The position numbers and the translations under genes were made by a program. Below are positions 1-64,000 of a stretch of DNA of 64,000 bases, one piece after another. The DNA comes from Candidatus Thorarchaeota archaeon. Lineage in GTDB: Archaea > Asgardarchaeota > Thorarchaeia > Thorarchaeales > Thorarchaeaceae. Positions within the stretch are counted from its first letter, which is position 1. Each line of letters begins with the position of its first letter. The stretch spans positions 1 to 64,000 of the forward strand of contig DXJO01000001.1 in assembly GCA_019057475.1 (NCBI GenBank). Direction: 5' to 3'. The notes beneath the pieces are model-generated. The model saw only the letters and a program-made list of their open reading frames with translations. It was not told where the DNA came from and made no database searches.

Positions 1-2071
1 CTCCACGAGTGATAACCACTTGCCCTTCAATGTACACAGCCACATAGATGATCATTGGGTTGCCAACAGCTTCCTCAAGTACTGTTTTTGTGTTGACGTC
101 AGTATGCACATCTGCGATGACCGCCATTTTTTCGTCAGCATCGGACATTAGCGGGTCATCTGCTGGTCGTGACGCTATGTAATCCAGCGTATCACCGCTA
201 TTCTTTATGATGTGAATCTCGGTTTCATTCAATGACTGTCCACTCAGCTCCTTAATCGAGATCTCCTGCATAGATCTGAGAAAATCATGAAGCGTATCAA
301 GTCTGGAACTCGTTGTCCCGGTTAAGAGAGAACGTTGGTCCAGCCCTGACTTCATCATGGCGCAGAGTGAGGCAAGGCGAGCATAGAGTCTAGGCACAGG
401 TTCCACATAGCCTATGGGGGGTGGTGGCGGGATACCTGTTGTTTCCACAGTGTAGGACTGCTTCGCGTAGAGTATTGTGTCATGACGCAATTCAGTCCAT
501 GAGCCAAGTGCGGTCATAAGCTGCTTATCGACCCAAGCCTCACTCTGCATGAAAGCTGGATACGCCTCTCCAGGATCGGTCAAGAGAGGAAGCAGAGAAT
601 ACAGCCAGAGGTAGTACAGGTTCTTCGTCCACTCCTGCGCTGATATCTCGTCGGTGACATTCCAGAGCAGCTCCATCTGCTCAACGTAGTTGACATAGTG
701 CTTCTGATCATCAAGAAGATCCCACGCTCTTTCTGAACCAAGGGCTGCCATCACATCAAGCCCCTTGGGCATTAGACGAGGCTGGAACTGCGTTCCAACG
801 TATATGTATACGAGTTGACCTAGGATATAGCTGTCTGGGATGAACCTTTGACCCATGAACCTGAGGCCCTTGGTCTGGTTGAAGTCTTCCGTGTCGTTTA
901 GGAGCGATGAGAGTATCAACGGGTCTCTGAACGTAAGGGCTTCTTGAATGAATTCATGAAGAAGCACATCATTATCGAGTTCCTGCAACTCGACCTCTTC
1001 GCCGTAGATTTCATGAACCAATGACAGGTACTCTGATGGCAAGAGATCATCAGCTGATCCCACGAAGAACACGGTAGGCTGGTAGATTGCATCCCAAATC
1101 TCATATCCGACGGCCCCTCCAGGAAGACCCGATACTTCATCTTCGAGGGCAAGGGACAGCAAGATAGCCTGGGTGGTTTCGTTCAATCCACGGTCGTTTG
1201 GCATTGTATCACCATCGGGAATCAGGTGGAATGAAACTCTTCCGAACCACATCATGGCCTTGAAGTAGCGTCCCAGGAGGTCGGTACGAGTGTAGTGCCC
1301 ACGTGGAACATACTGGCTGAAATCTTCACGATACCCCATGAACCATTGGTCTGAGAACCCTTCGTGCGCTTCTATCAAAGCCAACACCTGATCAACGGCA
1401 TCCTGCACCTCTCCGTGGACGGTCGTCTGGTTGTCCAGAAGGCTAAGCGCCACAGAGAAGAACATCACGTTTCTCAGAGCCGCATCCTGCCATCTTCCTT
1501 CAGGTGCTTGGACGTATTGAACATATGACGAGTCCGCAAGTGATTCCGTCAGATTGCCTAGCAGGCTCCAAAATGAGTACGTTTCGGCTTCACGAAGTGC
1601 AAGGTCGTACAGAACGTGAAATGCGTGCAGAACGGCGTCTGATGAAACAAAGCTTGGCAGATCGTTGTCGTCATTGTCCGAGAGAATCTCATGTATCTGC
1701 TTGAATTCCGATTGGGGCACAGCCACAAACCCGTTGGTCTCGATGAACTGACGGTCGTCCGCAGTCAACGTCGGAAAGAGACCCAGGTTTGCGATGTTAG
1801 TGAGACCGGGAGAAATCGAGTACTGCGGAGCGTTGGGGGTGAATTCCTCATTGTACGGAATGAAGTCTGCGAAGTCATTCTCCACAGTTTCAGTGATTGT
1901 GAAGACTAGAGCATTCGGGTGCCCGACGGGACTCGCAGGATTCCAGACACCACCCAAAAAGCTCAGGGTCAACACAAGACTAGCTGCAAGTAGAGTGGCA
2001 CCCAGACCACCTGCAAACATCTTGCGCTTTGTCTGACCATCAATAGCACGGATAAGAAAGGCAGGATTCAT
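1..2071 (-). CDS. DUF3160 family surface protein, 3' end outside the window
   Basis: Read on the minus strand this frame stays open for 690 codons and runs off the window, so the C-terminus is missing. The start is ATG MNPAFLIRAIDG. Residues 15-45 are a basic stretch followed by one hydrophobic segment (GGLGATLLAASLVLTLSF), typical of an uncleaved signal or N-terminal anchor, so most of the protein should be outside the cell. About 110 residues in, the sequence DLPSFVSSDAVLHAFHVLYD matches the DUF3160 pattern, as does the long alpha-helical region that follows. DUF3160 proteins are large secreted proteins of archaea and bacteria with no established activity. The gene is followed upstream by about 240 empty bases. 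Confidence 0.8.
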   Translation of the reverse strand, partial: MNPAFLIRAIDGQTKRKMFAGGLGATLLAASLVLTLSFLGGVWNPASPVGHPNALVFTITETVENDFADFIPYNEEFTPNAPQYSISPGLTNIANLGLFPTLTADDRQFIETNGFVAVPQSEFKQIHEILSDNDDNDLPSFVSSDAVLHAFHVLYDLALREAETYSFWSLLGNLTESLADSSYVQYVQAPEGRWQDAALRNVMFFSVALSLLDNQTTVHGEVQDAVDQVLALIEAHEGFSDQWFMGYREDFSQYVPRGHYTRTDLLGRYFKAMMWFGRVSFHLIPDGDTMPNDRGLNETTQAILLSLALEDEVSGLPGGAVGYEIWDAIYQPTVFFVGSADDLLPSEYLSLVHEIYGEEVELQELDNDVLLHEFIQEALTFRDPLILSSLLNDTEDFNQTKGLRFMGQRFIPDSYILGQLVYIYVGTQFQPRLMPKGLDVMAALGSERAWDLLDDQKHYVNYVEQMELLWNVTDEISAQEWTKNLYYLWLYSLLPLLTDPGEAYPAFMQSEAWVDKQLMTALGSWTELRHDTILYAKQSYTVETTGIPPPPPIGYVEPVPRLYARLASLCAMMKSGLDQRSLLTGTTSSRLDTLHDFLRSMQEISIKELSGQSLNETEIHIIKNSGDTLDYIASRPADDPLMSDADEKMAVIADVHTDVNTKTVLEEAVGNPMIIYVAVYIEGQVVITRG

Positions 2072-2308
2072 GTTCTCTTCAAGGAATCATTTGTACTTAA
2101 TACCACGAATTAGAACAGGCTGTACAGGAAGTAGAACAGGAATTGAATACCCAGTTCAGTCGGGACCAGTGCTCGATGCTTGCAAGGCAACAGATTAATT
2201 GAACAGGCGTTTCTGTGTTATATGGCACATAGCACCTCAGAGTTGGCGCGCGCCAACTCTCCACTTGGAAAGCTCGGCATCAATTAGAATACCCTAGTTC
2301 CTTGGAAC

Positions 2309-2473
2309 TTAGCCCTTCTCTCGATAGGACGCCTCGATCTCCTCAAAGCGGCGTCGCATTGCGTCCTTGACGAACTCTGGATATGTAGTGTATCCGAGGT
2401 TATGCTTCTTGTTAATCTCTTCAAATCTCCTGCGGAACCCCAAGGGGATCTTCAGATTGTCATATTCGGGCAT
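2309..2473 (-). CDS. Small ribbon-helix-helix-like protein
   Basis: This is a 54-residue protein beginning MPEYDNLKIP. The pattern of a short N-terminal strand (YDNLKIP), then a helix and a second helix ending in FVKDAMRRRFEEIE, is that of a CopG/Arc-type ribbon-helix-helix DNA-binding protein. Its N-terminus resembles that of the neighbouring divergent gene (TEYRNIKIP), so the two are probably paralogues. Such proteins usually repress their own promoter or act as antitoxins. The 99-base divergent gap holds a perfect palindrome. The family assignment rests on pattern alone. Confidence 0.6.
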   Translation of the reverse strand: MPEYDNLKIPLGFRRRFEEINKKHNLGYTTYPEFVKDAMRRRFEEIEASYREKG

Positions 2474-2519
2474 GGTCTACGAGTGGCGTATCTATGGATT
2501 ATGTCTTATAGAGCTTGGC

Positions 2520-2537
2520 TTATCCATGAGTGGATAA
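2520..2537. promoter_or_regulatory. Palindromic operator between two RHH genes
   Basis: The sequence TTATCCATGAGTGGATAA has perfect 7-base arms around a 4-base centre. A further TGGATAA half-site lies at 2556-2562, just before the start of the plus-strand gene, and a TGGATTA lies near 2494. Repeated short half-sites between divergent ribbon-helix-helix genes are the usual arrangement of autoregulatory operators. Binding by either neighbour is inferred. Confidence 0.6.
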
Positions 2538-2572
2538 ACATTTATTAGCTATTGGTGGATAATATATGTACC

Positions 2573-2725
2573 ATGACCGAGTACAGAAACATCAAGATAC
2601 CAGTCCCGCTCGCCGATATCATTGATGGTCTAATCCAGGGTGGAGAATACTCCTCACGTGCCGAGTACGTGAAGGAGGCAATACGGAACGACCTGCGAAA
2701 GCGTGGACTTCTCGGAGGAAGCTAG
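2573..2725 (+). CDS. Small ribbon-helix-helix DNA-binding protein
   Basis: This 50-residue protein starts MTEYRNIKIPVPLADIIDGL and continues with YSSRAEYVKEAIRNDLRKRG. This is a textbook ribbon-helix-helix layout: a basic beta strand (RNIKIP), helix A, a turn with SRAEYV, then helix B. The protein should dimerise and bind DNA through the strands. It is divergent from a paralogue and the shared gap holds a matching palindrome. The TAG stop is followed at once by ATG of a short, probably truncated frame, which suggests a former two-gene operon of the antitoxin-toxin kind. No toxin is recognisable. Confidence 0.75.
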   Translation: MTEYRNIKIPVPLADIIDGLIQGGEYSSRAEYVKEAIRNDLRKRGLLGGS

Positions 2726-2905
2726 ATGCATTTTGAACCGAGCGACATAGCAACTGGACGTGAGGCCCTTCAGGAGTTCCTTGTTCCAGAGAGGATCAGT
2801 GTCAACGCAATGGTCCAGAACAGGATTGCTTCTCGTCCATTATCTGTGAGTGCATACATCCCATCGTTGTTCAGATGGATCAATGTCAAGAGTTTGCTGA
2901 TATGA
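2726..2905 (+). pseudogene. Probable truncated partner gene of the RHH protein
   Basis: An ATG directly follows the TAG of the RHH gene and opens a frame of 59 codons. Only the first 15-25 residues (MHFEPSDIATGREALQEFLV) look protein-like; beyond about base 2770 the frame runs antisense to a winged-helix gene. The most likely reading is the start of a translationally coupled gene whose body was lost at a recombination junction. The junction also coincides with the stop of the winged-helix gene on the other strand. Confidence 0.35.
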
Positions 2906-3084
2906 TGCTGAAGATTCTCGCTGCTAGATATGCTCAATTTGCGTTTCAACTCAGCGAAACCATGTGCTCGTTCTCGCAGGAAGAATAGAATTCTGATCCT
3001 TGTATTATGAGAGATAGTTTCAAAGAGAGAAGCTTCAGACATACCATCATTAGCGTTCCCGTTGTCAGCATGCGAAGATGTCAT
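2770..3084 (-). CDS. Winged-helix (ArsR-like) regulator, C-terminus probably truncated
   Basis: This is a 104-residue protein. Residues 18-90 form a typical archaeal winged helix: SLFETISHNTRIRILFFL as helix 1, ELKRKLSISSSENLQHHISKL as the helix-turn-helix, and a wing ending in YALTDNGREAI. The last 20 residues (FWTIALTLILSGTRNS) do not resemble the usual continuation, and archaeal members are normally longer, so the gene seems cut near its end. A palindrome GATAGT-aac-ACTATC lies about 150 bases upstream of its start, at 3237-3251, and could be an operator. The target is unknown. Confidence 0.6.
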   Translation of the reverse strand: MTSSHADNGNANDGMSEASLFETISHNTRIRILFFLRERAHGFAELKRKLSISSSENLQHHISKLLTLIHLNNDGMYALTDNGREAILFWTIALTLILSGTRNS

Positions 3085-3489
3085 GATTACCTGCCTACTG
3101 TCAAAACATGCACGCAGTCATATAATACCCCGTTACGGGACTACCTTAGAACAACTCGCTGGGATTTGAAAGAAGGTACTGTAGCCACACCCAACCCGCA
3201 AAACAGATTCAAAGCCTGTCTGAAGCGAGTTATCCTGATAGTAACACTATCATTCAGCCATAGTTATCTTATAGTGATCAGTATCCGTGTATGAATTCTG
3301 CATCACATCACCGAATGGAACTGTAGCGACTTCTACGTCCGCCATATCAGTGAATTTCGTCCAATACGGATCTGCAACCACATTAGGTAATCGGCAGAAA
3401 GATTATAAAAATACTTACCAAAAAAATTGAACGTTTAAATCGTCCATTATCTACTGACTTATATTGCTTCGCATTCACGCCGATGTATC
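3085..3489. other. Gene-free stretch with promoter-like signals
   Basis: No convincing gene is seen here. It contains the palindrome at 3237-3251. Near 3400-3440 there is an AT-rich run with TTATAAAAATAC and GTTTAAAT motifs, which could serve as the TATA region for the small-gene cluster that follows on the plus strand. Confidence 0.4.
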
Positions 3490-3561
3490 ATGAATGATGA
3501 TATGAAAGTCAAGGATGCCACTGTGGCAGTCATGATTTCCCTTGCTTATGCATCTGGATGA
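3490..3561 (+). CDS. Very short ORF heading a micro-operon
   Basis: This is a 23-residue frame, MNDDMKVKDATVAVMISLAY and three more residues. It ends in TGA 12 bases before the next ATG. Its latter half is hydrophobic. The next gene's ribosome site (AAGGTGAG) overlaps this stop region, so coupling is plausible. It may be a leader peptide, a tiny membrane peptide, or not a gene. Confidence 0.3.
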   Translation: MNDDMKVKDATVAVMISLAYASG

Positions 3562-3573
3562 AGGTGAGAACAG

Positions 3574-3855
3574 ATGAAGTTTGAGGACTACACGAAACTG
3601 GGCGAGTTGTTGAAGGAGGCTAGGGCAATCCTGTTCAGTCATAAGATCCCTCCAAAGGCAAAGCCTCTTACCAGACACCGCCAAGCGGCTATCAAGGGAC
3701 TGGACAGCGCCAGACATCATGCTGACGAGATGCTTTACCTAGAACATCCAAGAGTGGCTGCTGGCGATGTGTTCTATTTCAACGAGCCACCACCAGATGT
3801 GATTGAGGCACGATGTCAACTGGCTGACTCCAATCAGGGAGAACACGACCCATGA
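3574..3855 (+). CDS. Hypothetical 93-residue protein
   Basis: The start is ATG MKFEDYTKLGEL, with AAGGTGAG placed 6-10 bases upstream. The first 25 residues look helical and charged, the centre is basic (KIPPKAKPLTRHRQAAIKG), and the C-terminus is acidic and proline-containing. No family is recognised. Its TGA overlaps the ATG of the next small gene (ATGA), a sign of translational coupling. The size, the coupling and the surrounding accessory DNA are typical of genes from small mobile elements or viruses. That origin is inferred. Confidence 0.5.
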   Translation: MKFEDYTKLGELLKEARAILFSHKIPPKAKPLTRHRQAAIKGLDSARHHADEMLYLEHPRVAAGDVFYFNEPPPDVIEARCQLADSNQGEHDP

Positions 3856-4004
3856 GCAGACTCGGGAAGAAGAGGGCAAGGAAGAGAACAAGGCCCACAG
3901 ATAGGGTCCCAGTGATGTCTGAGAGGTCATCTGGAGCTGCCATCCCACAGAGGCAGCCTCAGCTCAGAATAGACCTCATCACTACAGCGGCAGCTATTAT
4001 GTAG
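3852..4004 (+). CDS. Hypothetical 50-residue basic protein
   Basis: This gene overlaps the preceding stop as ATGA. The N-terminus is strongly basic (MSRLGKKRARKRTRP), the middle is serine- and glutamine-rich, and the C-terminus is mildly hydrophobic (LRIDLITTAAAIM). The charge pattern would suit a nucleic-acid-binding or membrane-interacting peptide. No homologue is recognised. It is believable mainly because of its coupled start. Confidence 0.4.
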   Translation: MSRLGKKRARKRTRPTDRVPVMSERSSGAAIPQRQPQLRIDLITTAAAIM

Positions 4005-4336
4005 TTCATGGTGCCAAGCAGCAAAGCGGAGTCCTAGTTTCCTCATCTCGGGATTAAGAGCAAAAAGACGAAACGGCCGATTGAGCTTTTCGAGAAAATC
4101 AGGCATTGAAGGGTACTCGCGAAGAACTCAAGCAAAGGCGATGTATGCAGATCCTCGTGCATAAGTGAAATGCTAGTAGACAGTCTGTCGAATTCAAAGA
4201 ACTTCGGTGCGCCAAATTCATCGGTACATTTCAGGATGATTCTATCCAAACCTTTTCACTCCCGCCCTAAATCAAGGGCAAATCCTTTTTTTTAACCTGT
4301 CTTTGCTTCTCGAGAAGTTATACTTACAAATTCATA
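4005..4336. other. Gene-free or unassigned stretch
   Basis: The only sizeable frame is a 68-codon minus-strand one (4043-4249) with no family resemblance. A T8 run near 4286 in the plus direction could end transcription of the small-gene cluster upstream. Confidence 0.3.
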
Positions 4337-4876
4337 CTATTCTGTGTCAGCATAGAATCGTTCATCTCGGGGCATAGTTAGATACTCCCAAGAATCAGAC
4401 ACAATATGCCTTGTAAGGAAGACTATTTGACCTATATGAAACGAGTAGTGTGTTAGCTGCCACCCTATTGCTTCTAGGACAGAATAGCGTTTCTTCCTGA
4501 TGAACACGCTTTTCATTAGGTCATTAGGTGTCAGTCCGGAAAGTGCATCAAAAACACATGCCCAGCCATCCTCCCAAGTCTTCAACAGTTCGTCTTTGGA
4601 TGCTCTGAAAGTTTGGTCAAATTCACCGGGTCTGTCCCGGGAAGGTTTCTCCCCATCAGTTGTCAGAAAATCTGTCCATCTAGATTTCATATTTCCCGCA
4701 AGATGCCGAATCAATATCGCGATGCTATTAGATTCCTCATCCAGAAGAAGAAACAAATCCTCCTCATTTTTCACTTGGTTGAAAGCCCTCTCTGCCTTCA
4801 GCTTCAGATATCGAAAGCGTTTCATGACATAATCAAGGAAGTGCTGGCCAACCGAAACTGTGGAACTATCACTCAT
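4337..4876 (-). CDS. DUF1572/DinB-superfamily protein
   Basis: This is a protein of 179 residues with the DUF1572 pattern of the DinB/YfiT-like four-helix bundle: an early helix (VGQHFLDYVMKRFRYLKLKAERAFNQV), IAILIRHLAGNMKSRWTDFL, a run of DRPGEFDQTF, and a late YSVLEAIGWQLTHYSFHIGQ. The histidines in LIRHLAGN and the HYSFHIGQ stretch are the usual metal-site positions of this fold. Bacillithiol or detoxification roles are known for some relatives; none can be assigned here. I chose the ATG of MSDSSTVSV over an upstream one because a TTTTTTATT box lies about 28 bases before it, fitting a leaderless transcript. Confidence 0.75.
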   Translation of the reverse strand: MSDSSTVSVGQHFLDYVMKRFRYLKLKAERAFNQVKNEEDLFLLLDEESNSIAILIRHLAGNMKSRWTDFLTTDGEKPSRDRPGEFDQTFRASKDELLKTWEDGWACVFDALSGLTPNDLMKSVFIRKKRYSVLEAIGWQLTHYSFHIGQIVFLTRHIVSDSWEYLTMPRDERFYADTE

Positions 4877-5813
4877 ATTGACAAGTTTACCATACACAAT
4901 AAAAAAAGTGTTTTCAAACTGGTGACTAGCTATAGCCAATGCCCTGTCATCCTTTTAGGAGTCTTCTAAACTCAAGAGTCTTCTCAATAGTGAACACGCC
5001 CGATACCAAGTCTGGGACTGCTTGAAACAATGACGAAAACCAAATATGAAGATTAACTTGACGGTGTGCAAAATTGCTGGAAAACATCTTCTTCGCACAA
5101 TACCTAGAATTGGTTCAAGGAGTTGAATCAGGAATGAGCAATTGCCGGGGAAATGGGAATGAGAGAAGGAGTCAGAAAAAGAAGTGCACAGTCTGGTCTC
5201 GCCAGAGTGAATAGGCTTCCTGTTTCATTGGGAACATGTGGCGACATCTGGTCATGCTCGAAACATCTCGATGAATTCATGCAACTGATGAAGAAGACAG
5301 CGAGGAAGGCGACAGCAAGTGCTTGACCCGTTCGACTGTCTCTGCTTCCTCGTCTATGCAGTCATTATCGCGATTGCGTGCTTTTCCTACGGATACAAGA
5401 GAGGCATCGAAGTCTTTTCGATGGAGGTCTACCAAATCTAACCATGCCGTCACGGAGGAATTTCAAGCCGCTATTGCATTTCATTCAGGGTCATGGAAGA
5501 AATAGTGACCTTCGAAAAGCTTAGTCTGTATCACGAATGGAATTTGGACTGGGCATTACTGGCCTGGTGGGGCTCCCAGAATATGAAAATGGAACGCTCA
5601 AGGTGTCTGGCCTCAGGAGAGCGGGCATTTGCAAACTCCAATCAGGGACCTCTCCGATGCCATAACGCAGGTTGTTGCGTATCCCCAGCCAACCTGAACG
5701 AGGATGGAGGTTCATAACTCTTGAACCCTGACCGGCTCTAGGTACCTGGTGAACCCTACCATTCTAGGCACCGACAGTATTAAAGCAGTCATTACGTGTT
5801 TCGAGTGGTGACC
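4877..5813. other. Poorly coding stretch with short frames
   Basis: No gene can be supported over these 940 bases. Two short frames deserve mention. One of 55 codons lies at 5159-5326 (MREGVRKRSA...). The other is an overlapping shifted frame near 5327-5450 with a membrane-like run (CLCFLVYAVIIAIACFSYGY). They may be decayed pieces of one former membrane protein. A stretch around 5510-5715 is open on both strands but has no protein-like features. Confidence 0.4.
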
Positions 5814-6407
5814 ATGCCAGACATCAAGGAGAGTTTCGTGAGGGCTACTCCATATGAGCGCAGGATTGAGCTGCCTTATTGTTGTGTTCCTGCGGTTCTC
5901 CAAATGGTGCTCGAACGACGCCGGTTGCCAGTTCCAGAACAGGAGTCGATTGGAAATGAGCTGGGGTTGATAGTCCCTGAGGACGCAGCCCGCCATTTCG
6001 GTTGGGTTCGGACAGGTCAAAAGCCACAATCGGGATGGGGAACACAGACAAGGCTGGAAGAATTTTCGATTCAGCGCTATTTCAATCGGCACCATCTACC
6101 ACTTCAGATCGTTCGTTATCTTCCAGGCGAGATCTCGAATCTGCAAGAAGCCTTGGTTAGTCACCTAGAACAGAATAATGATGTAGTCTTGGTCGTTGAT
6201 CAACGCAAGCTTGTGGAACAAGGTGATGAGGAGCATGTTGTTCTAGTGCAAGGCTTGGACGGGGAATCGGTGCTACTTGTTGATCCAGCCAAAACCCGTC
6301 CTGACCTCTGTACAGTATCATTAGTCCAACTGACCGAGGCCATCGTTGAAGTATGGTCGATATCAGGCAAAGAAATCTTGAAAAGCTCTAGTCAACAGAC
6401 TCCTTGA
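5814..6407 (+). CDS. C39-like (papain-fold) cysteine peptidase domain protein
   Basis: This is a 197-residue protein. Residues 16-30 contain PYCCVPAVLQMVLERRRLP, in which a catalytic cysteine precedes a long helix. Near residues 138-160 comes EEHVVLVQGLDGESVLLVDPA, giving the histidine and aspartate expected of the C39-like/BtrH papain fold. Relatives include self-processing or peptide-trimming domains and butirosin-type acyltransferases. There is no signal peptide or ABC transporter, so it probably acts in the cytoplasm. I chose the second ATG (MPDIKESF), which has GTGGTGA just upstream. It stands alone among decayed genes, and its substrate is unknown. Confidence 0.6.
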   Translation: MPDIKESFVRATPYERRIELPYCCVPAVLQMVLERRRLPVPEQESIGNELGLIVPEDAARHFGWVRTGQKPQSGWGTQTRLEEFSIQRYFNRHHLPLQIVRYLPGEISNLQEALVSHLEQNNDVVLVVDQRKLVEQGDEEHVVLVQGLDGESVLLVDPAKTRPDLCTVSLVQLTEAIVEVWSISGKEILKSSSQQTP

Positions 6408-6564
6408 CATGCGAATTGAGTCGGAGTCCTGGGCATTCTCAATGCTGTGATTTCTACCCAGAGGAAGGGAACAGCCATGGACATGTGTTGGAGAGTACCA
6501 GTCCAAGTTTCGAGGATGAGGAACACTTGGAGGAGGGAGAGAGGGCCAGTCAGAAGGGCAGTGA

Positions 6565-7119
6565 CCCAACACAACCATACGTAGCGGTGCCAGAAAGGGT
6601 CTGCGTAGACTCGAGGGACCCTGGCAACAGGCACTAGAATCATCAGACGAGAGTCCGAGTTTTTTGATTGCTATTGAGAAGCCCGAGCTATATCAACAGC
6701 CTAACAGACAATGGCACATGGCGAAGGTCTTTCTCAAACTGGCCTCGGGAGGCTTAGAGGGGGTTGCTCAAAGCACGCAGGTCCCATATAGTACCCACTC
6801 GCCCCTCTTCGTCGACATCAGACGATTCAACAATGTCAGAAGACTGTGCAAAGTTCCATCCATACCAGGGGAGCCAAAGAAGACGACTGTGGTTTCGACC
6901 ACACTTGATGAAGTGGCTGCAACAATCGGGAAGGCGGATGGACAGATTGAGGGAGAATACAGTGGTGCTACTCTCCAGCCAAGACTCCAAACGTTGATGA
7001 CTCCATGGATGAACGAGGGGTTCTTTGCCGATGTCGCGGTCTTGCTTGAAGGAGGAACTAAAGGACCGTTACCGCCAGTCGGATTTGATGATTTTGTACT
7101 TCATGCTGATATTCAATAA
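6565..7119 (+). pseudogene. Remnant of an OLD-family AAA ATPase/nuclease
   Basis: This open frame lacks a proper start. It carries FLIAIEKPELYQQPNRQWH, the Walker B/D-loop region of ABC-type OLD-family ATPases. It then carries STHSPLFVDIRRFNNVRRLCKV, the H-loop and following strand, and EGFFADVAVLLEG, the beginning of a TOPRIM-like nuclease domain. The Walker A half and the rest of TOPRIM are absent. The frame ends after about 15 unrelated residues where a piece of a second nuclease gene begins. OLD-family proteins act in phage defence, so this is a decayed defence gene. Confidence 0.65.
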
Positions 7120-7489
7120 TGGTGCGAAGGACTGGGTCCACAGAACACGTACTGGATGGGACAAATCGAAGAACATGGCAGATGAGGGCTTCTCTCCCGA
7201 ATGGCATCACTTCTTCCCGAAGAACGTTCTCAGAAGACATGGCTATGATGAGGACCTAATGAATGCCTTCTCCAATATCACAATGCTCACTGAAAAGCAG
7301 CGCGCCTTTAGAACAAATCCCAAGGAATATGAGGCAGAATAGGGGCTTCCGAAGCGCTATCTGAAGCAGCAGTTCATTTCAGGTGACGAATCATTCCTGA
7401 GCCCGAGGAAGTACAAAGGGTTTCTGGATGAACGGACCACAATGCTGGCTAGGGAAATGAATGAGTTTCTTCGAAAGCTACGCGGGTAG
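7058..7489 (+). pseudogene. Remnant of a GmrSD-like (DUF262/DUF1524) nuclease with in-frame TAG
   Basis: Only the C-terminal part remains: SDLMILYFMLIFNNGAKDW, then EWHHFFPKNVLRR with the HxxP core of the DUF1524 His-Me finger (HNH-type) nuclease, then LMNAFSNITMLTEKQRAF. A TAG at 7340-7342 interrupts it. The same frame goes on for 48 more codons with the expected family ending (YLKQQFISGDESFLSPRKYK ... FLDERTTMLAREMN), and then stops. GmrSD-type proteins cut modified phage DNA. The 5' half is replaced by the OLD-family fragment, so two defence genes were joined by deletion. Confidence 0.65.
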
Positions 7490-7704
7490 AGTGCAAAACA
7501 ATGTCGGTTGCGTCATCTTGAAGATGGTGGACGAAATAGAGGGATGCGCGGGGCTCTTTGATAGCTGATACTAAGGAAACGCAACCTTCAGGAGCGGGCA
7601 AGATTGTCCTGAGGATACCATGTGTACTGAAAAGCGTTCTCTTTACATTGAGTTTATCCACGGTATTGGGAGAACGGTCACAAGAAAATGGAGGGATTAT
7701 TTAG

Positions 7705-8178
7705 GTGACATATCCAGCCGGATTGGATTCTTCAGAACGAGAGATTGGAATCGTGATATTCCTAGCACTCTCTGTCGCTGGAAGTGATACGTCAGCAGTA
7801 AGACAGGAGAAAGAAGCCAGGTCTGTGGGAAGGATCCTTGGGTTTCTGCTGGGCCTTGCTTCGGAGGAGGATGCACTGGAGAATATTCCCGAAGAAACTC
7901 CCTTCTGAGCGAAGTATGTCAAACACTGAGGAGAATATGTCTTCTCCAAGATGAATAGCTGGAGTTTTCCCATTGAGGAACTCATCGGGAAAACCGAGAA
8001 GGGTCTTATGAGCGGCATTCTGCTTGATGTACACGCCTTCCGAGTTCAGAATAGCAATCGTGTCGTTTGAGCACGTGAAGATTTCCTCGTATAATGTTTC
8101 ATGAATCGTACCTTTGCCAGTCGACTTACCATTGTCAAGGTTCTTCTTTCGTTGGGCACCTCTCTCTTGGTTTGCCAG
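7705..8178 (-). pseudogene. Remnant of a PAS-domain sensor protein
   Basis: On the minus strand, a charged lead (ANQERGAQRKKNLDNGK) is followed by a PAS-like core: SNDTIAILNSEGVYIKQNAA, HKTLLGFPDEFLNGKTPAIH and SSVFDILRSEGSFFG. The family pattern continues in a shifted frame as DVSLPATESARNITIPI, up to a stop, so there is at least one frameshift and no start codon. It most likely derives from an archaeal histidine kinase with PAS domains. No kinase domain is left. Confidence 0.55.
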
Positions 8179-8251
8179 TCATAATATTCCTACACCATTG
8201 GATGACTATTGTAGAGTAAAATGTAATTATGGAATGAGCGCTTATTAGAGT

Positions 8252-8283
8252 TAGCCAGAGAACACAGACTGTAGGTCTGGCTA
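8252..8283 (-). terminator. Inverted repeat at the end of the methyltransferase gene
   Basis: The arms TAGCCAGA and TCTGGCTA are perfect, 8 bases each, with a 16-base loop. The right arm overlaps the stop codon of the minus-strand methyltransferase gene, so its mRNA would end in a hairpin. No long T run follows. A role in mRNA ending or stability is inferred. Confidence 0.4.
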
Positions 8284-8760
8284 GGTAGGAATCCACTTCC
8301 TCACATTCTTCTTGTACTTAAGGAACTCGTCACCGAATCTCTCCTCTAGTTTCTTCTCCTCATAGTTTGCTAGTGTATTATAGAAGGCGAAGATGATTAA
8401 CCAAACACCAATTGACGCAAGAGAGAAAGTTGCTATGGCAAGGCCAAGATAGAAGAGATGGGTTCCAAGGTACATTGGGTGCCGGACTCGCCCAAAGATT
8501 CCTGTTGTCGCTAGACCTTCCCTATGGGCATCAAGGAGATCCTTATGAGATGCGTTCATGAAATACGCAGCCACTACAATGACTACAGCTCCCAATCCAA
8601 TAAATATCCAGAAAAAGGTCAAGTTCCAGAGAAATGTCGTGACTCGCAGAAGAAATGAGTCTAGAATCCACACCACCAAAAATACAATCATCAGAATCAT
8701 CTGATATCTGTGACTCCCTGACATCTCTCCTGTTAAGTGGTCATGACTATATCCAGGCAT
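8281..8760 (-). CDS. Isoprenylcysteine carboxyl methyltransferase-family membrane protein
   Basis: This is a 159-residue protein with about four membrane segments. The C-terminal signature GRVRHPMYLGTHLFYLGLAI, followed by a long hydrophobic stretch, then ANYEEKKLEERFGDEFLKYK, is that of the ICMT/phospholipid methyltransferase superfamily. RHPMY and the EE pair near EEKKLEERFG form the S-adenosylmethionine-binding part. Archaeal and bacterial members methylate unknown, often lipid-like, substrates, and the true substrate cannot be named. The gene stands alone, and a hairpin overlaps its end. Confidence 0.8.
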   Translation of the reverse strand: MPGYSHDHLTGEMSGSHRYQMILMIVFLVVWILDSFLLRVTTFLWNLTFFWIFIGLGAVVIVVAAYFMNASHKDLLDAHREGLATTGIFGRVRHPMYLGTHLFYLGLAIATFSLASIGVWLIIFAFYNTLANYEEKKLEERFGDEFLKYKKNVRKWIPT

Positions 8761-8925
8761 AATGAATCATCCTAACATAGCTGAGGTTGCTTTTGTGGTT
8801 GATGATTCATAATGATATTAATCAACAAAGCGGTCACAGCATCCACCATATCTTGGTCCAAGGAATACTCATATTAGCTGTCTCGGGTACAAGCGACAAT
8901 GCACCCACAATGATCATGGTTCAAC

Positions 8926-9300
8926 ATGCAAAGATGTTTCTCCAATGACTACGAAACTCTCTTTGGGTCGGCCCCTAACACTAGCATCATTGAGATATAC
9001 CTTGTAGCAGAATCAGAAACCGGTGGACGAATAGAGATACTGTTTGATGACTTTTATCTCTACGGAGACCCGACACCTGACGTGCACAGCGTGGTGCATT
9101 CTCCCAGCAGTCCCGAAGCTGATGATGCTGTTGAGGTTACGGCTATCGCCATCGATCCAAGCCTGGACACCGTTAGGCTTTACTACAGGGTTGATGAAGG
9201 GTCTTGGACCAATCTGGAGATGAGTTTAATAGTAGACGACAGCTATAACGCATCCATTCCTGGGCAGCCAGAGGATTCAGTGGTTGAATACATTTTCTTA
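8926..9300 (+). pseudogene. Fragment of a secreted beta-sandwich protein
   Basis: About 125 residues of a surface protein remain. YETLFGSAPNTSIIEIYLVA, then EILFDDFYLYGD, resembles the end of a carbohydrate-binding beta-sandwich. VVHSPSSPEADDAVEVTAIA and the LYYRVDEGSW run resemble an Ig-like repeat cut just before its last strand (VVEYIFL). No start or signal peptide is present. The 3' cut lies at about 9295-9310, exactly where the GC-rich phosphotransferase block begins, so the insertion of that block probably removed the rest. Confidence 0.5.
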
Positions 9301-9320
9301 AGTAAATGTTTTTGCCATCT

Positions 9321-10799
9321 TCATGGCCTCGCGCGCACACGCAGCGAGTCGAGTATCTTCTCGAACTCTGGGATCCTCAGCCCCGTCCTCGCGATCAGGA
9401 TATCGTAAACCCTCTGGATATGTCCCTCAGCCTCTCTCATCAACTCTACCGTCTCAGGTCGCATACCCATCTCCTCCGCCCCGCATGTGAGAGATACGGC
9501 GAAATCGGTGATCCTCCTGAGGACGGACAACACCTCGAAGTACTCGTAGTTTCGGACCTCACTCCCCGAGATCCTCTCATACGCTCTTAGGATAGTTTCT
9601 CTCAGGGATGGGTCCCAGAAGGTGCTGGCGAGGAGTATGCTCCAGGCGAGGTCGTCCCTGAGGTCCCCGACAGTGGCCGTCCCCCAGTCGATGACGACGG
9701 GGGAGCCGTCCACCCTGAGCATGATGTTCATCGGTCCAAAGTCCTTGTGGATGACCGAGGGCTTCTCCGGGGAAACACTCGACTTACGCTCATCCAGCCA
9801 TCTGATTAAGGGATCTAGCCAACCGATTCTGCTCTGCGCCGTCCTATCTTCATACCATTTGAGAACCTCGTCTATGTAGCCTATCGTGGTCGTACCCTCT
9901 CTGCCGGGGAACACCAGCGACACGTCCAGGCTGTGGAGGTCGACGAACAGCTTCATGAACATGCCCATGAGCTGCTCAAGCCTCTCCTCTGAGCCCACTC
10001 GGAGCTCATCCACCATGTTCCGCCCTTTGACCCGCTCCATGATGATGAAGGGCTTCCCCAAGTCGATCCCATCTGTATCAAGTTGGTAAACCTCCGGAAC
10101 CGGATAGCCGGCTTCAAGCAGTCTGCTAATCACCCTGAACTCATGGGCGGCCTTTTCTGCGGAGTTGAACCCGGGATAGAGCCTAATCACACGCTCTTCT
10201 CTGACTTGTCGCCCGTCTTCCTCGAACTCGATGATGAAGGTGTGGAGCTCGGTCTCCCACCCAGAGGTTATGTCCTCGACCTCAGAGATGGTTAGATTAA
10301 TTTTTTCAGGGTACTTCTGAATGTAGTAACTGGAAAGGCCTTCGGCGGTTAGGGTCAATTTACCTTTCTCTGATAGGATATCCTTTGATTCCTCTAGAGA
10401 TTTTTTCAATCTTTTCTCGCATTCTTTTTGGAGCCAAAGCCAACTGCGAAGGTACCATTCACTACTCCAAGTATCCATTTGTTCTTCAACCCATTTCACT
10501 GGTCCGACAGCCTTACGTCTTCTCAAATTTTCTATAACTGGCAAATGGTGCAGCCAAACAGGGCTATGGCAGAACATTATAAGAGCTGAACAGGGAAATT
10601 CTTCACATTCGGAACAGGCTTTGTTGTTTCTCTGTTCAACGCAACATTTGTAAACATTACACCTTTCATGATGCCCTGAAGAGTCACATCCTCCACAGTC
10701 ACATCCGCAGCCATGACAGCTCTTGTAAATTAGATAATCTATGCAAGCCCCACAATACAGACCGCAGGGCGCGGCAAGCTTGTTTTCTTCAACTTTCAA
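9321..10799 (-). CDS. DUF3795 zinc-binding domain fused to an aminoglycoside phosphotransferase-like kinase
   Basis: Residues 1-110 are a cysteine-rich DUF3795 domain (PCGLYCGACIDYLIYKSCHG and further CxxC pairs). From about residue 165 there is a phosphotransferase (APH) fold. Its parts are an N-lobe, SVIHKDFGPMNIMLRVDGSP (the HxDxxxxN catalytic loop, with F in place of the common H), and VVIDWGTATVGD with the metal-binding aspartate. The kinase part (up to about base 10290) is clearly GC-richer than the DUF3795 part, so the two halves seem to have different histories. The start is TTG, preceded by a GGAGG-ATG nine-codon mini-frame whose TGA overlaps it. Small molecules or proteins are possible substrates; none is known. 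Confidence 0.7.
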   Translation of the reverse strand: MKVEENKLAAPCGLYCGACIDYLIYKSCHGCGCDCGGCDSSGHHERCNVYKCCVEQRNNKACSECEEFPCSALIMFCHSPVWLHHLPVIENLRRRKAVGPVKWVEEQMDTWSSEWYLRSWLWLQKECEKRLKKSLEESKDILSEKGKLTLTAEGLSSYYIQKYPEKINLTISEVEDITSGWETELHTFIIEFEEDGRQVREERVIRLYPGFNSAEKAAHEFRVISRLLEAGYPVPEVYQLDTDGIDLGKPFIIMERVKGRNMVDELRVGSEERLEQLMGMFMKLFVDLHSLDVSLVFPGREGTTTIGYIDEVLKWYEDRTAQSRIGWLDPLIRWLDERKSSVSPEKPSVIHKDFGPMNIMLRVDGSPVVIDWGTATVGDLRDDLAWSILLASTFWDPSLRETILRAYERISGSEVRNYEYFEVLSVLRRITDFAVSLTCGAEEMGMRPETVELMREAEGHIQRVYDILIARTGLRIPEFEKILDSLRVRARP

Positions 10800-10892
10800 T
10801 ATCGTTCTCCCTCGTGCGAGGTCATATTAGTTCCTCCAATATGACGCGCGCGCAAGTCTAATAAAAGATAATCATACATTAATAAGATTAAA

Positions 10893-11300
10893 ATGGTAAA
10901 AACTGAGTATTTCATCGATCCCGATAAGGCACCAAAGTTTACTCAGATAGAAGGATTGGAGACCACAATCCTCACCGGGCTATATGGGGAGAGTATGATG
11001 ATGGTCTTCAATGCAACCCTACCAGGTCATGAGGTTCCGATCCACAGCCACCCCAACGAGCAGGTCGGCGTAGTATATAACGGGGAAGCCATCCTAAGGA
11101 TTGGCGAAGAGGAGAGACACGTGAAAAAGGGAGACCTTTACTGCATACCAGCAGATGTGCCTCATGGCGATACTGTAATCGGTGACGAATCTTTCGTGAT
11201 GCTAGATATCTTCTACCCGGTAAGGGAAGATTTTATCGCTAGAGTTGCGCGCACGCCCATCGAGGAGGTCTTCTCCTTCGAGGATGAAGAAATAAAATAG
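10893..11300 (+). CDS. Cupin-domain protein
   Basis: This 135-residue protein is a single cupin barrel. The first motif appears as HEVPIHSHPNEQVGVVYNGE, with metal-ligand histidines and glutamine-valine-glycine in place of the usual glutamate area. The second is GDLYCIPADVPHGDTV, with its histidine. Small cupins of this kind bind a metal and act as isomerases, dioxygenases or sensors, and the function is not predictable here. An AT-rich leader lies just before the ATG (ATTAATAAGATTAAAATG), fitting a short-leader transcript. The gene diverges from the DUF3795-kinase gene and may belong to the same inserted block. Confidence 0.8.
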   Translation: MVKTEYFIDPDKAPKFTQIEGLETTILTGLYGESMMMVFNATLPGHEVPIHSHPNEQVGVVYNGEAILRIGEEERHVKKGDLYCIPADVPHGDTVIGDESFVMLDIFYPVREDFIARVARTPIEEVFSFEDEEIK

Positions 11301-11338
11301 CTTATCTTACTACACAGTAGGATGGAGCGCATTCGATG

Positions 11339-11641
11339 TTATATTAGTTCTCCAAGTATAGATATCATGCTCAATACTTTAGATAGGATGTCCGTATAGG
11401 TTATTATGCCTACGAGTTTCTCCTTCTTCATGACTGGTATCTTCCTGACCCGCTTCTCCGCCATGATTTTAACCACCTCAGCCAAGCTCGCGGACTCGCA
11501 TATCGTCATCACCGGGCTAGTCATGATTTGCCTTGCTGCAATGGTTTCCGGGGATAGACAAGGCTCAACTACCCTCCTGAGGACATCGCGTTCGGATATC
11601 ACACCGACCGACTTCTCGTCCGTTGAATCAACTTGAGCCCC
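11339..11641 (-). pseudogene. 5'-truncated CBS-domain pair
   Basis: The frame reads KSVGVISERDVLRRV (the end of a first CBS motif), then a complete second CBS domain: ARQIMTSPVMTICESASLAE, MAEKRVRKIPVM and LVGIITYTDIL. The first 45 residues of a normal CBS pair are missing. Upstream, the frame meets a TAA only 13 codons before the first usable start (GTG of VISERD). A short product of 87 residues could still be made from that GTG, but the missing half-domain points to a remnant. CBS pairs normally bind adenosyl nucleotides. Confidence 0.6.
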
Positions 11642-11686
11642 TTACTGGCATTCTGCATTCATTGGTCCGGAGTGGGTCATTAGGCT

Positions 11687-13162
11687 CTACCTGGTTATGT
11701 CAAGCTGCATAAGTTTCATGCATGTTTCAGTCCGTTCCTCAACTATCCTCGCACGATGCGAATTTCTGAAACGGAGCTTAACCTCATCTGTATACAGCTC
11801 GGACCTCTTTCCTCTATACTCACCGAACACGTATCCAATCTTCTCTAGCTCCACAACGCCGTATAGCAATGACAGGCCAACTAGGAGAACAACGAAGCTC
11901 CTGTCGGTAGCGTCCATGGTCCGGGTTATCTTACTAGGAAGCACAAGAATCGTCCCGCCTACATCTTGGGCTAGCTCACAGAAATCGTACATGTTCTTAT
12001 CCGCGGACACAAGATTCACGCTCACACCCCGTTCGTGAGCGAATTTCTCCAGTTCATCGACGATCAGATGGTCAACATCTTCCTTGTCCTTGGGGAGATC
12101 TACTCGGCGCGTTTCCTCGTGTGTTGGCCGCTTCATGAATTTGGTCAGTTCGGACTTGGCCATCTTGGCAACCCTTGTTTCGAGAGTGTTCTGACCAACG
12201 AACTCATTAATCAAGGAGCCCAAATTGCGGGAATTGTAGTAATCCCGCGCATCATGGATTTCTCGTGATTTGTACTTCCGTTTGATCTTATCCTGAATCT
12301 CCTTCACAACTGGGAAGGCAGTAACACAGACTACATCTTTCGGTGGTATACTAAGCTGTGTTTCCAGTTTCGCAAGGTAAGAGGGAAAACCATTGTAGTG
12401 CATATTTGAATCAAGCGAGAGAACGGCTTTTCGTACTCCACTAGTGAAGTCGGGGGACTTGCAGAGTTTCTTTGTCAACAGATTGTGGAATCTATCTCTG
12501 TTCTGATAGTCTATGAAACCACAGAAGCACAGACATCTTCGGAGGTCCGAGTAAGTCGGATGATCCCATCCGCGGTAACCATTAGCATCGCGCTTCTCTC
12601 CGTAGTCCATCGAGTCTGTTAGCATCGTGACTTTCCCATCCCGAATGCTCAGTTCGAGAAGGTCAACACCAAATAACGGTGCCTTCACTCTGATCCGCTC
12701 GCCGCGCCTATAGGCCTGATTGAGAACAATCATCACACAGTCCCTTGACAAGAGCATATCGGTGAGCTTGCTTTCGGACTCAAATTCAACAGTAGCGCTC
12801 TGGACTTCATTTGTGACTAGGTCAATGAGTTTCTGGATCCTTTCTGGAATCATCAGATAGGGCTTAGCTACTCCCTCAACTGTTTCGATTGCATGGTAGT
12901 AGACGTGGTCAAGACCTTGGTCTTTCAGAGCGAGTAGACTGCCGACCACAAGTGCTTTTCGTCCGCCTGTGATATCTACCGCGACTTCTTTGGAGCCGCA
13001 CAGGAGGGATTCAGAGATGATACTGCGGCCTTTGTGGTTCCGCCTGGGGACCTGAAGTTCGTGCTGTGGGCACTGGAAAAACTGGTTCAAGGCGACGGTA
13101 ATGCATTCATTTACTTGGTGATGGCAGCTGCGGTTTGCCGTGAGAAACCCCCAGCCTTTCAT
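11687..13162 (-). CDS. Candidate CARF-PIN effector (cyclic oligoadenylate-type sensor fused to a ribonuclease fold)
   Basis: The protein has 491 residues. At residues 58-85 KEVAVDITGGRKALVVGSLL matches the DITGGxK ligand-binding motif of CARF domains, which sense cyclic oligoadenylates in type III CRISPR immunity. From about residue 245 a PIN-like ribonuclease domain follows. It has LSLDSNMHY (first aspartate), VVKEIQDKIK (glutamate), KEDVDHLIVDEL (aspartates) and VSADKNMYDF (final acidic group). The middle region has no clear family. The ATG start overlaps the neighbouring plus-strand gene head to head, and the first CARF strand is not obvious, so the N-terminus may be damaged. No cas gene or repeat array is visible here; signalling from a distant locus is inferred. 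Confidence 0.6.
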   Translation of the reverse strand: MKGWGFLTANRSCHHQVNECITVALNQFFQCPQHELQVPRRNHKGRSIISESLLCGSKEVAVDITGGRKALVVGSLLALKDQGLDHVYYHAIETVEGVAKPYLMIPERIQKLIDLVTNEVQSATVEFESESKLTDMLLSRDCVMIVLNQAYRRGERIRVKAPLFGVDLLELSIRDGKVTMLTDSMDYGEKRDANGYRGWDHPTYSDLRRCLCFCGFIDYQNRDRFHNLLTKKLCKSPDFTSGVRKAVLSLDSNMHYNGFPSYLAKLETQLSIPPKDVVCVTAFPVVKEIQDKIKRKYKSREIHDARDYYNSRNLGSLINEFVGQNTLETRVAKMAKSELTKFMKRPTHEETRRVDLPKDKEDVDHLIVDELEKFAHERGVSVNLVSADKNMYDFCELAQDVGGTILVLPSKITRTMDATDRSFVVLLVGLSLLYGVVELEKIGYVFGEYRGKRSELYTDEVKLRFRNSHRARIVEERTETCMKLMQLDITR

Positions 13163-13723
13163 TTGGACACGGTTGGGGTTGATAAGAGCGCTCTCAGCGT
13201 CATCTTCAAGGTTTCGGAAACAATGGCCGAGGCTCTTTCACAGGCAGGTGTCTTCGTGGAGGGGGAAGTGCCGCATTACTACGATGTCGCACACATGTGT
13301 CTGAGGAACAAAGAAGTCATCAGCATGGGATACTTGTATCTCACGGATAGGCGTCTGATATGTGTGGGAGGACTGCAGGGTCCATTAACCCACGACTCCA
13401 CAGCGTACAGAATCCTCTACGATGACCGAAAGTCCCAGCCCTACTTGGGATCACTGGACTACATCTACCTAGACAAGATTCGGGGTATTCGTTCAGACTA
13501 TGGCCTCCTGAAGAAACAGGTCAGCGTTGAGTACCATACGAAGTACATTAAGGAGAAGGGACGCACGCTCTACGGCCCTCTCTTCTTTAAGATGGACCTT
13601 GCCACCAAGACCAGTGTCTAGGAGGGGCCCGTCGATGTACTCATTCAGATTACAGAGCCCATGGACACACGGAAAGTGCGACAAGAAGAACTGCTGAGAA
13701 GGATTGAGCGTTTAATAAAGTAG
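13121..13723 (+). pseudogene. PH-like-domain protein interrupted near its end by TAG
   Basis: The frame (open from 13034) contains ISMGYLYLTDRRLICVGG, then YLGSLDYIYLDKIRGIRSDY and GPLFFKMDLATKTSV, the strand pattern of a bacterial-type PH/GRAM-like barrel. A TAG at 13619-13621 is followed in the same frame by 33 coding-like codons (EGPVDVLIQITEPMDTRKVR, then a helix ending LLRRIERLIK) and a second TAG. So either the protein ends early or the gene carries a nonsense mutation. Its 5' end overlaps the CARF-PIN start on the other strand, so I prefer the internal ATG. Function is unknown. Confidence 0.5.
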
Positions 13724-13765
13724 CAACAATGCCTGTATAGTCCAGTGATTCCCTTTCTTTTGTCA

Positions 13766-13912
13766 ATGCTGACAGACCAACAGATGTTTGACCTGGACGA
13801 GCTGAACCAGCAGTGGTACGAGTATGATGAATACTGGTCAGAAGTCCAACAAACGACTCCAAAGGTTGACAAGCTGATAGCTGAGTTCAATGAAAAGGTG
13901 GGCCTAGTCTAG
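13766..13912 (+). CDS. Small acidic protein
   Basis: This 48-residue frame starts MLTDQQMFDLDELNQQWYEY and is rich in acidic and aromatic residues, predicted helical throughout. It follows the PH-like gene by about 40 bases. It has no strong ribosome site and no recognised family. An alternative reading is that it is a detached C-terminal piece of a larger protein. Confidence 0.35.
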   Translation: MLTDQQMFDLDELNQQWYEYDEYWSEVQQTTPKVDKLIAEFNEKVGLV

Positions 13913-14029
13913 ACCAAGAACATCTGGTGAGTGTTGCTCAAGGGGCTCTTCTCACATGATGAGATAAGAAAGATACCAAGCGGAACTGTTATACTCCACT
14001 GTGAGATTCTACTCTAGGTAGTGCTGGCC

Positions 14030-14701
14030 ATGCGACGCGATGAACCCCAGAAGCAATGCGAGAGTCAGGATGTTCTGACCTTCAAGCCCGCACCTGTCAA
14101 GATAGTTCAGAACAGCTGTGGAATTGAGTTGCTCGGAGACCCCAATTACTACCTTGTTGTTAAGGTTCTTCGCGAGGGTCCGATGACCGTTCGAGAGATT
14201 GAAAAGGCGTATAACAAGGCGGCGGCGAAGAGCGATAACTACGAGCCTAAGTCTGACAAGACAATCTATCGGTACTTGAAGAACCTGGAGATTGGAGGTC
14301 TCGTAGTCCCTGCTGGCAAGAGAGTCGTATTTGACAAGACCGCCACTGAAACGCTCTTCTCACGTACCGCGCGCATCTTCCTCACGCAGGACGAACCTTC
14401 ATCGTGGTGGAAATCGGACAAGGGGCGGCAGTTTGCACAGCAGATGGCAAGAGTTCTAAAACCGCTTCATGGCAATAAGGAGCCTTCCATCAAGTGCCTG
14501 ACTAACTTCTTCATTCAATTTGAAAAGGCAAAGGAAGCCGAGATTGCCAGACTTGTGGCAGAGGGTGATGAGGAATCACTGGAACATCTTACGTCAGGCG
14601 AGTGGAAGGATGCAGTGAAAGCTATAGATAGTTTGAAGATCATCAGCATACTCTTGAGCCGACCAGACCTTGTTGAGGATCTTCGAAAGTGCTTCGAATG
14701 A
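14030..14701 (+). CDS. Winged-helix transcriptional regulator
   Basis: This 223-residue protein has a winged helix at residues 30-100: PNYYLVVKVLREGPMTVREI, DKTIYRYLKNLEIGGLVVPA, then a wing ending in KRVVFDKTA. The C-terminal half is helical and charged, probably a dimerisation or sensing region. Archaeal regulators with this layout bind promoter DNA as dimers. I chose ATG MRRDEPQ over a GTG three codons upstream; a TTATACT box lies 38-44 bases before it. It sits between the CARF-PIN region and the redox gene cluster, and its target is unknown. Confidence 0.7.
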   Translation: MRRDEPQKQCESQDVLTFKPAPVKIVQNSCGIELLGDPNYYLVVKVLREGPMTVREIEKAYNKAAAKSDNYEPKSDKTIYRYLKNLEIGGLVVPAGKRVVFDKTATETLFSRTARIFLTQDEPSSWWKSDKGRQFAQQMARVLKPLHGNKEPSIKCLTNFFIQFEKAKEAEIARLVAEGDEESLEHLTSGEWKDAVKAIDSLKIISILLSRPDLVEDLRKCFE

Positions 14702-14823
14702 TAACACTCTACTAGGATGGCTTGGTAGTTCTCTTAGTCCGATAGCCTTATATTAGGGCATGAGATTACGTTCTCAATAACTGAGAAAATTGATTCTCAA
14801 GAGGCTAAAGGTGAGCCGTAGCT

Positions 14824-14946
14824 ATGCGTGTAGGATTACACATAGGAACGTTTGACTGGCTGGGAAGTCCTATCAATATTGGTGAAACGGTAGCTGAGAT
14901 GGAGGTCTTTGGGGATGAAATCATACCGGTTGTATCCAAGTTCTGA
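14824..14946 (+). pseudogene. Luciferase-like oxidoreductase reduced to its two ends
   Basis: This 40-codon frame begins MRVGLHIGTFDWLGSPINIG, matching the N-terminus of the luciferase-like gene at 17.9 kb (MKVGFQLPYFDWPGAPETTA). It ends EVFGDEIIPVVSKF, matching that protein's last residues (ETIGKEIIPRVSNL). About 270 central codons are missing, while the frame, start, upstream AAAGGTGA site and stop are intact. An in-frame internal deletion is the simplest explanation. The tiny product would lack the flavin-binding barrel. Confidence 0.65.
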
Positions 14947-14982
14947 ATTCAGCTCAGACATAGCACGGGCGGTAGAACAATC

Positions 14983-15924
14983 ATGAAAGTTGTCTATAGA
15001 CATTACGAACCTAATCAGGGATTGGAAGAAATGCAGGCCAAGATCTATACTGAGCTCTCCGGGCTTCCCGCGACAGCAGAACAGATCAGAGAGCGAAATA
15101 TCAGAAGAGATCCAAGAACAACACGTTATGTCCTGACGGAAAAAGGCGAACCATTGGCATACATCACAGCAAGGGATGCCGGTAGCCATGTGGGCAGGAC
15201 CTACATGGGTTATCCGTGGGCTCTGCCTAGTTGCCCAATTGAAGCGCAGGAGAGAATATTCAATGACCTTTTGGATTACTTGATGAAGCGGAAAGAAACT
15301 CAGGAAATCGCTACAACTGTTGTCTTGGCCTCTAAAAATGCGCAGAATCATTTCGACTACTTCCGGAGGAAAGGCTTCGCAGTGAAGGAGAATTTCTTCC
15401 GATACTCCAAGGACTTCGACGCAACGGAAACCAGCAAGTGGGAGATGACGGATGAAGTCAGGTCTTTTACCAGCCGCTTGGTCACTAATGAGGATGTCAA
15501 CCAGCTGATTGAATTATGTTTGGCTGACCCTTTCCTAGGAGGTTTCTTGTCTTCCGAGGAAGCGGTGAGGGCGTATATCGAGCAAAGAGCTCTCAAAGAT
15601 GGACATGCCATGTTGGTTCTCAATGAAGGTCAGGTTGTTGCTGCAGGAGCGCTTGCCAAGGCTCAACCAGATGGATTCTATCTCGATGGGGATGAAGAGC
15701 GAATCATGATGAGATTCTCAGTGACACGGCCGGGATATCCTCAAGCGTGGAGGAGGCTGCTAATTGGACTAGCAAAGGAATGCCTAGCTGCTGGATGGGC
15801 TGACATACCATTGAGAGTTACATCTTTTCTCTTTTCAGGAAATGGAACTGCAGCGAATCTAGCACAAGTTACACCAGGTCTTGAGATAATCGAGGTAATT
15901 ATGACTCTTGGGAAAGGAGATTAG
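14983..15924 (+). CDS. Tandem GNAT-family acetyltransferase
   Basis: This 313-residue protein is long enough for two GNAT folds. The N-terminal half (residues 1-145) has TRYVLTEKGEPLAYITARDA as the central strands and NHFDYFRRKGFAVKENFFRY as the family's closing helix-strand. The C-terminal half begins VTNEDVNQLIELCLADPFLG and continues to the end. Neither half shows a strict Q/RxxGxG/A acetyl-CoA loop, so one or both may be degenerate. Similar double-GNAT proteins are common in archaea, with unknown substrates. It follows a luciferase-like remnant by 36 bases. Confidence 0.65.
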   Translation: MKVVYRHYEPNQGLEEMQAKIYTELSGLPATAEQIRERNIRRDPRTTRYVLTEKGEPLAYITARDAGSHVGRTYMGYPWALPSCPIEAQERIFNDLLDYLMKRKETQEIATTVVLASKNAQNHFDYFRRKGFAVKENFFRYSKDFDATETSKWEMTDEVRSFTSRLVTNEDVNQLIELCLADPFLGGFLSSEEAVRAYIEQRALKDGHAMLVLNEGQVVAAGALAKAQPDGFYLDGDEERIMMRFSVTRPGYPQAWRRLLIGLAKECLAAGWADIPLRVTSFLFSGNGTAANLAQVTPGLEIIEVIMTLGKGD

Positions 15925-16017
15925 GGGATTGAACTTGCGAGTAAGGAAGTCAACTAATGCACTAGAAGTAACCAGTCAAGGATTTGGCTTGAGATGACAT
16001 CGGAAAGGTTGGATACC

Positions 16018-16584
16018 ATGAATGATAGCAATGGAATGCGAGTGCTAGGAATCGTTGGAAGTCCTCGGCGTGGCGGCAACACCGACATTCTAATTGATGA
16101 AGTTCTCGCAGGCGCGGAGGAGGTTGGTGCTCTTGTCGAGAAAGTGTTTCTGAATGAGGTGAATATGGCTTTTTGCCAGGGCTGCGAAACCTGTCAACAA
16201 ACAGGAGAGTGCGTTCAACAGGATGACATGCAAATGATATTCCATAAAATGTCACAGAGTCATGTTTTGGTAATTGGTTCACCAGTTTATTACAATGGAC
16301 CTACTGGTCAGTCCAAGGTGTTCATTGACAGATGGTACGGTGCGAAGAAGGGCACTTTCGCTGGGCAGAGCGTGATTCTTGTTGTGCCATTCGCAGCAGC
16401 AAACGCAAGTGTTGCATCTCATACTGTGGGAATCCTCAACTCCGCTGTAAACGGATCGAAATTGAAGCTTTTTGAAACGTTAATTGTGCCCGGTGTTTGG
16501 GATTCGGGTGCGGTACGGAAACACGTCAACATACTGGCAAAAGGTCGTCGTGCAGGAAGGGAGGCGATTGAGAAACTTGGCTAG
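16018..16584 (+). CDS. NADPH-dependent FMN reductase-like flavodoxin-fold protein
   Basis: This 188-residue protein has the flavodoxin-like FMN reductase signature VLGIVGSPRRGGNTDILIDE at its N-terminus (phosphate loop). It continues with CQGCETCQQTGECVQQDDM, a cysteine-rich iron-sulfur flavoprotein-type segment, and GSPVYYNGPTGQSKVFIDRW, the second FMN contact. It is a close paralogue of the gene at 19.0 kb. The two share the same sequence around the chosen ATG (TTGGAT-N5-ATGAATGA), which supports that start. The next gene is an aldo/keto reductase, as with the paralogue. Electron donor and acceptor are unknown. Confidence 0.85.
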   Translation: MNDSNGMRVLGIVGSPRRGGNTDILIDEVLAGAEEVGALVEKVFLNEVNMAFCQGCETCQQTGECVQQDDMQMIFHKMSQSHVLVIGSPVYYNGPTGQSKVFIDRWYGAKKGTFAGQSVILVVPFAAANASVASHTVGILNSAVNGSKLKLFETLIVPGVWDSGAVRKHVNILAKGRRAGREAIEKLG

Positions 16585-16621
16585 AGAGATGATGGATATG
16601 AAAAATGTTGATGAAAGAAGT

Positions 16622-17644
16622 ATGACAATTCGAACTCGTAAACTTGGAAAAAGTGGTATAGAAGTTAGTGCAATTGGATTAGGTTGCTGGGCTATAGGTG
16701 GGCCTCTTTGGTACCTAAGAGACGGTGAGCGTCTTCCCTTGAGCTGGGGTAAGGTTGATGATAAAGAATCTATCCGAACCATCCATCGAGCACTTGATCT
16801 GGGAATAACCCTTTTTGATACAGCTGATGCATATGGTTGTGGTCACAGTGAGCGAATTCTGGGTCAAGCTCTGGAAGGTAGACGAGAGGATGTAATCATT
16901 GCTACTAAATTCGGTTCGATATTTGATGAAACAACTAAGACTTGGCTTGGTCACTCTCATCCTAATGGGATTATTACACAAGAATTCCTCCGAAAAGCCT
17001 GTGAAGCCAGTCTGAAACGCCTCAATACAGACTATATTGATTTGTATCAGCTCCATTGGAAAGATTATGATGCTGACCTAGCGACTGGTTTGTTACCCGT
17101 TTTAGAAGATTTAGTTAGTGAAGGGAAAATTCGTTATTACGGATGGAGTACACCCGATTCAAAACGATTACAGGGATTTGTTGAGGGTTCCCATTGTACA
17201 GCAATTCAGTATAACTATAACATACTCGAACGAAATCCAAACATGCTGGCTCTTTGTGAAAAGCTCAACCAAGCCAGTATTGCACGGGGACCATTCGCTA
17301 TGGGACTTCTTACTGGGAAGTACAGTAAGGAATCGAAGATAGCTAAAGACGATTTGCGTCATAGCTGGTGGAACTTGCAGGATGGACGCCAAGCAAAACA
17401 GCTAGAAATGTTAGAAGCAATCCGCGAAATAATCACTTACAATGGTCGTACAATGGTTCAAGCTGCCCTAGGTTGGCTCTTAGCACTTAGTCATCATGTT
17501 ATCCCCATTCCAGGTTTTAAAACTATGAAGCAGGTAGAAGAGAATATAGAAACGCTCCAGTTTGGTCCCTTGACAAAGGAGCAAATGCATGAAATTGATC
17601 AGATTCTGGAAAATTATTCTTATGATTTAGTCCTACCGGATTAG
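16622..17644 (+). CDS. Aldo/keto reductase
   Basis: This 340-residue TIM-barrel oxidoreductase has RKLGKSGIEVSAIGLGCW at the N-terminus. It also has LFDTADAYGCGHSERILGQA (catalytic D and Y), VIIATKFG with the lysine, TDYIDLYQLHW with the histidine, and LSHHVIPIPGF plus the tail typical of NADPH binding. The start MTIRTRKLG matches the family and has GATGAAAG upstream; ATGs 30-33 bases earlier are possible. It follows the FMN reductase closely and is visibly AT-richer than the genes on both sides, a sign of separate acquisition. Substrate is unknown. Confidence 0.9.
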   Translation: MTIRTRKLGKSGIEVSAIGLGCWAIGGPLWYLRDGERLPLSWGKVDDKESIRTIHRALDLGITLFDTADAYGCGHSERILGQALEGRREDVIIATKFGSIFDETTKTWLGHSHPNGIITQEFLRKACEASLKRLNTDYIDLYQLHWKDYDADLATGLLPVLEDLVSEGKIRYYGWSTPDSKRLQGFVEGSHCTAIQYNYNILERNPNMLALCEKLNQASIARGPFAMGLLTGKYSKESKIAKDDLRHSWWNLQDGRQAKQLEMLEAIREIITYNGRTMVQAALGWLLALSHHVIPIPGFKTMKQVEENIETLQFGPLTKEQMHEIDQILENYSYDLVLPD

Positions 17645-17678
17645 AAGGTTGATATCAATTTCAAATGAGTGAAGAAAA

Positions 17679-17752
17679 ATGAAAACTGTGGAACTTGGCA
17701 AAACCGGCCTAAAGGTTTCTAGGATAGGAATGGGCAGCACTCAGGATTTGGT
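17679..17752 (+). pseudogene. 5' stub of a second aldo/keto reductase
   Basis: Twenty residues, MKTVELGKTGLKVSRIGMGS, are a perfect aldo/keto reductase N-terminus preceded by GTGAAGAAAA. Beyond base 17740 the frame becomes arginine- and serine-rich nonsense, and composition turns GC-rich. The remainder of the gene was evidently replaced by the GC-rich segment that carries the luciferase-like gene. Confidence 0.65.
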
Positions 17753-17929
17753 ATGCCTACGAAGGAGCAGGCCCGGATACAGGGTCGGTCGTTCTCTCTG
17801 GCACGCTTTGATTGGCCCGGTAGTCCACGGAATGCGGGCCCGAAATTGGGCCCCTACCGGCTGCTTATATGGGAGCTCATCAAGGAGAACTACGACTTCT
17901 TCAAGGGGGAAATCGGGCAGGACGTGTAA
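17753..17929 (+). pseudogene. C-terminal fragment upstream of the luciferase-like gene
   Basis: A 58-codon frame in GC-rich DNA reads MPTKEQARIQGRSFSLARFD, then a proline-rich stretch, and ends YRLLIWELIKENYDFFKGEI plus four residues. It stops 3 bases before the GTG of the luciferase-like gene, so the two were probably one operon in the donor. The ending vaguely recalls the C-terminus of CoA-transferase family III proteins, but this is a weak guess. It may be a real small gene or the tail of a larger one. Confidence 0.35.
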
Positions 17930-17932
17930 AGA

Positions 17933-18868
17933 GTGAAAGTGGGGTTCCAACTACCATACTTCGACTGGCCCGGGGCACCGGAAACCACCGCACCGAAGCT
18001 GAGGGAGATAGCAAAGGCCGTGGAAACCGCGGGGTTCAGTAGCTTCTGGGTGATGGACCACCTCTTCCAGCTCGGAGGAGCTTTTGGGGAGAAGACCGCG
18101 CCACTACCTGAAGCCTACAGCACTCTGAGCTACGTGGCAGGACTCACGAAGAGGATCAAACTCGGCGTTCTAGTCACCAACAACATTCTCCGGTATCCCA
18201 GTATGCTCGTGAAGATGGTAACTACGCTGGACGTGCTGTCAGGGGGCAGGATGTACCTCGGCATCGGACCGGGCGGAATGGTGGAGCGCGAGATCGTGGG
18301 ATACGGCATCCCCCGCCCACCGCTTAAGGAGCGGATCTCAAGGCTCGAGGAGACCCTCCGGATATTCAAGCACATGTGGAGCGATGACAGGAGCCCGTTC
18401 AGGGGCAGGTACTACCAGCTAGAGGAGCCCATCTGCAGCCCCCAGCCAATCAGCATGCCACACCCTCCGATACTCATAGGCATGTGGAAGGGAGGATCTA
18501 GGATGCTCAGGATATCAGCCAAGTACGCGGACGCGGTGAACCTACAGTTCGGGTCGCCCCTACCAGAGTTCCAAGACTGGATGCATGAGAAGTACGAGGA
18601 ACGAAGGACATTCATCCCTGACACGCTGGGAAAGCTTAGGCGCCTATGCGAGGAGCACGGGAGGGACTACGACAGCATAGAGAAGACCATCCTCGGGACA
18701 GTGAGGATAGCGCCCGATGCCATGACGGCGGAGGATGTGTTGGACATCTGTGTGGAGCTAGGTGAGCTCGGCATCGAGCAGGTGATACTGAACATGCCTA
18801 ACGGCCATGAGATCAAGCCCATCGAGACCATCGGGAAGGAGATCATCCCACGTGTGAGTAATCTATAA
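17933..18868 (+). CDS. Luciferase-like (LLM) F420- or flavin-dependent oxidoreductase
   Basis: This 311-residue TIM barrel of the luciferase-like monooxygenase superfamily begins MKVGFQLPYFDWPGAPETTA. It continues with FSSFWVMDHLFQLGG, GVLVTNNILRYPSMLVKM, DVLSGGRMYLGIGPGGM and RLEETLRIFKHMWSDD. All are hallmark segments of the F420-dependent branch common in archaea. The start is GTG, directly after a small upstream frame. Codons end mostly in G or C, unlike neighbouring genes, which suggests recent transfer from a GC-rich organism. Two shrunken relatives sit at 14.8 kb and 18.9 kb. Substrate is unknown. Confidence 0.9.
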   Translation: MKVGFQLPYFDWPGAPETTAPKLREIAKAVETAGFSSFWVMDHLFQLGGAFGEKTAPLPEAYSTLSYVAGLTKRIKLGVLVTNNILRYPSMLVKMVTTLDVLSGGRMYLGIGPGGMVEREIVGYGIPRPPLKERISRLEETLRIFKHMWSDDRSPFRGRYYQLEEPICSPQPISMPHPPILIGMWKGGSRMLRISAKYADAVNLQFGSPLPEFQDWMHEKYEERRTFIPDTLGKLRRLCEEHGRDYDSIEKTILGTVRIAPDAMTAEDVLDICVELGELGIEQVILNMPNGHEIKPIETIGKEIIPRVSNL

Positions 18869-18886
18869 GGTATGACAGGTGCTACT

Positions 18887-18979
18887 ATGCCTATTGAATT
18901 ACAGATAACGGAATCCGATTGGCCAAACACAGACAACCTTGGTGAGAAACTGGCAGAGATAGCAAGAACGGCGGATTAG
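18887..18979 (+). pseudogene. N-terminal stub of another luciferase-like gene
   Basis: This thirty-codon frame reads MPIELQITESDWPNTDNLGE and continues KLAEIARTAD before TAG. The SDWP...LGEKLAEIARTAD pattern matches residues 1-33 of luciferase-like proteins (FDWPG...KLREIAKAVE). The gene body is missing. It lies between the complete luciferase-like gene and the second FMN reductase, mirroring the remnant that precedes the GNAT gene. Confidence 0.55.
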
Positions 18980-18998
18980 TTTGGAAGTGTTGGATTTC

Positions 18999-19592
18999 AT
19001 GAATGAAAGCAATCACAAACGGGTGCTAGGAATCGTCGGAAGCCCGCGGCGTGGAGGACATACGGAAATTCTAGTTGATGAAGTACTTGCTGGTGCTGCA
19101 AGAGCAGGCGCAGTCACGGAGAAGGTCATCCTGAGCGAGCTAGATATTCTGCCTTGCAAAGCCTTCGATGCGTGCAAGGGTGGGAAGGATTGTGTACAGC
19201 AAGACGATATGGCGGAGCTCTTGGTGAAGATGGACCAGAGTCAAGTATGGGTCTTGGGCACACCTATCTACTGGTGGGGCCCAACAGCGCAGTTCAAGGC
19301 GTTCCTTGATAGGTGGTATGGAGCTAATCACGCAAGATTTCAAGGGCGTTCAGTCATCTTGATCATACCATTTGGGGGTGGGAATGAGGGATATGCAAGT
19401 CATGTCTTGGGGATGCTCAATGATGTCATTGGCTATCTGGGACTGAAGCATATTGCGACTGTGCTTGCGCCGGGTGTACATAAAAGCGGAGCAGTACGCC
19501 AGCATCCTAAAAAACTGGCTGCCGCTCGTCGAGCAGGTCAGGAAGCTGCCGCAGGACTTGGCCCTCGCATGCGAGTTGAGAGGCGTCATTAA
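18999..19592 (+). CDS. NADPH-dependent FMN reductase-like flavodoxin-fold protein, paralogue
   Basis: This 197-residue protein is parallel to the one at 16.0 kb: VLGIVGSPRRGGHTEILVDE, a shortened cysteine segment (LPCKAFDACKGGKDCVQQDD), then GTPIYWWGPTAQFKAFLDRW. One cysteine of the CxxCxxC-like segment is replaced by alanine-phenylalanine (CKAFDAC), so an iron-sulfur centre, if present in the paralogue, may be lost. I chose ATG MNESN because the bases around it match the paralogue. Its TAA overlaps the ATG of the next aldo/keto reductase (TAATG), showing a coupled two-gene operon. Confidence 0.85.
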   Translation: MNESNHKRVLGIVGSPRRGGHTEILVDEVLAGAARAGAVTEKVILSELDILPCKAFDACKGGKDCVQQDDMAELLVKMDQSQVWVLGTPIYWWGPTAQFKAFLDRWYGANHARFQGRSVILIIPFGGGNEGYASHVLGMLNDVIGYLGLKHIATVLAPGVHKSGAVRQHPKKLAAARRAGQEAAAGLGPRMRVERRH

Positions 19593-20635
19593 TGATGAAG
19601 ACCATGAAGCTTGGCAGGACAAACCTGGTGATTTCCAGGATAGGAGTGGGAGGCATTCCAATTACTCGCCTCTCCGAAAGCAAAGCCGTAGAAGTATTGC
19701 GGCGCTGTTTCGATCTTGGCGTTACATTTGTCGATACGGCCAACGCTTACGGATCCAGCGAAGAGCGCATTGGGAAGGCGATTACTGGATATCGAAACAA
19801 AGTGGTCATCGCCACAAAGACCGGGGGCCGGAGCAAAACCACGGCCTTGGAACATCTGGAGTTGAGCCTTCAACGTCTGCAGACGGATTACATTGACCTG
19901 TGGCAGCTTCACAACCTTAGCACCTTCAAGGTGTACAAACGGGTTCTGCGATCAGGTGGGGCAATGGAAGCGGCTCAGGAAGCCTTGAAGACAGGGAAGA
20001 TTCGGCACATTGGCATGAGCAGCCATTCATTGGATGTGGCGCTGCATGCAGTTCCTTCAGGCAATTTCGAAACAATCCAATTCCCGTTCAACTTCGTAAA
20101 TACCGAAGCAGCAGACGAGCTGATTCCTTTATGCCAAGAACATGATATCGGCTTTATAGCCATGAAACCTTTCGCGGGTGGCCAATTGAGCGATGCCGAC
20201 TTAGTCATCAAATATCTGCTGCAGTTCGATGGTGTTGTGCCAGATCCGGGGGTCAAGGAGTGCAGAGAGATTGAAGAGATCGTGGACATAGTCAACGGGT
20301 CATGGAAGCTTACGCCGCGGGAAAATGGGAAGATAGAGGAAATTCGTTTCAAGCTGGGTAGACGGTTCTGCCAGTGGTGTGGTTACTGTCAACCTTGCCC
20401 TCAGGATATTGACATCCCGCACTTGATGAACACCCGGAACATTCGAAGCTATGGAGAAGGCTTCTTCAAACGCGTTGCGCGTGCAGTGGAAGCTGGTAGA
20501 AACTGTGTCGAATGCGGTGAATGCGAGGAGAAATGTCCCTATCATCTGCCAATTCGTGAAACGATTGCAGAGAATATTGAATTCTTCGACAGACTCATGC
20601 AAGAGGTGGAACGACCTTGGGAAGAGGCAAATTGA
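19592..20635 (+). CDS. Aldo/keto reductase with C-terminal ferredoxin-like 4Fe-4S region
   Basis: The protein has 347 residues. Residues 1-245 are a compact aldo/keto reductase barrel: KLGRTNLVISRIGVGGIPIT, VDTANAYGSSEERIG, YIDLWQLHN and IGFIAMKPFAGG. Residues 255-335 hold cysteines as CQWCGYCQPCPQDIDI and CVECGECEEKCPYHLPI, the 4Fe-4S pattern of the predicted iron-sulfur aldo/keto reductase family. Electron transfer between the clusters and the reductase is assumed for that family. It is translationally coupled to the FMN reductase, which suggests that flavin and iron-sulfur partners work together. Confidence 0.9.
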   Translation: MMKTMKLGRTNLVISRIGVGGIPITRLSESKAVEVLRRCFDLGVTFVDTANAYGSSEERIGKAITGYRNKVVIATKTGGRSKTTALEHLELSLQRLQTDYIDLWQLHNLSTFKVYKRVLRSGGAMEAAQEALKTGKIRHIGMSSHSLDVALHAVPSGNFETIQFPFNFVNTEAADELIPLCQEHDIGFIAMKPFAGGQLSDADLVIKYLLQFDGVVPDPGVKECREIEEIVDIVNGSWKLTPRENGKIEEIRFKLGRRFCQWCGYCQPCPQDIDIPHLMNTRNIRSYGEGFFKRVARAVEAGRNCVECGECEEKCPYHLPIRETIAENIEFFDRLMQEVERPWEEAN

Positions 20636-20759
20636 CCGGGAATGAGCTCGCACGCCACTTTGATGTTTGCCGCCAACTTCAAGCAGCGTTCCCCATGGCT
20701 CGCCAGTACCTAGAGTGCTCTCGCGAGAACACATCTCTCGGCTTCCTTGGAGGGCCTCT

Positions 20760-21989
20760 CTATCTCTTCCTATAGAACACGACTCTTAACATCCACTCAT
20801 GCGCGATACTCTCTCTCAACCCATCAGGAATGTTGTTATCCATAGCATTCATAATTACCTTCTCGATTGCCCCATGTTCATTGCTTCGTATGAACTCGAT
20901 TTCCTGAGCCTTCCGCGCGAACTCACCCAGTTTGTGTCTCAGGGATTCGTCATCACTGGACATAAGGCTCAACCATTCTGGCGGGATTTTGTCAGTCACA
21001 ACCATGTGAATCAAATCCTCAAGATTCGCTAGACGGTCCTTCAAGGTCCCCAACTCTGATGTGCTCTCATTCATTCGCCGCCCACAACTCATGCAGACCC
21101 TTGCCAATGCGTCATTATTCTCCTTGCAGTGGGGGCACTCACGAAGAGTCATCATAGGTTCAAACGTGCCGTTATCTTCCAAACCATATGCTTTGGACCG
21201 TAGTTCTCTCTCAACATCGACCTGACTTAGATGGATGTAGACGGATTCCATCATACTCCCCGGTCTCCAACCAGCGAACTTACGCAGATGTTCTCCTCTG
21301 ATTCCCAGTTTCACCAACTCGGTCAATCTGGAGTGCCTGAACATATGGCAAGTCTTTCGTTTTTTGAGACCGGCCCGTGATACAATCTTCTTCACGACTT
21401 GGAAGAGACCCGTGTAAGACAGTGTTGATAGTTCACCCTTCAGAGTGACCCAGGTCGATCCTTCTCCTGTGGGATGTGCCTCAATCCACGCCTTAAGTGA
21501 AGGAACAGAACGATACAACAAGAGTTCGCGAACGCCAGTCTTGCCTGTCACTGTGATGTGTGCTGTCTTATCTTCGTTGAATCGCACATCTTCGATTTTC
21601 ATGGATAACAGTTCCGATGCCCGCGCCGCCGACTCGTATAAAACGCGAACAACGGCTCTGTCTCTCGTCTCATATGCCGATGCGAATATCAATTCTAATT
21701 CCTTTGCCGTGAACAGGTCTTTGACAGTAACACCCTCGACCTTGGGCAGGGCAACCTTATCGAGTTCATCAGTCGGAAGACTCAACCATTTTAGCACTCG
21801 TCTGGCGGCCTTCTTTTCATTGCGAACCGTCTGCGGGCTGACCTCCTGCATCCGGTCCCGTAGCCATTTCGGTGTGAGACCCATTGGTGGCGGAAGTCGT
21901 GATAGCATAGCGCGTAGATTCCTAAGAGTACTCGGTTTGACGTGGGACATTGTGACCAAGAAACGTTTGTAATCCTTATGTAGAACCAT
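20760..21989 (-). CDS. Tyrosine recombinase (phage integrase family) with zinc ribbon
   Basis: This 409-residue protein has an N-terminal SAM-like core-binding region (residues 1-80). The catalytic domain follows with the first arginine in ESAARASELLSMKIEDVRF, a lysine in VTGKTGVREL, HMFRHSRLTELVK for HxxR, the FAGWRPGSM stretch, and tyrosine in SVYIHLSQVD. Residues 290-315 form a zinc ribbon (CPHCKENN...CMSCGRRM), frequent in archaeal integrases. I chose the ATG of MVLHKDYKRF, with AGGTGA 5 bases upstream. No attachment-site repeat or tRNA is visible nearby, so it may serve a decayed element or act as a housekeeping recombinase. Confidence 0.9.
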   Translation of the reverse strand: MVLHKDYKRFLVTMSHVKPSTLRNLRAMLSRLPPPMGLTPKWLRDRMQEVSPQTVRNEKKAARRVLKWLSLPTDELDKVALPKVEGVTVKDLFTAKELELIFASAYETRDRAVVRVLYESAARASELLSMKIEDVRFNEDKTAHITVTGKTGVRELLLYRSVPSLKAWIEAHPTGEGSTWVTLKGELSTLSYTGLFQVVKKIVSRAGLKKRKTCHMFRHSRLTELVKLGIRGEHLRKFAGWRPGSMMESVYIHLSQVDVERELRSKAYGLEDNGTFEPMMTLRECPHCKENNDALARVCMSCGRRMNESTSELGTLKDRLANLEDLIHMVVTDKIPPEWLSLMSSDDESLRHKLGEFARKAQEIEFIRSNEHGAIEKVIMNAMDNNIPDGLRESIAHEWMLRVVFYRKR

Positions 21990-22038
21990 AGTTTCACCTG
22001 CAATTACCACACAGAAATCGCAGATAAGACTTATGTTG

Positions 22039-22347
22039 CTATCCTAATGAGTCTCGAAGACTCATCGACATCTTTTGCTCAAGATGTTCTTTGAAACAAG
22101 CTAGACCATAGACAAGCCCTGCAATCGTCTTAGCACTCTCAACCTTGCGGCCATCGACGAACGATGGAACCGCATTCACCGGCTCGTAGCCGTTCTCCGA
22201 CCATTCGACGTTCTTCTTCGAAGACCCGTAGTAACCTATCTCTGGAAATTCGCCGTTATTTATCGTGTCAGCGAGTGTGCCAAGCACATCATCAATGAGT
22301 GACATTACTTCTGGTGTGGTTGCTGAATTGCTTCCTTTTTTCATCAC
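22039..22347 (-). CDS. Hypothetical protein co-transcribed with topoisomerase VI B
   Basis: This is a 102-residue protein with a helical start (TPEVMSLIDDVLGTLADTIN), an aromatic centre (GEFPEIGYYGSSKKNVEW) and a helical end (TIAGLVYGLACFKEHLEQKM). No family is recognised. Its ribosome site AGGAGGG overlaps the TAG of the topoisomerase VI B gene 12 bases away, so the two are translated together. That position is often taken by the topoisomerase A subunit, but no TOPRIM or winged-helix features are present here. Start is GTG or the ATG directly after it. Confidence 0.6.
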   Translation of the reverse strand: MMKKGSNSATTPEVMSLIDDVLGTLADTINNGEFPEIGYYGSSKKNVEWSENGYEPVNAVPSFVDGRKVESAKTIAGLVYGLACFKEHLEQKMSMSLRDSLG

Positions 22348-22359
22348 TTGAAGACCCTC

Positions 22360-23883
22360 CTAGTTTCCAAGAAGATTGACCAGAGAAACCTCTTGATCTG
22401 TCGCCATGCCCAGCGTTTCTGCTATGAATTCATAGTAGCCAACTAATCTGCTCTCTCGCCTTTCTTGCTGATGCACCCTTCGTTTCCGCCTAACGCCTTC
22501 GCCAAGTTTTCTCAAACAATCCTTGAGTCCGAGGTCAATCTCCCGACGAACCACGTCGATATCTCCGATGAACTCCTTACCCACCGTCTTGTAAGGGATC
22601 TTGGTGGAGCAAATGTGTACAAAGAAGGCGAGAGGGTCATCCTGACGAAGACCATAATTCTTGAGATTAAGCTCCCTAATGACTTGGCTAGATACATCGG
22701 TGCGTTCGTCGTACAACAACGGAATGCGGTTTGCAAATCTGTACAGTCTTATGGCTGGTGTTAGTTCACCACCGTAGGCAGCGCCGATTTCCACAATGAA
22801 TGGATGTCCTTCATAGACACTGGGCGGTCTCTGTCGTACTACAACGAACTCCGGCTTGAGCCTTCTAATCCCCGCCTCCAGCACATCGAGGCCTGCAGGT
22901 GAAAGCGACTTGCTGGAGGGAGCTAGAAAACCGCCGTATGCCTCGAGTTTTTTCATCATGTGAACAAGATTCTCATTGCTTAATGCCTTGGGCGCGGCTG
23001 CTGGGTCCAAACCAGCTGAAGCTAGGAATTTCTCAGCTGTTGATTCGCCCATTCTCTGGAAAGAGCCCCTTAGGAATGACTTGAGCGTGCTCCTGCGCGA
23101 CTCCTTTATCATTCTCTTGAGCATCTCAACGTCTATCCCTCTTGGATGCGGCTTCGCCTCCTTTGGCTGTTGTGGCAGCGTTTCTATGATTCGAGTCAGT
23201 TGAAGTGACTCTCCGTCGGGGTTATCGAAGCGCATAGATGCGTATGGAACGATCATGCTTGTCTGCAAGAAGTACTCCGTAATGCGCCGTTTGCTACGGA
23301 ACCAATCCCCTTGCAGATAAAATTCGATGGTAGTACCATGTTCTCTTGGATCCTTTGGCTGTTGCTCTTCATGAACCAATATTGGTTCGTTATTCTCAAT
23401 GTCCAGCCTCATCACGATTTTGTGCTTGCTTTCTTCTCCGATGCGTCCGGTTGTTATCTTGATTGGTCTTTGAGTTGTAATTTGACCATAGAGAAGAGCA
23501 AGGCTGCCACCGAGACCGAAGGTGCCTCGACTCTGCTTTAGAGTGAACCTAGTTGAAGTGAGCATCCTGCCCAGGAGTCGAGGGGCGTCTTCTCTCCTGA
23601 TTCCTGATCCGTTATCTTGGATGCGGAGTCCAAAAACCTGCGGGCCTCTTAGAATATCCTCTGCTTCTGAGGAATCCGTTTTCAAATGCTGCAATGACAC
23701 GTGCACTTCGGGTAGCACTTCCGTGCCTTCGCAGGCATCTAGACTATTTTCAACGAGCTCTCTAACAGAAACATAGAGCGATCTTGCGGGGTTGTCGAAA
23801 CCAGCTATCGTTCGATTCCTGTAGAACCATGCTGATACTGATAATTCTACGACGTCCGAGTCTGAGTGGCGCAATGACTGCAA
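22360..23883 (-). CDS. top6B: DNA topoisomerase VI subunit B
   Basis: This is the ATPase subunit of the type IIB topoisomerase. The GHKL ATP-binding fold has FDNPARSLYVSVRELVENSL (helix with N-box E..N), LRIQDNGSGIRREDAPRLLG (G1 box) and SRGTFGLGGSLALLYGQ (G2). A later H2TH-like part and the transducer domain with its switch-lysine region follow. The frame is open 27 codons further to a TTG at 23964. I prefer the internal TTG preceded by AGGAG, which gives 14 residues before the conserved core, as in relatives. It lies directly downstream of the site-2 protease gene. The catalytic A subunit is not in this window. Confidence 0.9.
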   Translation of the reverse strand: MQSLRHSDSDVVELSVSAWFYRNRTIAGFDNPARSLYVSVRELVENSLDACEGTEVLPEVHVSLQHLKTDSSEAEDILRGPQVFGLRIQDNGSGIRREDAPRLLGRMLTSTRFTLKQSRGTFGLGGSLALLYGQITTQRPIKITTGRIGEESKHKIVMRLDIENNEPILVHEEQQPKDPREHGTTIEFYLQGDWFRSKRRITEYFLQTSMIVPYASMRFDNPDGESLQLTRIIETLPQQPKEAKPHPRGIDVEMLKRMIKESRRSTLKSFLRGSFQRMGESTAEKFLASAGLDPAAAPKALSNENLVHMMKKLEAYGGFLAPSSKSLSPAGLDVLEAGIRRLKPEFVVVRQRPPSVYEGHPFIVEIGAAYGGELTPAIRLYRFANRIPLLYDERTDVSSQVIRELNLKNYGLRQDDPLAFFVHICSTKIPYKTVGKEFIGDIDVVRREIDLGLKDCLRKLGEGVRRKRRVHQQERRESRLVGYYEFIAETLGMATDQEVSLVNLLGN

Positions 23884-23964
23884 TATGGAGGCTCCTGTAT
23901 TTTCTACAGGACGTCTTCGGTGAAATCGGGCTATGAAGCGTGGTATTATCCATACGACATTCAA

Positions 23965-24870
23965 TTAGAATTGTGGGACAATGAAGAAGCCAAACAGTAG
24001 AAGTGCTGCAAGCGCTACTGTTAGTGCGGCCCACACCGCTGTATTCCACATCTTGACTGTGGCCCCATCGAATGGTTGTATGGGGATCATATTGAAGGCA
24101 CCAAGCATCGCGTTGAGGATGAGTCCGTAGCGAAGCACGGATAGCATGAGATTAGTCACAGGGTCTATTACTGGAACCCCAACTGCTGCCACTAGCAGCA
24201 GCATTCCGATTGCAATTCCTGCGGCGATGATGAAATTCGTTAGTGGACCCGCCAGGTTTACCTTTCCATCTTCCTCCAAGCTCTTGGCCCTACTAGTTGC
24301 TACAACTCCTGTTCCAAAGATTGGGAATGACCAGAGGATTGCCAACGCTGATAGGAGGTAACCCTGCTGAGTCATGCGGAATTCACTCCATTGTCCATAG
24401 TGCTGAGCGACAAATTTGTGGGCCATCTCGTGTGCCATGAAGGACACCAAGAAGATGCAAATCGTGATTGTAGGGTACCACCAGAAACCAACGCTGACGA
24501 AGTAGATCAATCGCGGAATAGCATTGAATATGCCGCTTGGATATCCCATCATTGAAATGCCAACTAGCACAACTAGGATGGAAGCAATCGCCAAGTCCCT
24601 CTTCTCAGTGGAGGAGAACCTCGCACGGCCGGTTGGTCGCCTTATTGTGCGTCTTTGACTGGAACGTTCATGCACAGGCCGCAGCACTTCCTCCTCAGTG
24701 TACTGTTCACTGAACGAATCAGCAACCTTCCGCCTCGCGTGGTCGCGGGCCTTTTCCATAGCTGGACAACCGTGGCTCTCCGGTAATCTGTGGTCTGCAC
24801 AAAAGACGCAATTGCAATACGGACATGTGAAAGCGAGGTCGTCCTTCCCGCAGAGTGAGCAGTTCACCAT
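23965..24870 (-). CDS. Site-2 protease family (M50) membrane peptidase with N-terminal AN1-type zinc finger
   Basis: Residues 1-45 form an AN1-like finger (CSLCGKDDLAFTCPYCNCVF, then CADH and SHGC). A charged linker follows, then a six-segment membrane domain. It has SFMAHEMAHKFVAQHYGQ, carrying the HExxH zinc site, and MIPIQPFDGATVKMW, the third-ligand NPxxDG-like motif. Site-2 proteases cut membrane-bound regulators within the bilayer. I chose the ATG of MVNCSLCG; a 29-residue N-terminal extension from an earlier ATG is possible. The stop sits 81 bases before the preferred start of topoisomerase VI B, in one probable operon. Confidence 0.9.
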   Translation of the reverse strand: MVNCSLCGKDDLAFTCPYCNCVFCADHRLPESHGCPAMEKARDHARRKVADSFSEQYTEEEVLRPVHERSSQRRTIRRPTGRARFSSTEKRDLAIASILVVLVGISMMGYPSGIFNAIPRLIYFVSVGFWWYPTITICIFLVSFMAHEMAHKFVAQHYGQWSEFRMTQQGYLLSALAILWSFPIFGTGVVATSRAKSLEEDGKVNLAGPLTNFIIAAGIAIGMLLLVAAVGVPVIDPVTNLMLSVLRYGLILNAMLGAFNMIPIQPFDGATVKMWNTAVWAALTVALAALLLFGFFIVPQF

Positions 24871-25015
24871 TCTAGATACACCATGAAGCTGTCGAGTTTC
24901 GTTGTACTCGCGGTAAGGCAAGTTCTTTGTGTTAATATTCGTATTCCTAGTGGACATTGGAAGCCGTCCGCTTGATTACCTGTCACAGCTGGAAAACATT
25001 CTATGCTTCGTAACG

Positions 25016-25064
25016 CTTATATACCAAATGGTCCCTAGTAACTACAGTACTAGTTGGTCCCTAG
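25016..25064 (+). promoter_or_regulatory. Promoter and repeated operator of the Hsp20-CDC48 operon
   Basis: A clear TATA box, CTTATATA (25016-25023), is followed by two copies of GGTCCCTAG (25030-25038 and 25056-25064) with CTAGT/ACTAG inverted ends between them. The repeats sit where transcription should begin, 10-45 bases after the TATA box. That is the usual position of archaeal repressor sites such as heat-shock operators. The binding protein is unknown. Confidence 0.65.
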
Positions 25065-25094
25065 CGGACCTGCTGGCATACATGCACAGAATGG

Positions 25095-25139
25095 AGCCCC
25101 AAAGGTGACTCTTAGGGCGGCAAAGCACCGCCCGGGGCT
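25095..25139 (+). promoter_or_regulatory. Structured RNA leader before the small heat-shock gene
   Basis: The leader can fold into nested stems. AGCCCC (25095-25100) pairs with GGGGCT (25134-25139), enclosing GGGCGG (25115-25120) paired with CCGCCC (25128-25133) around a 7-base loop. A run of A and then the ATG follow 22 bases later. It could regulate translation or stability, for example by temperature, or simply be a transcription barrier. Confidence 0.55.
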
Positions 25140-25161
25140 TCAAAAAAAGAGGCTTGTAACC

Positions 25162-25602
25162 ATGATTGAAGATGATTTCGATAAGATAGTACGCCATATG
25201 TTCGAGAGCTTTTTCTCCCGCTCAAGGGGTTTGAGCGAAGAGGGAAGCACAACCACGAGGTTTCAATTCGAATCAATAGGTGTACCCAGCCTTGGCACCA
25301 ACTCGGGAACTGCCGAAACGGAGCCCAAGGTTGAAACGGTCGATCTCGGTGACACCTGCATATTCGTTGTTGAAAACGCATCCGCGAGCCAAGCCCCACT
25401 GGTACGAGTTGAAGGTAGAGAGTTGTTAGTGGAGTTCGGAACCGAACAAGGGAAACAGATGAAGATTGAGCTTCCTTATGCTGTCGATGTTGAGAAGTCG
25501 AGCTTCTCTCACCGCAACGGAATCACTGAGATTAGCATTGTCCGTGCGGTAGATGAGAGTAGTAGTTCTGATACAAATGAACGATACCTGAGAAGTTTGT
25601 AG
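25162..25602 (+). CDS. Hsp20/CS-like small heat-shock protein
   Basis: This is a 146-residue protein. The N-terminal helix (MIEDDFDKIVRHMFESFFSR) and disordered segment precede a beta-sandwich of Hsp20 type at residues 60-130 (VETVDLGDTCIFVVENA, LVRVEGRELLVEFG, KMKIELPYAVD-like strands). The IxI-type tail motif is not obvious. It lies 18 bases before the CDC48 gene, an arrangement seen in other archaea, where small heat-shock proteins and the unfoldase handle damaged proteins together. I chose the ATG after the structured leader; an upstream in-frame extension looks non-coding. Confidence 0.7.
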   Translation: MIEDDFDKIVRHMFESFFSRSRGLSEEGSTTTRFQFESIGVPSLGTNSGTAETEPKVETVDLGDTCIFVVENASASQAPLVRVEGRELLVEFGTEQGKQMKIELPYAVDVEKSSFSHRNGITEISIVRAVDESSSSDTNERYLRSL

Positions 25603-25620
25603 GAATGGAGTGTAGCTAAG

Positions 25621-27807
25621 TTGACAAAAGAAATAATTAAACTCAAAGTGGCCGCTGCAATGCCGAAAGATCAAGGCCGCAGCATAGTCCGGCTAAATTC
25701 AGATGTACGGAATCGGTTGGGCGTCAGGTCAGGCGACTTTGTTTTGCTGAAGGGCGAGAAGGAAACTGTCGCTGTGTGTTGGCCTGGATTACAGGAAGAC
25801 GAAGTGCTTAACATGGTCAGAATGGACGGACTGATCAGAAGCAACGCTGGTGTTAAGCTGGGTGAAGCTATCGAAGTTAGCCCCTTCAATGTACCGGAGG
25901 CTACTCGCGTTGTACTAGCCCCAAGCCAGCCGGTACGATTTCAGAAAGGCTTCGAGCAATACGTGAAACAGCAAATCACAAACAAGCCAATCACAAGAGG
26001 CGATATACTGGTGGTTGCGTCAATCGGACAAGGGCTACAATTTGTGGCAACTGCTGTTTCTCCAAGCAAGCATGTGCGAGTTACTTCCACAACTACTGTG
26101 GAGGTTCTCACGAAGCCAGCCAAGCCGGAGGATGTCAATGTGCCTGCCGTGAATTACGAGGACATTGGAGGTCTGGGCAAGGAGCTTCAGAAAATTCGAG
26201 AGATGATTGAGCTCCCAATGAAGTCACCGGAGCTCTTCAAGCGTCTCGGAATCTCGCCACCGAAGGGAGTGCTTCTCCATGGTCCTCCAGGGACTGGCAA
26301 GACGTTGATAGCCCAAGCTGTCGCGAATGAATCGGGTGCGAACTTTAAGGTCATCAACGGCCCCGAGATTATGTCCAAGTTCTATGGTGAATCGGAACAG
26401 AAGATGCGCGACCTCTTTGAGGAAGCTGAAAAGAATGCGCCAAGCATAATCTTCATCGATGAACTGGATAGCATTGCCCCCAAGCGCGCAGAGGTGACTG
26501 GTGAGGTTGAGCGCAGAGTAGTTGCTCAGCTTCTCGCTCTGATGGATGGTCTTGCAGGTCGGGGCCAAGTTATTGTCATAGGCGCCACGAATAGAGTTGA
26601 TGATATCGACGAGGCGCTCAGGAGACCTGGACGATTCGATAGGGAAATTGAGATTGGGGTCCCTGACAAGAAGGGTAGACTTGAGATTCTCCAAATACAT
26701 ACGAGGTCTATGCCTTTGGAAGAGGGTCTTGACTTGGAGAAGCTGGCCGCAATTACACATGGGTTTGTTGGCGCTGACCTCTCAGCGTTGGCGCGTGAAG
26801 CGGCGATGCAGGCTTTGAAACGAGCGTTACCTCATGTGGACCCGGAAACAGGTGACATCCCCCCGGATATTCTCAACGACCTCTTCGTCACCCAGATTGA
26901 CTTTGACACAGCAGTTGCTGATGTTTCGCCCTCTGCATTGAGAGAATTGCTTGTAGAGCGGCCAAATGTACTTTGGACGGATGTGGGCGGCCTTGAGAAG
27001 GTCAAAGGACAACTCAGAGAGGCTATTGAGGCTCCACTCAAGCATCCAGAGGTCTTTGAGGAGATGGGCATTCGATCACCAAAGGGAGTGCTATTGTTTG
27101 GCCCACCGGGAACCGGCAAGACACTCCTGGCAAAGGCAGTAGCTACTGAGAGTGAAGCCAACTTTATCTCAGTCCGCGGCCCTGAGATCTTCAACAAGTA
27201 CGTTGGCGAGTCCGAAAAAGCCATTCGTGACATCTTCAAGAAAGCTCGTCAAACGGCGCCGTGTATTCTGTTCTTTGATGAAATAGATGCAATCATGAGT
27301 GCCAGAGGAATGCGAGATGATACCGGAGTTAGCCAGAGAATCGTGAACCAGTTCCTCGCGGAACTTGACGGTATGCACACCCTGCGAAACGTTCTAGTCA
27401 TCGGCGCAACGAATCGTGCGGATATCTTGGACCCCGCGGTTCTGCGTCCAGGTAGATTCGATGCGATTGTGTTCGTTCCCCCACCCGATAAGGCAGCACT
27501 CATCGAGATTCTGAAGGTCCATACAAAGAGTATGCCTCTTGCTGATGATGTGGACTTGGAGAAGATAGCTAGCATGGCCGAGGGGTTCTCGGGTGCAGAC
27601 ATCGAGGGATTGACTCGAGAAGCCGCCATGGCTGCAGTCAGAGACGATTGGAAGGCAAAGCCGGTTGCGATGAAACACTTTGAAGCGGCAATGCAAGAGG
27701 TTCGACCAAGCATCTCTTCTGGTGATATCAAACGATACCACTCGATTGCTGAACAGGTGTTCCGAAGGCAACCTCACAGGGATGAAACTGCTGCTGCATA
27801 CATTTAG
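25621..27807 (+). CDS. cdc48: CDC48/VAT-type AAA+ ATPase
   Basis: This 728-residue protein has an N-terminal double-psi barrel and four-stranded domain (residues 1-180). The first AAA module has GPPGTGKTLIAQAVANES and FIDELDSIAPKR. The second has GPPGTGKTLLAKAVATES and FFDEIDAIMSARG, each with its arginine finger (RRPGRFD, LRPGRFD). It forms a hexameric ring that unfolds proteins for the proteasome and for disaggregation. The start is TTG. The short C-terminal tail ends RDETAAAYI, close to the HbYX-like ending used to dock on the proteasome. It is in an operon with the small heat-shock gene. Confidence 0.97.
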   Translation: MTKEIIKLKVAAAMPKDQGRSIVRLNSDVRNRLGVRSGDFVLLKGEKETVAVCWPGLQEDEVLNMVRMDGLIRSNAGVKLGEAIEVSPFNVPEATRVVLAPSQPVRFQKGFEQYVKQQITNKPITRGDILVVASIGQGLQFVATAVSPSKHVRVTSTTTVEVLTKPAKPEDVNVPAVNYEDIGGLGKELQKIREMIELPMKSPELFKRLGISPPKGVLLHGPPGTGKTLIAQAVANESGANFKVINGPEIMSKFYGESEQKMRDLFEEAEKNAPSIIFIDELDSIAPKRAEVTGEVERRVVAQLLALMDGLAGRGQVIVIGATNRVDDIDEALRRPGRFDREIEIGVPDKKGRLEILQIHTRSMPLEEGLDLEKLAAITHGFVGADLSALAREAAMQALKRALPHVDPETGDIPPDILNDLFVTQIDFDTAVADVSPSALRELLVERPNVLWTDVGGLEKVKGQLREAIEAPLKHPEVFEEMGIRSPKGVLLFGPPGTGKTLLAKAVATESEANFISVRGPEIFNKYVGESEKAIRDIFKKARQTAPCILFFDEIDAIMSARGMRDDTGVSQRIVNQFLAELDGMHTLRNVLVIGATNRADILDPAVLRPGRFDAIVFVPPPDKAALIEILKVHTKSMPLADDVDLEKIASMAEGFSGADIEGLTREAAMAAVRDDWKAKPVAMKHFEAAMQEVRPSISSGDIKRYHSIAEQVFRRQPHRDETAAAYI

Positions 27808-27884
27808 AGTACCGACTTAGGTGTGAGCGATTTGTCTTGCACCCTTAGTCACTTTCTTTTCAATCAGGCAACACCGTGAAGCTT

Positions 27885-27917
27885 GAACATCAAAGTGAGT
27901 ATTCACGCTTGATGTTC
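27885..27917 (+). terminator. Strong hairpin downstream of cdc48
   Basis: GAACATCAA and TTGATGTTC pair perfectly over 9 bases. Inside them GTGA and TCAC pair again around the loop GTAT, giving one long stem. It lies 78 bases after the cdc48 stop with no T run behind it. It could mark mRNA processing or be part of a small RNA. Confidence 0.45.
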
Positions 27918-28035
27918 GATTGTCAGATCAGCGCGTAGGGTCCGTCAAGCCGCCCGTGAAATACAGTCACGATAGCCTTTTGAGCCGCAGAGAGGAGCTC
28001 TCCTAGAATCCCAAGAACACAGGTGAACTAAGCGC

Positions 28036-28884
28036 ATGAGCGATTTCTATCCGGTTACTCCGATTGTGGTCATAACTAACACTAGCTACGCTGCTCAAGC
28101 TGGTGTTCTAGGCGAGAAGTGGGCTGTTCGAGTCATCAGGGGCCATAAGATTATCGCTGAGAAGCCAATTAACGAACTCGTACTGGACAGCATAGTTGGC
28201 ATGATATACGGCCACATTAGAATAGAAGGTCTTGGTAGGCACGCTGTGGCGCAAACCGCAGGGCGTCTTATGCAGTTCTCTCGCAGATATCAGCAGTCCG
28301 GCGTATGTCCGAATTATGCGGACCCTAAGCTGGTCTATGGCGATCAAGTGGAAACATCCCCCACAGCATATGCAGAGCCTGAAACAACTGCAGCAGAACC
28401 CAAGATAGAGGTCACGCCTGTGGAGGAGCTGCCGAAAATACCGGCCTTTAAGATAGGCAAGGCCTGGACTGCTACTATCGAGGCGCACTCCGTCATGATT
28501 ACGCGAATGGCAGCGTATGGGGCATCCTTGCCTGAGGGGCATCTTGAATTGATGTTCGAGCAAGCCGCAAGTGACTTGGTTAATTTTTGGTTTGCTCAGG
28601 GTGAAGCCTCTGGACTGATTTCCCGATTCGCTGCAATGATACAAAGCTGCTCTAGAGAGAGCACTATGTCCGAGTCAACAAAAAGCAAGATCATCATGGA
28701 AACTGGGAACTGCGCACTGTTGGAGAGTGCTGGAAACCTCAATAAAGTTGGGATCACTTTTCCGTCAGGATTCCCCTGCAAGTTTCACGAGGAAGTCGCA
28801 AAGCAGGTTTCTGCAAGGACCAAGACTAGGATATCCATTAACACAACTTCTAGCGGATGCACGGTCACAATCGCCCCCTCTTGA
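28036..28884 (+). CDS. Unknown two-domain protein
   Basis: The 282-residue protein has two globular parts joined by an acidic, threonine-rich linker at about 105-145. Part one (IVVITNTSYAAQAGVLGEKW, AVRVIRGHKIIAEKPINELV) is an alpha/beta domain. Part two ends with ALLESAGNLNKVGITFPSGF, a PCKFHEEVAKQV stretch and ISINTTSSGCTVTIAPS. Its cysteine-histidine pattern (FPxxFPCxFHE, SGC) recalls small-ligand or metal sensor domains related to V4R, but I cannot name a family. No membrane segment is present. It lies between cdc48 and genes of Asgard type and is probably conserved there. Confidence 0.6.
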   Translation: MSDFYPVTPIVVITNTSYAAQAGVLGEKWAVRVIRGHKIIAEKPINELVLDSIVGMIYGHIRIEGLGRHAVAQTAGRLMQFSRRYQQSGVCPNYADPKLVYGDQVETSPTAYAEPETTAAEPKIEVTPVEELPKIPAFKIGKAWTATIEAHSVMITRMAAYGASLPEGHLELMFEQAASDLVNFWFAQGEASGLISRFAAMIQSCSRESTMSESTKSKIIMETGNCALLESAGNLNKVGITFPSGFPCKFHEEVAKQVSARTKTRISINTTSSGCTVTIAPS

Positions 28885-28987
28885 ATCAGAGTTGGTTCTA
28901 ACCCAATAATCTTAAAACAATCCGACTGAATCAATTATCATAGACGAGACCGCGCGGCTGTTGTCTCGATTTGGGAGAATAAACAAC

Positions 28988-29269
28988 ATGTCATATCTTA
29001 CGTGGCGTGAACACATACGCTCAGGACCGGTGTGTCTTGGAGTAATTGTCGTGATTGTGGGTGCAGTTATTGCTTTGCTACCCTCCATCAATGAAGCATA
29101 TGATTTCCTAGCACCTAATACTGTCCTTGCAGGCGGGTTAATCGCCGTTCTTGGACTTGTCTGCATAGTGTGCGGTTTCTTCTTCACCAAGAAGAAGCGC
29201 GACTCAGTGCTCACACCAGTAGACACGCGTGTAGATGATACACCCCCCCCACCTCCACCGCCAGACTAA
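28988..29269 (+). CDS. Small two-span membrane protein with polyproline tail
   Basis: This 93-residue protein has two hydrophobic helices (VCLGVIVVIVGAVIALL and AGGLIAVLGLVCIVCGFFF). A basic KKKR stop-transfer signal follows, then a soluble tail ending in TPPPPPPPD. Polyproline tails can bind SH3-, WW- or profilin-type proteins; profilins occur in Asgard archaea, so the tail deserves attention. I chose the ATG of MSYLTWREH. A hairpin, CGAGAC/GTCTCG (28945-28968), lies in its leader. Function is unknown. Confidence 0.6.
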   Translation: MSYLTWREHIRSGPVCLGVIVVIVGAVIALLPSINEAYDFLAPNTVLAGGLIAVLGLVCIVCGFFFTKKKRDSVLTPVDTRVDDTPPPPPPPD

Positions 29270-29501
29270 ACGACTCCTGAAACCTGAATTGTTCAGCCGG
29301 GGGCCCCCCGGAACATCAGAAAGCATGTTCCATGGGCTCCTGACATTCTTCTTCTTGACTAGTAGCCCTGATGTACAGTCCTCCCGAGGTGAGTTCAGCG
29401 TGCAAATCGCCAGCTTCAATCAGTGGTGGTTGACCCCGCAAACGCTTATACGTAACAAAGTCAGGTCAAGATAGAGAGGACCAAAGGACGGTACCAGTTC
29501 T
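29270..29501. other. Intergenic region with promoter-like TATA
   Basis: No gene is seen. GCTTATACG near 29446 is a fair TATA box for the following small gene. A GC-rich run with GGGGGCCCCCC at about 29300 can fold on itself and may end the upstream transcript. Confidence 0.4.
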
Positions 29502-29792
29502 ATGATAATCCTTGAATATCGTGATAGTAAATTCCACGAAGCATCTGGACCATCAGTGTCAGGTATTTCCTTGAAGGTTGATGAAGCCCAGAAGAAACTC
29601 ATACTGATTGTCCCAGCTGGGGTCAGTATGATTCAACGCAGGGCAGCTGAGCGAAACGCTCGTGGCATTTCGAAGATTGGATTCCAAACCAAGACCAAGG
29701 GTGGTGTTGGTCGCGGGTTTGAGATGATGTTCGAAGGCCATGGCGGAGGATTACCAGATCGGCTTAAGCATTCTCCCAGAGAGGTTTACTAA
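29502..29792 (+). CDS. Hypothetical 96-residue protein
   Basis: This is a compact alpha/beta-looking protein. Early strands are MIILEYRDSKF and ISLKVDEAQKKLILIVPAG. Then come a basic helix (MIQRRAAERNARGISKIGF) and a glycine-rich, lysine-containing loop (TKTKGGVGRGFEMMFEGHGG). The glycine loop could contact nucleotide or nucleic acid, but no family is recognised. It is 93 bases before the SNAP-like gene on the same strand. Confidence 0.55.
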   Translation: MIILEYRDSKFHEASGPSVSGISLKVDEAQKKLILIVPAGVSMIQRRAAERNARGISKIGFQTKTKGGVGRGFEMMFEGHGGGLPDRLKHSPREVY

Positions 29793-29885
29793 CTCTACCA
29801 TACTCAGCGGCCGATAGACATCTGTCTGACGCAGCGAGAAGAAAGAGTCAGTAGTCATAGGTACATAGGAGGAGTGTGAACACCC

Positions 29886-31664
29886 ATGTCGAATGATGAT
29901 ATCAAGCGCATAATTGAAGAAGCTACCAAGGAAACCCTAAGGGAGTCCTTTACCGAAGCAGGCCAAAAATACATCAAAGCTGCTGGAGCCTTGGAACAGA
30001 GAGGCGATTTTTCAGGAGCGGAAAAGCTCTATCAACAGGCGGCTGCTACATTCTCCAAGGCAGCAGAAAAATACAGGGCATCAAAGAGCTTCAAGAATGC
30101 TGCACTGAACATGACTTCCGCTGGAGACATGTTGTCGGATATTGGTCAATCAATCCAGGCCATAGCTGCATATTCGCAGGCAGCAGATGATCTCTATGCT
30201 GCTGCGAGCGAGCATCTGATGTGGGGCGAAGATACCGAAACCAAGAAGGGCGCCACCTTGGCGATGGCGGGCTCCATGATCTATATCATGATAGGCAAAG
30301 AAGCCGATGGTTTCCATCGGGCTAGGACATTTTTGGCTGAGAATGCCTCCAAGATGATGTTCCCGGCTGTCGTTCGCCTTAGCCAGATTCCTCAGATGCT
30401 GGAGAGTGCAATCCAGTCCGTGGATGTTAATGCGTTTGCAGATGCAGAAAATGCAGTTGTTACAGAGCTGAAAACTGCGCTGGCCAGTTCTGGTGCTCAG
30501 GAATTCTCGAAGTACGTCGACAAGGGTCTCGACATGGTTAGGGAGATACTCCGTGGGAATCTCAAGGTTCCAAAGATCATCACGCAACTGGACCTTCCAG
30601 TTGACATGACATTTGTTGAACAGTTTCCACTTCGCGTCATCATCCAGAATGTTGGTGACGGAGCTGCCACAAAACTGAGAGCAGAGTGGCACATTGATGA
30701 AGGCCTCGACCACATATCAGGTGATAAAGCCACGACCATATCTTCACTGCCACCTGGCGAATCAGCCACATTTGAAATCAATGCGAAATCCTCTCAAGAA
30801 CTCATGGGCGTCAAAGAGTACTCGATTCTGGTTCGTGGCTCATACATGGACGAGCTCAATACGGAGTACACGCTTCAAGCCGGTCCTGGAACTCTAGTTC
30901 TGAAAGATTTTAAAATGAGTGAGAAGATTGTACGCGATTTGGATGTGACCGAAGCCAGGGTGGACATTCTGGGTTCGACTATCGATGAGTCTCCTCTCGA
31001 CAAGGCTCCGATGCATAGAATCGTCGGAAGCCTCGCAAACTCTCTGAAACAAGTTCGGGCGGACGTTGATGAGAAGGATCTTGATACAGCGAAGGCGCGA
31101 CTCGGAGTCGTTAATCAGATGGTAGATGCGATGGACGCAATCCTCGGAGATGAAGTCATGATGGAGGCGCTGGCTAAGACTCGGAACTACGAGAAGAAGG
31201 TCTATACGAAGTCCGTTCTAGGACCCATTTGCGATAGTGTAATTTCAGCAATCGCTGAACAGGAGCGTAAGATGGAATCTGAGGCTTCTTCGATAAAGGC
31301 CGAATCGACCATTGAAGACGAGAAGAAGAAGCATATCGTGAACACACTCACAGAACTCAAGGTGAAGACTTCTGAAATTATCAGAGACCTCGATACGATT
31401 TACTCTCAGATGCCAAGTGAAGCGACCACAGATATGCCTGATGAAGCTGCAAGAAGAACCAGACTCAGGAGCGCGCTGGAATCAGCGAGGACCAAGACAG
31501 TCGGTGTGGAATCAAATCTTGGCAATGTTGTGAAAGATGAAGCCTTTGCAGTGGGACCGACCTCAGATGTCCCAACCAAGGCCGAGCTCACGTTGGTTGT
31601 TCTGAGGTCTCTCAGGAACAGCATAACTCAGATGATGGATGAGAAGAAAGCCGGGCTAGAGTAG
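29886..31664 (+). CDS. Large protein with SNAP-like TPR repeats and an Ig-like (CARDB) domain
   Basis: The protein has 592 residues. Residues 20-175 are helical repeats rich in alanine and aromatic pairs (YIKAAGALEQRGDFSGAEKL, FSKAAEKYRASKSFKNAALN, SIQAIAAYSQAADDLYAAAS). This is the layout of alpha/gamma-SNAP and related trafficking repeats. Residues 235-340 form a beta-sandwich (MTFVEQFPLRVIIQNVGDGA, SSLPPGESATFEINAKSS) of CARDB/appendage type. The rest is long coiled-coil-like helix. There is no signal peptide, so it is cytoplasmic. SNAP-like proteins are among the eukaryotic-type proteins reported in Asgard archaea; the match here is by pattern only. SD is GGAGGAG. Confidence 0.65.
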   Translation: MSNDDIKRIIEEATKETLRESFTEAGQKYIKAAGALEQRGDFSGAEKLYQQAAATFSKAAEKYRASKSFKNAALNMTSAGDMLSDIGQSIQAIAAYSQAADDLYAAASEHLMWGEDTETKKGATLAMAGSMIYIMIGKEADGFHRARTFLAENASKMMFPAVVRLSQIPQMLESAIQSVDVNAFADAENAVVTELKTALASSGAQEFSKYVDKGLDMVREILRGNLKVPKIITQLDLPVDMTFVEQFPLRVIIQNVGDGAATKLRAEWHIDEGLDHISGDKATTISSLPPGESATFEINAKSSQELMGVKEYSILVRGSYMDELNTEYTLQAGPGTLVLKDFKMSEKIVRDLDVTEARVDILGSTIDESPLDKAPMHRIVGSLANSLKQVRADVDEKDLDTAKARLGVVNQMVDAMDAILGDEVMMEALAKTRNYEKKVYTKSVLGPICDSVISAIAEQERKMESEASSIKAESTIEDEKKKHIVNTLTELKVKTSEIIRDLDTIYSQMPSEATTDMPDEAARRTRLRSALESARTKTVGVESNLGNVVKDEAFAVGPTSDVPTKAELTLVVLRSLRNSITQMMDEKKAGLE

Positions 31665-31672
31665 TTCACGCT

Positions 31673-32872
31673 CTACCTTTTTTCCATGAATGCTTCCAGC
31701 CTGTCCATTGCCTCTGTAATAATCTCGGGAGGCGGAAGGTAAACACTCCTGAAATGACTAGCTCCGTATATTGGGCAGAAACCTGAACCTGGCACAAAAA
31801 CCACCCCTGTTTCGTTTAGGATATCAAGGACGAATTCCATGTCGTTCTTCCATCTGTTCCTGAGATCGATTTTAGGCATGATATAGAAAGCAGCATCAGG
31901 TATTGTTGTAGAGATTGAATCAATGGAGTTGAGCCGAGCGGCAATGAGGTCTCGACGGCCTCTCAATTTTCGCATTAATCCCTTAAGATGACTTCCGTCG
32001 CTTCTGAGAGCCGCAGCAGTAGCCATCTGAGCAGGAGCATTTGCACAGATTCTGATTCTGGCTTGCCGGACCATTGCATCTCTCAAAGGCTCCAACTCTC
32101 CGTCATTATCGTGGAAATACACGTATCCAACTCTCCAGCCAGGTGCAAGATACACCTTGCTCACACCATTGAATCCAACAACTGGGACATCACCAGCGGC
32201 TTTGACCATTGGGGTCTGATCCTTGTCGAAAGTAAGCTGATCATAGATTTCATCCGAGATGAGAGGAAGATTGTGCTCTCCTGCAATGCTAGCTATCTCT
32301 TTCAGCACCTTGTGGTCATAGACGGCACCGGCCGGGTTGTTGGGGTTTATGACAAGTATCCCAACTGTCTTCTCATTGATCTTGCTCCTCAGGTCATCCA
32401 CGTCAGGGTTCCAGCCCTCCTCCTCAACCGTCCGATAAGTGATGGGAACACCTCCGAAGTAGCCCATGTATGCTATGTATGGGGGATATGCAGGGCCGGG
32501 GATTAAGAACTCTGAGCCATTGCTCACCAAGGCTCCGGCAAGGAACTGAATTGCCTCGGAAACTCCGTTTGTAACGAGCACCCTTGACGGGTCGATGTCA
32601 ATGCCATTCACTCTCTTCTCTTTTTCAGCGGCTGCTTGTTTGAGTTCATCGAGCCCCTCTGAAGGGGCATAGCCATTAGTTCCATCTCGAAGAGCCTTGT
32701 AGAACGCGTCAATCATGAACTCGGGAGTCTTCCAGTCGTACTTGATTGGGTCTCCAATATTCAAGTAGAGCGCAGTTTGACGCTTTGCTTTCTCATATCT
32801 CCTCGCAGCCACAACGATGTCGCGAATGGCATACCTGAGATTTGCTGCTCGGTCTGTAATTGCAAGATTCAT
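31673..32872 (-). CDS. Class I/II aminotransferase, alanine/aspartate type
   Basis: This 399-residue pyridoxal-phosphate enzyme has NIGDPIKYDWKTP, VTNGVSEAIQFL, LVINPNNPAGAVYDHKVLKE, LISDEIYDQLTFD, and NGVSKVYLAPGWRVGYVYF with the Schiff-base lysine in GVSKVY. The C-terminal arginine contact region appears as HFRSVYLPPPE. The fold-type I subgroup is that of archaeal alanine/aspartate aminotransferases. I chose ATG MNLAITDRA; an in-frame ATG 24 bases earlier is less likely. It converges with the SNAP-like gene, leaving 8 bases between stops. Confidence 0.93.
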   Translation of the reverse strand: MNLAITDRAANLRYAIRDIVVAARRYEKAKRQTALYLNIGDPIKYDWKTPEFMIDAFYKALRDGTNGYAPSEGLDELKQAAAEKEKRVNGIDIDPSRVLVTNGVSEAIQFLAGALVSNGSEFLIPGPAYPPYIAYMGYFGGVPITYRTVEEEGWNPDVDDLRSKINEKTVGILVINPNNPAGAVYDHKVLKEIASIAGEHNLPLISDEIYDQLTFDKDQTPMVKAAGDVPVVGFNGVSKVYLAPGWRVGYVYFHDNDGELEPLRDAMVRQARIRICANAPAQMATAAALRSDGSHLKGLMRKLRGRRDLIAARLNSIDSISTTIPDAAFYIMPKIDLRNRWKNDMEFVLDILNETGVVFVPGSGFCPIYGASHFRSVYLPPPEIITEAMDRLEAFMEKR

Positions 32873-32927
32873 GAGTGAGCCCTGTGTGGGCCACAAATTG
32901 AGGTGCGTATTATTGTTTATGGAACCA

Positions 32928-33317
32928 CTAATTGCTCAGCAGTGTACCAACTTCGCGAGCGTATTTCCTCATCTGGGTTACTGCTAACCCCATTGAGGTG
33001 AGGTCCTTTGCAGCGCCCATGAGGAGAAAGTTACCTGCATGAGAGAGAACAACAAACCCTCCCTTTCCACGGATCACGACCTCGTAAAGCTCGTCAAGGC
33101 CCAGCTTGTCGGCAGCCATCTCTCCTGTCATGAGCAAAGCAGCACTTACGGCTGCCATCAAGTCCGGATCTGCGTCTGATTCTTCTGTTGCAAAATAGGC
33201 TAACTTGACTCCCTGTTTGCTCACTACGGCAATGGCATCGAGGTCGGCGTAATTAGTCAGGCCCATTAGAAGCTCTACAAGCTCCCTTTCCTTCTGGGGG
33301 TCGATCTGTGATGACAT
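32928..33317 (-). CDS. Roadblock/LC7 domain protein
   Basis: This 129-residue protein is a single roadblock fold. Helix 1 is ERELVELLMGLTNYADLDAI. Strands follow as AVVSKQGVKLAYFA, then the long helix PDLMAAVSAALLMTGEMAAD, ELYEVVIRGKGGFVVLSHAG and FLLMGAAKDLTSMG. Roadblock proteins dimerise and, in eukaryotes and Asgard archaea, pair with small GTPases or dynein-type complexes. The ATG chosen has AAGGAG 8 bases upstream. It is 32 bases after the gelsolin-like gene, in one operon, so the two probably share a cytoskeletal or membrane task. Confidence 0.88.
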   Translation of the reverse strand: MSSQIDPQKERELVELLMGLTNYADLDAIAVVSKQGVKLAYFATEESDADPDLMAAVSAALLMTGEMAADKLGLDELYEVVIRGKGGFVVLSHAGNFLLMGAAKDLTSMGLAVTQMRKYAREVGTLLSN

Positions 33318-33349
33318 TCTCAATACTCCTTGTGTTTACGGGTCGATGC

Positions 33350-34258
33350 TCATTTTGCAACGAGCTTGCTCTTCTTCTTGCCCGCTTTCGACTTGGTCTT
33401 CGCGGCCTCTGGCTTCTTATCTTCGACCTCAGTACGGAAGAATGTGATGAGGTCACTAAGCCTTTCCTTCATCTCTGCCTTGATTGGACTTAGGATAGCG
33501 TCAGGTGTGCCTTTCAAAAGCTCAATGCCCAACACCTTTCCGTTCTTCACAATCACACGTGGAATGAAACCCTCTGCCATAAATGTGCCTTCAGGCGGGT
33601 CCGCCACTTTCTCAAAACGTCTCTCTACCTTCTCCTGTCCGAAAACTGAGATTTTGTGTTCCGCTACCGTGAACAATGTGTTGTACACGATTAGTAGCTC
33701 TCTCTGATAACCTTCCGGAGGTGCAACAGTTTCAAGCTCCTTTATCATCTCATTAATCTGAGCTTGATTGATTGATGATGCGGCAGCACTTGTTGGCTGT
33801 GATCTAGCCGCTGCGGCTGGGACCGGAGGGGGTCTTGTTGGTTTTAGCGCAGGTGGTTTGGGGGGTGGTGCAGTTGGAGTCGTTGTGGTTTCTCCTGCTG
33901 AGGGTTGAGTCCTTTCCACCTTTGGCGTAGGAGGTCTAGGTGGAGGTGCCTTGTCTCCTGGCTTTAGCACCTTTATTGCAGCAGTTGTGCCGTCAAGGGC
34001 AGTAAAGAATGTAGGGGGTTCTTCGCCTTCATCCACTGGGCGCACCTTGAAGTTGAAACCATACTCAGACCTGAGGTTTGTGGCAACTCTCGCGCCGATG
34101 AACTTCCTCCTGATATTCGCCTGACTTCCTTTCCACAGGTAAATGCTCTTCGACGAATCATCCACGACGCATAACACTTTTGTAGAATCTAAGGTCTCTT
34201 TTGTGAGCTCAAGTTCTTGTAGAGTGCCATCCTCGAAGACTTCGTAGCCTGTAACCAT
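33350..34258 (-). CDS. Gelsolin-like domain protein with proline-rich linker
   Basis: The protein has 302 residues. Residues 20-90 match a gelsolin repeat: KVLCVVDDSSKSIYLWKGSQ, then RRKFIGARVATNLRSEYGFN and FKVRPVDEGEEPPTFF. The linker at 95-160 is packed with PPP motifs (APPPRPPTPK, APPPKPPALK, TRPPPVPAAAA), a possible ligand for profilin. The C-terminal domain (ELLIVYNTLFTVAEHKISVF onward) is of unknown alpha/beta type with a lysine-rich tail. Short gelsolins that act on actin are known from Thorarchaeia. Actin binding here is inferred. Confidence 0.7.
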   Translation of the reverse strand: MVTGYEVFEDGTLQELELTKETLDSTKVLCVVDDSSKSIYLWKGSQANIRRKFIGARVATNLRSEYGFNFKVRPVDEGEEPPTFFTALDGTTAAIKVLKPGDKAPPPRPPTPKVERTQPSAGETTTTPTAPPPKPPALKPTRPPPVPAAAARSQPTSAAASSINQAQINEMIKELETVAPPEGYQRELLIVYNTLFTVAEHKISVFGQEKVERRFEKVADPPEGTFMAEGFIPRVIVKNGKVLGIELLKGTPDAILSPIKAEMKERLSDLITFFRTEVEDKKPEAAKTKSKAGKKKSKLVAK

Positions 34259-34505
34259 GATGGATCACGACGCTGCTATTTTTCCCCTGACCGCCAGGAT
34301 GCATCTTCTCTCGCGAGGGTGAAGACTTGTAGCGGAGTGAGTCAGGAGTCTCAGCATTTTGCATATCACAGTTTGTGGTATAATACTGTTGTGTGTTTGT
34401 GTGCAGTAAATTCCGGTGCCCGGGGTTGATTCAATAGCACAGCTGATTTCCCAAGATACCTTCTATGCAGCGAATGAAGCCTTATGAATCACATCAACGA
34501 AATCG

Positions 34506-35570
34506 CTAGTCAGTCTTGAGAAGTGATGCCGAGCTTGGTTCGAAAGTAAACCAGACTCCCGAACTCTCGTTCTCTTTCAGCATCCGTACCAGGTCCTCGT
34601 CTTGTGTTATCGAGGTGACTTTGCGGTCTCCAAATTGCAGAATGATTTTATGCATCCCTCCTAATGGGATGATTGAAACCACTTCGACAGCGAGCGCATT
34701 TGGTCGCTCTCCAAGGCCAATTCTGATATCCTCCGGCTTAACAGAGAAGACAACATCCGAACCACTCTGGCTAGTTCCGCTCACCTGGAATCTCCAACCA
34801 TTGGCGTGGATTAGAATCTCGCCTTCCGTGCTCTTCACAACTTCTCCTGCGAAAATGTTTCCTCCTCCGACAAAGCGTGCAACAAACTCATTCTTCGGGC
34901 GATTGTACAGCTCCTCTGGAGCCCCGACCTGGCTAACAACTCCATTGTCAAGTACAGCTACCCTATCCGAGATAGCAAAGGCTTCGGATTGACTGTGTGT
35001 CACATAGAGGGTGGTAACGCCAAGTTCTTTCTGTATTTTTCTAATCTCGAACTGCAGGGTTTCTCGCAATTGGGGATCTAGAGAAGAGAGCGGCTCGTCT
35101 AGGAGAAGCAGTTGTGGCTCCTTGGCCAGCGCTCGAGCAAGTGCAACGCGCTGTGCCTCTCCACCGCTTATTTCACGGGTTCTTCGGAAGAGGAGATTAC
35201 GGATGCCAAGTAGGTCTGACAACGCTTCAACGCGATTGATTGTCTTCTCCCTACTCCACCCAGAAACCTCCAATCCAAAAGCTATGTTCTGGTATACTGA
35301 CATGTGGGGGAAAAGCGCAACTGATTGGAGCACCATCCCAATTCCTCTATCACGCGGCGGGACATCTAGTATGTTCGCGCCATCAAATGTGAGCGTTCCA
35401 TGATTCGGGGTTATGAACCCCGCAACCATCCTGAGTGTGGTAGTCTTTCCGGAGCCGCTCGGGCCCAAAAGAGCCAGTAGCTCGCCATCTTCAAGCGTCA
35501 AATCAATGGGTCCAATGTGCGTACCATCTGCAAACTCCCTTGCCAATCCACTTAGTACAACACGAACCAT
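34506..35570 (-). CDS. ABC transporter ATP-binding subunit, thiamine/iron-type importer
   Basis: This 354-residue protein has Walker A in GPSGSGKTTTLRMVAG and a Q-loop in GMVLQSVALFPHM. The signature is SGGEAQRVALARALA, and Walker B is LLLLDEPLSSLDPQLRETLQ, with the H-loop in YVTHSQSEA. Residues 240-350 form the C-terminal TOBE beta-barrel (VVFSVKPEDIRIG). It powers uptake together with the permease, with which it overlaps (TGATG). Sequence alone would allow ferric iron, sulfate or polyamines; the binding protein and the facing ThiR-like regulator favour thiamine. Confidence 0.92.
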   Translation of the reverse strand: MVRVVLSGLAREFADGTHIGPIDLTLEDGELLALLGPSGSGKTTTLRMVAGFITPNHGTLTFDGANILDVPPRDRGIGMVLQSVALFPHMSVYQNIAFGLEVSGWSREKTINRVEALSDLLGIRNLLFRRTREISGGEAQRVALARALAKEPQLLLLDEPLSSLDPQLRETLQFEIRKIQKELGVTTLYVTHSQSEAFAISDRVAVLDNGVVSQVGAPEELYNRPKNEFVARFVGGGNIFAGEVVKSTEGEILIHANGWRFQVSGTSQSGSDVVFSVKPEDIRIGLGERPNALAVEVVSIIPLGGMHKIILQFGDRKVTSITQDEDLVRMLKENESSGVWFTFEPSSASLLKTD

Positions 35571-37210
35571 CAGATTGCCCCCTTAAACGCACTCTCAGAT
35601 GCTCTCTGTATCACAAGAAAGGCAATGAAGCACACAACCAACAGCAGGAGTGATGCTGCACCGGCCTCCACGAACTTCCTAACTCCAAGGTTCTCGTAGA
35701 TTGCCACCGCCAATGTTACGTTCTGTTCTCTCTTTAGGAATAGAGTCGCTGACATCTCGCCGATTGCCATAGCAAACGCAAAGGCGGCACCCACAAGTAT
35801 CCCCGGCGCCAGTAGTGGTAATTCAACAAAGAAGAGCTTCTGCAATCTGTTCGCCCCCAAGGAGTCTGCTTGCTCTAGAAGAGATGGGTCAATACCTCTC
35901 AGAGAGTTCTCTATCGCTCGAGCCGTGAATGGCACTCCGATGAGTGTCTGTGCTATGATAATCAAAGGCCACGGATTTGCGGCCCAGCCAGTTGGAACTG
36001 CTATGAGACGTAACAATCCATATGCTATTGTAATTGATGAAACTCCCAAAGGCAACAGTATCATTACTGACGTCGAATTTGATAGCAGACCACTCCTTGA
36101 CCTAAGAGAGTATGCTAATGGAATGCCCATGACCACCGAGAAGAGAGTTGCCAAGGTTGCATAGAAGAGAGAGTTGGTTAGAGGCAGAAGTCCTCCCTCA
36201 ACCTCCAGTAGGTGCAAGAAGCCTTTGAGAGTGTACTGCCCAGTCACTGGGTCGAATACTGCGGAATCTATAACCGCAATCATAGGACCTACCACAATCA
36301 CACCAATCAGAAGAGCGTACAGGATTCCGGTCAATAAACCGGGCGCTGACAGTTCTGTAATGGGGATTGTTTTGATGAATGAGGTCTGTCCAGCATCTCT
36401 CTTGTCTGATCGAATGGCTGCGGTGTATGCTATGGCTAGCGCCATTAAAATTAGGATTTGAATCACTGCAATCGAGCTTGTCATGCCAAAATCAAATGAA
36501 CTGAAAGCATAGTAGATTAGAACCTCCAAGGTCATGTAGCGTCCTTGTCCAAGAGCAAGTACTATCGGAAACGACATGAAACAGAAGAGGAACGTGAGGA
36601 TTGCAGCGCTTAGGAGTGAGGGCATTATGTGCGGAAGAACGATTCTACGAAGACTCTGAATGCTTGAGGCTCCCAGCAACTCAGCTGTATCCTCAATATC
36701 GGGGTCCAATCTCTCAAGAGCTGCAGAAACCAAGAGAATCACAAGAGGTATGTTGTAGAATGCATGCGCCAAGACGATTCCGGGCACACCTGCTGCGAAG
36801 TTCACGACCGACTCAGTTGAGCCTGTCAACGCCATGGCGACTGAATCCACAAATCCATACGAGCCGAACATTCTGAGGAAACCTACAACCACGACAATCG
36901 GGGGGAGTATGAATGGTAGGATTACTGCCGCCCGCACAGCTTGTTTTCCTTTGAACTCAAGACGTGCGAGTAAGAAAGCTCCCGGAAGACCCAGAACGAC
37001 TGCGAGAATTGTGCTCGCAGCCGCTTGGAGAAATGTGAACCACAGCGTTGCGTGTGTGACTTGTGAACTCATAACCTCTTGAAATGAAGACCCAGGGCCG
37101 ACCACTAGCCCCAGAATCAGTACGCCGAGTACGGGGTAAACCAAGAAACCCATTAGCAACAGAAGCGGGAGCGCCATTATCACATATGTTGCCGTTGAGC
37201 CGTTTCTCAT
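35570..37210 (-). CDS. ABC transporter permease, fused two-domain ThiP type
   Basis: This 546-residue membrane protein has about 12 segments and two copies of the binding-protein-dependent permease domain. Each has an EAA-like loop contacting the ATPase: ELLGASSIQSLRRIVLPHIM in the first and QADSLGANRLQKLFFVELPL in the second. Such fused permeases serve thiamine (ThiP) and ferric iron (FbpB) importers. The ATG of MRNGSTAT was chosen over an upstream TTG that would overlap the binding-protein gene. It overlaps the ATPase start by the TGATG coupling. Confidence 0.9.
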   Translation of the reverse strand: MRNGSTATYVIMALPLLLLMGFLVYPVLGVLILGLVVGPGSSFQEVMSSQVTHATLWFTFLQAAASTILAVVLGLPGAFLLARLEFKGKQAVRAAVILPFILPPIVVVVGFLRMFGSYGFVDSVAMALTGSTESVVNFAAGVPGIVLAHAFYNIPLVILLVSAALERLDPDIEDTAELLGASSIQSLRRIVLPHIMPSLLSAAILTFLFCFMSFPIVLALGQGRYMTLEVLIYYAFSSFDFGMTSSIAVIQILILMALAIAYTAAIRSDKRDAGQTSFIKTIPITELSAPGLLTGILYALLIGVIVVGPMIAVIDSAVFDPVTGQYTLKGFLHLLEVEGGLLPLTNSLFYATLATLFSVVMGIPLAYSLRSRSGLLSNSTSVMILLPLGVSSITIAYGLLRLIAVPTGWAANPWPLIIIAQTLIGVPFTARAIENSLRGIDPSLLEQADSLGANRLQKLFFVELPLLAPGILVGAAFAFAMAIGEMSATLFLKREQNVTLAVAIYENLGVRKFVEAGAASLLLLVVCFIAFLVIQRASESAFKGAI

Positions 37211-37224
37211 GTGCGAGTTTCCGC

Positions 37225-38343
37225 CTATCCTCTTATGATATCGTTCCACTCTGATTTCCAAGATGCAAGATTTTCCGCTATTTCAGTTTGGTTAAGCAGT
37301 TCGTTTAGGAGGATGACCTCATCTGGTTTCAGAGCGTAATCAAACGCGGAATCCAGCTCGACGTTCATATTGGCTGGAAACATCCATTGGTTGAGAGCGA
37401 CGTACATCTGCACGGCTGGCGACAGGCAGTATTCGATGAAGAGCTTCGCGAGTTCAGGGTTAGGCCCATTCTTCACAAGTCCCATGCCCTCAACTTGCAT
37501 CCACGCGTAGTGCTCTCCGTTGTAGTAGATGGGCGCAGTGCCAACATCCGGCTCCGTTTGGGTGTAGTAGGCTGAATACGCAGGATCCGTTCCGTAGCTG
37601 ACCATCATGTGTTTTGTCGGGTCAGTGTACCAGCGTGCCCACGCCTCTGACCAGCCCGGTTGTATATCGATGTCATTCTTGACGTCTGACCACCAATCTG
37701 TCCAATCTGTGCCAAGCAGCTTCTCATGGACTGCTATCTCCGTTAAGAGGAAGGCAAGTCCGGGGCTGCTTAGGTACGGGTCTTCTGTAACCAATGCGCG
37801 AGCCATTGCAGGGCGGGCCAGATCCGCGAAGGTGAGATTCGCCAATTCCGGGTGTGTTGTTGTATTCATATCTGCCATGGAGTAGATGATTGTCACAAGT
37901 CCGAAATCGAAAGGTACGACATAGTGCTCAGGATCAAGTGCTGAAACTATGGAGTCATCAATCAATGATAAGTTGATGGGCGTGTAAGGCGCCAAGACGC
38001 TCTTCGCCGCCTCTTCTAGAATCAGTATGTTGTCGATACCTATGACCACATCAGCGATTGGGTTCGCTGATTCCGCCTCCAGAATGGCAACTAGTGTGTT
38101 GGCGTCATCCGCACGTCTATCTATAACAACATCAACGCCGTACTTTTCCTCGAACGGGCCAAAGAAATCCGTGTCATTATTGTCCCCCCAATCCATGAAA
38201 CTCCCGTATGTGTAGACAGTCAGGGTCCTCTGTTGAAACGGGTTGAACATGATTGCGGCGGCAGCTGCTATGATGATGACCACAACGACCGCAGCGGCTG
38301 TGATTACTTTTTTCGGGTCGCGTCTGGAGGGGTACTCAGTCAT
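37225..38343 (-). CDS. Thiamine-type substrate-binding protein
   Basis: This 372-residue protein begins MTEYPSRRDPKK and carries one hydrophobic segment (VITAAAVVVVIIIAAAAAI) that anchors it outside the membrane. The extracellular part has LTVYTYGSFMDWG, FEEKYGVDVVIDRRADDANT, ADVVIGIDNILILEEAAKS and PFDFGLVTIIYS, the pattern of ThiB/TbpA thiamine-binding proteins. It closes with GMGLVKNGPNPELAKLFIEY. An in-frame ATG 6 bases earlier is equally possible. Expression probably depends on the repeated sites just upstream. Confidence 0.85.
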   Translation of the reverse strand: MTEYPSRRDPKKVITAAAVVVVIIIAAAAAIMFNPFQQRTLTVYTYGSFMDWGDNNDTDFFGPFEEKYGVDVVIDRRADDANTLVAILEAESANPIADVVIGIDNILILEEAAKSVLAPYTPINLSLIDDSIVSALDPEHYVVPFDFGLVTIIYSMADMNTTTHPELANLTFADLARPAMARALVTEDPYLSSPGLAFLLTEIAVHEKLLGTDWTDWWSDVKNDIDIQPGWSEAWARWYTDPTKHMMVSYGTDPAYSAYYTQTEPDVGTAPIYYNGEHYAWMQVEGMGLVKNGPNPELAKLFIEYCLSPAVQMYVALNQWMFPANMNVELDSAFDYALKPDEVILLNELLNQTEIAENLASWKSEWNDIIRG

Positions 38344-38364
38344 TTCCATCGCCTTTATATTGCT

Positions 38365-38387
38365 GTTATACAACTGCGTTATAGAAC
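38365..38387. promoter_or_regulatory. Candidate tandem operator of the thiamine importer
   Basis: GTTATACAAC (38365-38374) and GTTATAGAAC (38378-38387) are direct repeats with a 13-base period. Each copy has inverted GTT/AAC ends. They lie between the binding-protein gene and the divergent ThiR-like gene, overlapping TATA-like sequence. Binding by the ThiR-like protein is inferred from position only. Confidence 0.55.
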
Positions 38388-38424
38388 GCTACCCAGATAA
38401 ATAGTTTCTCTTGAGGTTGAAACC

Positions 38425-39351
38425 GTGAGACCCCCCTGTGAGATGGTGCAGAGAGAGTTCCTTCCGTCTGTGAGGACACAGTTAGCAAGAGAGCTTAGCC
38501 AGAGAGGCCTCTCTCAAAGTGAGATTGCACGGAGAATGAGCATCACACAAGCGGCTGTGAGCAAATACCTGAGCCAACCTAAGGCGAAGAGTGCACCCAT
38601 TGATGAGGTTTCATCATTGGCCTGCAAGTTGGCTGAGATGGCACTGTCAGACGAATTCTCAGCCGCTGATAAGATTAAGGCGATTTGTTCCACGTGTATG
38701 TTGCTACGAATTGGTTCTCATATTTGTGAAAGTCACAAAAAGCGATTCAATGAGCTGAAAGAGATCGATTGTCAGATTTGTGCTGAGCTGCTGGGAGGGA
38801 CTGAACCTAGGTTCTCAGGACGAGCGCGTGTTATTGGCGACATGGCAGCTGCAGTTCTTGTGATAGAACAAGTGACCGGGTTTGATCGAATCATGCCTCA
38901 AGTGCGAGCGAACATAGTTGCGTGTGATGAAACCGCAAAATCGATTGATGATGTTGCAGGCGTGCCAGGAAGGATAACGATGGTGGGAGGACGGGCGCGC
39001 GTTCTTTCTGGACCTCGATTTGGAACATCTGCTCACACCGCAGAGCTGCTTCTGTGGGCGAAGAGTTCTTGGGCAAGGGTGCGGGCTTGCCTGTGTGTGA
39101 GTGGAAATGAAAACGTAGTTCAGGCTGCCGAGTCTAACGGGTTCAAGGTTCTCAGACTCAAGAGTCCTGCAGTTGATCCAAAGCGTATCTCAAGCGCAGC
39201 CACTCGTCTTGTCAAGGCACAGAAGCGAGTTCCGCGATTGCCAGCGCTCCATGTTCCCGGCGGCGTTGGTGTTGAGCCTATCCTCTATCTATTCGGAAAG
39301 GATGCGATTTCTCTTGCTAATCATTGCGTTGATCTTATTGAGGCTCTCTAG
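38425..39351 (+). CDS. thiR: ThiR-like regulator: helix-turn-helix fused to a ThiN domain
   Basis: This is a 308-residue protein. Residues 15-50 are a helix-turn-helix (ARELSQRGLSQSEIARRMSI, TQAAVSKYLSQ). A cysteine-containing linker follows (ICSTCMLLRI, HICESHKKRF, DCQICAELLG). Residues 150-305 are a ThiN fold (DRIMPQVRANIVACDETAKS, FGTSAHTAELLLWAKSSWAR, PALHVPGGVGVEPILYLFGK). ThiN normally makes thiamine phosphate; in archaeal ThiR it senses it and represses thiamine genes. The start is GTG with GAGGT upstream. It faces the importer operon. Confidence 0.88.
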   Translation: MRPPCEMVQREFLPSVRTQLARELSQRGLSQSEIARRMSITQAAVSKYLSQPKAKSAPIDEVSSLACKLAEMALSDEFSAADKIKAICSTCMLLRIGSHICESHKKRFNELKEIDCQICAELLGGTEPRFSGRARVIGDMAAAVLVIEQVTGFDRIMPQVRANIVACDETAKSIDDVAGVPGRITMVGGRARVLSGPRFGTSAHTAELLLWAKSSWARVRACLCVSGNENVVQAAESNGFKVLRLKSPAVDPKRISSAATRLVKAQKRVPRLPALHVPGGVGVEPILYLFGKDAISLANHCVDLIEAL

Positions 39352-39445
39352 GGTAGATTGATGATTCACATTCAAACCTGTGTTACACAGCCTTATTTTG
39401 CGACTCCAGCACTGGAGCCTTGTACACTTCCAAGGGAGTTCATCA

Positions 39446-40294
39446 ATGCTAACTATCCGACAGGGCGGCATGCGCGATTGCAAAGATCTCCTAGACGTAT
39501 TCATGAGCACACATTGGACTAAGAAATACACCACTGTTGAGCAAGTGAAGTCAGCCCATCGAGGGATTGCCTTCCAAAAATGGGGCTGGCTAGTAGCTGA
39601 AGTGAAAGACCGTGTTGTTGGTGAAGTTCTATTCCGTGTTGAGAAGAATCCCGTGGTTGGACGGATTGGCATCATAACTGACATAGGAGTCGATGTACGG
39701 TATCAGAAGAAAGGGATTGGTACGAAGCTGGTGGCAGCTGCCGAGAGCGCACTCAAAGACAAGAAGGCTAGTCGTTTGGTTGCTACTTCGCCTCCAGATG
39801 TTTACAACTTCTGGATGAAGATGAAATGGTTCGCAAGGGGTTCTTTGATGGATATTGAGGCTTCGCCCTCGAAGATACCTATCAAGAATACAACAAAAGT
39901 TCGCACGATGTGTCTTGAGAATGTCACGAAGCTCCCGAAGTCAATGCTGTTTTCCAATGTAGCATATCCCGGTTTGCTTGCAGAAACCGCAAGCGCAGTC
40001 GTTGATGGTGGACGACGGGGTGAGCTTTTCGAGTTCTATTCTGAGGACGCTCTCGTCGGCGTGGGCGTCTGCGCAGACTACGGGGACAGGACAGCCATGT
40101 TTGTGGCAGACATCACTGTGAGTGGGGCGCAGTACTTTGATGTTATCATATCTCGAATTGCTAGAGTAGCCCTTCAGTTGAAGGCGCGAACTGTTACATC
40201 GACAATCCCAAGCGACAAGGTCCAATCCTATGGGGGCCGCACTCATTGGTCTTCTCGCCTTGCTAGAAACATCCCAATCACGAAACTAATCTGA
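39446..40294 (+). CDS. GNAT acetyltransferase with a second, degenerate domain
   Basis: The protein has 282 residues. The N-terminal GNAT domain has MLTIRQGGMRDCKDLLDVFM, GWLVAEVKDRVVGEVLFRVE, and the acetyl-CoA loop in VRYQKKGIGTKLVAAAESAL (QxxGxG). The C-terminal half (LPKSMLFSNVAYPGLLAETA to the end) repeats part of the fold without a clear loop. The start has GGGAG 8 bases upstream. Its 3' end overlaps the end of the opposite surface-protein gene by 9 bases. Substrate is unknown. Confidence 0.8.
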   Translation: MLTIRQGGMRDCKDLLDVFMSTHWTKKYTTVEQVKSAHRGIAFQKWGWLVAEVKDRVVGEVLFRVEKNPVVGRIGIITDIGVDVRYQKKGIGTKLVAAAESALKDKKASRLVATSPPDVYNFWMKMKWFARGSLMDIEASPSKIPIKNTTKVRTMCLENVTKLPKSMLFSNVAYPGLLAETASAVVDGGRRGELFEFYSEDALVGVGVCADYGDRTAMFVADITVSGAQYFDVIISRIARVALQLKARTVTSTIPSDKVQSYGGRTHWSSRLARNIPITKLI

Positions 40295-41857
40295 TTCGTC
40301 TATCACAAATGGAATTGTCCAGTTTGCAAAGATAAGCGCAATACCAATTGCCCAGATACTGCTCAGATTGAAATGCCACACCATCAATGGATATGTTGTC
40401 ACACCAAGAGCGAGAAATACCACTGCAATCACGATAATGAAGATCAAGTCCACGATTAGGACTGGCTTGATTGGTTGACCATTCTTCTTACGCAGTATAG
40501 GTATGAAAGCAGCAATTCCAAGGAGAAGAAGCAAACTACCAATCTCCTCAATCCGGATTGAAGCAAAACCGAATTTCTTCTCGACCTCTCCTTTCTCTCC
40601 TTCATCGGTGGTGATGACAACCTTAACATCGTGCTCGAACTTTGTGTAATTGCCCACATCAATGAGGAAAGTGTTCTGGCCGGCTGTTACTGTGATGCTC
40701 ACGAGACCAGCAACTTCATCTCCATCAACATAAACAGTCATATTGACTGTGTCCCAAGTCGTGGTGATGTTCACCGTGAACTCAGTAAGACCCACAACCA
40801 TCTGCTCTGAGCCAATGAATTCTACAATAGGCACACCGTGATTGTCTACAACAAGAGCCAACAAGGTTTCGTATTTGTGTCCCAACTGATCATAGGCCTT
40901 GAACGTGAAGTTGTGCTCTCCCTCTGAGTAACCAGTTGTATTGAGGTAGAAGGCTGACCTTCCCGCGGGAACCGTGATATTTGCTACATCGGGGGCTATT
41001 ATGTCATCAACAAGTACTGAAAATGTTACATTTTCGAAAGGAGTTTCCACAACAACCTCGACCTCAGCATTTCCTGAAATCGCGTCATAGTGTGCAAGAC
41101 CTCTCACAAAGAAGAATACATAGTCGAGGAAGTAATAGCTTCTTGTTATCGAAACCTCAAGCCCTTCTTCGGTGTATATCGCAATCCCAATATCGAAGAT
41201 GCCGTTTTCGTAGCGACTACAATTGATAGTCAGGTTCCTCAGTCCCACGGAAACCAGGGTTTGATTGTATTCCTGTGTTATCTCATCATTGACAGTGACG
41301 TTAACAAAGACTTGAGAATAGTCTGACGAGACGTTGACTAACAGGTCTGAAAGGCCCGTAAGCGTAGAATCCGCTTCCGGCCCTATCAATTCAAGAGTCG
41401 GTGGGCCATGGTTATCGACGGTGAACACCAATGTGTAGCTCTCTCTATCTGGTGGCGTAAAGGTTTCATTCTCAAACAGCATGGTGAAGTTTAGTTTCCC
41501 CTCAGACAAGATTGTCGTGTTTACCGTGATGTTGTTTAATCCGGTGCCTATGAGGGTCTGATTGTAGTCAGCATGGATCTCTCCCTCTATGAATAGGGTG
41601 AGATTTAATGGACCATTGACAGAGGTGATATTGACTGTCATATTGAACGTACCAGACACGGTGCTTTGGTTTGCTATGTTTGAGAGAGTAATGGAGATAT
41701 TCTTTGATTCAAAGCCCGCCCTAATCATTGACTGTGATGAGAATCCAATTCCAGTTAGACCTTCAGTGTCCGACTCTGCCAAAGGCTGCATTCGGATTGA
41801 TCCAACGATCAATGCTGATATAATTATGAGCGCTAGTAGTGTACTTGTCTTTCTCAT
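40286..41857 (-). CDS. Surface protein with Ig-like repeats and C-terminal membrane segments
   Basis: This is a 523-residue protein. The signal peptide is MRKTSTLLALIIISALIVGS. Three to four Ig-like repeats follow, marked by recurring VDNHGPPTLELIGPEADSTL, VVDNHGVPIVEFIGSEQMVV and NISVTVNDE-type strands rich in N-glycosylation sites. About three hydrophobic segments near the C-terminus (IGSLLLLLGIAAFIPIL, VLIVDLIFIIVIAVVFLALG, IWAIGIALIFANWTIPFVI) anchor it. It would stand on the cell surface, perhaps as part of the envelope or in adhesion. A TTTAAAAAC promoter box lies upstream. Confidence 0.75.
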   Translation of the reverse strand: MRKTSTLLALIIISALIVGSIRMQPLAESDTEGLTGIGFSSQSMIRAGFESKNISITLSNIANQSTVSGTFNMTVNITSVNGPLNLTLFIEGEIHADYNQTLIGTGLNNITVNTTILSEGKLNFTMLFENETFTPPDRESYTLVFTVDNHGPPTLELIGPEADSTLTGLSDLLVNVSSDYSQVFVNVTVNDEITQEYNQTLVSVGLRNLTINCSRYENGIFDIGIAIYTEEGLEVSITRSYYFLDYVFFFVRGLAHYDAISGNAEVEVVVETPFENVTFSVLVDDIIAPDVANITVPAGRSAFYLNTTGYSEGEHNFTFKAYDQLGHKYETLLALVVDNHGVPIVEFIGSEQMVVGLTEFTVNITTTWDTVNMTVYVDGDEVAGLVSITVTAGQNTFLIDVGNYTKFEHDVKVVITTDEGEKGEVEKKFGFASIRIEEIGSLLLLLGIAAFIPILRKKNGQPIKPVLIVDLIFIIVIAVVFLALGVTTYPLMVWHFNLSSIWAIGIALIFANWTIPFVIDESD

Positions 41858-42013
41858 CGTAGAGCCTTCCTGACAAACAGTGACCTGAAGTCGGGCCGTT
41901 GGGCCAGAGTTCTGAGTCCGTTTTTAAAGATAGCGCCAGTTTCATAGTCGTACAACTATATTGTTATAGGGCACTAGTCACGGAATTTATCGAACTCAAC
42001 CGTGGTGTAGCAG

Positions 42014-44416
42014 ATGACTGTTGGCAACGATGAAGCAGCTTCCATAGATGTATGGTCGCATTCCAAGAAGCTCTCTTCAAGAGTGAAGAAGCTGCGGGGA
42101 CAATTCTACTCCTTTGATGAACGAACTGAAACGAACGAGCCTTACGCGTTCTCAACAGGGACTCCCTGGGACCACGTGTACTCATTCCATGATTGGGCAA
42201 ACGAGCCAGCCTTCTACATATTTCGGGCATCTATTAGGGAATCCCTCAGCGCTATGGCAGTTGACCTCGAACTACCCGATGATTTCTGGGATCACACACT
42301 GCCAATGCGCAGAGCTATTGTGTTCCATGAAGCAATGACGCACTACATGCCCACTCTCATCCTCGATGGTGAGATGATAGTAGGCTTTCATTTCAATACG
42401 GCTCTCTCAAGGGCATTGAATAAGAGAGAGGCGAAAAAACGGAATAAGGAGATGAATAAGTGGTTCAAGAAGGCCAGCCGTCTCAACGAGTTCGGCGTGG
42501 GGACTGCAAGTGCCACTCCTGGACACATCATTCCCAACTACGCGAAGGTCCTTCGAGTGGGTTTCCGTGGTTTGGTGGATGAGTACGAGAATATACTGAA
42601 ACAGCCAATCTCCTCTGAACACAGGGAGTTCGTTAAGGCACTTATTCTAACATGCAAAACGGCACGTGCTGTCAACCGGAGATATGCCAAGGAATCTCAA
42701 AAATTAGCTGGGGTCGAGTCCGATTCGCTGCGCAAGGAGGAGCTTGAGGAGATCGCACGCATCTGCAACAAAGTACCTTGGGAGCCTGCGGAGACCTTCT
42801 GGGAAGCTTTGCAGTCACTATGGACAACCCACATGCTCGTGATGGCCGCGGAATCTTATCCTGGTGCAGGACTCTCACATGGCAGATGGGACCAGTACAT
42901 GTATCCCTACTACCGTGCAACCATCGAATCCGGAGAGATGACTCGCGAAGAGGCCAAGGAGCTAATGGAGTGCTACTGGATAAAGCACAACTATGTGTAT
43001 GACTTCCAAGGAAGCCTCGGAATTAACCAAGGAATCAACTCTGGTTTCGGACAGCTAATAACTCTGAGTGGTTGTGGACCGAATGGCGAAGATATGACAA
43101 ATGACTTGACCTGGCTTGCTCTTGAGGTAATCGATGAGATGAATCTTCTCGAGCCCAAACCTAACATCCGCTTGCACAAGAATACTCCACAGGAGTTCCT
43201 TCTGCGCGTCGCTGAGATGGTCGCAAAGGCTCAGGGTTCACCGTTCCTCATGAACTTCGATGAACACAGCATTGAAGGAATGGTCTGGCAAGGGGTACCA
43301 CGAGAAGAGGCTTGGGATTACGGTATTGTTGGCTGTCTTGAGAACACAATGCAAGGGAACGATCGATCTGGAACTGTGGACGTAAACATCAACCTTGCCA
43401 AGGCTGTTGAGCTTGCGCTGAATAATGGCAAGGATGTTGCTACGGGAAAGCAGGTGGGTCCCAAGACTGGTGATCCATTGAAGTTTACATCTTTTGAAGA
43501 CTTCATGGCAGCAGTGAAGAAACAGCTGGCCCACACAGTCAAACTTCTGATTGACTGCGGCAACATGGCTGATACGCTTCGGGCGAAGTATCAGCCAGTT
43601 CCATATCTGAGTGCTCTCATGGATGGCTGTGCCGCGCGCGGGAGGGATGTAAACCAAGGTGGAACGGACTGGAACTTCATAACATTGGAAGGAATGGGCA
43701 TCGCTACTTTGACAGACTCAGTCGCTGCAGTCAAGAAGATGGTCTATGAAGATAAACGTCTAACGATGGAGCATCTACTCAAGGCACTTGAGGCTAATTT
43801 TGAAGGCTTTGAGGAAACACGGCAACTCTTGAAGTCGAAGGCTCCTAGATTCGGCAATGATGATGACTACGCAGACTCGATTGCACAAGAGCTTACAACG
43901 TTTTGGGCTGAAGAAACCTTCAAGCGCAGTAATCCCTATACTGGTCGGAGATACCGTGCTGGCTATCTTAGCTGGAACTACTACATCCCTCTTGCTCCTT
44001 TGACTGCCGCTACTCCGGATGGGCGTCGCCGAGGCGAATTTCTCTCTGGTGGCGTTGGCGCCGTTCAGGGGATGGACACGAGGGGTCCCACCGCATCAAT
44101 ACAATCTGTGGGCAAGCTAGGTCTCGAAGTGGTTCCGAATGGTGCATCTCATACAATTACAATCAGTCCCTCCATGGTCCAAACCCGCGAGCATATTGAA
44201 AAGCTGGCTGCGCTCCTAAGAGCGTACAACGAAGTAGGTGGCACAGCGCTGCAAATCAACGTTATCGATGCAGAAACTCTTAGGGATGCACAGAAGAACC
44301 CTGACCAGTATTCAAATCTGCTAATCCGCGTGACTGGATACAATGCTTTCTTCACTCAAATAGGACGAGAGCTTCAAGCGGAAATCATTGCGAGAACGGA
44401 GCATACTGTGCAATGA
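42014..44416 (+). CDS. Glycyl radical enzyme (pyruvate formate-lyase/dehydratase family)
   Basis: The 800-residue protein has the catalytic cysteine in YGIVGCLENTMQGND (about residue 440). Its glycyl radical loop near the C-terminus is RVTGYNAFFTQIGRELQAEI, with the radical glycine about residue 775. The single cysteine followed by L-E (GCLE) is typical of dehydratase or decarboxylase members, unlike true pyruvate formate-lyase with its cysteine pair. The substrate cannot be named. The enzyme is oxygen-sensitive, implying anaerobic life. It overlaps its activase gene by ATGA. Confidence 0.92.
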   Translation: MTVGNDEAASIDVWSHSKKLSSRVKKLRGQFYSFDERTETNEPYAFSTGTPWDHVYSFHDWANEPAFYIFRASIRESLSAMAVDLELPDDFWDHTLPMRRAIVFHEAMTHYMPTLILDGEMIVGFHFNTALSRALNKREAKKRNKEMNKWFKKASRLNEFGVGTASATPGHIIPNYAKVLRVGFRGLVDEYENILKQPISSEHREFVKALILTCKTARAVNRRYAKESQKLAGVESDSLRKEELEEIARICNKVPWEPAETFWEALQSLWTTHMLVMAAESYPGAGLSHGRWDQYMYPYYRATIESGEMTREEAKELMECYWIKHNYVYDFQGSLGINQGINSGFGQLITLSGCGPNGEDMTNDLTWLALEVIDEMNLLEPKPNIRLHKNTPQEFLLRVAEMVAKAQGSPFLMNFDEHSIEGMVWQGVPREEAWDYGIVGCLENTMQGNDRSGTVDVNINLAKAVELALNNGKDVATGKQVGPKTGDPLKFTSFEDFMAAVKKQLAHTVKLLIDCGNMADTLRAKYQPVPYLSALMDGCAARGRDVNQGGTDWNFITLEGMGIATLTDSVAAVKKMVYEDKRLTMEHLLKALEANFEGFEETRQLLKSKAPRFGNDDDYADSIAQELTTFWAEETFKRSNPYTGRRYRAGYLSWNYYIPLAPLTAATPDGRRRGEFLSGGVGAVQGMDTRGPTASIQSVGKLGLEVVPNGASHTITISPSMVQTREHIEKLAALLRAYNEVGGTALQINVIDAETLRDAQKNPDQYSNLLIRVTGYNAFFTQIGRELQAEIIARTEHTVQ

Positions 44417-45396
44417 CTACAACAAGTGGTATCATTACCAATATCCAAAGATGCTCCACGGAGGACGGTCCAGGTATTAGGACAACTGTCTTCATGAAGG
44501 GCTGTCCCCTTCGCTGTAGCTGGTGTCACAATATCGAAACAATCAATGCTGAACCGCAGATTGTCTGGTATGCTTCGAAGTGCATCGGGGATGAAGCGTG
44601 TATCGAAGCTTGCTTGCAGGAGGTTCTACAGCTCACACCTGAAGGTATGCAGATTAGCCGCGCGAATTGCATTGCGTGTGGAAGTTGTGTGAGTGCTTGC
44701 CCCACGGGCGCGATTAAACTAATGGGCGAAACTTGGGATGCCACTGCATTAGTTGAGGAGCTCATCCGTGACAAAACGTTCTTTGAAACCTCTGGCGGCG
44801 GTGTAACGATATCCGGAGGGGAACCCGCTTACCAGGCTGACTTCGTCACAGAAATAGCTTCAGGTCTAAGAGAGAAAGGCATCCATGTTGCCTTGGATAC
44901 CTGCGGATACTGCAGCGAGAATGTGATGGAGAAAATGCTTGAACATGTTGACATGGTGCTGTACGATCTGAAGCAAATGGATCCAGCGAAGCATGAGGAG
45001 TACACCGGTGTACCATTGGAAAAAGTACTGCAAAACGCTCGCCAAGTAGCATCAAGCGGAAAAACCATGTGGGTTCGAACTCCCGTCATTCCTGGTCACA
45101 CTGAAAGCACAGATAATATCCGTGCCATCGCAGATTTCATTGTCAAGGAGTTGCCCAATGCAGAACGATACGATCTTCTCGCGTTCAACAAGATGTGCCT
45201 TGACAAGTACGCACTGTTTGGCCTTGAGTACCCCTTGAAGGATTATGACCTAATGAGCGAGGACGCAATGAGCAAGCTCTGTTCAATCGCTACAGATCGG
45301 GGTGTGTCGAACGTACACTGGTCCGGAATGACAAAGCATGAGTCCGGTAAGAAATCGATGACTATTCCAAACAAGGAGGTCAATCGCTGTGGTTGA
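44413..45396 (+). CDS. Glycyl radical enzyme activating enzyme (radical SAM)
   Basis: This 327-residue radical SAM protein has CxxxCxxC in KGCPLRCSWCHNIETI. An inserted two-cluster ferredoxin region follows (SKCIGDEACIEACLQEV and NCIACGSCVSACPTGAIKLM). After it come GGGVTISGGEPAYQADFVTE and LDTCGYCSENVMEKMLEHVD, the SAM-binding strands. It makes the radical on the upstream enzyme using S-adenosylmethionine. The ferredoxin insert is typical of activases for dehydratase-type partners. It overlaps both neighbours, so the three genes form one operon. Confidence 0.95.
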   Translation: MTTTSGIITNIQRCSTEDGPGIRTTVFMKGCPLRCSWCHNIETINAEPQIVWYASKCIGDEACIEACLQEVLQLTPEGMQISRANCIACGSCVSACPTGAIKLMGETWDATALVEELIRDKTFFETSGGGVTISGGEPAYQADFVTEIASGLREKGIHVALDTCGYCSENVMEKMLEHVDMVLYDLKQMDPAKHEEYTGVPLEKVLQNARQVASSGKTMWVRTPVIPGHTESTDNIRAIADFIVKELPNAERYDLLAFNKMCLDKYALFGLEYPLKDYDLMSEDAMSKLCSIATDRGVSNVHWSGMTKHESGKKSMTIPNKEVNRCG

Positions 45397-46216
45397 AATA
45401 CTGTCCGAAGAGCTAGTTGAAACATTGAAACCTCTTTTGAACCCCAAGTTTATGGCGACCAAAGATAACACTGGCGAGCCCAATATTGCTCTAGTCCTGT
45501 CGTGGACTATATACTCCGACGGTAAGAGGCTCGTTTACGGCGAGTTCATGAATAATAAGACTAGAAAAAATCTTGAGGCCGGCAATAATGAGATTGGACT
45601 TCTAGTGATGAATACTGACCTTGATAATTGGATGATTCGGGCTGATTTCGAGTCGTATCACAGGAATGACGAAATCTACGAGTTCATGGTAATGACGCCG
45701 CTCTTCAAATACAATCAGTATACAAGTGCACGTTCGGTTGGCGTGGCACACCCTCTATGGTCCAGTCCCAACTATAGATTCTCAAAGCCGTCAGTCTTGT
45801 CGTCATACGTCAAGGCGAAGCTAGCCGCTAGAAAGATTCCGACAGCTAAGACCGATGAAGGCAACATGCCTAGGAATGTCATGGAGCGTTTCAGCCGGAT
45901 GGTAGCAGTAAAGGCGATTGCATTTGTGGAGGATGATGGCTATCTCTCGTTGTTCCCTTCATTTGGCATTGTCCCGGTATCTTCGAATCGACTTGTTGTG
46001 CATAGAAGCGAGGAGAAACGAAGGGGATTTGAACTCAAGGATGATCAACGAGTAGCAGTATCACTCGCTACACTTGAACCGGCAGCATTTCAAGTGAAGG
46101 GTACGTTTAGAGTGATTAGTGATAGCGTTGGCGTTATTGATCTAGACCGAGTTTATGCCTGTTCACTTCCTCGACCGGGCGTGAGGGTGGATCTTCCAAT
46201 GTTAGAGCGGGTTTAG
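45389..46216 (+). CDS. Pyridoxamine 5'-phosphate oxidase-like split-barrel flavoprotein
   Basis: The protein has 275 residues. Residues 10-100 read KFMATKDNTGEPNIALVLSW, RLVYGEFMNNKTRKNLEAGN and EIGLLVMNTDLDNWMIRADF, the strand order of FMN-binding split barrels. A second half beginning near residue 165 (MVAVKAIAFVEDDGYLSLFP, SLATLEPAAFQVKGTFRVIS) looks like a duplicated barrel. The GTG start overlaps the activase gene by 8 bases and has a perfect AAGGAGGT site. Its presence in a glycyl radical operon is uncommon and may mean it reduces or protects the product or the radical system. A T6 run follows about 30 bases after its stop. Confidence 0.75.
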   Translation: MVEILSEELVETLKPLLNPKFMATKDNTGEPNIALVLSWTIYSDGKRLVYGEFMNNKTRKNLEAGNNEIGLLVMNTDLDNWMIRADFESYHRNDEIYEFMVMTPLFKYNQYTSARSVGVAHPLWSSPNYRFSKPSVLSSYVKAKLAARKIPTAKTDEGNMPRNVMERFSRMVAVKAIAFVEDDGYLSLFPSFGIVPVSSNRLVVHRSEEKRRGFELKDDQRVAVSLATLEPAAFQVKGTFRVISDSVGVIDLDRVYACSLPRPGVRVDLPMLERV

Positions 46217-46292
46217 CTACTTGACATGAGAGCTTCGTCACACAGCAATCCTTTTTTGTCTGGCCAAATGGCACGCGAGCGGAGGTTCTCTC

Positions 46293-46826
46293 ATGAAGCC
46301 AACTCAGTTGGAGTCCAAGGATGGCAGAATAATAACCACACGCCATGCCAATCCAAAAGACGCAAGAGACCTTCATAGTGGCTTTCGGCAGGTAGTCGAG
46401 GAGGGGTTGTGGCTACCTACCCTTGCACCCAACGCGTCTGTTGATGATTGGGTGACCTGGATTCAGCGCACTCATCATTGCAGAGAGGTTCTGCTAGTTG
46501 CGCATGTGGATGGTTTGTATGCCGGGCACCTGACGCTTCAGCCAGAAGAGTGGACCGCATCGCAGCACGTTGCTAAGTTGGGAATCATAGTTCTCAGCGA
46601 TTTCCGGAGTATAGGTGTGGGTCGGGCGCTAATGCTCGAAGCGGAAACTGCCGCTGTCAAAAGGGCCTTTGAGAAAATTGTTCTAAGCACCTTCGAGAGT
46701 AATTCGATGGCTTTGTCACTCTACGAGTCACTCGGTTATCGAATTGTGGGGCGAAGAGCGCGTCATTTCAGGATGCCGAAAGGCTTTATCGATGAAGTGC
46801 TTATGGAAAAGGCGTTAGACGTCTAA
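46293..46826 (+). CDS. GNAT family acetyltransferase
   Basis: This 177-residue protein is a single GNAT fold: ITTRHANPKDARDLHSGFRQ, EVLLVAHVDGLYAGHLTLQP, and the acetyl-CoA loop in IVLSDFRSIGVGRALMLEAE (RxxGxG). It ends in TFESNSMALSLYESLGYRIV, the closing helix-strand of RimI-type members. GGAGG lies 7 bases before the ATG. It precedes an ACT-domain gene by 26 bases. It could acetylate a protein N-terminus, an amine or an antibiotic. Confidence 0.88.
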   Translation: MKPTQLESKDGRIITTRHANPKDARDLHSGFRQVVEEGLWLPTLAPNASVDDWVTWIQRTHHCREVLLVAHVDGLYAGHLTLQPEEWTASQHVAKLGIIVLSDFRSIGVGRALMLEAETAAVKRAFEKIVLSTFESNSMALSLYESLGYRIVGRRARHFRMPKGFIDEVLMEKALDV

Positions 46827-46852
46827 TTTGACGTTTTGAGGATGCCGTACCT

Positions 46853-47362
46853 ATGTGGCAGCAGATTGTCGAGCGTTTCAATGATATGCCTCTCAGGCTG
46901 AAAGTTGCAAGAGCGTTGATTTGTCACGGTTTCCACATCGAAGCCCCGGGAGTTATCAAATGCATGGACGTGCGAATACCTCTCAAGGCGATAGGTGACG
47001 CGCTAGATGTGGACCGGCGAACCGTTCGCGCAACAACTGAGGATGTCTGCAATGACGAGGCCATCTTCAAGTTCTTCTCCCTAATTCGTCCAGCAGGAGC
47101 ATCGCTTGAGAAGGTGGCGAAGCTTCTGGGATACGGGGTCGTGACAATCTACGTAGAGAGTCCTGAGGACCCCGGTATTCTATCACAGGTTACCTCAACC
47201 ATATCGGGTCATGGTGTTTCGATACGCCAAGTGCTAGCTGAGGATGCTGCCATTTGCGAAGAAGCCTGTTTGAAGGTCGTGACTGAAGAGCCAATGAAAG
47301 GGGCCGCGATAGAGGCGCTGGCTTCCATACCAGGAGTCAACCGCGTGATTATCGAAAGATAG
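46853..47362 (+). CDS. ACT-domain regulator with N-terminal HTH
   Basis: The protein has 169 residues. The N-terminal 60 residues are helical, with a helix-turn-helix-like stretch (PLKAIGDALDVDRRTVRATT). Residues 95-169 form an ACT fold (VVTIYVESPEDPGILSQVTS, then HGVSIRQVLAEDA and CLKVVTEEPMKGAAIEALAS). Archaeal proteins of this layout are thought to regulate amino-acid metabolism in response to bound amino acids. The ligand and targets are unknown. Confidence 0.78.
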   Translation: MWQQIVERFNDMPLRLKVARALICHGFHIEAPGVIKCMDVRIPLKAIGDALDVDRRTVRATTEDVCNDEAIFKFFSLIRPAGASLEKVAKLLGYGVVTIYVESPEDPGILSQVTSTISGHGVSIRQVLAEDAAICEEACLKVVTEEPMKGAAIEALASIPGVNRVIIER

Positions 47363-47434
47363 TCGGTCACTCAACATCCGATTTGGGAAAGATGAAAAGG
47401 CATATGACGCGCTCCACGGAGAGCGTCTAGTCCC

Positions 47435-48721
47435 ATGGAATCTGTTAGATCTGAAACCGATGCACAGCAGGAGAAAACGGTTTCCTCCAGCAGCATGAGG
47501 CAGGTTTTAGCGCTCGCGCTGTCCTTGAGCATTCTACAGATTGGTTTTGGCATCATCATGCCCATCTTCCCATTCTACATCATCGAGCTAGGAGTGGGCG
47601 CAACCGAGTTGGGAATACTTGCGGCCTCCTTTGCAATAGCAAGGATTGTGCTGGCTGGCCCGTTAGGACGGCTATCGGATAAGGTTGGCAGGAAACCGGT
47701 TTTGACATTTGCGCTCGTGGGTTTTGCTGCAGCTAATGTCATCTATGCATTTGCTGATACAATTCTTGTGATGATTGCAGCACGAGTGCTTGAGGGTGCA
47801 GTTTCCGCAGGCTTCTTTCCGGCGGCCAATGCCTACGTTTCAGACGTCACGACGGTTGAGAACAGAGGAAAGGCAATGGGCTATCTCAGTATGGGTAGCA
47901 ATGTTGGTTTTGTCGTGGGCCCGACTGTTGGAGGTATCATGGCTCAATTCTTGGGCTTCAGGCTTCCTTTCATAGTAGCTGCTGGTGCTACGCTTTTCAC
48001 TTTGCTCCTTATCCTAGTGCTAATACATGAGCCGGATCGTCAGGTTGCGACACGTGAACTGGATACGAGAAAGGCGCCATCACTTCGCGAAGTATTTAGC
48101 TTCAATCGAAAGGCATACAGTGTTCTTGGATTTGCCATGTTTGCAACCATGTTTTCGATTGGTATCCTCGAGGTCGCATTCATGATAGACGCGGTTGTAA
48201 GGCTCGGAATCACACCCATCGAGATAGGCGCATTCTTTGGGATCATGGGTATGGTCATGATTATTGGAAGCGCAGTCTTTGGTTCGATATCAGACAGCGT
48301 TGGAAGAACACCCCTGATCGTGGTCGGCTCGTTTATTGGCACAATTGCGATGTTCATATTTGCACTTGCTTCTTCGTTCTTCGATCTCGCCATCGCTGGC
48401 TTGGTCCTGGGAATCGGCTTTTCAATGAGAGGTCCTTCCATTCAAGCTCTTATTGCCGACCTCACACATCCTCGTTCCTACGGGGCTGTCATGGGTGCAT
48501 ATGGCGCGGTAAGCAACAGCGCCTATGTTGTTGGCCCCTTGCTTGGAGGTTATCTCTACGACCAGCTAGGTACTTCAGTAGTGAGTCTAATTATTGGCGC
48601 ATGGGTAGCGACTGCTGGTGGAGTCGCTGCGTGGGTAGGGCTTCCTATGAGCACAAAGCCTGTTTGTGAGGCAGTTCAAACAGAATCCTCCACAGAGAAG
48701 GGTTCACAGATTTCTGACTGA
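47435..48721 (+). CDS. MFS transporter
   Basis: This is a 428-residue membrane protein with 12 predicted segments. Motif A is present in GPLGRLSDKVGRKPVLTFAL between segments 2 and 3, and is repeated in the second half as GSISDSVGRTPLIVVG. The charged central loop (HEPDRQVATRELDTRKAPSL) separates the halves. Multidrug efflux or sugar transport are the usual roles of this DHA1-like layout; the sequence does not choose between them. The gene converges with the MEMO gene, with 6 bases between stops. Confidence 0.92.
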   Translation: MESVRSETDAQQEKTVSSSSMRQVLALALSLSILQIGFGIIMPIFPFYIIELGVGATELGILAASFAIARIVLAGPLGRLSDKVGRKPVLTFALVGFAAANVIYAFADTILVMIAARVLEGAVSAGFFPAANAYVSDVTTVENRGKAMGYLSMGSNVGFVVGPTVGGIMAQFLGFRLPFIVAAGATLFTLLLILVLIHEPDRQVATRELDTRKAPSLREVFSFNRKAYSVLGFAMFATMFSIGILEVAFMIDAVVRLGITPIEIGAFFGIMGMVMIIGSAVFGSISDSVGRTPLIVVGSFIGTIAMFIFALASSFFDLAIAGLVLGIGFSMRGPSIQALIADLTHPRSYGAVMGAYGAVSNSAYVVGPLLGGYLYDQLGTSVVSLIIGAWVATAGGVAAWVGLPMSTKPVCEAVQTESSTEKGSQISD

Positions 48722-48727
48722 TGACGT

Positions 48728-49567
48728 CTACACAATCTCGGCGGCAACATAGGCTACTACGCTGCTCTTGTCACCAGTGACGTCCCCCGAGTTTGTGTAC
48801 TTGATGAGTCTGAACGATGTTGCACCAATCTCTTTTGCGAACACCATGGCGGCAGCCACCGGCCCCGCGCCACAAATGCTCAATCTGTGTTTCTTGACAA
48901 ACCCGAAGAAGCCTTCGGGGTCCATATATTCCAAGTATTCCATGGCTTGGTTGTCCTTCTTCCGCGCGGTGTCCGCTGATTCAAAGTGAGTGAAGTCCGT
49001 ACTAGCAATCACAAGGATGTCCATCTCATCAGCAAGCTTTGCTACTGTCTTACCAATGGACTCACAGACTTGATATGACTGGTCGCTGATGCATATCGGT
49101 ACGAAGCTCAATCCCTCCCCAAGCGTGTACTGCAGAAATGGTAGCTGAACCTCGATTGAATGTTCTCTGTTATGCGCAATGCAGTCCACTGAAGCTATGG
49201 GGTTCTCGTCCACAATCGCTGGGCCAAGTTCGGTATCATATTTGACCACACCCAGCGGCGTCTGCCAATCCTCTGCGCAAACAGCAAGCCTATCTCCAAT
49301 GCCAGTATGATTTGGACCAAAGATCACAATGTGGTCTGGTCTTCCATCATCGAAGAGCCTAAGGTATGAATGAGCTGCAGGCATCCCAGAGTACATGTAC
49401 CCTGCGTGCGGTGCAATCAGCGCCTTTATGCTCCTTGATGTGCCAGGCTCGCCCTCAGGCGCTCTGCCTGGGCCAAGTTCTCCTAGAAAGCAGTTCTTGA
49501 GCCTCTGAACCAGAACGGCTTCATGTCCTTCATAGAATGATCCAGCAACAACCGGCAGTCGAACCAT
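48728..49567 (-). CDS. MEMO1 family protein
   Basis: This 279-residue protein begins MVRLPVVAGSFYEGHEAVLV. It has ALIAPHAGYMYSGMPAAHSY, HIVIFGPNHTGIGD, EHSIEVQLPFLQY and VIASTDFTHFES, all hallmarks of the MEMO family. The family belongs to the class III extradiol dioxygenase fold, with histidine and aspartate metal ligands. In prokaryotes MEMO often occurs with AMMECR1 and a radical SAM protein, but neither is adjacent here. The biochemical role in archaea is unsettled. Confidence 0.95.
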   Translation of the reverse strand: MVRLPVVAGSFYEGHEAVLVQRLKNCFLGELGPGRAPEGEPGTSRSIKALIAPHAGYMYSGMPAAHSYLRLFDDGRPDHIVIFGPNHTGIGDRLAVCAEDWQTPLGVVKYDTELGPAIVDENPIASVDCIAHNREHSIEVQLPFLQYTLGEGLSFVPICISDQSYQVCESIGKTVAKLADEMDILVIASTDFTHFESADTARKKDNQAMEYLEYMDPEGFFGFVKKHRLSICGAGPVAAAMVFAKEIGATSFRLIKYTNSGDVTGDKSSVVAYVAAEIV

Positions 49568-49659
49568 TGGCTATCCCATCAACCCCTTCTAGCTTGGCTT
49601 GAGAAAAGCTTTTGGTATTCCTGCAAATTATGAAATATGCCTTCGCCTCAATGGGCATT

Positions 49660-50961
49660 CTATTTTTCTCGAATGATGTTCACTAGATTGTCAGGACTCA
49701 CTTGCTGAGTTTCCTTAGTACGCATGTTTCTCAAGCTTACTTCTCCTTTTTCTTGGTCTCGAGCTCCGACAATCACAACGAAACGTGCATTCTTGGCGTC
49801 TGCTTGCTCCAGCAGTTTCTTGAGAGGCCTCTCCATAAGATCCACCTCACACGATATGCCTACCCTAACTAATTCATTTCGGAGTTTCATTGCGTATTTG
49901 ACCATTGGCTGCTTGATTGGAGCAATGAAAACATCAAGCTGAAACGCGAGTATCTTGCCCAATCCTCTGAATAGTAGTACATCCACTATCCTGTCGATGC
50001 CTAAGGAAATCCCAGTCGCAGCAGTGGATTGACCTCCGAATCGTTCGATGAGCGCGTCATATCGACCGCCTCCTGCAATCGAGCCTATGCTGGGTTTGCC
50101 AAGATACCTGGCTTCAAAGACCGCCCCGGTGTAATAATCAAGGCCTCTTGCTAGGGACATATCGAATTCGGTGAGCTTGCCAACGCCACTCTCATCAAAG
50201 ATTTCCGCCATTTGTATGAGTTCATCAACACCTTCAATTCCAATTTCAGAACCCTCTAGCAATTCTCGGAATTCATCAAGCGTGTTGAGTCCGATGCCTC
50301 TGAGTTTGATTGCGTCTAACAGGAATTCACTTTCTTCCTCGCCAATCCCTCTTGCCTTCAACTCGTCGACCACGCCATTTCTTCCAATCTTGTCGAGTTT
50401 GTCAATGGCTCGGAAGCATTCATGAGCCAGACTGTCTTTAACACCTGCTCTCTCTGTGAGTCCCTTGAGGACTTTCCTGTTGTTAATTTTCATCACGTAG
50501 TTGTCCTCAATGGTTCGCCTCGCGAACTCAAGAGCAACAAGAACTACTTCCGCATCAGCAGCTGGACTAGCTGAGCCAATTACGTCCACATCGGCTTGCA
50601 TGAACTCTCTGTATCGACTCGCTTGCGGTCTGTCATACCTCCAAGCCTTGCCCACAGCATATCGCTTGAATGGCTTGGGCAAATGGGGGTTTGATGCGAC
50701 GATGCGCGCGAGAGGAACAGTGAGGTCAAATCTGAGGCCTACCTCCCGCTTTCCCTTATCCAGAAACTTGAATGTTTCAGCCTCAATCTCTTCGCCTCCC
50801 TTGGCGGAAAGCGTTTCCCATAGCTCCATCACTGGAGAATCAAGGGGTTCGTAGCCGTACAGACGGAAGACATCAACTGCTGTTCTGATAAGAAAGTCTC
50901 GGACCCTCATGTTGGGCCCCATAATATCTCGCATGCCTCGAACTGTTCTTAACTCACTCAC
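49660..50961 (-). CDS. hisS: Histidyl-tRNA synthetase
   Basis: This 433-residue class II synthetase has TVRGMRDIMGPNMRVRDFLI at the start. Motif 2 is in YRYDRPQASRYREFMQADVD-like sequence, and the histidine-specific loop is LARGLDYYTGAVFEA. Motif 3 is GGRYDALIERFGGQSTAATG followed by GISLGIDRIVDVLL. The C-terminal anticodon domain begins DVFIAPIKQPMVKYAMKLRN. I chose the GTG of VSELRTVRG because GGGAGG lies 7 bases upstream; a TTG ten codons earlier also opens the frame. It loads tRNA-His. Confidence 0.96.
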   Translation of the reverse strand: MSELRTVRGMRDIMGPNMRVRDFLIRTAVDVFRLYGYEPLDSPVMELWETLSAKGGEEIEAETFKFLDKGKREVGLRFDLTVPLARIVASNPHLPKPFKRYAVGKAWRYDRPQASRYREFMQADVDVIGSASPAADAEVVLVALEFARRTIEDNYVMKINNRKVLKGLTERAGVKDSLAHECFRAIDKLDKIGRNGVVDELKARGIGEEESEFLLDAIKLRGIGLNTLDEFRELLEGSEIGIEGVDELIQMAEIFDESGVGKLTEFDMSLARGLDYYTGAVFEARYLGKPSIGSIAGGGRYDALIERFGGQSTAATGISLGIDRIVDVLLFRGLGKILAFQLDVFIAPIKQPMVKYAMKLRNELVRVGISCEVDLMERPLKKLLEQADAKNARFVVIVGARDQEKGEVSLRNMRTKETQQVSPDNLVNIIREK

Positions 50962-51187
50962 TCTGAAACCTCCCGGATATTCGAACGGCAACGTGACGAG
51001 ATGGCCGGAAGGACTACGGCGTCCCTAAAGAAATAGATGAACTTGGCCACCAGCATTCATCATTGTCACCAACACGGGCATTGAGCTAATGCGGTTTAAA
51101 TCTTGCGCTAGGCAATAGGGATAATGCCCGACCACAACAGCAGTAGGTACACGGAAGTGCAAAGAAAAAGGGCGGTTGAGGCAGGAT
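50962..51187. promoter_or_regulatory. Promoter region of hisS and 3' end of the rpoK transcript
   Basis: No gene is seen. On the minus strand, CGGTTTAAATCTTG-like sequence (complement near 51090) provides a TATA region for hisS. Just after the rpoK stop the minus-strand transcript reads CCGCCCTTTTTCTTTGC, a T tract suited to archaeal termination. Confidence 0.4.
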
Positions 51188-51856
51188 TCAATCCAGCCTC
51201 GTGCTCTTCAACAGTGTGCGAAGTGGAATATCTGCATGCTCACCAGTTGGAAGGGATCTCCTGACAGTCATCGGGAGGTTTCCTGCTTTGAGCTCATGTT
51301 CGGCAAGAGCGAATAGGCCGCTTGGCGCAGTCTTTATGTTGACAAGAATCGGTGCACCCATTGAGATCTGCAGAGCACGTGCACCAATGATTCTGGCCTT
51401 CTCAAATCTCGTGAGCCACTTGGGTCCGAATGGAATTCCCATCTTCACCCTCTCTCGGTCCAGCCCCGTTTCCAATGACATTCTCTTTTCGACACGAACG
51501 ATTTGCTCAGCAGGCGGAAGTTCGTGTTTATCTGGATCTGGTTCCGCTGCCTTCTTTCTCTTGGCCTTTTTCGCCTTTCCTGTTATATCTACGGCTCCTG
51601 ACGCGATGGCTTCTGCCAAAGTCTTCGACCCGGTTATGTATGTTTCAGCTTTCTTAACACTAATGCCTGGTACAGCTGAGGCAAGATCTTCAGCCTTCGA
51701 TTTAGATAGCTTCTCCAATGAATCGAAACCCGCCGCCACCATCTTTTCTGCAGTCTTGGGTCCTATACCAGGTATGTTGACCAAAATTACAGCTGGATTA
51801 ATCGGCTCTTGTGTCTCTGTTTCATCTGTCTTTTCGGGTTCGGGGCCTTTTGACAT
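51188..51856 (-). CDS. rpoK: RNA polymerase subunit K (Rpb6) with N-terminal helix-hairpin-helix extension
   Basis: This is a 222-residue protein. The last 85 residues are a clear Rpb6/Rpo[30 protein letters not shown], then [20 protein letters not shown] and the closing leucines. The first 100 residues carry two helix-hairpin-helix motifs ([20 protein letters not shown] and [20 protein letters not shown]) and a lysine-rich linker. Archaeal RpoK is usually under 110 residues, so the DNA-binding-type extension is unusual. It is 36 bases after the thermosome gene on the same strand. Confidence 0.88.
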
Positions 51857-51892
51857 GTTCAACACCGGTTAGAGTATCTCGCTTAACTGCTT

Positions 51893-53527
51893 CTATTCGT
51901 CGTCGAAGTCCTCGCCGCCAGGTCCTCCTGGGCCGCCCATGCCGCCCATTCCCTTGCTGGCTATGACATCGTCGATTTTCAAAATCATCTGTGCCGCCTC
52001 GGAGGCTGACATGACGATCTGTTTGCTGACAAGCGCTGGTTCGATAATGCGAGTTTGTTTCATGTCCCGCACCTTTCCTTTGGTGATATCCACACCATAG
52101 GTTGACTTGCCTTCGGTATGAGCAGACCTGAGGCTGACGAGAATGTCGATTGGATCAAGTCCTGCGTTCTCTGCAAGGGTAACTGGAATCACCTCTGCAG
52201 CATCAGCGAATGCGTTGACCGCATACTGCTCTCGTCCTTCAAGTGACGACGCGTATTTGCGCAATCGCGTTGCTATTGCACTCGCAAGCGCACCACCACC
52301 ATATGTAATCTTGGGATGGATGACTATATCGCGCACGACGTACAATGCATCGTTTAGCGCACGATCAACTTCATCAACTACGTGACTGGTTCCTCCGCGT
52401 ACCATCAGTGTGGCGACAGAGCTCTTAGCGGTTCCCTCAATAAAGAGCATCTTATCTTCGCCTACAAACCTCTGTTCCACAACCTTTGCTTTGCCAAGAT
52501 CGGCCTTTGTGAGGTTCTGGACTTTGGATACGATTACTGCTCCAGTAGCCTTGTGAAGGCGCTCGACATCCGACTTCTTGATTCTGCGCACCGCAAGAAT
52601 GCCATTCTTTGCAAGATAATGCTGTGCCACATCATCAATGCCCTTCTGGGCAATTACAACGTTCGCTCCTGATTCCACTATCTTATCGACCATGCTCTTA
52701 AGCATGCGTTGCTCTTCGTCGAGGAAGTTCTGCATTGCAGTGGGATCAGTTATCTGAATCTTTGCATCGAATTCTGTTTTGGTGACTTCGAGTGCTGATT
52801 CTATGAGCGCTATCTTGGCTTGCTCAATCTTCTTCGGCATACCCGGATGAACTATTTCCTTGTCCAGGACTAGACCCTTGACCAGTTCCGTTTCATCAGC
52901 TGGCATTCCCTGTTGCTTCTGACGGGGCAAGTTATCCATGTCGATATCTTCACCCTCAGCTAGATCCTTGCTTACAAGGAGAATCGCATCGACCACAATC
53001 TTGGCGAGCCAGTCGCGTGAAGCGGATACAAACTTGCTTGACATGGCAACCTTCGCCGCATCAATGAGCGTTTTCCTATAATCTGAGCTGGATGGATCTA
53101 CTGTTACAGATTCTTCTTCAATGACATCGATTGCCATCTTAGCGGCTTTCCTATAACCACTGATTATGGTTGTCGGATGGATGTTTTGGTCCAAGAGTCC
53201 CTCAGCTTTCTTGAGCAATTCACCAGTTAAAACGGCGGCTGTGGTTGTGCCGTCGCCAACCTCCTGGTCTACGGTCTTGCTGACTTCGATAACCATCTTG
53301 GCGGCCGGGTGTGCCACGTCCATCTCCTTCAGAATGGTCGCTCCGTCATTGGTCACGGTGATGTCCCCGAAGGAATCAACTAGCATCTTATCCATGCCCT
53401 TGGGCCCTAGCGCTGATTTGACTGCCTCACCAATCACAATTGCAGCCATGATGTTGTTTCTCTGAGCATCACGCCCACGTGTTCTCTCAGTATCTTCTCT
53501 GAGGACAATTATCGGTTGCTGACTCAT
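51893..53527 (-). CDS. thsA: Thermosome (group II chaperonin) subunit
   Basis: This 544-residue protein has RGRDAQRNNIMAAIVIGEAV, LGPKGMDKMLVDSFGDITVT, NDGATILKEMDVAHPAAKM and EVGDGTTTAAVLTGELLKKA, the ATP-binding motifs of TCP-1/thermosome proteins. It ends with a glycine-methionine tail (GMGGMGGPGGPGGEDFDDE). It builds a double-ring folding chamber with a built-in lid. GGTGGAGG sits 9 bases before the ATG, and AGCGTT/GCTTAAATGC near 53610 gives a TATA region. Confidence 0.97.
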   Translation of the reverse strand: MSQQPIIVLREDTERTRGRDAQRNNIMAAIVIGEAVKSALGPKGMDKMLVDSFGDITVTNDGATILKEMDVAHPAAKMVIEVSKTVDQEVGDGTTTAAVLTGELLKKAEGLLDQNIHPTTIISGYRKAAKMAIDVIEEESVTVDPSSSDYRKTLIDAAKVAMSSKFVSASRDWLAKIVVDAILLVSKDLAEGEDIDMDNLPRQKQQGMPADETELVKGLVLDKEIVHPGMPKKIEQAKIALIESALEVTKTEFDAKIQITDPTAMQNFLDEEQRMLKSMVDKIVESGANVVIAQKGIDDVAQHYLAKNGILAVRRIKKSDVERLHKATGAVIVSKVQNLTKADLGKAKVVEQRFVGEDKMLFIEGTAKSSVATLMVRGGTSHVVDEVDRALNDALYVVRDIVIHPKITYGGGALASAIATRLRKYASSLEGREQYAVNAFADAAEVIPVTLAENAGLDPIDILVSLRSAHTEGKSTYGVDITKGKVRDMKQTRIIEPALVSKQIVMSASEAAQMILKIDDVIASKGMGGMGGPGGPGGEDFDDE

Positions 53528-53702
53528 TATCTACATCCTCCACCTAGTCCGCATCCTAATTGGACTAGCCAGATAAAACTGTACATGCACTTCGTCTTCT
53601 GAATTGCATTTAAGCGTTGTCTTCCGTCCATCAGGCGATACGCCGTGCCGCAACTATGGAGGGATAAAAAGGTTGTCAGAAACACAGGTGTAGAGCATTC
53701 TT

Positions 53703-54620
53703 TCACTCATCAAGGATGGGTCTTCGAAGCACGATGTTATCTCCCTTCTTGGCTCCTATTGCTTGAGAAATATGCGGGCACTTGCCTTTGAGAATGTAGT
53801 AGGTTTCCACATTGGTTTCTCGCTGAATCTCCGGAAATGTTTCAATGTTGGCTTGTCCCTTGGAGAACACCAAATCGCTTGAATCAACCATCTTGAGAAA
53901 CTCCTTGCTGACCCACCGCCTTGGCACTCCGTGTGCCCACGCTCCGGTATTCGTGATGTCAGCCAATTTCTCAATTTCAGTTCCTCTAACATCCTCCTCT
54001 GTTGCGTCGTTGATCATCGGTCCGCCTTTCACCACGTAAGTCACTCTCCACTCGAGCTTCACAAGAAGACGTAGCAATGGAATGTCAAACAGGTTCTCGC
54101 CAGCGTTATCAGCAATAAAAAGAAGGTTTCCCTTTCTGGTGACAAGAGTCTGCCACAGATGACGAGAGTCATCCAAATCGAAACCCTCATCCATTACTTG
54201 AGTGAACGTTTCCTCTAGCTCGGAGAGATTTGCTTCATGACCCGCAGTATTGAAGTCAATCACGTTTCCTGCGATGGATGCAGCAAGTGCTGCTCTCAGT
54301 CTTTCGTAGCCAGAGAATCCAAGCACAATTCCCTCTACTGCAGGTAGCGCCTTCTTGGCTGCTTCAATGCTCTGAGCTTTCAACTCGCGGTAAGGATCTT
54401 TCACACCACTGATTTCGTAGATCTCTCGATAGAGCTCGATAGATAGAGTTGCAGGATCTGTCTTCTTCTTGAAGCCAGTTGCCAGCCGGGAATACGCCAA
54501 TGCGAATAGCTTGAAACGATCATTTTCATTGTCTGTCAGTAGTGGAATCAGGGTACTCAGGCTGTGTATTATGCAGGCCGAACACTCTGGAACTAGCGGA
54601 ACCTCAATCCTGTGTGTCAT
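53703..54620 (-). CDS. DUF89 (damage-control phosphatase) family protein
   Basis: The protein has 305 residues. The N-terminal cysteine pair lies in VPECSACIIHSL. The domain continues with GNVIDFNTAGHEA, then the metal site in LLFIADNAGENLFDIPLLRL (DNxGE), YVVKGGPMINDATEED (KxxPxxND) and DLVFSKGQANIETFPEI. These are the signatures of DUF89/ARMT1 metal-dependent phosphatases, which clear harmful phosphorylated metabolites. The start overlaps the end of the RimI gene by 17 bases, so they are co-transcribed. Confidence 0.92.
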   Translation of the reverse strand: MTHRIEVPLVPECSACIIHSLSTLIPLLTDNENDRFKLFALAYSRLATGFKKKTDPATLSIELYREIYEISGVKDPYRELKAQSIEAAKKALPAVEGIVLGFSGYERLRAALAASIAGNVIDFNTAGHEANLSELEETFTQVMDEGFDLDDSRHLWQTLVTRKGNLLFIADNAGENLFDIPLLRLLVKLEWRVTYVVKGGPMINDATEEDVRGTEIEKLADITNTGAWAHGVPRRWVSKEFLKMVDSSDLVFSKGQANIETFPEIQRETNVETYYILKGKCPHISQAIGAKKGDNIVLRRPILDE

Positions 54621-55131
54621 GAACCGCTACTTCCTCTGTATTACTGACATGCTTCTTAATCATGAGATAGGCATCTTCTCCATCTCTGTAATATCCTTTC
54701 AAGACCCGCTTTATATCATATCCAAGCTTCTCGTAGATTTTGGTGGCTGCCTCATTGGCCTTTCTAACTTCAAGGAAGAACTCAGTGGCACCATATGATG
54801 CCATGCCTTCCATGCCGGCCTCAATCAGCTTGGTTCCCACACCATGGTGTCTACATTCGTCTGCAACAGCTATTGAAACAATATGTCCTTTCTTGACTGG
54901 AAATCGTCCGAAGCTTGAGATGCCTCTCTCAATTCTGCATATGATGTATCCGACAATACGACCCTCCTCGATAGCAACGAGGAATCCCTTTGGTGCGTGG
55001 TAATGAAGGCCTAGAAAGAATTGGTCAGGGTAATTTTCAGGAAGACTCGCGCGATTGATGGCAATAACTGCCTTCATATCTGAGGGCTCAAACTGCCGAA
55101 TGTACTGCGGTTGAAATCCTCCCTCGGTCAT
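54604..55131 (-). CDS. rimI: RimI-type N-terminal protein acetyltransferase
   Basis: This 175-residue GNAT protein has IRQFEPSDMKAVIAINRASL, GFLVAEEGRIVGYIICR-type strands, IVSIAVADECRHHGVGTKLI (acetyl-CoA loop RxxGxG), and FFLEVRKANEAATKIYEKLG. All are typical of RimI/Ard1, which acetylates protein N-termini and is essential in archaea. The ATG of MTEGGFQP is preferred over a GTG four codons before it. It is divergent from the AK6 gene. Confidence 0.9.
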   Translation of the reverse strand: MTEGGFQPQYIRQFEPSDMKAVIAINRASLPENYPDQFFLGLHYHAPKGFLVAIEEGRIVGYIICRIERGISSFGRFPVKKGHIVSIAVADECRHHGVGTKLIEAGMEGMASYGATEFFLEVRKANEAATKIYEKLGYDIKRVLKGYYRDGEDAYLMIKKHVSNTEEVAVHDTQD

Positions 55132-55261
55132 GATTACAATCACGTTTGCCAGTTATATTATTGGTCACAGACATTCAGTCTTCTTTTATCACTTATGCAG
55201 CAGACGATTTCTGACACGAGATACAAATGCCTTATTTGGCATCAGCATACAGTTTGATATA

Positions 55262-55831
55262 ATGAGTGTCATTCTCATTGGAGGCTCGCCTGGTACAGGG
55301 AAGACAAAGGTTGCCTCCATTCTCGGAGCAAAGCTTAACGTTGAGGTCATCTCACTGACCACCCTAGCGGATAAGGCAGGATGTGTGTCAATGAAAGATA
55401 TGGTCCGAGACACTGGCATCATTAACGAGGATTGCCTTGTTGATGCGATAATCAAGGAAGTGGAAGAGAAGCGGAGGAGGGTGGTCCTCGAGGGCCACTA
55501 CATCGACCTCGTTCCCAGCGGCTCCGTTGAGATTATCTTCATCCTTCGCGCACATCCTGCTGTTCTTCGCGAACGCCTAACAAAACGTGGGTACACCGAA
55601 TCGAAGGTCAATGAGAATGTCGAAGCCGAGGTAATCGGTGTTTGCCAACTGGATGCTCTGGATTCATTTGGTGAAGAGAAGGTTATCGAGATTGATACTA
55701 GTCATAAACACCCCTCAGATTCCGTTGATACAATACTCGAACTGATGAAGAATCCTACTCGAGGGAACCGAATAGACTGGATGCAGCAGTTGGAGCAAGA
55801 AGGGCGGCTAGATGATTTCCTAAGAGACTAA
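55262..55831 (+). CDS. Adenylate kinase AK6/Fap7 family
   Basis: This 189-residue protein starts MSVILIGGSPGTGKTKVASI with a P-loop. LSLTTLADKAG and VVLEGHYIDLVPSGSVEIIF follow, then LRAHPAVLRERLTKRGY, the lid region of AK6/Fap7. In eukaryotes and archaea Fap7 helps finish the small ribosomal subunit with uS11. The ATG follows a TTTGATATA box closely. The upstream in-frame extension (44 residues) is rejected because it runs through the promoter. Confidence 0.93.
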   Translation: MSVILIGGSPGTGKTKVASILGAKLNVEVISLTTLADKAGCVSMKDMVRDTGIINEDCLVDAIIKEVEEKRRRVVLEGHYIDLVPSGSVEIIFILRAHPAVLRERLTKRGYTESKVNENVEAEVIGVCQLDALDSFGEEKVIEIDTSHKHPSDSVDTILELMKNPTRGNRIDWMQQLEQEGRLDDFLRD

Positions 55832-55841
55832 ACGCCATGAG

Positions 55842-56456
55842 TTACTCCTTCTCACGCATGGCGATGGAGAACAAAGCAACAATGGCGATTATGAACATGG
55901 TGACAGGTACGCCTGTTGCCAAAACCTGACCTTCCAAATTCGGGTCAACTGTTACTGCGAAGCTCACCAAGAAGTACACCATTGCTCCAGACATTACCAT
56001 CATCATTGCTGGGATAATCGATATGTAGGGTGCCCGTGGATCATTGTAAGCTATAACTCCTGATATGATCAGCAAGATGCCTGCCAGGACTGGGAACAGA
56101 AAGAACAGATTTCCCGTAAGCACAACGACTTCAAGGTAAGTGTCAAAGCCTACTTCAGGAGGATGCACCATGACGGGCACAAACTCAGTCCATATCGCGA
56201 GCAACCCAGAGATTACGAGGATTGTCGTGGGCCACTTGTAGTGCAGCACACCTAGCTCCCTTTTCCGAAGCTGCTTTTTCAGCTTTCGGGCTTTCTTAAT
56301 CCTCTCTTCCTCTTTCTTCTTCTCAACCTCTTTTTCTTTTCGGGTTAGTCCATCCTCTACATCCTCTTCTGACTCTTCGAAGACCGCATCTACAATCTCT
56401 TCGGCCATGTCTTCGGGGTCATTCGAGTTTTGACCTGGATGGTTGCTTTCAGTCAT
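55842..56456 (-). CDS. Membrane protein with charged cytoplasmic N-terminus
   Basis: This is a 204-residue protein. Residues 1-75 are acidic, then densely lysine/glutamate-charged (LTRKEKEVEKKKEEERIKKA), and predicted to form a coiled coil. Four hydrophobic segments follow (TTILVISGLLAIWTEFVPVM, VVVLTGNLFFLFPVLAGILL, SIIPAMMMVMSGAMVYFLVS, GVPVTMFIIAIVALFSIAM). No family is recognised. A CTTAAATAAG box upstream supports the ATG MTESNHPG. It converges with AK6. Confidence 0.65.
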   Translation of the reverse strand: MTESNHPGQNSNDPEDMAEEIVDAVFEESEEDVEDGLTRKEKEVEKKKEEERIKKARKLKKQLRKRELGVLHYKWPTTILVISGLLAIWTEFVPVMVHPPEVGFDTYLEVVVLTGNLFFLFPVLAGILLIISGVIAYNDPRAPYISIIPAMMMVMSGAMVYFLVSFAVTVDPNLEGQVLATGVPVTMFIIAIVALFSIAMREKE

Positions 56457-56521
56457 AGCGCTTCTTATCAACCTGTTTCTGAGCCTTATTTAAGCATCAG
56501 CATCTACGAACTCTTGCATTA

Positions 56522-58342
56522 TCATTCCATTCGTGGAGAAGATTCAATACGTTTGACCAGAGGATCATTCATAATATCATTCGCTTTCTCTCCCAATTTC
56601 AAGCTTCCAAGGGCTTGACATAGGTCCTCTGGTTTGGTACTGGTTTCATACCCTTGTAGAGCATCCCTGACTGCAAGAAACAAGGTCTTAGGTTTCCTAA
56701 GGTACAATTCGTAAACCAGCGCGTCAGCAATCGACTCCAAGCAGGTCACGCTTCTCACTTGATGGTCTGGTATCCTGCCAGTGTGTAGATTTTGAAGGGT
56801 GTCGAAGATTAGTGCATAAGGTCCTAGATCGTCTGGGAACTTCATTGGCATGTCATCGATGATCCCGGTGTTGAGACATGTAGTGAGTTGTGAGTAATTT
56901 GTCAGGTAGCGTGTGCAAACATACCTAGCAAGTCTTGAGTTCAAGATCATCCCGATGGCTCTGGCGTTAAGACCCACATCAACGAGTCCTATTCTTACTG
57001 CCCCTCCTCCGTGCAAGACCCCTTCCGGTTTCATGACACACCTTGGGTAAGGATAGTTCTTGGTCGCAATGAGGAACTCGTTTTCGAAGGAGTCCATTAA
57101 TGCAGGGTTATCATCGAACCAGTCATCAGCGTAGATGATATGGTCGAAGTCCAGACGATAGCGTTTGACGCTACGCCCTTTTGTTGCATATGGCACTCGG
57201 AATCTCTGACCCTTCTTCGCGCTCACGTGTTGTGATGGAATATCACGCCCTCTTGAGGCAGTCAAGATACTTCGTTTGGCTCCATCGAAAATTTTCAGGT
57301 AGATGTCGTCGAAATAGAGTGGGAAAATTCTGCAGGATGCCAGTATCTCCCAAGGCACATCATAAATTCCCTCCACTCCTTTCCTCTTGGATACAACCTT
57401 TACGTCATGTTTGCCTTTATCTCGACCAGCCTTGCAGAAGATGCTCACCATTTCCAACGTAACGTCAGCGAACGGATTGCCCTCGTCGACAATCTCCCAC
57501 AGCTGCATATCTTTCAGTATGAAGTCGCGGATCTTTGAGAACTGTCCCACTCTAAGGATGCTGTTTGGCAAAAGGAAACCAAGCTGTCCCCCTTTCTTCA
57601 TTAACATCCTTGATCTGACTACGAAGAGGGCTGCAACATTCCAACTGCCAGACCGTCCCCTGTTCACATCTGTGTCGTAGCTTGATTGAATGATTCTCCT
57701 CTCCTCATCTGAGAGGATATTTCCGTAAGGCGGATTGCCAATAATGAGGTCGAATCCAGCGTTTTTGTCTTGGAAGGTCTCAGGGAACTCCTTGGGCCAA
57801 TGGAACGGTCGAAGATGAGCGACGGGGTCGTATTCTTGATGAAGTGTCACTTCTCGAATACAGCCAACAAGACTGTTCCCTCTCTTGACCTGCCCAGTAA
57901 GGTCAATCACTGCTTGTTTTCGAGAGTCATCCTTGGCATCGTTTGCCCATTTGGAAAGAGAGCGTTGGCAGTGTGTAACCGGGTCCTTGAGGAGATCGAC
58001 GCCAAAGAGATTGTTCATCACAATCTCTTCACGGAGTTTGACTGGCGAGGCGACGTCGTTTAGCATTTGTCGAGTGTTCTCCAACCAGTTTGCGGCTGCA
58101 AGTAGGAATACTCCTTCGCCCACAGCTGGATCTAATACCTGAATCCGGCCTAGGGTCCCGAGGATGTGCTTCTTTTCTATGCGGTTGAGTTCTGCAGCAT
58201 TGCTGGATTGGCTTGCATCGAATCCTGTTCTTTCGCTGAGCCAGCGAATCAATGAATTGCTCGCTATGTACTCTGCCACACGGTGCGGAGTATAGAAAGA
58301 ACCGGTTCGCTTGTTCGATTCTCTCTGTTGTCCGGACTGCAC
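56522..58342 (-). CDS. Orphan N6-adenine DNA methyltransferase, Eco57I/TaqI type
   Basis: The 606-residue protein starts with KRTGSFYTPHRVAEYIASNS and the SAM-binding VLDPAVGEGVFLLAAANWLE (motif I). The catalytic motif is FDLIIGNPPYGNILSDEERR (NPPY). The latter half holds a target-recognition region ending near LARYVCTRYLTNYSQLTTC. It has no N-terminal PD-(D/E)xK nuclease, as a type IIG enzyme would, and no restriction gene is adjacent. It could therefore be a solitary epigenetic methylase or what remains of a restriction system. The start is GTG. Confidence 0.9.
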   Translation of the reverse strand: MQSGQQRESNKRTGSFYTPHRVAEYIASNSLIRWLSERTGFDASQSSNAAELNRIEKKHILGTLGRIQVLDPAVGEGVFLLAAANWLENTRQMLNDVASPVKLREEIVMNNLFGVDLLKDPVTHCQRSLSKWANDAKDDSRKQAVIDLTGQVKRGNSLVGCIREVTLHQEYDPVAHLRPFHWPKEFPETFQDKNAGFDLIIGNPPYGNILSDEERRIIQSSYDTDVNRGRSGSWNVAALFVVRSRMLMKKGGQLGFLLPNSILRVGQFSKIRDFILKDMQLWEIVDEGNPFADVTLEMVSIFCKAGRDKGKHDVKVVSKRKGVEGIYDVPWEILASCRIFPLYFDDIYLKIFDGAKRSILTASRGRDIPSQHVSAKKGQRFRVPYATKGRSVKRYRLDFDHIIYADDWFDDNPALMDSFENEFLIATKNYPYPRCVMKPEGVLHGGGAVRIGLVDVGLNARAIGMILNSRLARYVCTRYLTNYSQLTTCLNTGIIDDMPMKFPDDLGPYALIFDTLQNLHTGRIPDHQVRSVTCLESIADALVYELYLRKPKTLFLAVRDALQGYETSTKPEDLCQALGSLKLGEKANDIMNDPLVKRIESSPRME

Positions 58343-58395
58343 TCTATCTGTCAGCTCCCGTCAAATGGAACTGCAAGTAGGGCATTTGAATCTAT

Positions 58396-58437
58396 AGAAA
58401 AAAGAATCAGTAGGGGGACTTAGAGGTCCACCCTATC
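58396..58437 (-). terminator. Hairpin and T run behind the SPFH gene
   Basis: On the minus strand TAGGGTGGACC and GTCCCCCTA pair imperfectly around CTCTAA. After 8 bases a T6 run (CTTTTTTC) follows. It lies just after the stop of the SPFH zinc-ribbon gene and before the methyltransferase gene, separating the two transcripts. Confidence 0.6.
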
Positions 58438-58446
58438 TTGATAGAT

Positions 58447-59325
58447 CTATCCAACCTTCTGACCGCAGTTGGAGCAGAACTTGGCGCCTTCCAACTTAGT
58501 CCCGCAGCCCGAGCAGAACTTAGCTCCTGCAGGTGTGGATGCACTGCCACCGCCGCCCTGGCCGCCTTGAGCGCCCATCGCTCCCATGAAGCCCATGCCG
58601 GCTCCAAATCCAGCACCAGGACTCTTTCCTAGTGATTCGGCTGCGCTTTTCATGGTTTCTGAGCCCATGACCTGCGCTCCACCAACACCACCGGTCTTCA
58701 ACCAGAAGAGTCTCTCGCGGTACTTCTCAGTTGTATCAAGACCTTCAAACTTCAGGTCAACAAGTTCAAGGCCTAGCCTCTCGAAGGCCATCCTCACCTT
58801 TGTCTTGACCTTTAGCGAGGTCTCATCAAGCTGTGTGAACACCGTCTGCAGATCGAAGTGTGCGAATTCATCAATAATTCTCTCGTTCATAAATGAGCGG
58901 AGATAGTCATTGATCTTCTTCGTGCTGTAAGCGTTCTGATTACCCACGACTTCGTTGGTAAAGATCTTGTGTTCCTTTACACGGAACCAGAAGTTCCCGT
59001 GGAACATAAGAGGTGCAAGGTCAGATGTCTGCCCTCTCCCTCCGTATTTTCCTTGGAACTGTGATCGTGAGATGAAGATGCAGGTTGCTTGAAAAACATC
59101 ACCCTTTATCTTCTTCTGAAGCCATCCCACAAGACTTGGCATGCTACTTGTCGTAAGCTTGTGGCGGCCTGCAAGGAAAGTGTCTAATGCCTTTCCATCT
59201 CTATAGAAAATCGCGGCTTGGTTCTCCTGGACGATTAGCTGGGAGCCCCATCTTATTCTGTTGTCAGGATAACGCCAAACTAGTTGATCTGGTCCTGCGT
59301 TAGTCCACTCTATCGCATCTGCCAT
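58447..59325 (-). CDS. SPFH-domain protein with C-terminal zinc ribbons
   Basis: This 292-residue protein has an N-terminal beta-rich SPFH/virion-core-like part (RIRWGSQLIVQENQAAIFYR, HKLTTSSMPSLVGWL, CIFISRSQFQGKYGGRGQT, MFHGNFWFRVKEHKIFTNEV). A coiled helix follows, then a glycine-rich stretch, and it ends with a double zinc ribbon (FCSGCGTKLEGAKFCSNCGQ). Bacterial YdjI-type relatives scaffold membrane-stress complexes. There is no membrane segment, so it is peripheral. Function in archaea is unknown. Confidence 0.88.
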   Translation of the reverse strand: MADAIEWTNAGPDQLVWRYPDNRIRWGSQLIVQENQAAIFYRDGKALDTFLAGRHKLTTSSMPSLVGWLQKKIKGDVFQATCIFISRSQFQGKYGGRGQTSDLAPLMFHGNFWFRVKEHKIFTNEVVGNQNAYSTKKINDYLRSFMNERIIDEFAHFDLQTVFTQLDETSLKVKTKVRMAFERLGLELVDLKFEGLDTTEKYRERLFWLKTGGVGGAQVMGSETMKSAAESLGKSPGAGFGAGMGFMGAMGAQGGQGGGGSASTPAGAKFCSGCGTKLEGAKFCSNCGQKVG

Positions 59326-59506
59326 GCTAAATACACCCGTAACTAAATCGAGTTCTAGCTGAATAGCGTTTCTAATATGTTTTAAACATTGACATGGTCT
59401 CTCTCGCGACTCATCTTGGAAAGGGTATCTTCAACCACCCTGCATTTCTTTTTGCCTAGTGAGCTTAGTTCTTAACGATACATGAATAGGATTGCCAAGT
59501 GAGTCA

Positions 59507-59962
59507 ATGTTGTCTGATGATGAGTTGACAAGTGATGAAGCGGAACCAACTGCGGATTCTGAGAAGAGTCAGAAGCCCATGCGGAGAAACTTCAATCCGA
59601 TGCCATTTTACTTTAGGACTGCAATAATGATTCTCATCAGTTATTTCGTATTCTACGCTTTTGGATACTCGTTGCTGATTATGTTCATGCTGCTCATAGA
59701 GGTCAATCTTCTGCGAAGAACTTGGGAGATTCTCTCGAGCTACAGCTATGGATTCGTAAGGAAAGCAGCATACTTCAATGCAGGCCAGTCCATAGTCTAC
59801 CTCATTATCTTGGCAATCAATGGCTTTACAATAACCCAGAGCGGTGTGCCTTTCATCTTGCCCGAAATCGAGGGACTGACACTCATTTGCCCTCTGTTGA
59901 TTATGGCAGCTCTATTTGGTACTACAAATATCCTGCAAATGTATGTCCCTGACTTGAAGTGA
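59507..59962 (+). CDS. Hypothetical four-span membrane protein
   Basis: This is a 151-residue protein. An acidic N-terminus (DDELTSDEAEPTADSE) and basic stop (RRNFNPM) precede four hydrophobic segments (TAIMILISYFVFYAFGYSLL, IMFMLLIEVNLL, AGQSIVYLIILAINGFTI, LTLICPLLIMAALFGTTNIL). No family is recognised. The ATG MLSDDEL follows GTGAGTCA; a TTG five codons earlier is possible. It converges with the RNase Z-like gene, with 6 bases between stops. Confidence 0.6.
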   Translation: MLSDDELTSDEAEPTADSEKSQKPMRRNFNPMPFYFRTAIMILISYFVFYAFGYSLLIMFMLLIEVNLLRRTWEILSSYSYGFVRKAAYFNAGQSIVYLIILAINGFTITQSGVPFILPEIEGLTLICPLLIMAALFGTTNILQMYVPDLK

Positions 59963-59968
59963 GTAACA

Positions 59969-60724
59969 TCAAACATCTAGAATCATGAGGTCTTCGCCGA
60001 TAATTACTTCTGCGTTGGAGCGTCGACCAACAGTTGCCAACACGCTCTTTTTGTTCGCGACAACTTCCGGTGTGAGATGTGTGAGTATAACCTTGTGAGG
60101 ATCAGCTTCCTCGACGATGGCCATCAATTCGGATGGACTTGTATGAACTCCTTCGGGATGTTTTCCATCTAACCAGTTCAGTTCATGAATGAGCAAGTCC
60201 GTTCCCTTCGCCAACTCAATTACATCTCTGCAGGGACCTGTGTCGCCGGTGTAGACAACGGATTTCCCCTCGTGTTCAATCCTGTAGGCTCTGGTGTCCA
60301 TTGAACCATGAGTCGTGATGCTCGTGGATATCGCAACAGGCCCGAGGTAAACAGTTTCTCTCTCTTCCAGTTCTATCAACTCGATTCGTATCTTATCTCT
60401 GAGATAGGGGAATGCAACTTCGAAAACTCCACAAGCCCATTCTCTCATTGCAGGCGGACCAAACAACCTCAATGTCTTTTGATAACCAGACAACCATAGA
60501 GTTTGACAGAGGGGGATGAAGTCAGAGCAGTGGTCAATGTGGAAGTGCGTGATAAACACCGCATCGATGCTGTTGACATCAACCTGAGTTTGCGTCAGTC
60601 GATGTAGCGTGCCAGATCCGACATCGAAGAGAATCGTCTGATTCCCCACTTCCACAAGAATTCCTGATTGCACTCTATCCGGGTCCGGAAGCGAAGTACC
60701 CGATCCTAAGAGCGTGACTCTCAT
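59969..60724 (-). CDS. Metallo-beta-lactamase fold hydrolase, RNase Z-like
   Basis: This 251-residue protein starts MRVTLLGSGTSLPDPDRVQS. It has the zinc motif VFITHFHIDHCSDFIPLCQT (HxHxDH), then VVYTGDTGPCRDVIELAKGT (fourth ligand D) and VILTHLTPEV (last histidine). The fold is that of RNase Z and arylsulfatase-type hydrolases. RNase Z in archaea removes the 3' trailer from tRNA, but the exosite arm is not evident, so a general hydrolase is possible. The ATG is chosen by the family start; an upstream frame is non-coding. Confidence 0.88.
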   Translation of the reverse strand: MRVTLLGSGTSLPDPDRVQSGILVEVGNQTILFDVGSGTLHRLTQTQVDVNSIDAVFITHFHIDHCSDFIPLCQTLWLSGYQKTLRLFGPPAMREWACGVFEVAFPYLRDKIRIELIELEERETVYLGPVAISTSITTHGSMDTRAYRIEHEGKSVVYTGDTGPCRDVIELAKGTDLLIHELNWLDGKHPEGVHTSPSELMAIVEEADPHKVILTHLTPEVVANKKSVLATVGRRSNAEVIIGEDLMILDV

Positions 60725-61070
60725 GCAAATCAGAATGGTGCAACTTGCATCAAGCCTATCAGTCTTCCCATTGGTTGCCGTTGCCCGAAACTTGTACAAT
60801 CGGGGACATCAAGGTCCTTGACTGATGCTCGGTTCCTGATTCATTGAGGTCTGCTCTGCAGATCCTACTGAATCTGCGACAAGTTTCACGTCCTCTCCAC
60901 AGGCGTTTTCTGTTTCCGTCCAACTGGCGGCGACCAAATTGCATGCACGCTCTAGCCATCAGCATGGAACATCCACACCACTCAATCCTGAGCAGCATGT
61001 TACAAACACCTACGAAATATCTGGGATTGTACAAGCTCTTGGCAGCTGTTGCATACCTCTGTTTCGCATT
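60725..61070. other. Gene-free stretch
   Basis: Open frames on both strands here are short, have uneven amino-acid use and overlap each other. No family pattern, hairpin with T run or RNA gene was seen. Confidence 0.4.
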
Positions 61071-61442
61071 CTACATTGCGCGTGGCTTGGACTCCTTGGG
61101 TTTCAAGACATACTGCATTGTGTTGACGAGAAGGTTCAATTCCCGAATTATTCTAACGCCGTCGAGTCGCTGTGCGCTTAACTTGTTCTTCAGCTCACGG
61201 CATCCTACATCCTTCATGAAACGAAGCATGGGAACGGAATCGACGTTCATTGATCCACTCTGTACTGCCTGCCAAAGCCTGTCTATCTCGCTGCTAAGTT
61301 CGGCCTGATGCTTGAGCATCACAGGACGTGCTTCGTTAATTCTCACATCTTCGATTATTCTTGATGCCTTACTCTTCAGAGAGTTCAACGCAGCTTCCTG
61401 ATGGTGGTCTTTTGTATCATCTAGGCCGGATCTTCGTAACAC
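61071..61442 (-). CDS. Hypothetical helical protein
   Basis: This 123-residue protein is predicted nearly all helical: AALNSLKSKASRIIEDVRIN, MLKHQAELSSEIDRLWQAVQ, then VDSVPMLRFMKDVGCRELKN and a basic tail. No family is recognised. The start is GTG, with TTAAATAGCT about 38 bases upstream as a possible TATA box. It could be an alpha-helical regulator or structural protein. Confidence 0.5.
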   Translation of the reverse strand: MLRRSGLDDTKDHHQEAALNSLKSKASRIIEDVRINEARPVMLKHQAELSSEIDRLWQAVQSGSMNVDSVPMLRFMKDVGCRELKNKLSAQRLDGVRIIRELNLLVNTMQYVLKPKESKPRAM

Positions 61443-61483
61443 TCTGTTACACCAACGAATCGCTTCTCAGAGAGCTATTTAAC

Positions 61484-61503
61484 TCCCAACAATACGTTGG
61501 GGG
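61484..61503. repeat. Short hairpin
   Basis: CCCAAC and GTTGGG pair around AATAC in the gap between the helical protein gene and the surface protein gene. No T run follows, so its role is unclear. Confidence 0.3.
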
Positions 61504-61657
61504 ATTATCGACGGATTTGAACAGAGTTTGACGAACTACTCCCGTCCCACAGTGTACCAATGCGCATTTTCTTATTCACGTGGTCATGATTTCATCTTAG
61601 TATACCCTAGCAAGCGTTTTAACGAAATATATCGAGGTGGCTTCGAAGTGCACCCAT

Positions 61658-64000
61658 ATGCTGCGCATTGGGAGGAAAGCAATTCTAATTACATTTACAC
61701 TTAGCATGTTACTACTTGTGTTCGTAGTGACTCCTGCTTCAGCGATTTATGTTTCAGCGACGCAGGAAATCCACTCACAAAGTCTTGACATAACTGATGA
61801 GAACAAAGGATACGTTTACAGCAGTTATCCACCATTTGGAACGCGTGACGCACTCTGGCTAGATATCAACCAAGATGTTGGCCTGAATGTGTACCAATAC
61901 CATAGTATTGGTTGGACTGACTCCGTTGGATTTGTGAATGGTCCTGCTGAAACAGAGTTTTCCTTTTATGGTCAGAATAGCCGCAAACCTGGTTGGTTGG
62001 CCAATAGGTCATATCTTCCAGTCTTCACAGAGTCTGTTAATACAACGAATGACGACCTAGAATTAACAGTGGACCAGAAGCGTGTTGTGTTTCCGCTAGG
62101 GCTTGGTCAGCAGAGTTCAATCATCTTGGAGCCGTACCTATATCACAGCGGCACACTCATGCTGTCAACCGAGGAGTTCATTCACATCACCATAGCCTCT
62201 AGAACGGATTCCGTTTCAATGAATGTGATAGTGTACGATCCAGAGGGACACAATTTGGGATCATTGGCCCTCAATGGAGGGAACGTGGGAGTTCTCCCAT
62301 TCCGACCATCTGGTCCGGGAATGTATACAATCAGGCTATACCCCACTACTAGTGTAGAAGGACTCCTAGCGGCTGAAATCCTGCCCGTGGCTGTTACTCC
62401 ACAGACGATTTAGTATGGCGAAGTCGTGGAGGTGTACTCTCTGGAAGTGAGTTCATTGTGGAAGGCGGTTCTGGATCCATAGTAATTACAGAGAAGGCTC
62501 CCACCACTCGTACATACAAGTTCAGTTCCAACTCAACCCATGCTGGCAAGATACAGTATTCACTAAACTATCCGGAGTTCTTCTGGCCGGTGCATACGCC
62601 CTTCAATCCAGAACTGAGGGTCACTAGCGATGCTTTTGTAGGGGACTACGCCGTTGCGAGATATCAAACCATGCTGGGGGGCAATATTGGACAGTATTAC
62701 TACCAGTCGTTCCAAGGCGAGTCTTACTATCTAACAGTCATCGGGATGGACGAGGTTGTCTATTTGATATACAATGAGGAGATGAGCTTAGGCCAACTGC
62801 CGCTGAACGAAGCCTTCTACCTTGAGAACAACCGTCTCAACCCCCAGACAGTGGCGTATCAGCTATCGCTTGACGAAGATGCCATTTTGAAAGTCAACTC
62901 GACAGAGAACGTAGGCAACTATGGCTGGAACCTCTTCACTGTGCTCGATGATATGATGTACCGGTCACTCCAAGTGACTGATGGTCATTCGTTTCATAAT
63001 GCTCCCAGTTACTGCCTTCCGGCCGGTGAGTACGTGGTCGTTGGCACTGGGAACTTGCCATCAAACGGCTACTACCAATTCACTCTGGGCCCGGTTTTTG
63101 ACGACCTCAGTACATTGGAGGTTTCTGTTGGCCGTGCTGTGGGCGTTCGGTTCGATGTAAGTGCCATTGACTGGTACCGCACCAACATATCGCTGCTGAC
63201 TCAGGACAATATCACTGTGTCAGCTGACTATGACTTCTACAACACCTATGGTCTGCTTGTATCCGGCTATAGCCTGCTTCTTGGCAACAGAGAGGTTGGA
63301 GGACATTAGATGGCGTTTGGTGCCAACCACACAACGAGGACTTTCTCCAGTCTTGCAGATGGTTTCCTAGTGGTTGTAATCAGCCCCTACGAAGTTAAGA
63401 ACAACACTCCAGGTCCCGGAAATCTGTACCATGACTACACTGTTGAGTACGGAATAGAGTTCGAGGACTACTCGTCAGATATCTTCAACGTAACTTCTTC
63501 AATCGCAGTAGATGCGACATCAGCATCCTATAACTTCACCCTTGGTGACCCTGGTGATGCGTCCGAAGTCTATGGACTCTCCATAGCTTGTGAAGAGGGC
63601 GTCTGGTACAATGTTTCGGTAATAGTCAGTGATGTCAGTTCTTGGTATGCTCTTGCATACCAGAACTATGAGGGTTGGACACAGTATTTGGACTGGCCAA
63701 GTCTAAGCGATCGACTCGTTGGCTCAACAGGAAGCGAGGCAGCCTTCCAAATGGGGGCAATCAGCAATGAGATTTTCCTATCGTTCACCGCGACAAGGGT
63801 ACTTGCTGGTGAGGGGAGTTTCTACGTGGAGATCACCCCACTTGTAAGCAATCAGCTTGAAGAGTTCATCCTCGAATACCAAGGAGTTCCACCTGTGACA
63901 ATCGATTGGGTTCTACTAGGTGGCGGCATCGGCGTTGTCGCTGTGGTCATTGTTGGACGTCTTCTAATCGCCAAGAAGAAGGGCAAAAGCCTCTACTCAC
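61658..64000 (+). pseudogene. Secreted beta-rich surface protein broken by two TAG codons and a frameshift, continues past window
   Basis: The ATG of MLRIGRKAILITFTLSMLLL begins a signal peptide (cleavage near PASA), and an AAATATAT box lies 27 bases upstream, fitting a leaderless start. The reading frame meets TAG at 62411-62413 and goes on in frame for 12 codons (YGEVVEVYSLE...). It then needs a shift near 62445 to continue as GSEFIVEGGSGSIVITEKAP. A second TAG at 63307-63309 is followed in frame by 230 more coding-like codons. These end with a membrane anchor (WVLLGGGIGVVAVVIVGRLL) and a KKK tail. All parts are beta-strand-rich with asparagine-linked glycosylation sites, so this was one long surface protein. 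Decay, sequencing error or recoding could explain the breaks. Confidence 0.7.

Follow-up and report, generated by a model that had tools for sequence, protein, structure and literature searches.

A one-domain gelsolin and its dedicated roadblock protein in Asgard archaea: a possible link between actin and small GTPases

A gelsolin-like gene and a roadblock/LC7 gene that lie side by side in a Thorarchaeota genome form what is, on well-supported grounds, a functional module kept across much of the Asgard archaea. The gelsolin-like protein is of the 1DGelX type, a class that is barely described so far and that joins one gelsolin domain to a C-terminal domain of another kind (X), and its neighbour is a roadblock protein dedicated to it. 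Whether the two constitute an ancient, nearly universal two-component Asgard module, in which actin regulation is placed under GTPase control via the dedicated roadblock, is in our judgment an evenly balanced question. The answer bears on Asgard actin regulation and on whether small GTPases controlled actin before eukaryotes, and the protein set to be tested is small and concrete: a near-universal gelsolin protein, its own roadblock, and the GTPases that cluster with them in some lineages.

The Gene Pair and Its Setting

The window, that is, the whole stretch of 64,000 nucleotides analysed here, comes from a host genome of 3.34 Mb in 56 contigs, and the comparison genomes were grouped in families numbered f1 (the host's own) to f28. 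Gelsolin-like and roadblock genes had been claimed to adjoin one another at this locus, and both are present, on the minus strand and 32 bp apart, with the roadblock gene downstream (Table 1). For the latter an ATG start suffices, and the TTG at 33323 implied by the list of open reading frames is unneeded. Co-transcription of the two genes is suggested by their spacing and by the conservation of the pair. An aminotransferase gene lies downstream of the pair in 14 of the 15 Thorarchaeota loci examined, while gene-neighbourhood comparison showed none near the pair in other families; it may belong to the transcription unit as a third gene, but only in Thorarchaeota. Neither a scan of the locus for bacterial promoters and terminators nor a search for TATA-like patterns returned anything above chance. 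The named close relatives of the gelsolin-X gene are from Candidatus Thorarchaeota, at identities of up to 93%. Elsewhere in the window (28961-29269), a small predicted membrane protein carries a C-terminal run of seven prolines (DTPPPPPPPD) and may be another polyproline ligand.

Table 1. Positions in the window of the gelsolin-X gene, its parts and the genes downstream
Feature	Position	Strand	Remarks or basis
Whole gelsolin-X gene, 1DGelX-type	33350..34258	(-)	302 aa, ATG start
Gelsolin domain of the 1DGelX protein, residues 1-90	33989..34258	(-)	phmmer, AF2, Foldseek to 7c2f
Disordered proline-rich linker, residues about 91-163	33770..33988	(-)	pLDDT, Pro content
C-terminal X domain, residues about 164-280	33419..33769	(-)	AF2 fold, conservation
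Lysine-rich C-terminal tail, end KKSKLVAK	33353..33418	(-)	Alignment of homologues
Dedicated roadblock/LC7 gene	32928..33317	(-)	129 aa from ATG; Robl_LC7 E=4e-12
Class I/II aminotransferase	31673..32872	(-)	PF00155 E=2.8e-56

The Gelsolin Domain

The initial annotation had placed a gelsolin domain at residues 20-90, and such a fold was found at residues 1-90. The closest solved relative is the Thorarchaeota ProGel of PDB entry 7c2f, which phmmer matched to residues 1-88 at E=1.4e-15. In the AlphaFold2 (AF2) model, the mean pLDDT of residues 1-90 is at least 90 in every ten-residue block (range 90-98), and Foldseek superposed this part on 7c2f with a TMt of 0.90 and an rmsd of 1.0 over 84 columns; many gelsolins were matched at E of about 1e-4 or better, in keeping with a Gelsolin/ADF-H-like fold. 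The Pfam model PF00626 returned E=0.014 and 15.6 bits, below its gathering cut-off of 21, and 17.8 bits in a second search; to judge by sequence comparison, the domain is distant from the Pfam model yet clear by its closer homologues.

The score below the Pfam cut-off would suit a domain that has kept the gelsolin fold in a structural or protein-binding role and does not bind actin, like the gelsolin domains of the Sec23 and Sec24 coat proteins, and a neighbouring vWA gene in f2, f11, f27 and f28 loosely recalls, by analogy only, the combination of trunk and gelsolin modules in COPII. We consider such a role very unlikely, however, since the best matches in both sequence and structure are actin-binding gelsolins, led by the ProGel that was solved on actin, and no Sec23 or Sec24 occurs among the 50 fold matches listed. 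The recurring vWA neighbour itself (e.g., L046:5724-7898) encodes a protein of about 725 aa whose C-terminus holds a vWA domain and which, in f2, also contains a long stretch rich in proline; tried as a relative of Sec23/24, it gave no Sec23 match in PDB or Pfam.

Actin binding by the 1DGelX gelsolin domain is what we infer from its closeness to ProGel, a domain crystallised on actin. The long helix of gelsolins faces actin, and this helix is well conserved across the 1DGelX family. On it, the acidic calcium-site residue (Glu) of the host's own two-domain gelsolin (2DGel) is replaced by Arg50, which is conserved in 95% of the family, and Lys52 is conserved in 91%. With a single gelsolin domain and this acidic residue replaced, the protein falls outside the calcium-regulated 2DGel type, and because the replacement holds throughout the family the domain would be expected to act without calcium. 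Akil et al. are said to have reported in 2020 that one-domain Asgard gelsolins do so. The host genome also encodes a separate ProGel, the 2DGel and one actin (E=3e-131).

The X Domain and the C-Terminal Tail

In the AF2 fold of the X domain, an initial helix is followed by five antiparallel strands and then by a second, long helix; block pLDDT values are mostly 82-96, and the mean is 88.9 in the AF2 run with 89 homologues. Residues R186, G224, R234, E246 and L248 are 88-98% conserved, and R186, R234 and E246 are each kept in 98% of 43 sequences. Relatives beyond the Asgards were looked for in Pfam, NCBIfam and the PDB: no family model was found in Pfam or NCBIfam, a profile search of the PDB returned no sequence relative up to E=5, and a fold search of the PDB returned none at E<=0.001. 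The earlier description of a C-terminal domain of unknown type accordingly holds, and the modelled fold indicates that this region is a real folded domain, conserved phylum-wide and matching no known family. As an unclassified conserved domain, X is present in almost every Asgard genome. The idea that X is a second gelsolin domain was rejected, as its modelled fold is a different one and the searches brought up no gelsolin; likewise, a PH-like assignment was not used, the Foldseek matches to Ran-binding and NF1 Sec-PH domains being weak (E about 1). Two paralogues in f2 (L067:3729-5072 and L114:652-1941) combine a single gelsolin domain with two X domains in tandem. The tail that follows X, ending in KLVAK, is kept in the aligned Thorarchaeota homologues and missing from the other families shown, and its lysine-rich sequence is possibly a binding motif.

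One gelsolin domain followed by a non-gelsolin C-terminal domain is the make-up of the 1DGelX class. Within the literature searched, that name occurs only in PMC9433394, which counts 1DGelX (one gelsolin domain plus an unknown domain) as a class in Asgard genomes, citing Akil et al. (2020), and gives two or three copies per Lokiarchaeon genome; the meaning of “X” is taken here from the name and from its usage in that paper.

The Linker and Profilin

Between the profile-defined domains lie 84 aa, of which 24% are proline, with three PPP triplets and pLDDT values mostly of 50-70. The linker is proline-rich in all Thorarchaeota homologues and much less so in most other families, and PPP runs are found in every Thorarchaeota linker, in two of three f12 linkers and in few others. 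The conserved feature of the linker is thus that of a flexible spacer, and a general role in binding profilin is weakened because PPP runs are nearly confined to the Thorarchaeota and f12. Locally, such a role is plausible, since the host genome encodes a profilin closely related to the solved profilin 7pbh (E=1.2e-57) and a Thorarchaeota profilin binds the polyproline of VASP weakly, while no such binding was seen with those of Loki and Odin (PMC8410842). A profilin-binding linker may consequently be proposed for Thor-like lineages only, and as a lineage-specific trait at most; should f2 and f3 correspond to Loki and Odin, the pattern of PPP runs would match the behaviour of the profilins. 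On host contig C21 (L163:1015-1389 and 1489-1896), a tandem gene next to that of the profilin codes for a short protein of similar appearance, which may be a second profilin.

Distribution of 1DGelX and Conservation of the Pair

With a profile built on the full protein, matches at E<=1e-10 were obtained in 212 of 228 Asgard genomes, although the weaker ones may be other gelsolin types, and in all 45 high-quality genomes (completeness of 90% or more, contamination of 5% or less). Many genomes hold several 1DGelX copies, the roadblock-linked copy usually scoring best; no viral copies were found. In f9 (L044, L050, L091, L104), a second copy is followed by a gene for a multi-zinc-ribbon protein and not by a roadblock. 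Two further gelsolin architectures were encountered. In f21, a 925-aa protein (L133:2227-5001, G108:C860) fuses an N-terminal gelsolin domain to a P-loop-like GDFGAGKS region; it has no Pfam match. In f7, a 484-aa protein (L068:1218-2669, G042:C128), present on one contig of one genome, appears to hold four gelsolin domains in frame (PF00626 E=3.9e-41, four stretches). Published Asgard gelsolins are described as having mainly one or two domains, and three to six are typical of eukaryotes.

The roadblock protein matches Robl_LC7 (PF03259) with 46.1 bits against a cut-off of 23. A roadblock gene lies within 300 bp downstream of 1DGelX in 12 of about 26 sampled families, with all Thorarchaeota loci among them: f1 (27/27 loci), f2 (16/16 where the contig continues), f3 (2/2), f7 (1/1), f9 (4/4 primary copies), f12 (3/3), f15 (3/5), f17 (1/1), f19 (2/2), f22 (2/2), f26 (1/1) and f27 (4/4). 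It is inverted, and thus convergent, yet still adjacent at one f15 locus and at three of f27, so that adjacency is more than operon read-through. The flanking genes on both sides vary between families, and the pair therefore outlives general gene order. Adjacency is looser in f24 and f25, where a roadblock lies 0.6-0.9 kb from 1DGelX (on the opposite strand in one f25 locus), and it is absent in f4, f5, f11, f13, f16, f18, f20, f23 and f28, the roadblock orthologue of f18 (two genomes) lying about 6 kb away. A neighbour in f4 (L035 2642-3415, L052 5045-5818) was considered as a second roadblock type and not counted, since profile comparison with the linked roadblocks gave E=0.019 and a probability of 2.5%.

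Adjacency of this kind is hardly fortuitous, because it recurs in 12 families although roadblock matches in the host genome number only 14, which at about one gene per kb we estimate as roughly 0.4% of genes, far below the observed rate of adjacency. As adjacency is inherited, the loci are not independent trials, and the argument is one of persistence over deep divergence and through inversions. It might still be held that the genes are neighbours through co-expression or shared inheritance alone, each with its own role and unconnected physically or by pathway: they stand apart in many families, and the aminotransferase and an NAD(P)HX repair enzyme, which look unrelated, are likewise retained in particular lineages. 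We judge this unlikely, given that no other neighbour of 1DGelX is kept as widely as the roadblock (55 loci; the next cluster has 24), that adjacency survives inversion, and that roadblocks are sparse, at about 14 matches per genome.

Orthology sharpens the case for a module. A profile of the linked roadblock found an orthologue in each of the 25 genomes searched, with best matches of 1e-28 to 1e-55; in the host genome, its own protein scored 6.6e-55 and the next roadblock 7.6e-11. A maximum-likelihood tree groups 31 linked roadblocks with 11 orthologues that are not adjacent, in a single clade supported at 99/100 and set on a long stem, and none of the host genome's other roadblocks falls inside it; the inner order of the outgroup is unsure owing to its long branches. 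The linked roadblock is consequently one orthologous family, separate from the genome's other roadblocks. Conservation of the pair, which the initial annotation had proposed as a check, was thus strongly borne out, and extends far beyond the genus. No earlier description of a gelsolin-roadblock linkage was found in the open-access, non-preprint literature searched.

Small GTPases

The expected association of the pair with small GTPases drew independent support. Two families in which the dedicated roadblock is not the neighbour, f20 (three genomes) and f21, have a Ras-family gene directly downstream of 1DGelX (E=8.5e-51 and 4.5e-49) and beyond it another GTPase gene, of which the f20 copy has MglA as its best PDB relative (E=4e-20); in f21, a different roadblock lies upstream. 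The two f3 genomes share the gene order Ras-family, NAD(P)HX epimerase/dehydratase, 1DGelX and roadblock, with genes that overlap or nearly so. No GTPase gene was found in the immediate 1DGelX cluster in Thorarchaeota or in most families. Ras-family genes are common in these genomes (24 matches in the host, 49-57 in f20 and 17 to 57 overall), and for this reason the linkage is supportive but not decisive; three families alone could in part reflect chance. The host genome also has an MglAB-like cluster (L162:2590-5568, host C34:62589-65567) in which an MglA-like GTPase gene is flanked on both sides by roadblock genes, with four roadblock matches within about 3 kb.

Roadblocks can also serve as scaffolds without GTPases, as in Ragulator or dynein light chains. 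A GTPase-free roadblock dimer seated on X or the linker might dimerise or localise 1DGelX, and actin would then be bundled, capped or anchored constitutively. The adjacency and dedicated orthology of the roadblock and the scarcity of GTPase genes in the cluster accord with such a scaffold, and a role of this kind has been proposed for a Thorarchaeota roadblock that lacks a basic patch (PMC10933270). We nonetheless think it rather improbable in view of the Ras and MglA-like GTPases encoded together with 1DGelX in f20 and f21, and the Ras in f3. The same 2024 structural survey of Asgard roadblocks, in which gelsolin is not mentioned, describes a gene layout generally without pairing of GTPases and regulators, and in MK-D1 GTPase genes are generally not in operons with roadblock genes (PMC10933270).

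Proposed Mechanism

In the GTPase-controlled module that we favour, 1DGelX would bind actin through its one gelsolin domain, of the ProGel/cofilin type and independent of calcium, and the flexible spacer would join this domain to X, which would dock the protein. The co-encoded roadblock, presumably a homodimer by family precedent, would act as the dedicated partner of 1DGelX, contacting it via X or the linker, and would tie it to a small GTPase of the Ras-like or MglA-like kind, probably at the membrane. Actin sequestering, capping or severing would thereby come under GTPase control.

A bolder extension, which we advance tentatively and regard as somewhat doubtful, is that a primordial GTPase-to-actin unit already operated in the Asgard common ancestor, running from a Ras/MglA-type GTPase through a roadblock dimer to a one-domain gelsolin with X as adaptor. 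If true, it would be comparable in logic to the control of eukaryotic actin by Rho and Rac. The conserved pair suggests an ancient link of actin control to GTPase switches before eukaryotes arose.

Comparison With Known Systems

The polarity system of MglA and MglB (Myxococcus, Thermus) shares the logic of a roadblock joined to a Ras-like GTPase, MglB being a homodimeric roadblock that serves as GAP and GEF of MglA (PMC10933270), and an MglA-like gene adjoins 1DGelX in f20 and f21. As described, however, that system involves neither gelsolin nor actin, and the linked Asgard roadblock is a separate orthologous family. The roadblocks 7f8m and 9jue have the same Robl_LC7 fold as the linked roadblock (E=1.9e-7 and 6.6e-7), but sequence similarity is low and by their scores they stand outside the gelsolin-linked family.

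Among gelsolins, ProGel is the nearest counterpart: its domain is 39% identical to that of 1DGelX, the backbones agree closely, and in neither does the long helix bear an acidic calcium-site residue. ProGel is the domain alone (about 100 aa), whereas 1DGelX adds the linker, the X domain and the basic tail. The Asgard 2DGel proteins likewise have gelsolin domains that act on actin, but two of them, with calcium sites, in contrast to the one of 1DGelX with its Arg50 and conserved Lys52. Finally, the 1DGelX of PMC9433394 has the same plan, a single gelsolin domain with an unrelated region C-terminal to it; structure, function, gene context and a roadblock link are not reported in the accessible part of that paper, whereas here the X domain is delimited, modelled and found conserved phylum-wide.
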